A DNA stretch of 26,216 bases. It comes from a virus. The position numbers and the translations under genes were made by a program. Where the stretch lies: positions 1-26,216 of the IMG/VR virus record IMGVR_UViG_3300033993_000509. One strand, written 5' to 3'. Under the pieces are notes generated by a model. The model was not told where the DNA came from and did not search any database. It saw only the letters and a program-made list of their open reading frames with translations. The number at the start of each line of letters is the position of its first letter. The stretch's first letter is position 1. Shown here in pieces: positions 1-26,216 of this stretch.

Positions 1-62
1 ACGCTGTCCAGTGCGGCAGAGTAGTGCTTGGCGATTTGCTGTTCGGGGGTGATGGTGTTCAT
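1..62 (-). CDS. Partial gene downstream of the S74 fibre, cut by the window edge
   Basis: Only the first 20 codons are inside the window, reading MNTITPEQQIAKHYSAALDS. The start codon overlaps the stop of the S74 fibre gene in an ATGA arrangement (59-62), the usual sign of translational coupling in this genome. No domain can be recognised from so short a piece. Its position after the last fibre suggests another tail or lysis gene, but that is inference only. Confidence 0.6.
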   Translation of the reverse strand, partial: MNTITPEQQIAKHYSAALDS

Positions 63-1468
63 GCTGCTGCTTTCAGTGCTGCTACATCAGCTTGGAGTTG
101 GACGATGATGGCTTGCTGCTCTTGAATTGCTGCGGTCAGGGTTGCAACCAAGAAGCTCACGTCAATGCCTTGGTACTGCGGGTTACCTTCAGCATCTACA
201 GCATCTTTGGTTCCGGTGACGCAGTCAGGAACAACAGCTTGCAGTTCATGGGCAATAAAACCCTGACCGTCAGAGCCGTCAGCCTTCCACTTGTAAGTCA
301 CAGGCTTCAGCGCAGCCACTGTTGCAAGTGCGCCCATCATTGGATTGACGGCTTCTTTCAGGCGGTAGTCTGAGGATGTGGCATAAGTGGTATTGGTGTT
401 ATTGGTGCTAACCAGTCCAACGGTTGTACCAGCAGAATTAATAAACCGCAGCATGTTTCCGCTACCGCTTACAGAAGACTGCAACCCAATCGCTTCTTGA
501 CTATCGCCAGCAAATTTAATTCTAAGCAGGTAATTCCCAGCATCAGTGTTGTTGATTCTGAAATAACCGCTATCGTTAAAGAACCCCCGTGGATTCCCAT
601 CCCCATCCGACAGCACGATGTAGTTGCTGGCAGTGCGGATGTCGAGGCCAAGCATGTTTCCATCAAAACCACCAATGATGGTGTTCTTGGCGCCCGATGT
701 AACAGCAGCGCCAGCGCCTGTTCCGTAAGCGTAGTTTGTTCCAATGAACGTGTTGCTCAAACCTGTGGTGTTGTAGCCAGCTTGCCAACCAATAAACACG
801 CTTCTGTTTGGAGAACCTGCATATCCTGCATTTTTACCAATACAAATTGCGCGAGTGCCTGTTGTGTTGGAATACCCTGCTGAATCTCCAAGGAAGACGT
901 TTTCAGTTCCCGTTGTGTTTGCATACCCCGCCTGATACCCCACAGCGGTGTTGTTGCTGGCGGTGGTGTTGGCTTGGAGTGCCTGAACCCCCACAGCGGT
1001 GTTGTTGCTGGCTGTGGTGTTGGAGTACAGAGCCAACCCCCCCAAAGCAGTGTTGTAGTCCCCAGTGGTAGTTGACCGACCAGCACTAGCGCCTACAAAA
1101 GTGTGGTAGGTGTCACCACTTCCGTTAAATGTTGTTCCTGCTTTGTATCCCACGGCGGTGTTGTTTGAGGCGGTGGTGTTGGCTCCTAAAGCATCATCGC
1201 CAACAGCCGTGTTTGCATCACCCGTTGTGTTTGCGTCAAGTGCCGCATTGCCTATCGCTGTGTTGTTTGTTCCACCAGCCTGATTCGCCGCCAAGGCACT
1301 CGCACCCACCGCAGTGTTGGTAGCCACAGCACCTGCGCCAAGGCCCACTGTGAGTCCTTGGATGGTAGACGCACCCGTCACCGTTAGGGTCGTTGCAATA
1401 GTTTCAGCCGCAGTGTTAACCACGCCCGGTGTGTTTATCCCACTTGTGCCGTCGATGATTACTGTCAT
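59..1468 (-). CDS. Tail fibre with YadA-head-like repeats and C-terminal S74 intramolecular chaperone
   Basis: A 469-aa fibre or spike protein, probably a trimer on the virion that contacts the host surface. Residues about 60-270 are a run of NTAVGxxAGxxNTTG-type repeats, the left-handed beta-roll pattern seen in YadA-like adhesin heads and many phage fibres. Residues about 365-469 match the peptidase S74 (endosialidase chaperone) domain: the SSDYRLKEAV signature holds the likely cleavage serine (Ser366, Asp367) and Lys371, followed by LKPVTYKWK, GFIAHELQAVVP and a closing coiled coil (IQEQQAIIVQLQADVAALK). In this family the domain drives trimer folding and then cuts itself off. The start has a good AAGGAG site 8 bases upstream. 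Confidence 0.9.
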   Translation of the reverse strand: MTVIIDGTSGINTPGVVNTAAETIATTLTVTGASTIQGLTVGLGAGAVATNTAVGASALAANQAGGTNNTAIGNAALDANTTGDANTAVGDDALGANTTASNNTAVGYKAGTTFNGSGDTYHTFVGASAGRSTTTGDYNTALGGLALYSNTTASNNTAVGVQALQANTTASNNTAVGYQAGYANTTGTENVFLGDSAGYSNTTGTRAICIGKNAGYAGSPNRSVFIGWQAGYNTTGLSNTFIGTNYAYGTGAGAAVTSGAKNTIIGGFDGNMLGLDIRTASNYIVLSDGDGNPRGFFNDSGYFRINNTDAGNYLLRIKFAGDSQEAIGLQSSVSGSGNMLRFINSAGTTVGLVSTNNTNTTYATSSDYRLKEAVNPMMGALATVAALKPVTYKWKADGSDGQGFIAHELQAVVPDCVTGTKDAVDAEGNPQYQGIDVSFLVATLTAAIQEQQAIIVQLQADVAALKAAA

Positions 1469-1470
1469 GG

Positions 1471-1722
1471 TCAGACTCCTTGGCGTTGTGCCACTTGTGC
1501 TTGATATGCCGCAATGACTTCAGGCGTCCATGCAGCCGTAGCGATAGCCACAACGTTGGCAGGTTGACCAGCAAGGTCTTGTGCTGGTGTCAGGCTTGTG
1601 CGGTGGTAGGTCTGAGCAATCTGGTCGCCGTCTTTTAGGATGCGTGTAGCCTCGCGGTACAGCACGATGCCGTTCTCGGTGACGGTGATTTGGTCGATGA
1701 CTTTGGTTTCGGTGAGTGCCAT
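1471..1722 (-). CDS. Small conserved phage protein between fibre genes
   Basis: An 83-aa protein beginning MALTETKVIDQITVTENGIV, with a compact beta-rich first half and an Ala/Gln-rich helical end (TPEVIAAYQAQVAQRQ). It has no signal peptide, membrane segment or cysteine motif. Proteins of this look sit beside fibre genes in many environmental phages, and I do not know a function for them. It starts after an AAGGAAAAATC ribosome-binding site and ends 2 bases before the S74 fibre start, so it belongs to the fibre operon. A fibre accessory or virion-tip role is inference from position. Confidence 0.75.
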   Translation of the reverse strand: MALTETKVIDQITVTENGIVLYREATRILKDGDQIAQTYHRTSLTPAQDLAGQPANVVAIATAAWTPEVIAAYQAQVAQRQGV

Positions 1723-1731
1723 GATTTTTCC

Positions 1732-2373
1732 TTAAACAAAATAATAGCCAAAAAACGCAAAATTGTTACCTAACGCAGTGTTTGCATTTCCAAAAGGCAT
1801 ATTCGTAGACGACCCGTTTGCAGTTGACCAATAAAACAATCCTGCCGTTGTGCCGCTAGGTGTTACTTGCGCGGCTGCCGGGTTATACGTTGTCCATCCA
1901 CTTGCTTGCGTTCCTGAAAATCCACCGCCTAAATAAGTTGCAGATGCCGAAAATGGCAAACCACCAATAAAAAGGTTTCCAGAAGCAGACCCCACTGTTA
2001 TTGACGATGTTCTAATTACACCAGTTACATAAACACAGTTGCCTATTTTTACATACGCAGCCGCATTGTCTGGATGATAAGTAACCGAAGTAAAGTTTGT
2101 ACCGCCGGTCAGTAATGTTGGACTAAAAGTCCCCTCCTCATAATCATCCAGCGTGTTTGCGTTAGATGATGCTGATTGAGTTGCGGGGAAGGTGATGCCA
2201 GCACCAGAAGCCGAAGGAGTTGCGCCGCCTACGCCGATGGTCGTGGTGGCCTGCACAGTAGAGCCGCTGACAGTCAGCGCAGTAGTGCCGTTGGACTGAA
2301 GCTGCAAAATCCCAGAGGTGTCAGCAGTCGTTACCGCCCCTGCCGAGGTTGATGCGTTAATAGTAACTGCCAT
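1732..2373 (-). CDS. Tail fibre/spike protein with C-terminal receptor-binding-like domain
   Basis: A 213-aa Ser/Thr/Gly-rich protein. The first 70 residues are low-complexity fibre stalk (SGILQLQSNGTTALTVSGS). The junction SNANTLDDYEEGTFSPTLLT and the following beta-rich part (VTYHPDNAAAYVKIGNCVYVTGVI) match a C-terminal domain common on phage fibre proteins, where it forms the distal knob. Its ATG overlaps the stop of a 22-codon ORF (TAATG, 2371-2375), with GGAG 8 bases upstream. The shared stalk style with its neighbours suggests duplication and shuffling of fibre ends. The exact receptor cannot be predicted. Confidence 0.8.
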   Translation of the reverse strand: MAVTINASTSAGAVTTADTSGILQLQSNGTTALTVSGSTVQATTTIGVGGATPSASGAGITFPATQSASSNANTLDDYEEGTFSPTLLTGGTNFTSVTYHPDNAAAYVKIGNCVYVTGVIRTSSITVGSASGNLFIGGLPFSASATYLGGGFSGTQASGWTTYNPAAAQVTPSGTTAGLFYWSTANGSSTNMPFGNANTALGNNFAFFGYYFV

Positions 2374-2441
2374 TATTTGGACTCCAGTGCTGTGATGCGG
2401 GTTGTCAGGGCTGTGATGATTTTGTGCATAGGTGCTTTCAT
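2373..2441 (-). CDS. 22-aa mini-ORF with coiled-coil-like sequence between two fibre genes
   Basis: The 22-codon frame begins MKAPMHKIIT and ends TRITALESK. It is linked to both neighbours by one-base TAATG overlaps (2439-2443 upstream and 2371-2375 downstream). The spacing of I/L residues (IITALTTRITAL) is heptad-like and resembles the short coils that end phage fibres, such as the tail of the S74 protein in this window. It may be a real microprotein, a trimerisation peptide, or just a reinitiation relay that couples the fibre genes. The precise tiling favours translation, but its length gives no statistical support. Confidence 0.45.
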   Translation of the reverse strand: MKAPMHKIITALTTRITALESK

Positions 2442-3763
2442 TAACAGGCCATCAGCACACAAGGCACACAGTAAGAGCCGTCTGCGTAAGTGCAAGTGAC
2501 ATAGGTTGAAGTTACCTTGGCAACAGTCTTAGATCGCACGATGTCATCGCCTTGTGGCTTGGCAGTGCCGTCACCAGCAGACATGAGCAAGTCACCACGG
2601 GCAACAGTTGTGCCTTGAGCAATGCGGATAATCATGTCGCCTGTCATCGCCATGTTGATTTCGTCTACATCGTGAGCATCGTCATAAGACCAGTTGACAA
2701 ACACGCCAGCAACATTTGCATCGCCTTCAACATCAGACACCTTGACCTTGTTTAGCTGCTCGTTGTCAACAGGGTTGCCATCAGCGTCTGTGTAGACGTT
2801 CATCTCGTCGAGGTTGGACAACACAGTGCCTTTGACCAGCGACTCGTCTTTGGCTGTGGTGATCTGTGCCCAGCGAGATAAGTGACCACCGTTGTAAGAC
2901 ACAGTTGTGCCTGATACAGAGATACTTCCTTCTGTGCTGTTGTCTTGCCTAAATATAACTAAATCACCATCGGTATTTAGCCTATTTAGCGTAAGCAACA
3001 AATCCGATGAAGCAGTAAATTCACCTATACCTAACGAGCCAAGAAGTCGTATGCCTACGGTTGTTGTTGAAGTTGAAGTAGTCCCCACCAGCAAGTTGCC
3101 GCTGGAGTCGATGCGGGCGCGTTCTGTGCCGTTTGAGTAGAACAGCGTAACCCCACCCGCACTATCAATACCAATATTGCCGCCGCTTGTGGAGTTCATC
3201 AGACGCAGAGATGAACCACCAAGGTCTTGTACTTGGAAGCGACCCGCTGCGGTTTGGACATCTAGCTTGTACGCAGGCGAACTCGTCCCAATCCCCACGT
3301 TGCCGCCAAGCGGTTGCAAAAGCAAGTTGTACGCAGTGCTTCCCGCACCCATGTTGCGCGACTGAATATATGTGTCGTAGCTTGAACCGTTTAGCTGCAA
3401 TCCAACCACAGAACCGACACTATCACCAATAGCAAATACGCCAGAGGCTACTGCATTTGCCAAAGGAGTTGGAGCCGCAATAACTGCATCAGAACGAACA
3501 TCCAATCTCACACGGGGGCTACTTGTAGCCAGCCCCACATTCCCGCTGGCATCCTTGTAGAACTGACCGGAGCCGATGTTCACCACACCTGTGCTGCCGG
3601 TCAATGTGCCGGTGTAGGCGAGGTCAGTGAACGAGGTAGAACCACCGCTCACCGCCATAGTCCCAGATGCGGATGGCAGCGTGACCGTCACAGTCCCCGC
3701 AACCGTAGGTGCTGATAGGGTTACAGCCCCTGATGTATCGCCATTTACAACAATTGAACTCAT
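2441..3763 (-). CDS. Tail fibre protein with C-terminal processing/knob-like domain
   Basis: A 440-aa fibre protein. Residues 1-60 are a beta stalk start (MSSIVVNGDTSGAVTLSAPT). The middle holds repeated GNVGIGTSSPAYKLDV / GNVGLATSSPRVRLDV units, a motif typical of phage and bacterial fibre shafts. The last 150 residues (from SRWAQITTAKDESLVKGTVL to the cysteine-containing end CTYADGSYCVPCVLMAC) form a conserved C-terminal module. It resembles the Peptidase_G2/IMC-type chaperone ends of other fibres, but I cannot confirm catalytic residues. An AAAAGGAAAAACC ribosome-binding site precedes the ATG. Three cysteines in the last 16 residues are unusual for a virion surface protein. Confidence 0.8.
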   Translation of the reverse strand: MSSIVVNGDTSGAVTLSAPTVAGTVTVTLPSASGTMAVSGGSTSFTDLAYTGTLTGSTGVVNIGSGQFYKDASGNVGLATSSPRVRLDVRSDAVIAAPTPLANAVASGVFAIGDSVGSVVGLQLNGSSYDTYIQSRNMGAGSTAYNLLLQPLGGNVGIGTSSPAYKLDVQTAAGRFQVQDLGGSSLRLMNSTSGGNIGIDSAGGVTLFYSNGTERARIDSSGNLLVGTTSTSTTTVGIRLLGSLGIGEFTASSDLLLTLNRLNTDGDLVIFRQDNSTEGSISVSGTTVSYNGGHLSRWAQITTAKDESLVKGTVLSNLDEMNVYTDADGNPVDNEQLNKVKVSDVEGDANVAGVFVNWSYDDAHDVDEINMAMTGDMIIRIAQGTTVARGDLLMSAGDGTAKPQGDDIVRSKTVAKVTSTYVTCTYADGSYCVPCVLMAC

Positions 3764-3774
3764 GGTTTTTCCTT

Positions 3775-5394
3775 TTACGCGATAACCCAGCGTGCGCCGC
3801 TGGAAACAGTAACCGATTGACCACTCGCAACTGTCATGGGCCCAGCGCTCATGGCGCTGCTGCCAGTGGGCACGGTGTAACTCACAGCAACCGTCTGGCT
3901 GTTCACAAAGATGCCGTTGGAGGCGATCATCTGCGATGCCTGCAAGTCACCTGTAGAGGGCTTGTACAAGAACTTGGCGTTGCTGGTGTACAGCGTCGAG
4001 GCCGTACCCGTTGTGGCCGAAGCAGACAACGGATAAATGTTCGTCGCAGTCGAGGTGTCATTGCTCAGTGCAGCGCCGCCCACAGAGGCCCATACGGTGC
4101 CGTTGTAGCCTTCAAACTCAGCCGTGGTAGTGTTGAACCGCAACATGCCACTGACAGCCGTTGGTCTGTCCCCGGTAGCACCCTTACTGATAAGGAGCGC
4201 ACCCGTGGAAGTAAAGCTGGAATTAGCCGATGCAGTAAGAGTAGTGAAATTCCCGGTTGCAGCAGTCGTTGCACCCACGGTGCCGTTGATGTTGATGGAA
4301 GCCGTGCCAGTTAGATTGGTCACTGTCCCGCTTGATGGCGTACCCAGAACACCACCATTGACTACGGGAGCACCAGCAGTGCCAACATTGACAGCAAGAG
4401 CAGTAGCTACCCCTGTTCCCAAACCGGATACACCAGTGGAAATGGGCAAGCCCGTACCATTTGTCAAAGTAACAGATTGTGGCGTGCCCAGTATCGGAGT
4501 GACCAGCGTAGGGCTTGTGGCAAATACGTTTGCACCCGTGCCAGTCTCATCGGTAAGGGCTGTTAGTAACTGCAAAGAGGTGAATGAGCCCAAAGAGGTG
4601 GCATTGCCTACTGAAGTGACTGCGCCAGTCAAGTTAGCGTTTGTAGTGACATTTCCGGCTGTTAAGCCTGAAGCCGTTCCTGTAATATTTGTTCCAACCA
4701 GCGCAGTTGGAGTGCCAAGCGCTGGGGTTACCAAGGTAGGGCTTGTGGACATCACCACATTGCCCGTGCCTGTGATGGCATTGGACACAAGCACCTTGGA
4801 CGCATTGGTAAACACTGCCTGAGAAGCCGTCAAAGCCGTCAACACAGGAGCAGCGGTTACCGATACAACTCCCGTGGAATCAGCAATCTGCATTGCCGCA
4901 GTACCATCCTTGGCCTTGATGTTGGTGACTTCAATATTAGTCAGGTCGAGGGTCGTAGCATTGATTGAACCGGCATCCAAGGATGTAAAGTAGGTGACCG
5001 CATCAACAACATCCGTGCCGTTGACCTGCAGTGCCATGACCTTGCCGTTGGGCACAGAAATGCCCGTTCCAGCAGAAGTCTTCAGCGTAATTGCAAAGCC
5101 GCCCGTGGTGCTGTTTTTAATGAAATACAGCTTGGAATTCGTAGGGCAAATGACGTTGCGGGCAGCGGACAAGGTACCCGTAACCGTGAGGAACATCTGA
5201 CGAGCTTCGTCCGCTGCACCATTGACAGAGGTCAGCGTATAGTTGGCGTCGGTCATAACAACCGCGGCCGCTCCTGCAATGGAGGAATCCAGCAGCGAGG
5301 TGATACCCGCATTGACCGTATCGCCCCATGTTCCAGTCAACTCTCCTGTGACGGGAAGCGTCAATCGAAGGTTCGAGGTATATGAACTAGGCAT
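3775..5394 (-). CDS. Large tail fibre/shaft protein with SPTLVTP-type repeats
   Basis: A 539-aa protein, almost entirely Thr/Ser/Gly/Ala/Val. The N-terminus (MPSSYTSNLRLTLPVTGELTG) with TWGDTVNAGITSLLD is a common virion-attachment start in phage fibres. Two copies of ATSPTLVTPxLGTPxx / STSPTLVTPALGTPTA and several ITGTASGLTAGNVT-like units form the shaft. The C-terminal part (MLRFNTTTAEFEGYNGTVWASV) is a recurrent fibre motif near residue 420. I see no enzymatic domain. It is the first and longest fibre gene of the series, so it may be the main fibre to which shorter ones attach; that is inference. Its ATG follows AAGGAC by 8 bases. Confidence 0.82.
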   Translation of the reverse strand: MPSSYTSNLRLTLPVTGELTGTWGDTVNAGITSLLDSSIAGAAAVVMTDANYTLTSVNGAADEARQMFLTVTGTLSAARNVICPTNSKLYFIKNSTTGGFAITLKTSAGTGISVPNGKVMALQVNGTDVVDAVTYFTSLDAGSINATTLDLTNIEVTNIKAKDGTAAMQIADSTGVVSVTAAPVLTALTASQAVFTNASKVLVSNAITGTGNVVMSTSPTLVTPALGTPTALVGTNITGTASGLTAGNVTTNANLTGAVTSVGNATSLGSFTSLQLLTALTDETGTGANVFATSPTLVTPILGTPQSVTLTNGTGLPISTGVSGLGTGVATALAVNVGTAGAPVVNGGVLGTPSSGTVTNLTGTASININGTVGATTAATGNFTTLTASANSSFTSTGALLISKGATGDRPTAVSGMLRFNTTTAEFEGYNGTVWASVGGAALSNDTSTATNIYPLSASATTGTASTLYTSNAKFLYKPSTGDLQASQMIASNGIFVNSQTVAVSYTVPTGSSAMSAGPMTVASGQSVTVSSGARWVIA

Positions 5395-5406
5395 CTTGAT
5401 ACGTCC

Positions 5407-6252
5407 TTACGGGAGAACCGGAGACCACCCCGGTAGTTGTTCATCGTCAATATTTGACCACGCCGGAGCACCAGCCGTAGTCACATTTTGCCAGTTTGCA
5501 GACTGGCTGTCATCTATTTGTGACCATGTTGTCGCACTCGACGAAATTCCCTGCCAGTTTGGATCCTGATCATCTGGAATCGGATTCCACAAAAACTGAG
5601 CAATGAATTGGTCTGCAGCAATGATTCCCTCTGAAACGCTGGCCAGCCACACTGCGGTGACCAAGATCGTGTCCAGCGCTTGTGCCGTCTCTGCGACCCG
5701 GAGGTCAAAGATTTGCGTAGCGGAGGAAGCAGCGGAGGAAATTGCTGATTCGCTGATTGATCCAGATACTATCAGACTTGAGGCCGGTGCATCCAGCGCA
5801 GTTGCTGTTTCTACTGCAGACCCAAAATAGACAAAGCTCGAGTCAAGCGCGTCGGACCCTGTTGCCAGATCAGACAAGGCAGCCTCAAAGACCTGAGACA
5901 CCGCAGTCAGATCAGAAGCCTGAATCGACTCCGCCACAGTGATCTCAAAGATCTGCTGAGATGCCGTAGTGTCGGACGCGATAACCCGCTCAGAAACGCT
6001 TACCCCGTAGATGCCAGTATTCGACGGGCTGTCCTGTCCAACGCAAGAATCATTGACGAAAGCAGGCATGACCTGCAGGGAGGAGATAGCGTCGGACGCT
6101 ATTGCTGAATCACTGGCGGAACTTACAAAGGTACTGCCTGCAACAGAGTCGGAATCAAGTGCTACAGCGGAATCAGACAAAGATCGGCCATAGACCGACA
6201 TGCCCCATGCGGCCTCCGACCAATACCCTGATCCCCATCCGCCTTCGGCCAC
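5407..6252 (-). CDS. Virion protein of ten 20-residue repeats, GTG start
   Basis: A 281-aa structural protein of unknown exact role. The N-terminus is Trp/Gly-rich (GGWGSGYWSEAAWG). From about residue 25 to 214 come tandem repeats of 20 residues (first unit 21), with the pattern [V/L/I]SExxxASDxxxSxxxFxxx. Residues 220-281 hold three Trp repeats of the form WxxIxDxQxxxWxxV. This regularity suggests an elongated beta or solenoid fibre. The start is GTG at 6250-6252, three bases after the stop of the previous gene and without a clear ribosome-binding site, so it probably relies on coupling. The next in-frame ATG (6201) would remove the Trp/Gly-rich start typical of such tail proteins. Confidence 0.78.
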   Translation of the reverse strand: MAEGGWGSGYWSEAAWGMSVYGRSLSDSAVALDSDSVAGSTFVSSASDSAIASDAISSLQVMPAFVNDSCVGQDSPSNTGIYGVSVSERVIASDTTASQQIFEITVAESIQASDLTAVSQVFEAALSDLATGSDALDSSFVYFGSAVETATALDAPASSLIVSGSISESAISSAASSATQIFDLRVAETAQALDTILVTAVWLASVSEGIIAADQFIAQFLWNPIPDDQDPNWQGISSSATTWSQIDDSQSANWQNVTTAGAPAWSNIDDEQLPGWSPVLP

Positions 6253-6255
6253 GGC

Positions 6256-6432
6256 TTATGCCGAGGCCAACTGGCCTTCTGTGAACCAGCGCTGCTGTTC
6301 CTGACCCTCGGCATCTGTCCAGCCCATGAGGTAGGAAATTGTGCCTTCTTCGTCCATGCGCAAAGCAAGAACAGGGCCGGTTGGAACAACCGCCACCAGC
6401 TTGACCACATCGCCTTTTTTAAACATTGCCAT
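6256..6432 (-). CDS. Small YodC/DUF2158-like protein
   Basis: A 58-aa protein starting MAMFKKGDVVKLVAVVPTGP and ending RWFTEGQLASA. The MFKKGDVVKL start and a later Trp/Phe-containing beta segment resemble the small YodC-like (DUF2158) family, a one-domain SH3-like barrel of unknown function. The match is to the general pattern only: the family's usual GGP-x-M stretch is here VPTGPVLAL. It lies 9 bases after the upstream structural gene and just before the 20-residue-repeat protein, so it is transcribed with the tail genes. A GGATCAATC sequence gives a modest ribosome-binding site. Confidence 0.75.
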   Translation of the reverse strand: MAMFKKGDVVKLVAVVPTGPVLALRMDEEGTISYLMGWTDAEGQEQQRWFTEGQLASA

Positions 6433-6441
6433 GATTGATCC

Positions 6442-7029
6442 TTATGCAGCGTCGAGGCTGAATGTGTAGGTGACATTGAGCGTGTCACCCGAGGCTACCG
6501 TGCGGTCACCCGGGGAAGCAAAATCAGAGGCTGAGAACAGCACACCAGTCGTTCCGCTCTTGGTGTTGTTGCTGATCAAAAACGCACCGCCAACCGTAGC
6601 CGTGGCATTGATGTTGAACGCAGCAGGGGAAGCCGAATTCGTGGCCACAGAAGGGTCAGCCGTAGTGGGCGTACCAAATGTGCAAGCAGGGCGTGTTGCG
6701 TTGCTGTAGGGCACGATTTCTGTGAAGCCCGCATGCGTAGCGGCCGTATCGCCTGCAACCGGGTTGTTGCTGGCAGCAGCACCATACAGACCCAGAAACC
6801 ATGTGGCGGTGTAAGTCGTACCTGTGAAGTACTTGGCGTTCATGTCCTGCAGGCCTTCATTGACCACCAGATTGCGTGAATCAGCAGCCCACTTGACTTT
6901 GCCATCCGCACCTACGCACTCAATGGTGTACACGCCGCCTGCGGCAGCCGCACCGTCCGTGCCTACGGCTCGGGAAAGAACAACGGCTACTGTGTCGCCG
7001 GCCTTGGATTTTTCGATATTTTTGTGCAT
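6442..7029 (-). CDS. Conserved phage structural protein
   Basis: A 195-aa protein with an acidic/polar N-terminal domain (residues 1-60, including VYTIECVGADGKVKWAADSR and NLVVNEGLQDMNAKYFTG) and a Thr/Ala-rich beta C-terminal part that ends NVTYTFSLDAA. The NLVVNEGLxDMxxKYF pattern recurs in phage virion proteins, close to connector genes. No catalytic motif is visible. AGAGG lies 6 bases before the ATG. It sits between an adaptor-like gene and the tail proteins, so a tail-hub or fibre-base role is plausible but not shown by the sequence. Confidence 0.75.
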   Translation of the reverse strand: MHKNIEKSKAGDTVAVVLSRAVGTDGAAAAGGVYTIECVGADGKVKWAADSRNLVVNEGLQDMNAKYFTGTTYTATWFLGLYGAAASNNPVAGDTAATHAGFTEIVPYSNATRPACTFGTPTTADPSVATNSASPAAFNINATATVGGAFLISNNTKSGTTGVLFSASDFASPGDRTVASGDTLNVTYTFSLDAA

Positions 7030-7049
7030 ATATTGCCTCTGGGAAATTG

Positions 7050-7700
7050 TTAGCCGACGGGGAGTTTTACTTGACCATTACGGTAAGCATCGCCGCGCTG
7101 CTTACCGTCGCCCAAATTCTTGAGAAGCGTCAGCGCCTGCATATACATGTCTTGGTATATCTTGACCAAGTCAGGCTCACCCTTCATGAAACGAATCGCT
7201 TCGACCAAAGCACCATTGAGCAGAGCTGAGTCAAAATTGTCGCCAAGCCAAGTGGTACCCGCAGTCACCAAGGACTCGGGGTAGTAGTAATAGTGCAGCT
7301 CTGCCCCATACGCCGCATTTGGAGTTGGGCCAAGCAAAAAAGTCAGCTCTGTCGAATCATCTGTCACCGGACCAAAGATGGCGTAATACTTCGGAATCGA
7401 AGTCGTTGTTGGGTTGGGATAGGTTTCCCGGATGAAGTTGACATCCTTGTTCAATAGGTACGTGTAGTTGCCACTGGCATCAATCACCGCCAAAGAATAA
7501 GTAGACAGGAAGTCCCCCGGGCATGCAAGGTACTTGTTACCGGAAGAGGTGGTGCCGGTGACATTCTTACGCAGGTTGGCCAGCTGGACCGTGTTGTAGA
7601 TCTTTTGCTCGGCCTGCTCCGTGAACATGGCGAGCTGATCTGCCGTGAACGTGTTCTCGCAGATGTCTTGAATGTTGACGCAAAGATCAGCGTAATTCAT
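7050..7700 (-). CDS. Adaptor/head-to-tail connector-like protein (second of two)
   Basis: A 216-aa protein starting MNYADLCVNIQDICENTFTA. The opening helices, a beta middle with YLACPGDFLSTYSLAVI, and the C-terminal helical LLNGALVEAIRFMKGEPDLVKIYQDM followed by LLKNLGDGKQRGDAYRNGQ are the layout of phage adaptor proteins that dock under the portal. The frame extends to 7766, but the start at 7698-7700 has GAGG five bases upstream, and the extra N-terminal residues are shadow of the overlapping gene. Family assignment comes from recognised layout, not from an alignment. Confidence 0.75.
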   Translation of the reverse strand: MNYADLCVNIQDICENTFTADQLAMFTEQAEQKIYNTVQLANLRKNVTGTTSSGNKYLACPGDFLSTYSLAVIDASGNYTYLLNKDVNFIRETYPNPTTTSIPKYYAIFGPVTDDSTELTFLLGPTPNAAYGAELHYYYYPESLVTAGTTWLGDNFDSALLNGALVEAIRFMKGEPDLVKIYQDMYMQALTLLKNLGDGKQRGDAYRNGQVKLPVG

Positions 7701-7713
7701 TTTCGCCTCGTTT

Positions 7714-8130
7714 TTAGGAGATGCGGATAGCCGCGCTCTCTGGTGTATCTGGCGGGAGAACCACATTCAATGTCTGAGCAACCGTGGTCTGATCCGTGCC
7801 AAAATTAATCACAGCAATGGATTTATTCGACTTGCTTGAATTGTAAATCAGGGCCCCACGTGCCGTCAAAGATGATCCCGGCCATGCTGGATTGTCAAAA
7901 GAAGCGAACCCCGTCTGCTGGCCAGAGTCCACAGTCACGTTTAAGAGGATTTCTCCGCCAGCTGTGTACCCAGTACCCGAAGACTCGCCAGAGGTCGTGT
8001 AGACCGTTGTATCGGGTCCCAGATCGGCTGCAGAGGTGTACAGAGCCATCTTCAGGACATCCGTGTCCAGATCATGCACGCCGAGCAGGATTTCTTTTTT
8101 AAAACTTGTGGTCAGGCCAGAGGTGATCAT
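7714..8130 (-). CDS. Small virion protein, head- or tail-completion-like
   Basis: A 138-aa protein (MITSGLTTSFKKEILLGVHD...) with an N-terminal helix followed by beta-rich sequence. The phrase SFKKEILLGVHDLDTDVLKMALYTSAADLGPDTT and the later AxGALIYNSSKSNKSIAVINFG occur in a widespread phage virion family encoded near adaptor genes. Its ATG overlaps the stop of the zinc-ribbon gene (ATGA, 8127-8130), so its translation is probably coupled. Exact position in the virion is unknown. Confidence 0.75.
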   Translation of the reverse strand: MITSGLTTSFKKEILLGVHDLDTDVLKMALYTSAADLGPDTTVYTTSGESSGTGYTAGGEILLNVTVDSGQQTGFASFDNPAWPGSSLTARGALIYNSSKSNKSIAVINFGTDQTTVAQTLNVVLPPDTPESAAIRIS

Positions 8131-8459
8131 GTGATGCTCACAGTAAAGGTTCCAAGCATACCGCCTGCAGTCAATAGTCTGGCTGCAGGCATGGGCTGCA
8201 TGCCAATCGATGCAAACGGGACATCCCCCGTCATTCCAATGTAGATGGTTACTGCCAAACGGGTTTCTGGCCTTGGCTCATAAACAGCAATCGGCTCATT
8301 AATCGAGCGTTTGGGCTCGAGCTGCGGATGCTTTGGCTCGTAACACTCCGGGCAGACCTTAAAGCCTGTCCACTCCTTCTTGAGGATGTTGAGCGGGTAC
8401 TGGAATCCGCACTGGTCACATATGGCCAGTGAGAATTTGCCAGAAGCGTAGCCCGCCAT
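8127..8459 (-). CDS. Small zinc-ribbon phage protein
   Basis: A 110-aa protein with a clear four-cysteine zinc ribbon: C14-x2-C17 (CDQCGFQYP) and C36-x2-C39 (VCPECYEPKHPQLEP). The arrangement SGKFSLAICDQCGFQYP...KEWTGFKVCPECYEPKHPQ is a common small phage protein found among head-tail connector genes. Its role is not established; zinc binding is inferred from the motif. The last 45 residues are hydrophobic and beta-like. The start lies 6 bases after the upstream stop with no evident ribosome-binding site, so coupling is likely. Confidence 0.82.
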   Translation of the reverse strand: MAGYASGKFSLAICDQCGFQYPLNILKKEWTGFKVCPECYEPKHPQLEPKRSINEPIAVYEPRPETRLAVTIYIGMTGDVPFASIGMQPMPAARLLTAGGMLGTFTVSIT

Positions 8460-8465
8460 AGCGGA

Positions 8466-9137
8466 TCAGTAGCCCACGTTGGGCGTTAGGAATACGCTGG
8501 CCGTATCGCGGTCTTCCATGGCTGCACGGGCAAATTCCTCCTCATACAGCTGCTTGAGCAGAGGAACGCGCTCCGGCATCTTCTTCAGGGCTAGATAGTA
8601 CGCAAGGCCGGCTACCAAGCACGGTAGGAAGCGAAAGACAATCTCGGCTGTGTTCGTGTACGCGCCCGCGTCCTGAATGCGCCGCATGGTGTAGTACTGG
8701 AACGTGTACGTCTGCGTGGTATCAGGAGCAGGATAAACAAACAGCACTGGCGTTGCCGTGCGCTGCACGTAGTATTGGGCGGGGCGGGCAGTCACCAGCT
8801 TATTCGGCAGATGCAGGTACTCGTTCTGACTGATGCGATCAATCGTGATGTCCTGCTGCGTTTGGCCAGAGCCAGTACGGATAACCGCGGACAGGACATT
8901 GATGGTGTCTGCCGGAAGGTTGTATTGCGCCTGACCGGGGATCATGGTCAGGGAATCCTGCTCAATGGTCCACAGGTTCAAGCCACGATTGGCCCACTCG
9001 GCAAACAACAGGTTTAAAGACCGGCGAGCGGTCTTCATGTCATAGCCAGTGCGTGACTCCAGACCACAACGCTCGTATGCCTCCTCGATGAGATCATCGA
9101 ACTCAAGGTTAAAAGTTGCTGTGCCTGAAGTTGCCAT
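8466..9137 (-). CDS. Head-to-tail adaptor (P22 gp4-like or tail-tubular-A-like)
   Basis: A 223-aa protein. The opening FNLEFDDLIEEAYERCGLES, RRSLNLLFAEWANRGLNLWT and the beta segment QYNLPADTINVLSAVI are hallmarks of the adaptor family that binds below the podoviral portal and closes the DNA channel. The later half has a beta part (PAQYYVQRTATPVLFVYPAPD) and a helical end with YYLALKKMPERVPLLKQLYEEEFARA. It is the first large gene of the connector cluster. Whether it corresponds to P22 gp4 or to T7 gp11 cannot be decided by eye. Confidence 0.8.
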   Translation of the reverse strand: MATSGTATFNLEFDDLIEEAYERCGLESRTGYDMKTARRSLNLLFAEWANRGLNLWTIEQDSLTMIPGQAQYNLPADTINVLSAVIRTGSGQTQQDITIDRISQNEYLHLPNKLVTARPAQYYVQRTATPVLFVYPAPDTTQTYTFQYYTMRRIQDAGAYTNTAEIVFRFLPCLVAGLAYYLALKKMPERVPLLKQLYEEEFARAAMEDRDTASVFLTPNVGY

Positions 9138-9139
9138 GT

Positions 9140-9475
9140 TTATTTCATTTTCGAGCGGCGCAGACGAGACATACCCGAGCTGCTAGGAGCACCGGATCCG
9201 GGACCGCCACTGGCAAAACCCTTGACAGGCTTCTGCTTTTCCTTGGGCACCGGAGTTTCTTTGATCAATTTGCCAATGTCCGGATCCCGGCGGGAAGGAG
9301 TGACTGCGTCACCGACACGATTGACCGTGCCGCCACCGCCAAGGCGACCAGCCTTCTTGTCTTCCTTGACCATTTTCTTGCCAACGGAAGGCGCAATACC
9401 GACCTTCTTGGCAAATTTTGGGCTGTTTGCAACAGCAAGCATTAGCTTCTGTTGTTTTTTGGATGTAGTTGGCAT
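9140..9475 (-). CDS. Small basic protein with N-terminal KKQQKLM motif
   Basis: A 111-aa strongly basic protein. The start MPTTSKKQQKLMLAVANSPK and the following KFAKKVGIAPSVGKKMVKED match a small protein family often encoded beside phage structural genes. The rest is disordered Gly/Pro/Ser/Lys sequence ending RLRRSKMK. Function unknown; a DNA-contacting or packaged role is possible from its charge. The ATG overlaps the previous stop by one base (TGATG), with AGGAG nine bases upstream. Confidence 0.75.
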   Translation of the reverse strand: MPTTSKKQQKLMLAVANSPKFAKKVGIAPSVGKKMVKEDKKAGRLGGGGTVNRVGDAVTPSRRDPDIGKLIKETPVPKEKQKPVKGFASGGPGSGAPSSSGMSRLRRSKMK

Positions 9476-9720
9476 CAGTTATTGCTCCTATTACCCATAG
9501 AAAGACTGTCTATCTTACGTTCCAGCCGGTCAAAACGATCCATCAACTGCTGCATATCCGCCCTGAACTCAGTGCGGGTGATGTGATCGCGGGCAACCTC
9601 TTCCCGCGTCCTGTTTAACAGGATGCCTAGTCGATCTATCTCTGTAAATTTCCCTTTAAGGAGAAACAAGGTAAGGCCCACCAATGCAGAAAGAATGATG
9701 TTCCATATCATCATTTCCAT
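9475..9720 (-). CDS. Membrane-anchored coiled-coil protein (possible lysis or virion accessory)
   Basis: An 81-aa protein with one N-terminal hydrophobic segment (residues about 4-21, MIWNIILSALVGLTLFLL) and then a charged coiled coil (GKFTEIDRLGILLNRTREEV... MQQLMDRFDRLERKIDSL). This topology, a single membrane helix plus a cytoplasmic or periplasmic coil, is seen in small phage holin-like, spanin-like and tail-associated proteins. No lysis neighbour in the window settles it. Three ATG codons lie within the first four codons; the first is used here, with a weak AAAGTGA site upstream. Confidence 0.7.
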   Translation of the reverse strand: MEMMIWNIILSALVGLTLFLLKGKFTEIDRLGILLNRTREEVARDHITRTEFRADMQQLMDRFDRLERKIDSLSMGNRSNN

Positions 9721-9738
9721 GATTTGTCACTTTAAATT

Positions 9739-9758
9739 AGGTGAGCCGAAGCTCACCT
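9739..9758 (-). terminator. TTCG-loop hairpin between small tail-module genes
   Basis: On the minus strand AGGTGAGC-TTCG-GCTCACCT is a perfect 8-bp stem with a UUCG loop, followed by AATTTAAAG. The weak T-run suggests partial termination or 3'-end protection of the upstream transcript. Confidence 0.45.
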
Positions 9759-9769
9759 ATTGTTAGAAA

Positions 9770-9970
9770 TTAACGAATCAGGGTCTTTTTGCCACGGGCC
9801 AGACCGTTACCACGGCACTGAACCGAGCCGCCGGAAGCGTACTGAATGGCTGTGCCGCCACCCATTTTCTTCATTGGCTTGGCATCCATACTCAGCATGT
9901 CGTCGCCGGCCTTGCCCTTTTTAGTGGACTTGGCGTATTTCATGCCCTTGTTCATGTTCATGTCTTTCAT
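9770..9970 (-). CDS. Small Met/Lys/Gly-rich protein
   Basis: A 66-aa basic protein starting MKDMNMNKGMKYAKSTKKGK. Its C-terminal GGSVQCRGNGLARGKKTLIR resembles an arginine/glycine-rich ending that recurs on small phage virion-associated proteins. No folded domain is evident. AAGGA lies 8 bases before the ATG. It is followed by a TTCG-loop hairpin. Function unknown. Confidence 0.72.
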   Translation of the reverse strand: MKDMNMNKGMKYAKSTKKGKAGDDMLSMDAKPMKKMGGGTAIQYASGGSVQCRGNGLARGKKTLIR

Positions 9971-9981
9971 GATTGGATCCT

Positions 9982-10260
9982 TTAAGCGTAGAAAAATGTT
10001 GCTGCAGTCACATCAGTCAAATCTGCGTACGAGCTGGTCGTGCAAAGCAGGCCGTCTTCCGGCAAGTGCAGATAAACAGAGCTTCCCGCTGCGATGTCGA
10101 TAACGGCCACTGTCGTGCCTCCTGAGCCACCATCTTTGATGGTGACAGAACCTACACCAGCCGCGGGGACAATGTAGATACCTTTGACACGTGTACGGCC
10201 ACCGAAAATTGTTCCATCGACAGCCAGTCGTGTGCTTTTAACGTCGCTAAGAAATGCCAT
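9982..10260 (-). CDS. Small beta-rich phage structural protein
   Basis: A 92-aa protein beginning MAFLSDVKSTRLAVDGTIFG. The beta-strand pattern RVKGIYIVPAAGVGSVTIKDG, AGSSVYLHLPEDGL matches a small family of phage virion proteins seen next to connectors. The start overlaps the end of the previous gene by 14 bases and has GGAG seven bases upstream, which supports it. Nothing catalytic is visible. Confidence 0.75.
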   Translation of the reverse strand: MAFLSDVKSTRLAVDGTIFGGRTRVKGIYIVPAAGVGSVTIKDGGSGGTTVAVIDIAAGSSVYLHLPEDGLLCTTSSYADLTDVTAATFFYA

Positions 10261-10414
10261 GTTGCTGCTCCGGTTCTGGGGCGTCTAGCCTGTTAATCAG
10301 CATCTTGTATGCTTGGACCGTGGCCTGAGCCTGAGTCAAAAAGATTTGAGCTTTCTGTGCTTCAGTCTCAAGGTCACGAATCTCAGTCTCCAAGAATTCC
10401 TTGGTGATCTGCAT
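10247..10414 (-). CDS. Small coiled-coil protein
   Basis: A 55-aa helical protein (MQITKEFLETEIRDLETEAQ...), with the whole length predicted as coiled coil except a Pro/Glu/Gln-rich tail (LDAPEPEQQHGIS). The frame is open up to 10468, but the ATG at 10412-10414 lies one base after the preceding stop (TAATATG), and residues before it are shadow of that gene. Similar small coils occur in phage structural operons. Function unknown. Confidence 0.65.
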   Translation of the reverse strand: MQITKEFLETEIRDLETEAQKAQIFLTQAQATVQAYKMLINRLDAPEPEQQHGIS

Positions 10415-10415
10415 A

Positions 10416-10988
10416 TTAAGCTGCGCTAGAACACATGATGAAATAAGGCGTACCGTCTGATGCCACAACTCTCAAAGTCTTAGCAATAGTAGCGGTGCTT
10501 GTTACAAACAAGGCCGCAGGGATATTAAACAAGTTAGGGACAGTGCCTGTACCGCTGTTTGTAAAGCGGATGAACGAGGTGTTAGTCCAAGTACCGCCAG
10601 AAGCAAAGTTGGAGTCAGCCTGAATAGCTGCCAATGTGCCGCCGGGGTTCGTAGATGTACCGCCCAGAGTAGCGCGAAGAGCGTTACCTGCGCCGGATAT
10701 AGTGCCCGAACCGTTGACGCTCAGGCTAACGTGAGCACCATTGATCGTGCCGCCCGTAGCGCCACCAACACCTGTGACTTGAGTCAGGGCACGGAGGGTC
10801 TCGCCGGAACCGGTAGATGTAAAGGCCAAGCGGCTGTACGACAAGCGGGTATCGCCAGTAGTGGCTGAAGTCGTAGCGTAAGACTCGGATATGTTGCCAG
10901 CAGCTGTTTCTACGATAGGGCTAGTGGCGGTGCCAACAACAAAGCCGTTAAGAGAAGAGACTGGGCCGGAGAATGTGGTCAATGCCAT
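10416..10988 (-). CDS. First gene of the tail operon: Ser/Thr/Gly-rich virion protein
   Basis: A 190-aa low-complexity beta protein beginning MALTTFSGPVSSLNGFVVG. The SGETLRALTQVTGVGGATGGTINGAHVSLSV part and the end TLRVVASDGTPYFIM resemble phage virion proteins with a beta-helix or jelly-roll fold. AAGGAACCAATC gives a good ribosome-binding site. It is the first gene after the promoter at 11078-11105, so it is likely produced in quantity. Decoration or head-fibre function is possible, but not shown. Confidence 0.75.
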   Translation of the reverse strand: MALTTFSGPVSSLNGFVVGTATSPIVETAAGNISESYATTSATTGDTRLSYSRLAFTSTGSGETLRALTQVTGVGGATGGTINGAHVSLSVNGSGTISGAGNALRATLGGTSTNPGGTLAAIQADSNFASGGTWTNTSFIRFTNSGTGTVPNLFNIPAALFVTSTATIAKTLRVVASDGTPYFIMCSSAA

Positions 10989-11077
10989 GATTGGTTCCTT
11001 ACATGCAAGTTAGGCGTATCAGTCTGCATGTCGTCAGCCGGGACTGTCTGATACACCGGAAGGCCCGGGATGGGTTG

Positions 11078-11105
11078 AATATACGCTTTTTCCAGCGGGT
11101 GTCAA
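11078..11105 (-). promoter_or_regulatory. Tail-operon promoter (TTGACA-16-TATATT)
   Basis: The boxes TTGACA (11100-11105) and TATATT (11078-11083) have a 16-bp spacer. The -35 lies just beyond the end of the DUF6321-like gene. The predicted leader of about 80 bases contains the inverted repeat GTATCAG/CTGATAC (11016-11022 and 11048-11054) and then AAGGAACC before the first tail-module gene. Confidence 0.7.
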
Positions 11106-11110
11106 CCGGT

Positions 11111-11368
11111 TTAACACTTCCAACGCTTAAGCGATGCCGCCTTTCGCGTGGGCTGTCCTTTTTCGTCCTTCATGGGCCCGGGCATGCCAGACATTCGGGC
11201 GCAAAACGAGTCTTTGCGTGCCCCGCCTTTGGGCTGGGGAGCTTTCAGATTACTGCCGGTGGCGGCGTTGTACTTGGCACGGCCCTTGGCCGTCAAACCA
11301 GCGCCCTTGGACACCGGTAGTTTCTCACCGCGACCCACACTCAGTGAGGGACCTTTTTTCTTGGCCAT
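11111..11368 (-). CDS. Small basic protein, DUF6321-like
   Basis: An 85-aa basic protein. The core GLTAKGRAKYNAATGSNLKAP...KDSFCARMSGMPG...RKAASLKRWKC is a strongly conserved phage and plasmid signature that I associate with DUF6321-type proteins. Function unknown; the cysteines in SFCARM and the final KC are part of the pattern. The start at 11366-11368 follows AAAGGG by six bases; the longer open frame up to 11554 runs back through the terminator and capsid gene and is not used. Transcription must come from readthrough of the head operon, because the tail promoter lies at its end. Confidence 0.8.
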   Translation of the reverse strand: MAKKKGPSLSVGRGEKLPVSKGAGLTAKGRAKYNAATGSNLKAPQPKGGARKDSFCARMSGMPGPMKDEKGQPTRKAASLKRWKC

Positions 11369-11409
11369 TTCATACCCTTTCGAGAATTCATCGACTATAC
11401 AGCAGGGAC

Positions 11410-11438
11410 AAAAGAAAAGGGGCCCGAAGGCCCCTTTT
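11410..11438 (-). terminator. Strong terminator after the major capsid gene
   Basis: On the minus strand AAAAGGGGCC-TTCG-GGCCCCTTTT forms a 10-bp stem with a UUCG tetraloop, followed by CTTTTG. Symmetric A and T runs mean it may act in both directions. A smaller hairpin of the same loop type (CTGCC-TTCG-GGCAG) precedes it. It separates the head and tail modules. Confidence 0.85.
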
Positions 11439-11459
11439 GCTTCTGCCCGAAGGCAGCGG

Positions 11460-12377
11460 TTATGCCGAACCGACGGAGCCGTAAATGCCGCGTGGATCGC
11501 TCCAGCCGAAGCTGTAACGCTCACGTGCTTTGTAGCGCACGTTGCCCGTGTCAAAGTCGCCTTCGAAAGCGGTTTTGATTGGCGAACGGTTGAACATTTT
11601 CAGACCGTTAGGAGCGTCGGTCATGAGGAACCAAGCATCCGTGTCGGTCAGGAAATGGTTGACGGCGTAGCCTTCTGGCACCATGCCCATCGATTTGATG
11701 GCGTTGATGTCATTGTCAGCAGTAGCCGTACGCAGAGTGGTCTTCATCAGGCGCTCTGCAGTGAACTGCAGTTCCTTAGGAATAACCAGCTTGCGTGCTT
11801 GCACAGCAACCTTGAGGCCACGCTCGTCCAGAAAACCGGCGATGTCGATAATGCCTTGTTCGAGGGAAGTCTCGTTCAAGTCAGCAGCGACAGCTGGGGT
11901 ATTGCTGAAGTTAGGACCCATAGCAGTTGGGTGTGCAGTGTTGCACAGGGACACGCCGTCGCCGCCGTTATAGGCACCAGTGGTGTTGAACGCATTGTTC
12001 AGCACAGAGGCAGCTTTAACTTGCTTGGTGTGGGCCATCGAACGGGCCAAGGCTTTCGTGTAACGAGCCGACAAGCGGTCATACAGGTTGTCCTCGATAG
12101 CCTCTTCGGTCAGTGCAAATGCCATGGCCACGGTTTCGTGGCTGTAGCGAGCAGTGAACGATTCCTGAGCGGTGTCATAAGACACGCCAGCGCCCTCATT
12201 TTTGGTTGGGGCTGCGCCGAAACCGGTGAGCATCACCTCTTCTTCAAACGCACGGTCCGAAGATTCTTCAGAGAAGATCTCGCGGTGTTCGTTTTCGTAG
12301 CGGTTGTACTCCATGCCGAACAGTGCGTTCAGGCCGGGCTCGAGTTCTTTAACCAGTTGGGAACGTGAAATTGCCAT
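11460..12377 (-). CDS. Major capsid protein, Mu gpT-like
   Basis: A 305-aa protein that builds the icosahedral shell. The start MAISRSQLVKELEPGLNALFG and the stretches HETVAMAFALTEEAIEDNLY, ARYTKALARSMAHTKQVKAA, NTAHPTAMGPNFSNTP and RLMKTTLRTATADNDINAIK are the pattern of the HK97-fold, Mu-like major head subunit family (gpT). Length is normal for the family. It follows scaffold and decoration genes and is closed by a strong terminator, as expected for a highly expressed gene. AAGGAG sits seven bases before the ATG. Confidence 0.9.
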   Translation of the reverse strand: MAISRSQLVKELEPGLNALFGMEYNRYENEHREIFSEESSDRAFEEEVMLTGFGAAPTKNEGAGVSYDTAQESFTARYSHETVAMAFALTEEAIEDNLYDRLSARYTKALARSMAHTKQVKAASVLNNAFNTTGAYNGGDGVSLCNTAHPTAMGPNFSNTPAVAADLNETSLEQGIIDIAGFLDERGLKVAVQARKLVIPKELQFTAERLMKTTLRTATADNDINAIKSMGMVPEGYAVNHFLTDTDAWFLMTDAPNGLKMFNRSPIKTAFEGDFDTGNVRYKARERYSFGWSDPRGIYGSVGSA

Positions 12378-12379
12378 GA

Positions 12380-12964
12380 TTAAGCTCCTTGACCTGCAAC
12401 GCCGGCGCTACCGTAGGCGTGTTCGTTGACTTTAACAACAACCACAGCATAGTCACCGAAAGCATTGTCTGGCGATGAATACAGCGCGACAATTTTCAGA
12501 TTCAATGCGGCAGTGTTGGCGATTGTGGACGAATCCAGCGTGCCAGCGGAAATGCCGTTGACAGTGCTGCCAGTGGTGGAAGCAGTGATGTCAGCGTTTT
12601 TGCCGATGTCAGCTTGAACGATGTCTTCGTCAGCTTGGATCAAGAACAACTGGGCGGGATCATCCAGCACTTCGGCAACGATGCTGCCAGAGGTGATGTT
12701 GACACTACCGGGGTAGTAGTTCTTCCAAGTGGGCTTGCCCGACGTAGGATCGATGTAGCTGCAGCCATTGAAGACGCCGACGGCGGCTGTATGGGTAGCG
12801 GGTGCGAATTTGACGAGGTAACCATCATAGACGGTGACCAAGTCGCCTTGGTAAATTGCTCCGGACTGGTTATCGTTAATCGTGTAGCCATACTGCTTTT
12901 GGGCACCAGTAGCTGACAGATTGCCGATAGGGCGCAGACCAAAAGGCTTGTTTGTGTTTGCCAT
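12380..12964 (-). CDS. Probable capsid decoration/stabilisation protein
   Basis: A 194-aa protein starting MANTNKPFGLRPIGNLSATG. This opening and the beta-rich body (GAIYQGDLVTVYDGYLVKFA, GVFNGCSYIDPTSGKPTWKN) are typical of a protein placed directly upstream of Mu-type capsid genes in environmental phages. Its adjacency to the capsid gene (2 bases) and size support a decoration or head-stabilising role, which remains inference. AGGAG is six bases upstream of the ATG, immediately after a hairpin. Confidence 0.72.
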   Translation of the reverse strand: MANTNKPFGLRPIGNLSATGAQKQYGYTINDNQSGAIYQGDLVTVYDGYLVKFAPATHTAAVGVFNGCSYIDPTSGKPTWKNYYPGSVNITSGSIVAEVLDDPAQLFLIQADEDIVQADIGKNADITASTTGSTVNGISAGTLDSSTIANTAALNLKIVALYSSPDNAFGDYAVVVVKVNEHAYGSAGVAGQGA

Positions 12965-12985
12965 TTGTAGCTCCTAAAAAGTTAA

Positions 12986-13005
12986 GCAACCGAATTAACG
13001 GTTGC
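12986..13005 (-). terminator. Attenuator-like hairpin before the decoration gene
   Basis: On the minus strand GCAACCG-TTAATT-CGGTTGC (7-bp stem) is followed by TTAACTTTTTAGG. The T-run is offset, so partial termination is possible. The ribosome-binding AGGAG follows directly, which could also make it a translation-boosting structure. Confidence 0.4.
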
Positions 13006-13465
13006 CAAAGGTGGTTTTAGAACTCCTCTCGGGGTTCTGGATACGCATCGAAGAGTGAGCGTTTTCGCGCATCATCTCATTGTCTACAGCTTCAAGTTGT
13101 TCCCGTGCCTTACGGCGGAAGTGGGCATCACGCTCTTGAGCAGTTTCGATTGGAATGCGGGCAAGCATTAAGCCGCCTACAGACACAACACCCGCATGGC
13201 GACCTTCATCGAGTGAAGGAAGCATGTTGCGGTACTCTTCAGGCAATTCATCAGCTCGGACCAGTTCATAGCCCTCACGAAGTCTGCCGTAGACGTGCTG
13301 CTTGTCTTCAAAACCGTTGATCTCAGAACGGATCCACCGGTGCTTATAGCCTTCGGGGGCGGGAGGAGCATCCAAACGTGATGGCGGTGCCCATGGCTTG
13401 CGACGAACTTCCTTTTCGCGTGAAACGCGGGGAGATTTATCGATGGTAAGGGTTGTGTTGCTCAT
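12995..13465 (-). CDS. Conserved head-module protein of unknown function
   Basis: A 156-aa charged protein. Residues 20-100 (RKPWAPPSRLDAPPAPEGYK, HRWIRSEINGFEDKQHVYGR, GGLMLARIP) are a conserved pattern in phage head operons between scaffold and decoration genes. The C-terminus is helical and basic, ending SKTTFGNR. The frame has two close ATGs: 13471 overlaps the scaffold stop (ATGA), while 13465 has GAAGGA at the right distance (six bases). I choose 13465; translation of both is possible. No known activity. Confidence 0.75.
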   Translation of the reverse strand: MSNTTLTIDKSPRVSREKEVRRKPWAPPSRLDAPPAPEGYKHRWIRSEINGFEDKQHVYGRLREGYELVRADELPEEYRNMLPSLDEGRHAGVVSVGGLMLARIPIETAQERDAHFRRKAREQLEAVDNEMMRENAHSSMRIQNPERSSKTTFGNR

Positions 13466-13467
13466 GG

Positions 13468-14376
13468 TCATTCCTTCACGTATTTCGCATATTCCTCAAG
13501 AGGAACATTCAACTTCTTGGCAATAGCAATCTGACTCGGCGATAACCGAACAGTACGGCGCACACTACTCACACCCGAACTACGGGAAGCAGGAGCAACG
13601 GCGGGTGCGAAACGCTGTTGTCTGTTTTGTTGCGGAGTTTCCTCCGTAAATCGTTTTGGCAGCTCTGATCGGAGCCGACTATCAAGCTCAGTATAGTATT
13701 CATCTGAGTTTGGGTCAACGCCCTCTTGTTCTACAAGAGTTTGATGAATACCCCAAGCAGCATATGTCATCACACGATCTTGGCCAAACCAAGGATTACG
13801 AGCAGCCCAACTCTCTGCTTTGGGGCTCGGTGGAGCCTTCTGCGGAGCTTGTTGAGGAGCTACCTGCTGGACAGGCTCCTGATAGTTTTTGATCTGTTCC
13901 TGTTGCGACTGCAGCATGCCCGCGACCTGACGCTGATCGATACCCAGAGCGGAAAGACGCTCTTGGGCTTCGGACTCAGTATCAAAATCGCCTTCTTCAC
14001 GTGCTTTGCGGATGATTGCACGCAACTGAGCTTGCTGGCCTTCCATGCGGGCTTTGGCCTCGTTCAAGCGGCCGTAGTCGGTGTGTACGAGCTTCTGCTG
14101 AAGATGATCGGCTTGGTTCTTCAGGCCACGGGCATATTCCAAGGCTGCCTGCTCACGGCGCTCGGACTCGCGCATGCGGGCGGTGAGCTTGGAGATACGC
14201 TTTTGAACCGCATCGCTGACAGAGTCAAGCTCTGAGCGCTGAGATTCCTGTTCCGGGGCAGCTGCTTGAGCCGATTCAGGAGTTTCCTCGGGGACTTCGG
14301 ATTCAATAGAAACGTCAGTTTCTACCTCGCCTTCGCCAAGGTTGAATTCAAGTTGAGAGTCTGGGGTAGTTTTCAT
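13468..14376 (-). CDS. Capsid scaffolding protein
   Basis: A 302-aa, very charged, mostly helical protein. It has an acidic N-terminus (EVETDVSIESEVPEETPESA), a long coiled coil from about residue 45 to 175 and a conserved block WAARNPWFGQDRVMTYAAWG...VDPNSDEYYTELDSRLRSELP, and ends in a basic helix (SPSQIAIAKKLNVPLEEYAK). This organisation and the place between portal and capsid genes are those of phage scaffolding proteins, which guide procapsid assembly and usually bind the capsid through a C-terminal basic helix. AAGG is six bases upstream of the ATG. Confidence 0.85.
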   Translation of the reverse strand: MKTTPDSQLEFNLGEGEVETDVSIESEVPEETPESAQAAAPEQESQRSELDSVSDAVQKRISKLTARMRESERREQAALEYARGLKNQADHLQQKLVHTDYGRLNEAKARMEGQQAQLRAIIRKAREEGDFDTESEAQERLSALGIDQRQVAGMLQSQQEQIKNYQEPVQQVAPQQAPQKAPPSPKAESWAARNPWFGQDRVMTYAAWGIHQTLVEQEGVDPNSDEYYTELDSRLRSELPKRFTEETPQQNRQQRFAPAVAPASRSSGVSSVRRTVRLSPSQIAIAKKLNVPLEEYAKYVKE

Positions 14377-14384
14377 TTATTGCC

Positions 14385-14840
14385 TTACATATGCAGGATG
14401 TCTTCGGGATCCTGAACCGTGGCCAAGATTTCGTCATCATTGAGAATCCGAATCTCTCCGCCATCGATATTCATGCGTGCGCCAGCATAGCGACCAAAAA
14501 TGATCCAGTCGCCCTTCTTGCACCAAGCGCCGTTCGGGAATTTGCCCGTGTCGGCGTAGGCCAGAGGACCGACTTCCAGCACATAGCCGCAGGTAGTGGT
14601 CAATTGCTCGCGCTGAATGGTCTGGTCAGACAGGACAATGCCACCCTTGGTCTTGTTTGCGCCGCGGTACGGCAAAATCACAACACGCCAGCCGGTGGGC
14701 TTCGGGATGCGATTTAAAACGCTCTCATTAAGGTCTTCGACCTTGAGTTCGCCGTCTTTTGTGTATGCATCGGAGAGTTCCGGCTGCTTTGCAGCAGCTT
14801 CCTCTTCCCAACGCTTCTCCAGAGCTGTTTTCTCCATCAT
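14385..14840 (-). CDS. GroES-like co-chaperonin
   Basis: A 151-aa protein with an extra charged N-terminal 45 residues before a Cpn10 fold. Key features are GWRVVILPYRG (50-60), the mobile-loop motif KGGIVLSDQ (GGIVL at 66-70, the part of GroES that contacts GroEL), GYVLEVGP (85-92), and KKGDWIIFGRYAGARMNI (108-125). In the Cpn10 family the loop binds the rim of host GroEL; phage versions such as T4 gp31 enlarge or retune the cage for capsid protein folding. Its place between the small head genes and the scaffold fits that use. AGAGG sits at 4 or 7 bases from the two adjacent ATGs; 14837 is the better spaced start. Confidence 0.85.
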   Translation of the reverse strand: MMEKTALEKRWEEEAAAKQPELSDAYTKDGELKVEDLNESVLNRIPKPTGWRVVILPYRGANKTKGGIVLSDQTIQREQLTTTCGYVLEVGPLAYADTGKFPNGAWCKKGDWIIFGRYAGARMNIDGGEIRILNDDEILATVQDPEDILHM

Positions 14841-14848
14841 CGCGCCTC

Positions 14849-15034
14849 TTAGTCTTCAGGGTTTTTCTTTAAAAGATCCAAAATCAGATCTTCCACGAAT
14901 TTGTAGCCCTCAAGACGGCCCATCAGCTGCCCATACTGCTCCATGCTCTTGACACGGTTACTCAAGACGAGTTCTTCCGTGTCCCGACGCAGTTTGCGGA
15001 GTTCTTTGAGCAGACTTTCTGAGAATTGAAGCAT
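14849..15034 (-). CDS. Small helical head-module protein
   Basis: A 61-aa all-helical, charged protein (MLQFSESLLKELRKLRRDTE...) with a heptad-like arrangement of leucines, probably a short coiled coil. Small proteins of this look (with VKSMEQYGQLMGRLEGYKFV) occur between portal and scaffold genes of environmental phages. Function unknown. GGAAT lies upstream of the ATG. It starts just after a 7-bp hairpin in the intergenic gap. Confidence 0.72.
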   Translation of the reverse strand: MLQFSESLLKELRKLRRDTEELVLSNRVKSMEQYGQLMGRLEGYKFVEDLILDLLKKNPED

Positions 15035-15050
15035 TGATATTCCAATGAAG

Positions 15051-15072
15051 CGGACAGTACGGGCCCTGTCCG
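15051..15072 (-). other. Intergenic hairpin
   Basis: Perfect arms CGGACAG/CTGTCCG (7 bp) with an 8-base loop lie between the lysine-rich gene and the next small head gene. No T-run follows, so it is more likely an mRNA processing or stability element than a terminator. Confidence 0.45.
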
Positions 15073-15099
15073 AAGGCTACACCCCTATTATGCACAAAT

Positions 15100-15240
15100 T
15101 TACGCGATCTTTGTCTTCTTCATAGCATCTTTGCGAAGAACAAAGTATGGTTTGTTGACCTGAACACCGGGAACTGTCTTCTTTTTCCCAACCTTGACTG
15201 GTTTCTCAACTGTTTTCATAGATTTACTGGAAGTTGCCAT
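15100..15240 (-). CDS. 46-aa lysine-rich protein overlapping the portal end
   Basis: A small basic protein that starts MATSSKSMKTVEKPVKVGKK and ends VLRKDAMKKTKIA. Twelve of its 46 residues are lysine. The ATG at 15238-15240 lies inside the last codons of the portal gene and has GAAAG six bases upstream; an in-frame ATG at 15219, four bases after the portal stop, lacks any ribosome-binding site. No homologous function is recognised; the charge suggests binding to DNA or an acidic partner. It would be missed by length filters. Confidence 0.6.
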   Translation of the reverse strand: MATSSKSMKTVEKPVKVGKKKTVPGVQVNKPYFVLRKDAMKKTKIA

Positions 15241-17599
15241 TTGGAGCTTTCGGTTGGTTGAGTTTTAAGAGAGCGATTTGATCGCGTGTGGCAGCAATAT
15301 TCTGCTGCGCTGCCAGTTTGGCCTGATCGTTGGCCACATCGTTCTGTTCGCGCTGCTGATCGAGCTGCAGGGACGCTTGATCCGTAGCAGCCTTGGCCTT
15401 ATCGCGTTCGGCGGACTGTGCCAATTCCTGCTTCTTGAGTTCCACGATGGGATCGGGCTGCTCTTGGCCAGCGCCGGAGAGCTGCTCCTGCATTGCCTTG
15501 ACTTCTTGGAAGAACTCAGCGACTTTGAGTGCCACTGCGGCTTCGCGCTGCAGGGAAGACACCATGCGATCAGGGTCCGTGCCGTACTGGCGGAACAAAT
15601 CGGCTTCCACAGTCTCTTCGGCCTTGAGTCGAATGTGATCAAAGATGTGTTTTTGCAGGGACATAGCCACTTGAGGCATCGATCCCACCAGCGGAGACAG
15701 GCCAAACATGATGTGCGTCATGATGTGGGCATCGTGCTGCTGACCAGCAAAAGCTTTCAGTGGCGAGCCATCCAGCGCCTGCGAGTTCTCACTGGCTGGG
15801 TCCTTCGGCTTGTCGATGTTCTGGCTGTTCAGGATGGAATCGATATCGCGCACCCCAATGGCCTCATACATGCGGCGGTAGGACTCATACATGTTGTGCA
15901 TCTGCGGAGCGCTCTGCGCCAGTTGCAGCTGCGTCTGGGCCATGGTGATGCGCTGGGCCACCGAGAAGATGTTGGGGTCAGACACAGGCAACACATCGAT
16001 GCGGGAATCGAAGTCTGTGGCCTTGATCGAGCGCGACTCGCCCGGCACATCGTACGGGTACTCGTCAGGCAGGTACTCAGCAAAACCCTTGGCCAGCAGT
16101 TTGAACTCCAAGCCCTGCGAATAGTGCAAGCGCTTGTGGATCGCGGACATGACCGCAGAGCCTTTTTCCAGCAGTGCAATCGTGGTGCCCACAGCAGCGT
16201 TTTGGTTGCTGTCGCCAACTTGCATGTCGGTGATCGAGGCCATACGCCGGCCAGCATCCACGCACGCGCCCAGAAGCGCGAACAGCGTCTGGCTTGGCTC
16301 CTTGTACGGCAGTGGCAGCAGGGATCCGGAGATCTCAGCGCCGCCCACATCGATGTCGCGCCACTCACCCGGCTGGATCGACACGTCGTCGTTCATGATC
16401 CGAGCGCCCTTGGCCTTGAAGCCTGCTGGGAGATTGCTTAGGGTACCGGCATCAACCAGTTGACGCAATGCAGCAGACGCAGTCTTCGTCAGGCCACCAA
16501 CAAGGTGCAGGAAGCCCAGACCGTATGCGCCCATGCCTTGGACCAGCAGGTAGTGGATGTAGTATTCGCAGCGCTTCTTCCCCTCGTCGCCCGATTTCCA
16601 GTTGCGGCGAACGCCAACAACCTTGCTGGAGACTTCATCCAAAGTGATGATGTACGGCAGTTTGATGCCGGTGGGCTCGCCAGTGTCATCAGTGTCCTCA
16701 AAGCCCGGCAGGTCGTAGTCGATCTGGAACTCGAGCAGCGAGATCTCGTCTTCTTCACCGCTTGGTGTGATGCCGACGACCTTGTCCCGCGCTTCTTGGA
16801 TCTGGCTGGTAGTGGTGTCGCGCTCGGACTCTGCCATGTCCAAGTAGCGGCCAGCGTAAACGGATTTGCGGTACGCATTCATCGACATCGGAATGCGGTG
16901 CGTGATGCGCTCGCACTTGGTCATGACCGACGAGCCGTTGTACGGGATGTACAGGTTGTCAGGCAGCACCAAGGCGCTGGTCATGCGGCCAAGGTTCTCG
17001 TCGAAGTAAACCTTCTTGAACGCCGAGCCGCCGTAGCCAACATAGAACAGCAACTGGTCAAAGTCAGGGGTGTATTCCTCCATGACGCCAGTGATCTGGT
17101 AGTTCATGAAGTCCTTGACCCGAGTAGCCTGCATCAGGCGCTCTCGCGTCTCCTTGCCCAGCACCTGAGTGCGGACAGGGCCACCGGCCGGCATCAATTC
17201 CTTGAGTGCTTGCGACTGAAACTGGATGATGCTTTCTGACAGCAGAGGATGCTGCACGCCGCACGCGCCCTTGAACGGACGGGTGCGCTCTTCCAGAGAA
17301 AAACCCAACAGCTCCATGCCCTTGCTGTACTGGTCTTCCCAGTCCTTGCGAGACGCCTTGTCAGCCTCAAACAGGGTCATCAAGGTATCGGAGATTTCGC
17401 TCAGGATACTGTCATCAAGGACCTCGGCCAAGTTGGCGTCGTAGGGCACATCATCTTGCTCTTCATCGCCAAAGCTGACGATCACGCCACCCTCAGGATC
17501 GATCTCGATCTCAACGTCCTCCGACATTGGGGACTCGACTTCAATGTCGATCTCGCCCTGCGGTAGGTCGTCTGCGGTGGTGGCTCGTTCTATTGGCAT
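15224..17599 (-). CDS. Portal protein (P22-like, podoviral)
   Basis: A 791-aa protein forming the dodecameric DNA channel at one capsid vertex. After an acidic N-terminal 70 residues come RPFKGACGVQHPLLSESIIQ, the conserved core around GYGGSAFKKVYFDENLGRM and the hip/barrel segments (ITDMQVGDSNQNAAVGTTIA, LEKGSAVMSAIHKRLHYSQG) seen in portals of this type. The last 110 residues are Gln/Ala/Lys-rich coiled coil (QASLQLDQQREQNDVANDQA), probably the inner barrel or crown. Length is close to that of P22 gp1 and similar portals. AAGGATCCCAC precedes the ATG. It lies 9 bases after the 920-aa gene. Confidence 0.88.
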   Translation of the reverse strand: MPIERATTADDLPQGEIDIEVESPMSEDVEIEIDPEGGVIVSFGDEEQDDVPYDANLAEVLDDSILSEISDTLMTLFEADKASRKDWEDQYSKGMELLGFSLEERTRPFKGACGVQHPLLSESIIQFQSQALKELMPAGGPVRTQVLGKETRERLMQATRVKDFMNYQITGVMEEYTPDFDQLLFYVGYGGSAFKKVYFDENLGRMTSALVLPDNLYIPYNGSSVMTKCERITHRIPMSMNAYRKSVYAGRYLDMAESERDTTTSQIQEARDKVVGITPSGEEDEISLLEFQIDYDLPGFEDTDDTGEPTGIKLPYIITLDEVSSKVVGVRRNWKSGDEGKKRCEYYIHYLLVQGMGAYGLGFLHLVGGLTKTASAALRQLVDAGTLSNLPAGFKAKGARIMNDDVSIQPGEWRDIDVGGAEISGSLLPLPYKEPSQTLFALLGACVDAGRRMASITDMQVGDSNQNAAVGTTIALLEKGSAVMSAIHKRLHYSQGLEFKLLAKGFAEYLPDEYPYDVPGESRSIKATDFDSRIDVLPVSDPNIFSVAQRITMAQTQLQLAQSAPQMHNMYESYRRMYEAIGVRDIDSILNSQNIDKPKDPASENSQALDGSPLKAFAGQQHDAHIMTHIMFGLSPLVGSMPQVAMSLQKHIFDHIRLKAEETVEADLFRQYGTDPDRMVSSLQREAAVALKVAEFFQEVKAMQEQLSGAGQEQPDPIVELKKQELAQSAERDKAKAATDQASLQLDQQREQNDVANDQAKLAAQQNIAATRDQIALLKLNQPKAPNGNFQ

Positions 17600-17608
17600 G
17601 TGGGATCC

Positions 17609-20371
17609 TTACAGGTATTTGCGCGTAGCTGTGGATTGTCGCTCAATCATGCCGCCCGTGGCACGTTGTTGAGGGGTAAGAACATTTCCAAGGGCCCGGC
17701 GAAGAAGGTCAGCAACATCGTCTTCATTGCCTGTTGTGTATTGTGATCCATTGTTCAGCCTGATTGCTTCGCTTCTGACCGCGTCCAAGCCCGCTCTTTC
17801 AGAGCCAAATGCTTTTTCCAACGGCAATCTAACCCCATACCCTACGCCCATGGTCAGCAAATCCATTGGGTTTTTAGGCAGCTGTGTCATGCCCAGATTT
17901 GATAACTGGTCTACAAACTTAAGGCCACCATATGCATTATCCAGCTTTTGAACATATTCCTGAATTGCAGGCAGGCCGGGATAATCTTTAAAGTCTGTTG
18001 TATTCCCCGCTGTTTTTATTTCAGTAATTGAACGGCCCGTAATACGTCCATCCTTAATTATTGACTCTACGGCAACCTGAGCAATGGGTCGGGCCTGTTT
18101 GCCCTGACCAGTAACAATTACATGTAGCTGGCTGTCTCCGCTGGCATAAGACTCGGCATTTGGTCCATACCTTGTACACCAGCCACCGTCGCATCCTACG
18201 TCCGTAACCAGTTTCTTAAACTCAGGGTTTCTTCTTATGTCAGGCAGCGCAACACCTAGAAATTTTCCTTCTTGCAGGGATTGCCTTCTAAATGTTGGAT
18301 CATTGCGCAAGGCCGTGGTGGCCATGCCCTGTCTGGTTTCGTCTTGCCACCTTGTATATCGAGCCACTCGGTTAGAAGCGCCCGCAACATTTAGCTTTGC
18401 CAGCGTGTCGTCTGGGAGCAGTAGCTCGTCTGGTACCTTAACCTTAGGTTGGTTATATGCCGAAAATGCTGGCCCTGCTGCACGAATCTCCAACATTTTG
18501 TCCCGCAATTGGTTTAGCTGCAAATTGTCCACTATGCCGGGAGCAAAATCAGTTACTCGCGCCTCTGGATCAGTCTGAACAAGACTGCGCATGCTTGGGG
18601 GAATCCTGTTGGTTGATAAAACATCTACGGGATCCATGTAGGCGGAAAGATCTGTCAAGTCTTCTACCCGTTTGCCATATTCTGTTTTTGCAACAGATCC
18701 AAGGGCCTCTGCTCCCCGCTTCTCTGCCTCACGTGCTTCTGCTCCCCGCGTCTGCTTTACCTGTCTCTGCTTGCGCCCTAAAAAAGCCTGAAGATTTTGA
18801 TCTTCGGCCGAATCAGAGAATTTCTTAGGTACAAAATGCAGCAGCTTATTGTCATCTGCTGCCATAACCAACTGATCTTTAGTGGTTGCAAAATCCGTGC
18901 GTAAATAACGAGGCAGGGCCTTTGAGAACCAGCTGTTTAATGGCTGGTCCGGTGTGGTAGCCAATGTCTTAGCAAGGGATTCTGCCTCATCAATGGGAGG
19001 GCTGAATTTGTCAAATTCTTTGGTGCCTTGTACCGCCCTGCTGTCGTATATCTCTACATCAGGGTTTTTTGCCTCAAACGCTGCCCTTTCGTCGGCAGAC
19101 ATTGACATCAAAAAATCATCAGATGTATTTGGGGACCTAGGAGCAATCGCCACTGGTACGCCCCGTTGGCGGACCGCGTAACTTGCGCCGGGGACCGCCA
19201 ATTGTTGGTTGTACTGTTGGAAATCTTGAGCGGCAGCTGACAGGGCTTTTCCCGTGGCTGCTGCTCCGCGGGCCGCGGCCCGTGGGACGCTGGCCGGATT
19301 GACCACGGAAGAACCAATATCCCCCACGTCATAGAAACCACGCAATGTTGGATCTGTTGGCGGAGCAGGGCGGATACCGAGTTCCGTTGCTTTCCTTTTA
19401 ATAAACTCGCTGGTTCCGACTTGGCCGGCCGGGGCTTGACCTGTCAGAGCCTGACGGGCCAGCATGGCCAGATCCATCGGAGCGCCAAGGAGGTTGTACG
19501 GCATCTCAGAAATGCCCCGGGCAGCCGCGGTGTACGCTTCGCCCGAGCGAAGGGCCCCGCTGATCGGGCCTTCCTTGCGGCCAATACCTGAACTCGGAGT
19601 GATAAACGCCGGCCGGCTGGCTGCCTCGATCTCTTCCTGCGTTACCTCGCCGCCTTCAGCCATCTTCACGGGGGCTGGATCTTGGAACGGGGACTCGTAG
19701 CCCAGATCCAGCTTGGCCAGAGCCTTGGCGGCTGTGGGCTCGGAGCCAGCAGCCAAGAACTTCTCGGCTTCCGTAGGTTCCTCCGGATCCTTGTCTTCCT
19801 TTTCATCGGTATCCCCCAGCATCGACACAGCCAACGCCGCCTGATAACTCGGGCCATAAGCCGCGGTCCGCGATACAACATTCGCCGCTGCTGGCGCTTG
19901 GGCCGAGATCCCCGAGTCAATCGCCTTGTTCATCTCCAAAGTAGCACGGTCCGGCGTTGCTGGAGCAGGGGCCTTGGCCTGCTGAGTGTCCTTGGTCAGC
20001 ATCTTGTCAATCTTGGACACGTAGTTCCGGGTCTCCTCGGGAATCTTGCTTGCAGGAGCGCCAGCCTTGAGCCAGTTGTCCACATTGCCCGGGCCCCAGT
20101 TGTAAGCCATCAGGGCGGTATCCCTGTCCGGATACCGATTGATCATCGCAGCCAAGTAATCCCGACCCACCCGAGCCCGCTCATCAGGGGACTTGTCCTT
20201 TGCAGGGGTTACACCAAAGCCGGGGGACAAGTTGGTCTTGTCCAAAACCTGCATCTCACCCTTGGCACCCTTCTTTGAAGTGAGCAACCGATTTTTTTCA
20301 TCGTAACGCTTGCCACGGCTCTCCGCTTGCATCACTGCGTTCAGGAGTTCAGGGGAAAGTTCTTGGGCCAT
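17609..20371 (-). CDS. 920-aa virion protein with N-terminal lytic transglycosylase and C-terminal polyvalent-type module
   Basis: Residues 1-105 form an SLT-type lytic transglycosylase: catalytic-position Glu17 in LNAVMQAESRG, GAKGEMQVL, and the AYNWGPGN motif (89-96). Such domains in phage virion proteins open the peptidoglycan during DNA entry. Then come a long Ala/Pro-rich linker, a beginning GxxxAMLARQALTG helical region, and a C-terminal module from about residue 726 with GCDGGWCTRYGPN, LHVIVTG, ARPIAQVAVE and ITEIKTAGN. That pattern resembles a domain of large phage and conjugative polyvalent proteins (PcfJ-like, from memory). The end GGMIERQSTATRKYL is a recurrent phage C-terminus. 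It has its own TTGACA promoter and lies between terminase and portal. Confidence 0.8.
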   Translation of the reverse strand: MAQELSPELLNAVMQAESRGKRYDEKNRLLTSKKGAKGEMQVLDKTNLSPGFGVTPAKDKSPDERARVGRDYLAAMINRYPDRDTALMAYNWGPGNVDNWLKAGAPASKIPEETRNYVSKIDKMLTKDTQQAKAPAPATPDRATLEMNKAIDSGISAQAPAAANVVSRTAAYGPSYQAALAVSMLGDTDEKEDKDPEEPTEAEKFLAAGSEPTAAKALAKLDLGYESPFQDPAPVKMAEGGEVTQEEIEAASRPAFITPSSGIGRKEGPISGALRSGEAYTAAARGISEMPYNLLGAPMDLAMLARQALTGQAPAGQVGTSEFIKRKATELGIRPAPPTDPTLRGFYDVGDIGSSVVNPASVPRAAARGAAATGKALSAAAQDFQQYNQQLAVPGASYAVRQRGVPVAIAPRSPNTSDDFLMSMSADERAAFEAKNPDVEIYDSRAVQGTKEFDKFSPPIDEAESLAKTLATTPDQPLNSWFSKALPRYLRTDFATTKDQLVMAADDNKLLHFVPKKFSDSAEDQNLQAFLGRKQRQVKQTRGAEAREAEKRGAEALGSVAKTEYGKRVEDLTDLSAYMDPVDVLSTNRIPPSMRSLVQTDPEARVTDFAPGIVDNLQLNQLRDKMLEIRAAGPAFSAYNQPKVKVPDELLLPDDTLAKLNVAGASNRVARYTRWQDETRQGMATTALRNDPTFRRQSLQEGKFLGVALPDIRRNPEFKKLVTDVGCDGGWCTRYGPNAESYASGDSQLHVIVTGQGKQARPIAQVAVESIIKDGRITGRSITEIKTAGNTTDFKDYPGLPAIQEYVQKLDNAYGGLKFVDQLSNLGMTQLPKNPMDLLTMGVGYGVRLPLEKAFGSERAGLDAVRSEAIRLNNGSQYTTGNEDDVADLLRRALGNVLTPQQRATGGMIERQSTATRKYL

Positions 20372-20395
20372 GGTTCGAGGTCCTCGGTAGGGGCT

Positions 20396-20425
20396 TGTAT
20401 ACCCCCAATTCTATCGGGATGTCAA
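20396..20425 (-). promoter_or_regulatory. Head-operon promoter (TTGACA-18-TATACA)
   Basis: A perfect -35 box TTGACA (20420-20425) overlaps the stop codon of the terminase gene, followed at 18 bp by TATACA (20396-20401) with GGGGG directly before it. The predicted start leaves a leader of about 17 bases with GAGGA before the ATG of the 920-aa gene. Confidence 0.65.
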
Positions 20426-21888
20426 TAATATTCAACAGGTTCCGTACTCGGCTCGTCTTCCTCATCATCATCGTCCGCCAACGACAGGAAGTTGCCCTGC
20501 CTGAAGCGGCTCCAAGCCATGACCGTGGAGTCCACTTGGTCGTCATAGGATCCAACAGGAAATGACGCGCATTCCTCAACAAGCTCCTCGGCCCACTCTT
20601 CATTCTCCGGGTACCAAATCATCCCGGATTCCAACAGCGGTGCAACAGCATTGGCCCGACTAACCTTATCCTGCCCTGATCGCCTGCCGCCCGGTGAGTA
20701 CATCGTCACAGGGATCCCGATCTTTCGGAGTTCCTGCTGCAGCGGCGTTCCAGTGGCCTTGGCCTCAATCAAAACATTGTCAGGGTTCCAGTACTGGTAC
20801 TCAGCCTTGGCGATCCGCTTTAATTCAGGAAAGTCCCACCGCCCGCGTTTGACGCCCAGCAAAATCAGATTCGGGCCCGAATCAGCATTCGGAGTGAACA
20901 CACCCCACGTTGTGATGACAGAGTAATCAGCAGACTCCTTCTTGGAATACGCCGTGTCATAGCTCTGGATGATGTACTCGCACGACGGCGGCTCATCATA
21001 CTGCCACTTCCTCCACCACTCGCGCTTCAAAATCGCGCCTTCAGAGTTCGTCGGCTGCTGCTGCCACTGAGCATTCCACTTGGGCAAACCAATGGAGAAC
21101 TTGACCTTCTCCAACTCTTCGATCTTCCAGTACCCCGGCCAAAGGGGCTTGCCCGACGGCAGAATTGCCGGGAACTCCAGCACCTCCCACTGATCAGCCT
21201 TGATATTGCTCTGCATCTTGAGCAAGCGGCCCGATACGTCGTCCGTCTTCCAGCGTGTATTGATCAGTATGATCGCTCCGCCCGGTTGCAATCGCTGACG
21301 AGGACCCGACTCGTACCAATCCCATGTGTTCTGCATCGCAGTGTCCGAGATCGCATCCTGCTCGTCCAAAATGTCATCCAACACGATCACATCACCACCC
21401 CGGCCGGTCATCGCACCGCCCTTACCAATAAAAAACGCTTCCCCACCCTTGTTCGTGTTCCACCGGCCAGCAGCCTTGGAGTCCGCCGACAAAGCAACCT
21501 GCGGAAACAACTCCTTGTACTTCTCGTCATCCACCAGATTCCGGATCATCCGGCCAAAGCGCTGTGCGAGTTCAGCAGTGTGCGACCCGACAATGAGCTT
21601 GGACTGCGGCAAACGGCCCATCAGATACGCCGGGAACAGATAACTGCCCAGCTGTGACTTGCCATGGCGCGGGGGCATCGCAATCATCAGGCGCTTGCAC
21701 TTTCCAGCAATGACCCGATCAAACGCTTCAGCAATCTTCTTGTGATGCTCACCAACCAGCATCTCAGGCCACACGTATTGACTGAAGTTCAGGAAGTTAT
21801 TCTGCGCTTTTTCCTGAGCTTCAATAGTCTTCAGGCGCAGTTCAAGGCGCAAGAGTTCCGCTTCGTGGTCAGGGGCTGATGGATGCAT
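20422..21888 (-). CDS. terL: Terminase large subunit
   Basis: The 488-aa packaging motor with ATPase and nuclease domains. The Walker A motif is MPPRHGKS (71-78), Walker B is VIVLDD (167-172), and INTRW (210-213) is the coupling motif. The RNase H-like nuclease has acidic residues Asp311 (SYDTAY), Glu375 (LIEAKATG) and Asp449/450/453 (GSYDDQVDS). The extreme C-terminus is highly acidic. It starts without a recognisable ribosome-binding site; another ATG five bases upstream is in a different frame. A GGGGGTATACT element lies 43 bases before the start. No small terminase subunit is visible on its upstream side. Confidence 0.95.
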   Translation of the reverse strand: MHPSAPDHEAELLRLELRLKTIEAQEKAQNNFLNFSQYVWPEMLVGEHHKKIAEAFDRVIAGKCKRLMIAMPPRHGKSQLGSYLFPAYLMGRLPQSKLIVGSHTAELAQRFGRMIRNLVDDEKYKELFPQVALSADSKAAGRWNTNKGGEAFFIGKGGAMTGRGGDVIVLDDILDEQDAISDTAMQNTWDWYESGPRQRLQPGGAIILINTRWKTDDVSGRLLKMQSNIKADQWEVLEFPAILPSGKPLWPGYWKIEELEKVKFSIGLPKWNAQWQQQPTNSEGAILKREWWRKWQYDEPPSCEYIIQSYDTAYSKKESADYSVITTWGVFTPNADSGPNLILLGVKRGRWDFPELKRIAKAEYQYWNPDNVLIEAKATGTPLQQELRKIGIPVTMYSPGGRRSGQDKVSRANAVAPLLESGMIWYPENEEWAEELVEECASFPVGSYDDQVDSTVMAWSRFRQGNFLSLADDDDEEDEPSTEPVEYY

Positions 21889-22140
21889 AGCATGGGGCGT
21901 GGGCCGAGGACCACGGTTTTGGAAAAATTTAGTATACCCCCGGGTGTGCCTTTTGTTTTGATAGGGGGTGGGTTAGGGTTTACCCTTTAATGGGGTCTAT
22001 GTTCTGTGGGGCTGGTGTTAGGCCTAAAACAGGGAGAAGGCCGCGGCTAAAAGATGTGGGTGTAAAAGTGGCCCTACCGGCCTACCGGTAGGGCCCTGCC
22101 CCATAGGGCTGGGCTACCAGTAGTGGCCCAGTGATAGCCC
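21889..22140. other. Early/late junction without a gene
   Basis: This 252-bp stretch holds the terminator at 22063-22095, an imperfect inverted repeat with CTGGGC/GCCCAG arms near 22110-22135, and a GGGGGTATACT element (21931-21941) that probably drives the terminase gene. The matching -35 position (21955-21960) reads CAAAAC, which is far from consensus, so this promoter may need an activator. Short frames here are not convincing. Confidence 0.5.
22063..22095 (-). terminator. Terminator closing the early region
   Basis: On the minus strand an 11-bp perfect stem GGCCCTACCGG/CCGGTAGGGCC with a 4-base TAGG loop (22070-22095) is followed by ACTTTTACA. The stem is very stable; the T-run is short. 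It lies after the last early gene and before the terminase gene. Confidence 0.65.
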
Positions 22141-22428
22141 TTAGCTGCTTGACTTTTCTTTTTCTTTTTGGGCTTGGTAGGCTTTGCGGCCTGTCTCTAC
22201 TTTGTCCATTACTTCCTGTTTCGTGGATAACACCACGTCACGGATACGGACTTCAACTCCATCGCCTGCATAGAATCCATAGTCGGAATCAGTGTAGGTC
22301 CACTCTGAGTGGATAGAGTGCAGAGATACCAGCAGGCCGCAGACAGCCTGAAGTTCTTTCGCTGACATATCAGCGGGAATCAGGAACTGAGTGCTGCCGT
22401 TGATGCAGAGTACGCGGGAGGTTTTCAT
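22141..22428 (-). CDS. Early small protein, last of the early region
   Basis: A 95-aa protein beginning MKTSRVLCINGSTQFLIPAD, with a beta first half, an acidic stretch (WTYTDSDYGFYAGDGVEV) and a lysine/glutamate helical end. I do not recognise the family. The frame is open to 22452, but the ATG at 22426-22428 is exactly placed behind the repeated AGAAAGAATAGAG leader, which decides the start. It is the last gene before the terminator at 22063-22095 and has its own cassette promoter. Confidence 0.72.
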   Translation of the reverse strand: MKTSRVLCINGSTQFLIPADMSAKELQAVCGLLVSLHSIHSEWTYTDSDYGFYAGDGVEVRIRDVVLSTKQEVMDKVETGRKAYQAQKEKEKSSS

Positions 22429-22475
22429 CTCTATTCTTTCTAGGTTAAGCACTGGCCGGGCTGGCCAGTGCTTGT

Positions 22476-22505
22476 ATTTTACTCTGACTTACTCGACTAC
22501 TGCAA
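22476..22505 (-). promoter_or_regulatory. Early promoter P1 (TTGCAG-18-TAAAAT)
   Basis: The boxes TTGCAG (22500-22505) and TAAAAT (22476-22481) have an 18-bp spacer. Downstream, the inverted repeat 22447-22473 (11-bp arms, loop of 5) begins at about the predicted transcript start. The segment GTAAAATACAAGCACTGGCC is shared with P2. Confidence 0.5.
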
Positions 22506-22710
22506 GATCTTTCTTGAGTTTCTCGAGTATCTCTTGCGCTGCGGCCAGCACCACGGGCCGCGTGCCGGTAAGTGCCATTTCGTCTTTCAGTATTGCGTAG
22601 CATGAGCGGCCGCGGCTGATGGACATGCCGCGCATCTCGAGTTTCAGGCCTGATATCAGAGTTGCTATGCGGAACGCATGGATCTGTTTCGGGGTTGTGA
22701 GCATTGTCAT
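22489..22710 (-). CDS. Early small protein of unknown function
   Basis: A 73-aa protein starting MTMLTTPKQIHAFRIATLIS. The HAFRIATLISGLKLEMRGMS pattern followed by YAILKDEMALTG occurs in small phage early proteins of unknown function. The first ATG (22708-22710) lies one base after the AGAAAGGATAGAG leader; the second ATG, two codons later, is less well placed. It forms a single-gene unit with its own predicted promoter and a 22-bp palindrome in the leader. Confidence 0.75.
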   Translation of the reverse strand: MTMLTTPKQIHAFRIATLISGLKLEMRGMSISRGRSCYAILKDEMALTGTRPVVLAAAQEILEKLKKDLAVVE

Positions 22711-22755
22711 TCTCTATCCTTTCTGAGTTGCACTGGCCGGCCGGCCAGTGCTTGT

Positions 22756-22785
22756 ATTTTACTCTGGATTATTCGTCTTCGTCAA
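22756..22785 (-). promoter_or_regulatory. Early promoter P2 (TTGACG-18-TAAAAT)
   Basis: The boxes TTGACG (22780-22785) and TAAAAT (22756-22761) have an 18-bp spacer. The -35 lies in the end of the NGWTNY-family gene. The predicted transcript start (about 22749) falls at the edge of a 22-bp perfect palindrome (22730-22751) that would fold as a 9-bp hairpin with a 4-base loop. Confidence 0.6.
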
Positions 22786-23011
22786 CAATAGATTCTTCGA
22801 CATAGTGACTGTGTATCTCATGCCAATTTACCTCACTGATGAATGACATGGCATAGTCTACGACAAGCCCTTTGTGTACATCAGCTGTCAATAAGTCGCG
22901 GACAAACTCTTCCATATCTTCGGGCGTGTATCGGTCCCAGTTTCCGCCATCGAACACCTCGAGGTTGACGCGCCATGTCGGGTAGTTGGTCCATCCGTTA
23001 TAGCCGCTCAT
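22769..23011 (-). CDS. NGWTNYxTWRVNLE family protein
   Basis: An 80-aa acidic protein that begins MSGYNGWTNYPTWRVNLEVF. This aromatic opening is the signature of a small family very widespread in phages, plasmids and related elements, of unknown function (I connect it with a DUF7249-type family). The remaining helices include FVRDLLTADVHKGLVVDYAM and FISEVNWHEIHSHYVEE. Its ATG overlaps the stop of the 60-aa gene (ATGA, 23008-23011). Confidence 0.78.
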   Translation of the reverse strand: MSGYNGWTNYPTWRVNLEVFDGGNWDRYTPEDMEEFVRDLLTADVHKGLVVDYAMSFISEVNWHEIHSHYVEESIVDEDE

Positions 23012-23190
23012 GCTGGCACCTCTTCCATGGTGCGGATGATGGTATTGAGCACAACAAAAACTGCGGTATAAACTGCCGCGCCGTTATCACTGCCCGCGGC
23101 CAGCTGGCCGACATACTCGAGGGCCTCGTCAAGTGTGGCACGGTCCGCGAACAGGGGTGAACCGTAGCGTTTCAATTCTTCGTGGGTCAT
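23008..23190 (-). CDS. Early 60-aa protein
   Basis: A 60-aa protein starting MTHEELKRYGSPLFADRATL, with a helical hydrophobic centre (AAVYTAVFVVLNTIIRTM, residues about 39-56) that could be amphipathic or a weak membrane helix. Unknown family. It opens a two-gene unit and is preceded by the AGAAAGAATAGAG leader, a 5' hairpin and a promoter that encloses an 18-bp palindrome. Confidence 0.7.
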   Translation of the reverse strand: MTHEELKRYGSPLFADRATLDEALEYVGQLAAGSDNGAAVYTAVFVVLNTIIRTMEEVPA

Positions 23191-23239
23191 TGCTCTATTC
23201 TTTCTAAGTGTCTGGCAGGACTACCCTGCCAGTGCTTGT

Positions 23240-23269
23240 ATTATCTCGCGGACCATGGTCCGCGGCCAA
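23240..23269 (-). promoter_or_regulatory. Early promoter P3 with palindrome between -35 and -10
   Basis: The boxes TTGGCC (23264-23269) and GATAAT (23240-23245) are separated by 18 bp. An 18-bp perfect palindrome, with halves CGCGGACCA and TGGTCCGCG (23247-23264), fills the spacer almost exactly. A protein bound there would block RNA polymerase. The start is predicted at about 23233, the foot of hairpin 23212-23232. Confidence 0.5.
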
Positions 23270-23279
23270 TGAATTGTTT

Positions 23280-23417
23280 CTATCGGGGCTTGGTCCCCGA
23301 TAGCTTAAGCTGGGCGGCTTCCTTTGTGGGGAACTTCCCGCCGATAGGGGCATTGTGCGGGCCGCGCACAATGAACCAGCCAGCCAGCAGCCGGTTGTAA
23401 ATAATGCGGGCGGTCAT
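23280..23417 (-). CDS. 45-aa early protein
   Basis: A 45-aa protein from an ATG overlapping the previous stop (ATGA, 23414-23417) to a TAG at 23280-23282. It reads MTARIIYNRLLAGWFIVRGP, then HNAPIGGKFPTKEAAQLKLS and ends GTKPR. The W-F-I-V-R-G-P-H-x-x-P-I-G-G-x-F-P-T-K-E-A-A pattern recurs in small phage proteins with a compact beta-beta-alpha look. The coupling and pattern both support it as a real gene despite its size. Confidence 0.7.
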   Translation of the reverse strand: MTARIIYNRLLAGWFIVRGPHNAPIGGKFPTKEAAQLKLSGTKPR

Positions 23418-23881
23418 AGCATCCCCTTGAGTTCGGCCTTGATCCGGCGGGCGTCATCCCCGCGCCACGTGCCGGCATTGGCCAGAAAGTAAGCCACGAT
23501 TGAACGGGCGTCATCTTCACCGTATCGGCTGCTCATGCTGTCCATTGTGGCCATGGCCTGCAAGTACGGGCGCGCTCCAAAATACACTTTGGGCCACGTG
23601 GCCCGAATGTCGCGGGCAATGAACGACAGCATCCGCGGGCCGCGGTCCACGGCATCCGGTGCAAAGGCCGCAGCCGTGGACATTTTGAAACTGTCGGCAA
23701 GATCCTGCCCGCCGTTCTTCCCGATCCATCCGCGGCCGTCAAGCCCCAACGGGCCGCGGTCAATAGTGATGACGTTCTCGCCCCAGACAAGCTCAATCGA
23801 TTCATGGCCCGCGGCCAGTGCCTTACGAATAGCGGCCAGCAAAACCGGCTTGCTGGGCTTGTTTGTGTATTCGATGATCAT
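23414..23881 (-). CDS. Early 155-aa protein of unknown function
   Basis: A 155-aa protein (MIIEYTNKPSKPVLLAAIRK...) with a first domain built of helix and beta, a Gly-rich centre (GPLGLDGRGWIGKNGG) and a C-terminal helical block (SSRYGEDDARSIVAYFLANA, TWRGDDARRIKAELKGML). The last block resembles small phage proteins of unknown function. The ATG overlaps the previous stop (ATGA, 23878-23881). The gene is crowded with CCGCGG sites and includes a 14-bp palindrome (23591-23604). Confidence 0.72.
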   Translation of the reverse strand: MIIEYTNKPSKPVLLAAIRKALAAGHESIELVWGENVITIDRGPLGLDGRGWIGKNGGQDLADSFKMSTAAAFAPDAVDRGPRMLSFIARDIRATWPKVYFGARPYLQAMATMDSMSSRYGEDDARSIVAYFLANAGTWRGDDARRIKAELKGML

Positions 23882-24288
23882 GCTGTCACCTCTGTATTCA
23901 GCTGGGCCATGATGCCATCATATTGCCCCCGTTGCCCGCTATCCAGTGCCCCAAGCGTAGTAAAGGGGCTACTCCCCTTTCCCCAGCGCTTCACGACGGA
24001 CCAGCCCGCGCCAATGACATAGACACCATTGTCGAAGTTGTCACAATCCAGTTGTTTTAATTGGCCTATGCCAACGCCAGTGTCAGACATGGTCCCCATA
24101 AACTCACAAATTAAGCCGCAAAGCCGCGCCATAGCATAGGATTTGTCACCCGCCGGATCCCGATATCGGCGGGCTTTGGCCGTATCCAAAAATGCAAGCA
24201 CTGATTCAAGGCCTCCATTCCAATGAACGTAAATGCCCACGCCAGTGGTTTTTGACGCGGAAGCGGTAATAACTGCACGGTTTCCCAT
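23878..24288 (-). CDS. Early protein of the MGNRAVIT-HWNGG family
   Basis: A 136-aa protein whose start MGNRAVITASASKTTGVGIY and following VHWNGGLESVLAFLDTAK are diagnostic of a family found on phages and plasmids of many bacteria. It also contains the typical middle (ARLCGLICEFMG, TGVGIG) and end (DNGVYVIGAGWSVVKRWG). No function is established. It is the first gene of a three-gene unit, downstream of the parS-like site, with the leader AGAAAGGATAGAG two bases before the ATG. Confidence 0.8.
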   Translation of the reverse strand: MGNRAVITASASKTTGVGIYVHWNGGLESVLAFLDTAKARRYRDPAGDKSYAMARLCGLICEFMGTMSDTGVGIGQLKQLDCDNFDNGVYVIGAGWSVVKRWGKGSSPFTTLGALDSGQRGQYDGIMAQLNTEVTA

Positions 24289-24330
24289 TTCTCTATCCTT
24301 TCTAATCCGGCCAAAATCAGCCAGACCTCA

Positions 24331-24360
24331 AATATACCCCCGCCACGGGCCGCGGGCCAA
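24331..24360 (-). promoter_or_regulatory. Early promoter P4 (TTGGCC-18-TATATT)
   Basis: The -35 box is TTGGCC (24355-24360) and the -10 box TATATT (24331-24336), with an 18-bp spacer whose end is GGGGG next to the -10. The predicted transcript start (about 24324) falls at the foot of a 5-bp hairpin with one wobble pair. A CCGCGG site lies in the spacer. It drives the three-gene HWNGG unit. Confidence 0.5.
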
Positions 24361-24408
24361 TCGTATTTTTCTATCAAAAACCCGCCGCCGATAGCCGGCC
24401 GCGGGCCA

Positions 24409-24424
24409 TGTTTCACGTGAAACA
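24409..24424. promoter_or_regulatory. parS: Exact match to the canonical chromosomal parS (ParB-binding) site
   Basis: The 16-bp perfect palindrome TGTTTCACGTGAAACA equals the conserved parS sequence bound by ParB (Spo0J) near bacterial replication origins. By simple arithmetic, an exact 16-mer is expected about 6 times in a million windows of this size. No parA or parB gene is in the window, so a host ParB or a phage gene elsewhere would have to bind it. The site lies 49 bp upstream of a -35 box and next to tandem palindromes. Confidence 0.8.
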
Positions 24425-24448
24425 GGGCCATAAATCATGGCCCGCGGA

Positions 24449-24507
24449 CCTAAGTTAGTGAGCGCTCACTTACATCCACGGCCCTAAGTTAGTGAGCGCT
24501 CACTTAC
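24449..24507. repeat. Two 25-bp direct repeats, each with a 14-bp palindrome
   Basis: Identical copies lie at 24449-24473 and 24483-24507, 34 bp apart start to start. Each contains the perfect palindrome AGTGAGCGCTCACT (24457-24470 and 24491-24504). Two identical dyads in tandem without a gene around them are most simply operators or replication/partition sites for a dimeric protein. The half-site is like those bound by TetR-family repressors, which is inference. They lie upstream of the parS-like site and of the promoter for the HWNGG-family gene. Confidence 0.85.
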
Positions 24508-24614
24508 GCCGCGGCGCACTAAACACGCGCCGCGGACCACGCGCCACGTGCAGCACGGCATGCGTCAGGGACCACGGGGCAAGTTTACAGGCCGGTTTAA
24601 CCGAATTCAAAGGG

Positions 24615-24660
24615 CAGGAAAAACGAGAGTTTCACGAATGAAAACCCCCGCTTTTTCCTG
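24615..24660 (-). terminator. Possible terminator after the membrane microprotein
   Basis: On the minus strand, CAGGAAAAA and TTTTTCCTG form an imperfect inverted repeat around an inner hairpin TTTCA-TTCG-TGAAA. The T-run is interrupted by CTCTCG, so termination efficiency is uncertain. Confidence 0.4.
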
Positions 24661-24665
24661 ACTAG

Positions 24666-24737
24666 TTAATCATTAGGGTCAAAAATAGACACAATCCACC
24701 ATAAAAGAACGAAGATTACCAGCGCAAATATCAGCAT
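24666..24737 (-). CDS. 23-aa single-span membrane microprotein
   Basis: A 23-codon ORF that overlaps the end of the 234-aa gene by seven bases. It begins MLIFALVIFV, continues LLWWIV and ends SIFDPND. About 18 consecutive residues are hydrophobic, enough for one membrane helix, with two tryptophans near the interface and an acidic tail. GGAGAGGG lies five bases before the ATG, one of the strongest ribosome-binding sites in the window. Function unknown; small membrane toxins, holin regulators and superinfection-exclusion peptides have this form. Confidence 0.6.
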   Translation of the reverse strand: MLIFALVIFVLLWWIVSIFDPND

Positions 24738-25435
24738 TGGACCCTCTCCAGACCGATATCGCCGGCCACGTGGTGGCGAAGCATGGACCCAAAGGGCAGC
24801 GCCTTTGCAAAATCACGCACGGCCTGAGCATCATTCGCTTTGCCTTTTGTTTTTGTCCCGTGCCACTGAATTGCTGTCGGGCCGCTTGCCGCATAGCAGC
24901 CGCCGCCGGTCTCGCTTCCGACTCTCTTTTTGCCGGTCCCATGGGCCACAAACACGATTACAAAATTGCGTTCACCGCGGGCACAAAGGGGGGATCCATC
25001 ACCACAGCGCTGGCAAGTGAAATCAGCGGATAGATCCGCGGGGCAGCGGGCAAACTGTATCCCGTCTACTTTCTTAGGCCAGCTGTCGGCAGTGTCCAAA
25101 GGTGCAGCGAATACCGCCGGCCGGCCGGCACGCATAGCCGCTACTGCTTCCGCTTCATTGTCACAGCTGGCATTGATAACAGTCTTGCCGGCAGCCGGCA
25201 GGCCCAACGCAGTGTATGGAAAGTGAGAGTAAGTCCAAGCCTTACCACCACGGGGCACGGCATCCGTTACCGCTTGCATATATTCAGAGTCCAGCTGATC
25301 CGTGCCGGTCTCACTTTTCGGATGCAAAGCGCAAGACTTAGGGCACGTGCCATAGGTCTCATGTTCACCGCTACGGTATGTAACCGCTATTGGGCCGGTC
25401 TTGCTATTGCTGGAAATTGCAACTGTTCTGATCAT
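24731..25435 (-). CDS. Cysteine-rich protein related to the SKTGPI...GCYAxxGP phage family, with rearranged order
   Basis: A 234-aa protein. It contains SSNSKTGPIAVT (8-19), TCPKSC (30-35), WTYSHFPYTALG (67-78), a strand VINASCDN (87-93), RPAVFAAP (105-112), CPADLSADFTCQRC (131-144), C151, then VFVAHGTGKK (161-170), GGGCYAASGPTAI (177-189) and LRHHVAGDI (219-227). These are all motifs of a phage family of unknown function that I know as DUF7227-like. In the members I recall, GCYAxxGP and RHNxAGDLPG come before the FTYTH motif; here they come at the end. The cysteines suggest zinc or Fe-S binding. The ATG follows the leader AGAAAGAATAGCG. Confidence 0.72.
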   Translation of the reverse strand: MIRTVAISSNSKTGPIAVTYRSGEHETYGTCPKSCALHPKSETGTDQLDSEYMQAVTDAVPRGGKAWTYSHFPYTALGLPAAGKTVINASCDNEAEAVAAMRAGRPAVFAAPLDTADSWPKKVDGIQFARCPADLSADFTCQRCGDGSPLCARGERNFVIVFVAHGTGKKRVGSETGGGCYAASGPTAIQWHGTKTKGKANDAQAVRDFAKALPFGSMLRHHVAGDIGLERVQC

Positions 25436-25493
25436 GGCGCTATTCTTTCTAGTGGATTAATCGGTAACTGACAGCGCTATCTTATACCGATAA
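25436..25493 (-). promoter_or_regulatory. Leader of the 234-aa gene, with weak promoter
   Basis: The leader AGAAAGAATAGCG (25438-25450) precedes the ATG. A TATAAG box (25481-25486) is at the same distance as in the other cassettes, but no good -35 box is seen at 18 bp, and the inverted repeat ATCGGTA/TACCGAT has a long loop. It is the least typical copy of the cassette. Confidence 0.4.
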
Positions 25494-25517
25494 TCGCCGC
25501 CGTCTCATTGATTCTCG

Positions 25518-25694
25518 CTATTGAAATTCAGGGATAGATAGCTCTTCCATTTCAATCAAAGCCGCTATTGCTTCGGCTTCAGTTTCACCATAACCCATGG
25601 GGTCAAGATAATCATATCCATCGCGGGTGGCGCAATAATCAGCGCCACGCCATGGAATCGGCGGGGCGTAAAAAGTCACGATAATCGGGGTCAT
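25518..25694 (-). CDS. 58-aa early protein
   Basis: A 58-aa acidic protein reading MTPIIVTFYAPPIPWRGADY, CATRDGYDYLDPMGYGETEA and EAIAALIEMEELSIPEFQ. The ending GxGETEAEAIAALIE is a recurrent C-terminal helix in small phage proteins that begin with a beta hairpin. Its ATG overlaps the stop of the gene upstream (ATGA, 25691-25694), so it is the third gene of a coupled unit. Function unknown. Confidence 0.7.
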   Translation of the reverse strand: MTPIIVTFYAPPIPWRGADYCATRDGYDYLDPMGYGETEAEAIAALIEMEELSIPEFQ

Positions 25695-25888
25695 TTTTTG
25701 GCCCCTTTGGCAAAAGCAGCGCCGGCCTGAAACATTAAATAAGCATCGGTCAGACTAGTGTAATAGCGGCCACTGTAGCAATTGTCTTCTGTACTGTAGA
25801 CATACTCGCGCACCGTGGCTTCGTCCGCTTCGGCCACGCTATGCAAATAAGCGCGAATGAACGACTCATTGAATTCGGTGGTTTTCAT
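25691..25888 (-). CDS. Early 65-aa helical protein
   Basis: A 65-aa protein (MKTTEFNESFIRAYLHSVAE...) that looks fully helical, with many Tyr residues in the middle (YVYSTEDNCYSGRYYTSLTD) and a Lys-Gly-Ala end. The family is not recognised. The ATG overlaps the upstream stop (ATGA, 25885-25888) and the stop overlaps the next ATG, so three genes are coupled in a row. Confidence 0.72.
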   Translation of the reverse strand: MKTTEFNESFIRAYLHSVAEADEATVREYVYSTEDNCYSGRYYTSLTDAYLMFQAGAAFAKGAKK

Positions 25889-26118
25889 TTTTTGGCCTTT
25901 GGTTCAAAATGCCCAAGCCACACAGCGCCGGCCACTTGCGGGGCGTAGCTTTTGATTTCGTAGGCAGAATCAGAGGGGACGGGGACAAAAAACAGGTTAT
26001 AGGTGTAACCTGATTTTTCCATGAGTTTAATCAGCGCCGGCAAATCGCGGGTTTTATTGGTGGTTGCCCAATCAGCCACGCTCGAGGCGTAAAAGTGAAA
26101 TTCGTTTTGCGGGTTCAT
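25885..26118 (-). CDS. Early protein of the YASSVADWATT type
   Basis: A 77-aa protein beginning MNPQNEFHFYASSVADWATT. The stretches LPALIKLMEKSGYTYNLFFV, VP...YEIKSYAPQVAGAVWLG and the end FEPKAKK match a small family common on plasmids and phages with no known function. The frame is open to 26169, but the ATG at 26116-26118 lies two bases after the repeated leader AGAAAGGATAGAG, which fixes the start. It opens the first visible transcription unit. Confidence 0.78.
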   Translation of the reverse strand: MNPQNEFHFYASSVADWATTNKTRDLPALIKLMEKSGYTYNLFFVPVPSDSAYEIKSYAPQVAGAVWLGHFEPKAKK

Positions 26119-26159
26119 CTCTCTATCCTTTCTAATCGCATCAACTCGATGCAGAACAA

Positions 26160-26189
26160 ATATTAGCACCGATTAGCCGCCATGGCTAA
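26160..26189 (-). promoter_or_regulatory. Early promoter P6 (TTAGCC-18-TAATAT)
   Basis: The -35 box TTAGCC is at 26184-26189 and the -10 box TAATAT at 26160-26165, with an 18-bp spacer. The -35 is the left arm of an inverted repeat TTAGCC/GGCTAA. The predicted transcript start (about 26153) coincides with the foot of a 5-bp hairpin (26138-26152). The match to consensus is moderate; the shared 18-bp spacing with four other copies is the main support. Confidence 0.5.
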
Positions 26190-26216
26190 TTGATTTTTTC
26201 TATTACAAGTCAGGGC

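Follow-up and report, generated by a model that had tools for sequence, protein, structure and literature searches.

Related phages reshuffle protein modules at a Gly-Gly motif, which suggests a plug-in scheme for cargo proteins with possible delivery into bacteria

Internal virion or ejection proteins with SLT lytic transglycosylase domains are known from phages, those of the T7 gp16 and N4 virion RNA polymerase type being examples. The polyvalent proteins were described by Iyer et al. (2017; PMC5512222); in the parts of that paper drawn on here, they are proposed to be packaged and injected along with the DNA, a zincin-like peptidase hub domain is common and not obligatory (about 36%), and processing of polyvalent proteins by the zincins is proposed. 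The phage DSL-LC04 was placed in a proposed family, 'Dishuiviridae', and its terminase large subunit (TerL) groups with those of Pelagibacter phages (PMC10611076, in the parts used here).

The window, i.e., the whole stretch of DNA that was analysed, is a 26,216-base virus record from IMG/VR, and every gene named here lies on its minus strand. The gene under study was confirmed as a single ORF (17609–20371, −) encoding 920 aa. On either side, it has the genes for TerL (20422–21888; PF17289, phrog_38) and the portal protein (15224–17599; phrog_1216, E 1.6e-38). Copies 100% identical to the window protein were found in two further IMG/VR contigs (L001 and L002) from other metagenomes. The contig L010 encodes near-identical TerL (98%), portal (97%), GroES (99%), and scaffold-position (95%) proteins. 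The nearest named relatives by TerL are DSL-LC04 (65%; portal 61%), and 023Pt_psg01 and the Pelagibacter phages HTVC027P and HTVC023P (52–57%). The best explanation is that the gene family belongs to freshwater podovirus-like phages, kin to HTVC023P-type pelagiphages and DSL-LC04.

Other genes of these phages were recorded alongside. A phage-encoded GroES-like co-chaperonin gene lies within the head gene cluster of the window (14385–14840; phrog_3188, E 2.6e-20) and is present also in DSL-LC04 and HTVC023P, and a tail-fibre-like protein with an S74 chaperone domain at its C-terminus is encoded at 59–1468. In two pelagiphages, the TerL–portal slot is filled by other large proteins with GG motifs (L088:1453–5584 and L089:1472–5574), among which no similarity was detected. 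Since pelagiphages place dissimilar large GG-motif proteins there, the slot may itself be a cargo locus.

The N-terminus of the window protein carries an SLT domain (aa 3–103, 20063–20365; PF01464 in the Pfam scan, E 8.7e-12, with a score of 45.1 bits where the curated cut-off is 21.3), with the motifs AES (16–18), GEMQ (38–41), and AYNWG (89–93). The catalytic Glu in ES, G.MQ, and AYN are SLT hallmarks, and Glu 17 is the predicted catalytic residue. The initial annotation had described the N-terminal third as a cell-wall lytic domain; such a domain is present, but it spans the first ~105 aa only. Nothing else exceeded the cut-off in the Pfam scan of the window protein, and a MuF domain was not found. 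Two SLT-type N-termini occur across the family, and PF01464 was matched by both. As is suggested by what is established for SLT virion proteins, the N-terminal domain probably opens the wall by cutting peptidoglycan as the phage enters.

The borders of the following modules were read from comparisons with relatives. In blastn, the window and L010 are 87% identical up to position 19647, share no homology over the rest of the gene, and are 91% identical from 17611. The left breakpoint (19647, the last homologous base) falls in codon 242, inside the motif MAEGGEV (the GG joint, aa 237–243, 19643–19663), and the right breakpoint is the stop codon (17609–17611), at the first base of which homology resumes. 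The entire joint-to-stop part has been exchanged between these near-identical phages. The pattern GG[EDQ][VAP] closes the N-domain in 34 of the 34 5'-complete family members, i.e., those with the start inside the contig. The joint is followed by a GC-rich and Ala-rich linker module (aa 247–404, 19160–19633; delimited by HSPs with L012, L082, and others), common to relatives with either of two C-terminal types, and by a C-terminal module of the GWCT type (aa 405–905, 17657–19159; GC3 0.44), represented by a 30-sequence alignment (A1).

Relatives were encoded at 14 viral-contig loci, and in two cases the protein was identical to that of the window. HSP ends on the window protein fell mainly at aa 228–262 and 404–426, with others at 268–291, 474–486, and 542. 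Assembly by recombination near residue 410 had been proposed; a homology boundary does lie at aa 404–426, near the GC step, but the DNA-level breakpoint is at residue 242. The C-terminal module is closest to that of L007 (74.5% identical), yet the portals of the two are 70.4% identical, whereas L059 has a portal 76.3% and a C-terminal module 56.4% identical to those of the window. This incongruence supports acquisition of the C-terminal module from another lineage. The GWCT-type gene of L007 (3–1795) is itself split into two overlapping ORFs (3–1340 and 1307–1795), the break lying just past GGWCTRY, which is a frameshift or an assembly error.

The five 60-base G+C counts quoted earlier for this gene (35, 37, 23, 27, and 27) were exact on recount, and a scan along the gene bore out a composition step larger than chance would give. 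The strongest change point in GC3 was at aa 322 (support 291–408), with 0.68 ahead and 0.45 behind, and its log-likelihood ratio was 21.9 (maximum over 300 permutations, 10.5). GC3 per module was 0.677 (aa 1–235), 0.600 (250–404), and 0.439 (405–905), the step sitting at the border of the linker (0.60) and the C-terminal module (0.44), away from the edge of the SLT domain. The C-terminal two-thirds had been called less GC-rich; the poorer part begins at about aa 400 and makes up little over half of the protein. The portal (0.73) and TerL (0.68) genes of the window resemble the GC-rich N-terminal part. The N-minus-C difference in GC3 (0.235) was larger than in all 19 relatives with both parts measurable, among which GC3 likewise drops toward the C-terminus, though less (mean difference 0.103, range −0.021 to 0.220). 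Relatives with uniform composition and no module boundary had been named as speaking against a composite gene; module boundaries were present, and GC3 was near-uniform and high in two relatives (L029, 0.69/0.68; L067, 0.71/0.69). The step therefore belongs to the window copy, being weaker in most relatives, and not to the domain combination.

A pattern search with the C-terminal tag returned 71 contigs. The family set started from 78 proteins, each 300 aa or longer, that were tagged or were L010, and 52 were left once near-duplicates had been removed; the frequency of the tag among these 52 is fixed by construction, as selection was tag-based. At the 14 loci selected independently of the tag, it ends 13 of 14 proteins, and since L010 is the exception, the tag is not indispensable. 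In the window protein, the tag (RATGGMIERQSTATRKYL, aa 903–920, 17612–17665) has the form GGMIERQ...RKYL, and in all 59 distinct ORFs listed, GGxxER stands exactly 15 residues ahead of the C-terminus.

The 34 5'-complete members displayed 20 combinations of two N-types, middle modules, and two C-types. Segment clustering had fused N- and C-terminal parts into one cluster (M1), so this count uses middle modules together with N- and C-types assigned by pattern. Zinc-peptidase-like and other modules sit at the GG joints: HExxH modules occurred in 25 of the 34 members, the middle modules of the family include several with this motif (LLHEGQHAIQ, AHETEHL, LHELEHS, and AHExTHAAD), and a middle module of L067 (residues 233–363) matches DUF6973 (PF22322, E 4.5e-8). 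HExxH, and with it a zincin-like peptidase, was not found in the window protein. Scanned singly against Pfam and PHROG, the C-terminal modules and M2, M3, M4, and M5 yielded no significant family, and M6 yielded none against Pfam. Among the members of this combinatorial family, in which joint and tag recur, the window protein has the simplest architecture.

Among 2123 unique homology ends, 42.5% lay within 12 aa of a joint, compared to 2.7–6.5% in eight shifted controls (before de-duplication, 2473 of 5109 with 6.8% expected), these ends being mutually non-independent and the joint pattern having been defined after inspection of the first relatives. A stand-alone gene consisting of the AHExEHL module only (M3b) follows the polyvalent gene in L007, L076, and L083 and has its own tag (FASGGPVERRTDDNRRYL or its T-to-I form, i.e., FASGGPVERR(T/I)DDNRRYL). 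The L007 copy is 51–53% identical to most fused versions, and the aligned region takes in the tag, whose GGPVER pairs with GGPVYR at the internal joint in those fused versions that have it. To judge from their sequences, the joint and the tag appear to be one element that occurs at two positions. A separate 241-aa gene with a tag of its own (GGMVERKIDDNRRYM) is found at L037:7751–8473 and L051:1203–1925, and short late ORFs of the window (9140–9475 and 9770–9970) contain the joint-like KGFASGG and QYASGGSV. Loose GG motifs in late genes versus other genes numbered 17 in 8609 aa versus 6 in 6532 in DSL-LC04, 17 in 9922 versus 2 in 4572 in HTVC023P, and 9 in 6839 versus 2 in 1003 in the window; late-gene enrichment, suggestive in the two named phages but not in the window, was dropped as evidence.

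The motifs GWCT and ITEIKTAGN, pointed out earlier, were located at aa 730–733 and 782–790 of the C-terminal module. Fold searches and a profile match delimited a putative PcfJ-like domain with a predicted GNAT-like fold at aa 686–891 (17699–18316). The AlphaFold2 model of the C-terminal module, obtained from alignment A1, had a pLDDT of 81.7 and a pTM of 0.74. Its best named matches in BFVD were PcfJ-like phage proteins (A0A6J5KNR3, E 8.2e-16; A0A6J5L605, 5.8e-12; A0A6J5PC51, 7.8e-12), with long alignments and high rmsd. The top PDB row in VIA for the predicted model was HAT1 (1bob; Z 8.6, rmsd 5.8, 143 residues aligned), and nearly all of the 50 VIA rows listed were acetyl- or acyltransferase (GNAT-type) entries, with Z only moderate. 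Foldseek against the PDB gave nothing at E <0.001 (best E 5.5e-3). The structure prediction that the initial annotation had called for points to a GNAT-like fold and to PcfJ-like proteins.

The Pfam PcfJ profile (PF14284) had no match in the window protein, the window genome, or any of the 30 A1 members. The DSL-LC04 protein from the TerL–portal slot matches it (E 5.2e-9), and this protein was found by the GWCT-domain profile at E 1.8e-7 in a search of 709 sequences including 500 shuffles (best decoy, 0.76). On the fold matches and the profile match to this Pfam-positive protein, the domain is named PcfJ-like here, its fold is predicted to be GNAT-like, and we regard it as too diverged for the Pfam profile. 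The CoA-binding loop of GNAT proteins is R/Q-x-x-G-x-G/A. By eye, no conserved CoA loop was apparent in alignment A1 after the presumed strand 4 (ITEIK...GxxN), and acetyl transfer is therefore not claimed. A PDB profile search with A1 returned nothing at E up to 10. The A1 scan of genome contigs picked up 70 stretches that fit the pattern, of which 0 were confirmed as relatives, so that no link to a prophage or a host is drawn.

The model of the alternate C-terminal type (A3) was weaker (pLDDT 73.1, pTM 0.62), and its fold matches were PcfJ-like proteins in BFVD (E 3.0e-8) and HAT1 (Z 7.6). The profiles of the two C-terminal types did not match significantly in hhalign (E 0.074, probability 0.8%), and an hhalign match of the whole alignments was discounted, as the shared linker drives it. 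A common nature of the two types is suggested by the fold searches as its sole basis.

The window protein is probably (at roughly 0.7) a virion-delivered, combinatorial polyvalent protein. We infer that such a protein is packaged in the virion and injected, that it digests the wall in vivo and acts as an effector, and that tag and joints have a role, in the following manner. The SLT domain would cut peptidoglycan at phage entry, and the GG joint at aa 237–243 would be a socket, at which relatives insert zincin-like, DUF6973, and other modules. The common linker (aa 247–404) would carry the cargo, and the PcfJ-like domain with its GNAT-like fold would be an exchangeable, effector-like end acting in the host cell. 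The tag closes the protein and probably serves head loading or ejection. More tentatively, and with some doubt on our side, the GG motif could be one portable signal. At the C-terminus, it would be a loading or ejection tag that turns any polypeptide into virion cargo, and inside fusions it would persist as scar and socket, left by cargo genes that once stood alone. The phages would then have exchangeable cassettes for filling the capsid with effectors, and PcfJ would be a GNAT-like-fold effector family.

An ordinary ejection or structural protein with no effector would have an SLT domain that opens the wall, ejection machinery in the rest, and swaps that tune the protein to the tail or to the host envelope. 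SLT virion proteins are common, the PHROG matches are annotated as virion structural, lytic tail, and tape-measure proteins, and a GNAT-like fold with no CoA loop visible in the alignment may be non-enzymatic. We nevertheless consider this account unlikely: the HExxH and DUF6973 modules of the relatives read as a cargo list rather than tail parts, and the family of the C-terminal domain is annotated as PcfJ-like in other phages too. About equally improbable is a protease-site role of the GG joints, in which the zincin modules would cut a polyprotein there before packaging or after entry. The joints are positioned between modules, which fits, as does the zincin processing proposed for polyvalent proteins in the part of PMC5512222 cited above, but nine of the nine 5'-complete members with no HExxH, the window protein included, keep the joint. 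Self-cleavage is therefore unlikely to be its sole role, and the strict self-cleavage reading was rejected; a different protease, of the phage or the host, may cut there.

The DNA of the joints bears on whether they only anchor recombination and do nothing in the protein. Across 903 pairs of joints whose flanks are unrelated, codon identity was 0.516 where codon usage predicts 0.330, and nucleotide identity was 0.77 within the motif and 0.38 and 0.29 beside it, which speaks for such anchors. About half of the synonymous joint codons differ, however, while the peptide persists, the stand-alone gene retains the motif as a C-terminal tag, and similar joints occur in DSL-LC04, which makes an anchor-only role rather unlikely; the DNA likeness fits both common descent and protein-level retention. 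That the module changes are artefacts of metagenome assembly is hardly credible. All members except the named phages are indeed metagenomic contigs, but the window gene recurs unchanged in L001 and L002, reading frames are open across the joints in dozens of contigs, and module-wise composition differences are found in many relatives.

With the window protein read as a virion-delivered polyvalent protein, the window and L010, phages that are near-identical elsewhere, have had their cargo exchanged in full. The reshuffling of modules at a Gly-Gly motif by related phages suggests a plug-in system for cargo proteins, maybe delivered into bacteria. Should the tag prove to be a loading signal, phage-head proteins would have a short address in it, and the cargo repertoire of uncultured phages would become legible from sequence. 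For PcfJ-type domains, a GNAT-like fold would be a first structural handle on a family widespread in conjugative plasmids and phages. Within the literature searched, the joint and tag cassette logic and the link between PcfJ and a GNAT-like fold look new, and the polyvalent kind is known. The open-access literature searched gave no description of the gene family or of the tag, and none of PcfJ as having a GNAT fold. Term searches of PMC9599517 and PMC10611076 found 'polyvalent', 'PcfJ', and 'transglycosylase' in neither; 'PcfJ' has 0 occurrences in the text of PMC5512222, and GG joints and the C-terminal tag were not met in its sections 6, 8, and 25 and abstract.

Compared to the described systems, the window protein shares a wall-cutting domain in a large late-gene protein with the T7 gp16 and N4 type, from which its family differs in having combinatorial modules; RNA polymerase and T7 internal-protein families were absent from the Pfam and PHROG scan lists of the window protein. 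The MuF polymorphic toxins of temperate phages, as far as covered by the sections of Jamet et al. (2017; PMC5576092) used here, are alike in having a constant N-part and a variable C-part and in being encoded in the packaging module, but the window protein has no MuF domain, and swaps in its family involve middle modules and the N-terminus as well. The DSL-LC04 protein WJZ48068.1 occupies the same TerL–portal slot, has a PcfJ domain and similar joints (GG and RAEGSPxxGE motifs), and gives a profile match over two regions. In contrast to the window protein, it matches Pfam PcfJ and has another N-terminus, with no SLT domain by Pfam and no GGMIERQ tag. The polyvalent proteins, in the parts of PMC5512222 considered, are likewise multidomain, encoded among virion genes of portal/terminase phages, and have a lysozyme-type domain fused to unrelated domains; the zincin-like modules that they often carry are found in relatives of the window gene but not in the window copy. 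The polyvalent-type C-terminal module of the initial annotation was right in kind, as the protein is modular and its C-terminal module is exchanged between phages, and differs in its details. The window protein joins an SLT domain and a predicted PcfJ-like domain of GNAT-like fold in one polypeptide, with TerL and portal genes as its neighbours, as polyvalent proteins do.

Follow-up and report, generated by a model that had tools for sequence, protein, structure and literature searches.

Arrays of SlmA-type sites in phage genomes suggest that phages may block host division by DNA sites and not by a protein

Results

The repeat locus and its surroundings

The window analyzed here is the entire 26,216-bp virus record IMGVR_UViG_3300033993_000509 of IMG/VR, which is itself a genome fragment. 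The features at the locus are collected in Table 1. The 25-bp sequence CCTAAGTTAGTGAGCGCTCACTTAC is present twice, in identical copies with a start-to-start distance of 34 bp, as stated in a preliminary description of this DNA, and the intergenic location of both copies and the perfect parS site adjoining them are confirmed as well. Each copy contains the perfect 14-bp palindrome AGTGAGCGCTCACT (at 24457-24470 and 24491-24504), and no further copy of this palindrome is found elsewhere in the window, even when three mismatches are allowed. The promoter-like site of the leftward gene is located about 94 bp from the nearest palindrome site and is unchanged in relatives without the sites. In a scan of the window, a single DnaA box is found, at position 15088, and neither matS nor Noc-binding sites (NBS) are detected.

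Table 1. Features of the window at and around the repeat locus
Feature	Position	Strand	Remarks
Terminase large subunit	20422..21888	-	65% identity to DSL-LC04; 52-57% to Pelagibacter phages HTVC027P/HTVC023P
Downstream flanking gene, 136 aa	23878..24288	-	No PHROG match; homologue in the related locus L169, 53% identity
Promoter-like site (TTGGCC, 18, TATATT) of leftward gene 23878-24288	24331..24360	-	About 94 bp from the nearest palindrome site
Perfect parS, orphan	24409..24424	.	TGTTTCACGTGAAACA; 29 bp from the first 20-mer site
Two tandem 34-bp units holding both sites	24442..24509 (24442-24475, 24476-24509)	.	30/34 identical
First 25-bp copy, candidate SlmA-binding site 1	24449..24473	+	20-bp near-palindrome GTTAGTGAGCGCTCACTTAC at 24454-24473; 22/24 vs SBScons
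Second, identical 25-bp copy, candidate SlmA-binding site 2	24483..24507	+	20-bp near-palindrome at 24488-24507
Upstream flanking gene, 234 aa	24731..25435	-	Partial match to phrog_2554 (unknown function)

It had been proposed in the preliminary description that the perfect conservation of the two copies implies selection. The identity holds, but the implication is weaker, as the copies look like a tandem duplication of a 34-bp unit. All four differences between the two units fall outside the 25-mer, and the probability of an unbroken run of at least 23 identical positions is about 0.04. Duplication therefore accounts for much of the identity of the 25-mers, and the pair in the window, when considered alone, supports selection on the core only mildly.

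Similarity of the repeats to SlmA-binding sites

SlmA is a TetR-family nucleoid-occlusion factor, which stops bacterial division across the chromosome. The genome-wide consensus of its binding sites (SBS) is GTGAGTACTCAC (PMC3116907), and the tightest binding among three tested sites, with an apparent Kd of 25 nM, is observed for SBScons, AAGTAAGTGAGCGCTCACTTACGT (PMC4423959). Both window copies are identical to this 24-bp oligonucleotide at 22 of the 24 positions (two mismatches), and in a control with 20 shuffled windows the best matches reach 14-17 of 24 (7-10 mismatches). The palindromic 12-bp core of the SBS of Escherichia coli and Vibrio cholerae, GTGAG-YR-CTCAC, is present in the window as two perfect copies, with the CG centre that is also found in SBScons, and the extended form, GTWAGTGAG..CTCACTWAC, is shared as well. 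The window sites are nearer to the consensus than the natural chromosomal sites SBS17 and SBS12, and they differ from the sites of these two bacteria in being phage-borne, tandem and intergenic.

The literature points in the same direction, since AGTGAGCGCTCACT and its near variants occur in five of 5.39 million open-access papers, all five being about SlmA. In addition, the natural E. coli sites SBS17 and SBS12 score p <=5e-6 with a matrix built from the imperfect neighbours of the sites in phage arrays. Judged by this similarity, the sites of the window are very probably SlmA-type sites. The preliminary description had overlooked this specific match and had suggested operators of a TetR-like regulator of host or phage origin, an idea which is borne out in part, although a phage-encoded TetR protein is not found in the 72 viral records described below. 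A LacI-type operator (GTGAGCGCTCAC is shared with the symmetric lac operator) was considered as well and dropped, as all four of the exact genome hits adjoin TetR genes.

Comparison with the relatives of the window phage

The phage is of a freshwater type, and its terminase groups it with DSL-LC04 and the Pelagibacter phages (Table 1). For the family comparison, 66 related loci were retrieved. The IMG/VR records L005 and L010 have the same sites and are 99.98-100% identical to the window over 5.4-9.1 kb. In L014, L081 and L082, whose flanks are 87-96% identical, parS, the promoter-like region and the neighbouring genes are kept and both palindromes are missing, the distance between shared anchors being 104 bp, compared with 171 bp (67 bp longer) in the window. 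Relatives of exactly this kind, with the flanking genes and without both palindromes, had been named in the preliminary description as the observation that would speak against its proposal. Clearly, the palindrome element is accessory, because it is absent from close relatives that keep the flanks. This does not prove a lack of function, because the site recurs intergenically in two other family members: L169 (terminase 59%) has one copy, with an identical 20-mer, between other genes and about 160 bp from parS, and in L227 (terminase 75%) two sites, one of them weaker, are located upstream of the terminase gene, about 26 bp from parS. The position of the site relative to the genes thus varies within the family. 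An SlmA-type site is found neither in the first 30 kb of DSL-LC04 nor in DSL-LC05.

Distribution of the site among viruses

The 20-mer with the CG centre, GTWAGTGAGCGCTCACTWAC, is found in 19 IMG/VR contigs and the 20-mer with the TA centre in 43, giving 60 distinct contigs when both centres are taken together. A control palindrome with scrambled arms is found in no IMG/VR contig, and the same holds for the same arms with the other (RY) centre steps. As the control palindromes are at zero, it follows that the phages keep the sequence together with its centre step, as known SBS do. The exact sites are located outside ORFs of at least 100 aa in 72 of 75 cases, 71% of random positions being inside such ORFs. 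At least two copies within 300 bp are present in 46 of 59 records, and the largest arrays have about nine copies, imperfect ones included. The array phages span several groups with different terminases.

The TetR_N domain (PF00440) is detected in none of 72 viral records (65 carrying sites plus 7 further members of the family, many of the records being fragments), and the binding protein should therefore be host-derived. A common phage-encoded DNA-binding protein was also considered and rejected, as clustering of the ORFs of the array phages gave no family shared by all, and no TetR_N.

When isolated phages and plasmids were searched with blastn, using the window repeat and an ideal three-site query, no true array was found. 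The blastn search with the array of L218 led to Rhizobium phages carrying a different but similar repeat, GTAAGTAAGCACTTACTTAT, which is located between a -10-like TATAA and the start codon in RHph_X66 (L249:3001-3025) and B1VFA (L250:3001-3042). This repeat resembles an operator for some other regulator.

The arrays of L203 (2225-2360) and L216 (6600-6820) also contain a shorter palindrome, GTTAGTG-NN-CACTAAC, whose arms are closer together by 4 bp than those of the SlmA-type sites. Several matches to sigma-54-type promoters (TGGCACG-N4-TTGC) are present near the arrays of L006 (1977-2205) and L008 (4490-4630), and the retrieved stretch of L219 has six of them. A second palindrome, TGCTGCACTGCAACA, which we take to resemble PhaR-type operators, is present in the phages L007, L011, L163 and L172.

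Exact sites and SlmA in bacterial genomes

Across 257 Gb of genomes of bacteria and archaea, the CG-centre 20-mer has four hits, and all four are directly upstream of a TetR-family gene. None of the four TetR proteins is SlmA, as they score below the cut-off of the curated NCBIfam model, and the sequence can therefore serve TetR proteins other than SlmA. These four loci (L157-L160) belong to four distant bacterial groups, and in each of them the SlmA-type sequence is apparently the TetR protein's own operator.

Of 60 Pseudomonadota genomes, 10 have an SlmA match above the curated cut-off, and among 14 controls E. coli alone has one. In 30 genomes the perfect core occurs at seven sites, six of which are in the seven strong-SlmA genomes (about 27% of the sequence), an enrichment with P ~0.002 in a small, post hoc sample. 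The RY-centre control is not enriched in the strong-SlmA genomes.

Orphan parS sites of the phage family

The parS at the position seen in the window is conserved in L081, L082 and L014, with one mismatch in L014, and in the isolate HTVC027P a parS with one mismatch is found in the corresponding part of the genome. Within the family, parS with at most one mismatch is present in 46 of 66 loci (41 of the sites within open frames, 11 elsewhere), the chance expectation for this DNA being about 0.01 sites by an arithmetic estimate. As the sites were picked by sequence, their codon table is biased, and the site count alone is used here. ParB (PF02195) is detected in none of 16 related or array-bearing records, some of which are partial. 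From these counts, together with the failure to find a ParB gene, it follows that the family carries orphan parS. The window site has the same perfect 16-bp consensus as the parS of chromosomal ParABS systems, from which it differs in being an orphan, and the orphan parS of the family presumably serves host ParB. The orphan sites recur both in reading frames (V-S/P-R-E-T) and in intergenic DNA in L013-L078, for example at L051:8831 and 8921 and at L029:5192 and 8997. In IMG/VR, the window phage and L227 alone have a parS and a perfect core 8-38 bp apart.

Discussion

A possible division block by phage-borne sites

SBS-bound SlmA disassembles FtsZ polymers (PMC4423959). E. coli cells carrying two tandem SBS on a multicopy plasmid suffer a lethal division block that depends on SlmA, in which SlmA-SBS complexes are dispersed through the cell and SlmA is at about four times its native level (PMC3573117, PMC4117426). 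By analogy with these plasmids, we lean, on balance, towards the view that host SlmA binds the phage sites and that the resulting division block helps the phage. The palindromes would be high-affinity SBS for host SlmA, carried by the phage genome. Infection would multiply the phage DNA, and host SlmA would bind the paired sites on every copy. The DNA-bound SlmA would then be switched on as an FtsZ antagonist, by which Z-ring assembly would be blocked throughout the cell, and the host would be kept from dividing during phage production. Host ParB would likewise be loaded at the nearby parS. The presence of SlmA in the host, its binding to the phage copies, and a division block as the outcome, with a benefit for the phage, are the parts of this mechanism that we infer.

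In this analogy, the tandem-SBS plasmids pUC-2xSBS and p2SBSK (PMC3573117, PMC4117426) have a natural counterpart in the replicating phage with its two near-ideal sites, plasmids and phage alike having two SBS on multicopy extrachromosomal DNA. The phage case differs in being natural, phage-borne and without a supplied overproduction of SlmA, and its effect on division is a predicted one. The proposed binding by SlmA is in agreement with the Gammaproteobacteria host predicted for DSL-LC04, the nearest named relative (PMC10611076). Counting against the proposed mechanism are the 10 of 60 sampled Pseudomonadota genomes above the SlmA cut-off, the non-SlmA nature of the chromosomal TetR proteins at exact sites, the approximately fourfold native SlmA level used for the plasmid block in E. 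coli, the existence of close relatives that live without the sites and the failure to find an isolated phage with such an array. Another point against it is that the phage sites are intergenic, like many operators, the chromosomal SBS of E. coli being found mostly in coding DNA. As a wider and more tentative proposal, it may be that many aquatic phages block host division without a dedicated protein, by near-ideal SlmA-site arrays that activate the host inhibitor, and that some of them add an orphan parS recruiting ParB, the phage DNA thus posing as host chromosome.

T7 Gp0.4 is a phage protein that inhibits FtsZ, and to our knowledge the known phage division inhibitors are proteins. Lambda Kil, a phage protein inhibitor of FtsZ (PMC3961180), resembles the present proposal in the halt of host division during infection, but the agent proposed here consists of DNA sites activating a host inhibitor, with no phage protein. 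The NBS of Bacillus subtilis are also nucleoid-occlusion sites, and a multicopy plasmid with one NBS blocks division (PMC4726725); however, Noc is a member of the ParB family, unrelated to SlmA, and the sequences of the sites are unrelated. An earlier report of phage-borne SlmA sites was not found in the open-access literature searched. If the proposal is true, phages turn a cell-cycle checkpoint of the host against the host with bare DNA sites, a strategy previously seen only in laboratory plasmids, and the nucleoid-occlusion system gains a role in phage infection. It could then also be read from the sequence whether a phage targets hosts with SlmA. For ParB, the same question is posed by the orphan parS that recurs in the phage family.

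Alternative explanations

The main rival is that the sites are operators, by which host SlmA or another host TetR-family regulator controls late or early transcription of the phage and ties expression to the state of the host. The exact chromosomal copies in front of non-SlmA TetR genes fit such a role, as do the intergenic location of the sites, which in several phages are at operon junctions near terminase genes, the activation of the chb promoter by SlmA in V. cholerae (PMC5519180) and the similar palindromes at gene starts of the Rhizobium phages. We nevertheless consider this explanation unlikely. The window sites overlap no detected promoter, relatives without the sites retain the promoter, and the placement relative to genes differs between the window, L169 and L227. 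In E. coli, lacZ is unchanged by an SBS upstream of its promoter (PMC3573117). Moreover, a conserved operator of a non-SlmA host protein should be common, whereas only two hits are found in 398 Pseudomonadota.

It is improbable that the repeats are iterons or centromere parts of a phage origin or partition element together with parS. This was a further suggestion of the preliminary description, and no specific support for it was obtained. The short distance between repeats and parS in the window and in L227, and the location of the arrays between terminase and early genes in one large phage group, would be compatible with this idea, but parS persists in close relatives that lack the repeats, the majority of array phages have no parS in the vicinity, family scans linked neither a replication initiator nor ParB to the arrays, and the motif is that of a known SlmA site and TetR operator. 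A purely positional role of SlmA binding, by which septa would be kept off the phage DNA or the DNA tethered near the nucleoid or membrane with no global block, matches the chromosomal role of SlmA, its binding to lipid membranes (PMC7468209) and a parallel positioning role that parS could have; it appears very improbable, as multicopy SBS DNA causes a global block in E. coli. That the repeat is neutral or a recent duplication lacking function, a reading for which the tandem 34-bp duplication and the absence from close relatives could be quoted, is scarcely credible in view of the zero hits of the control palindromes and the sequence-specific recurrence of the site in dozens of other phages.
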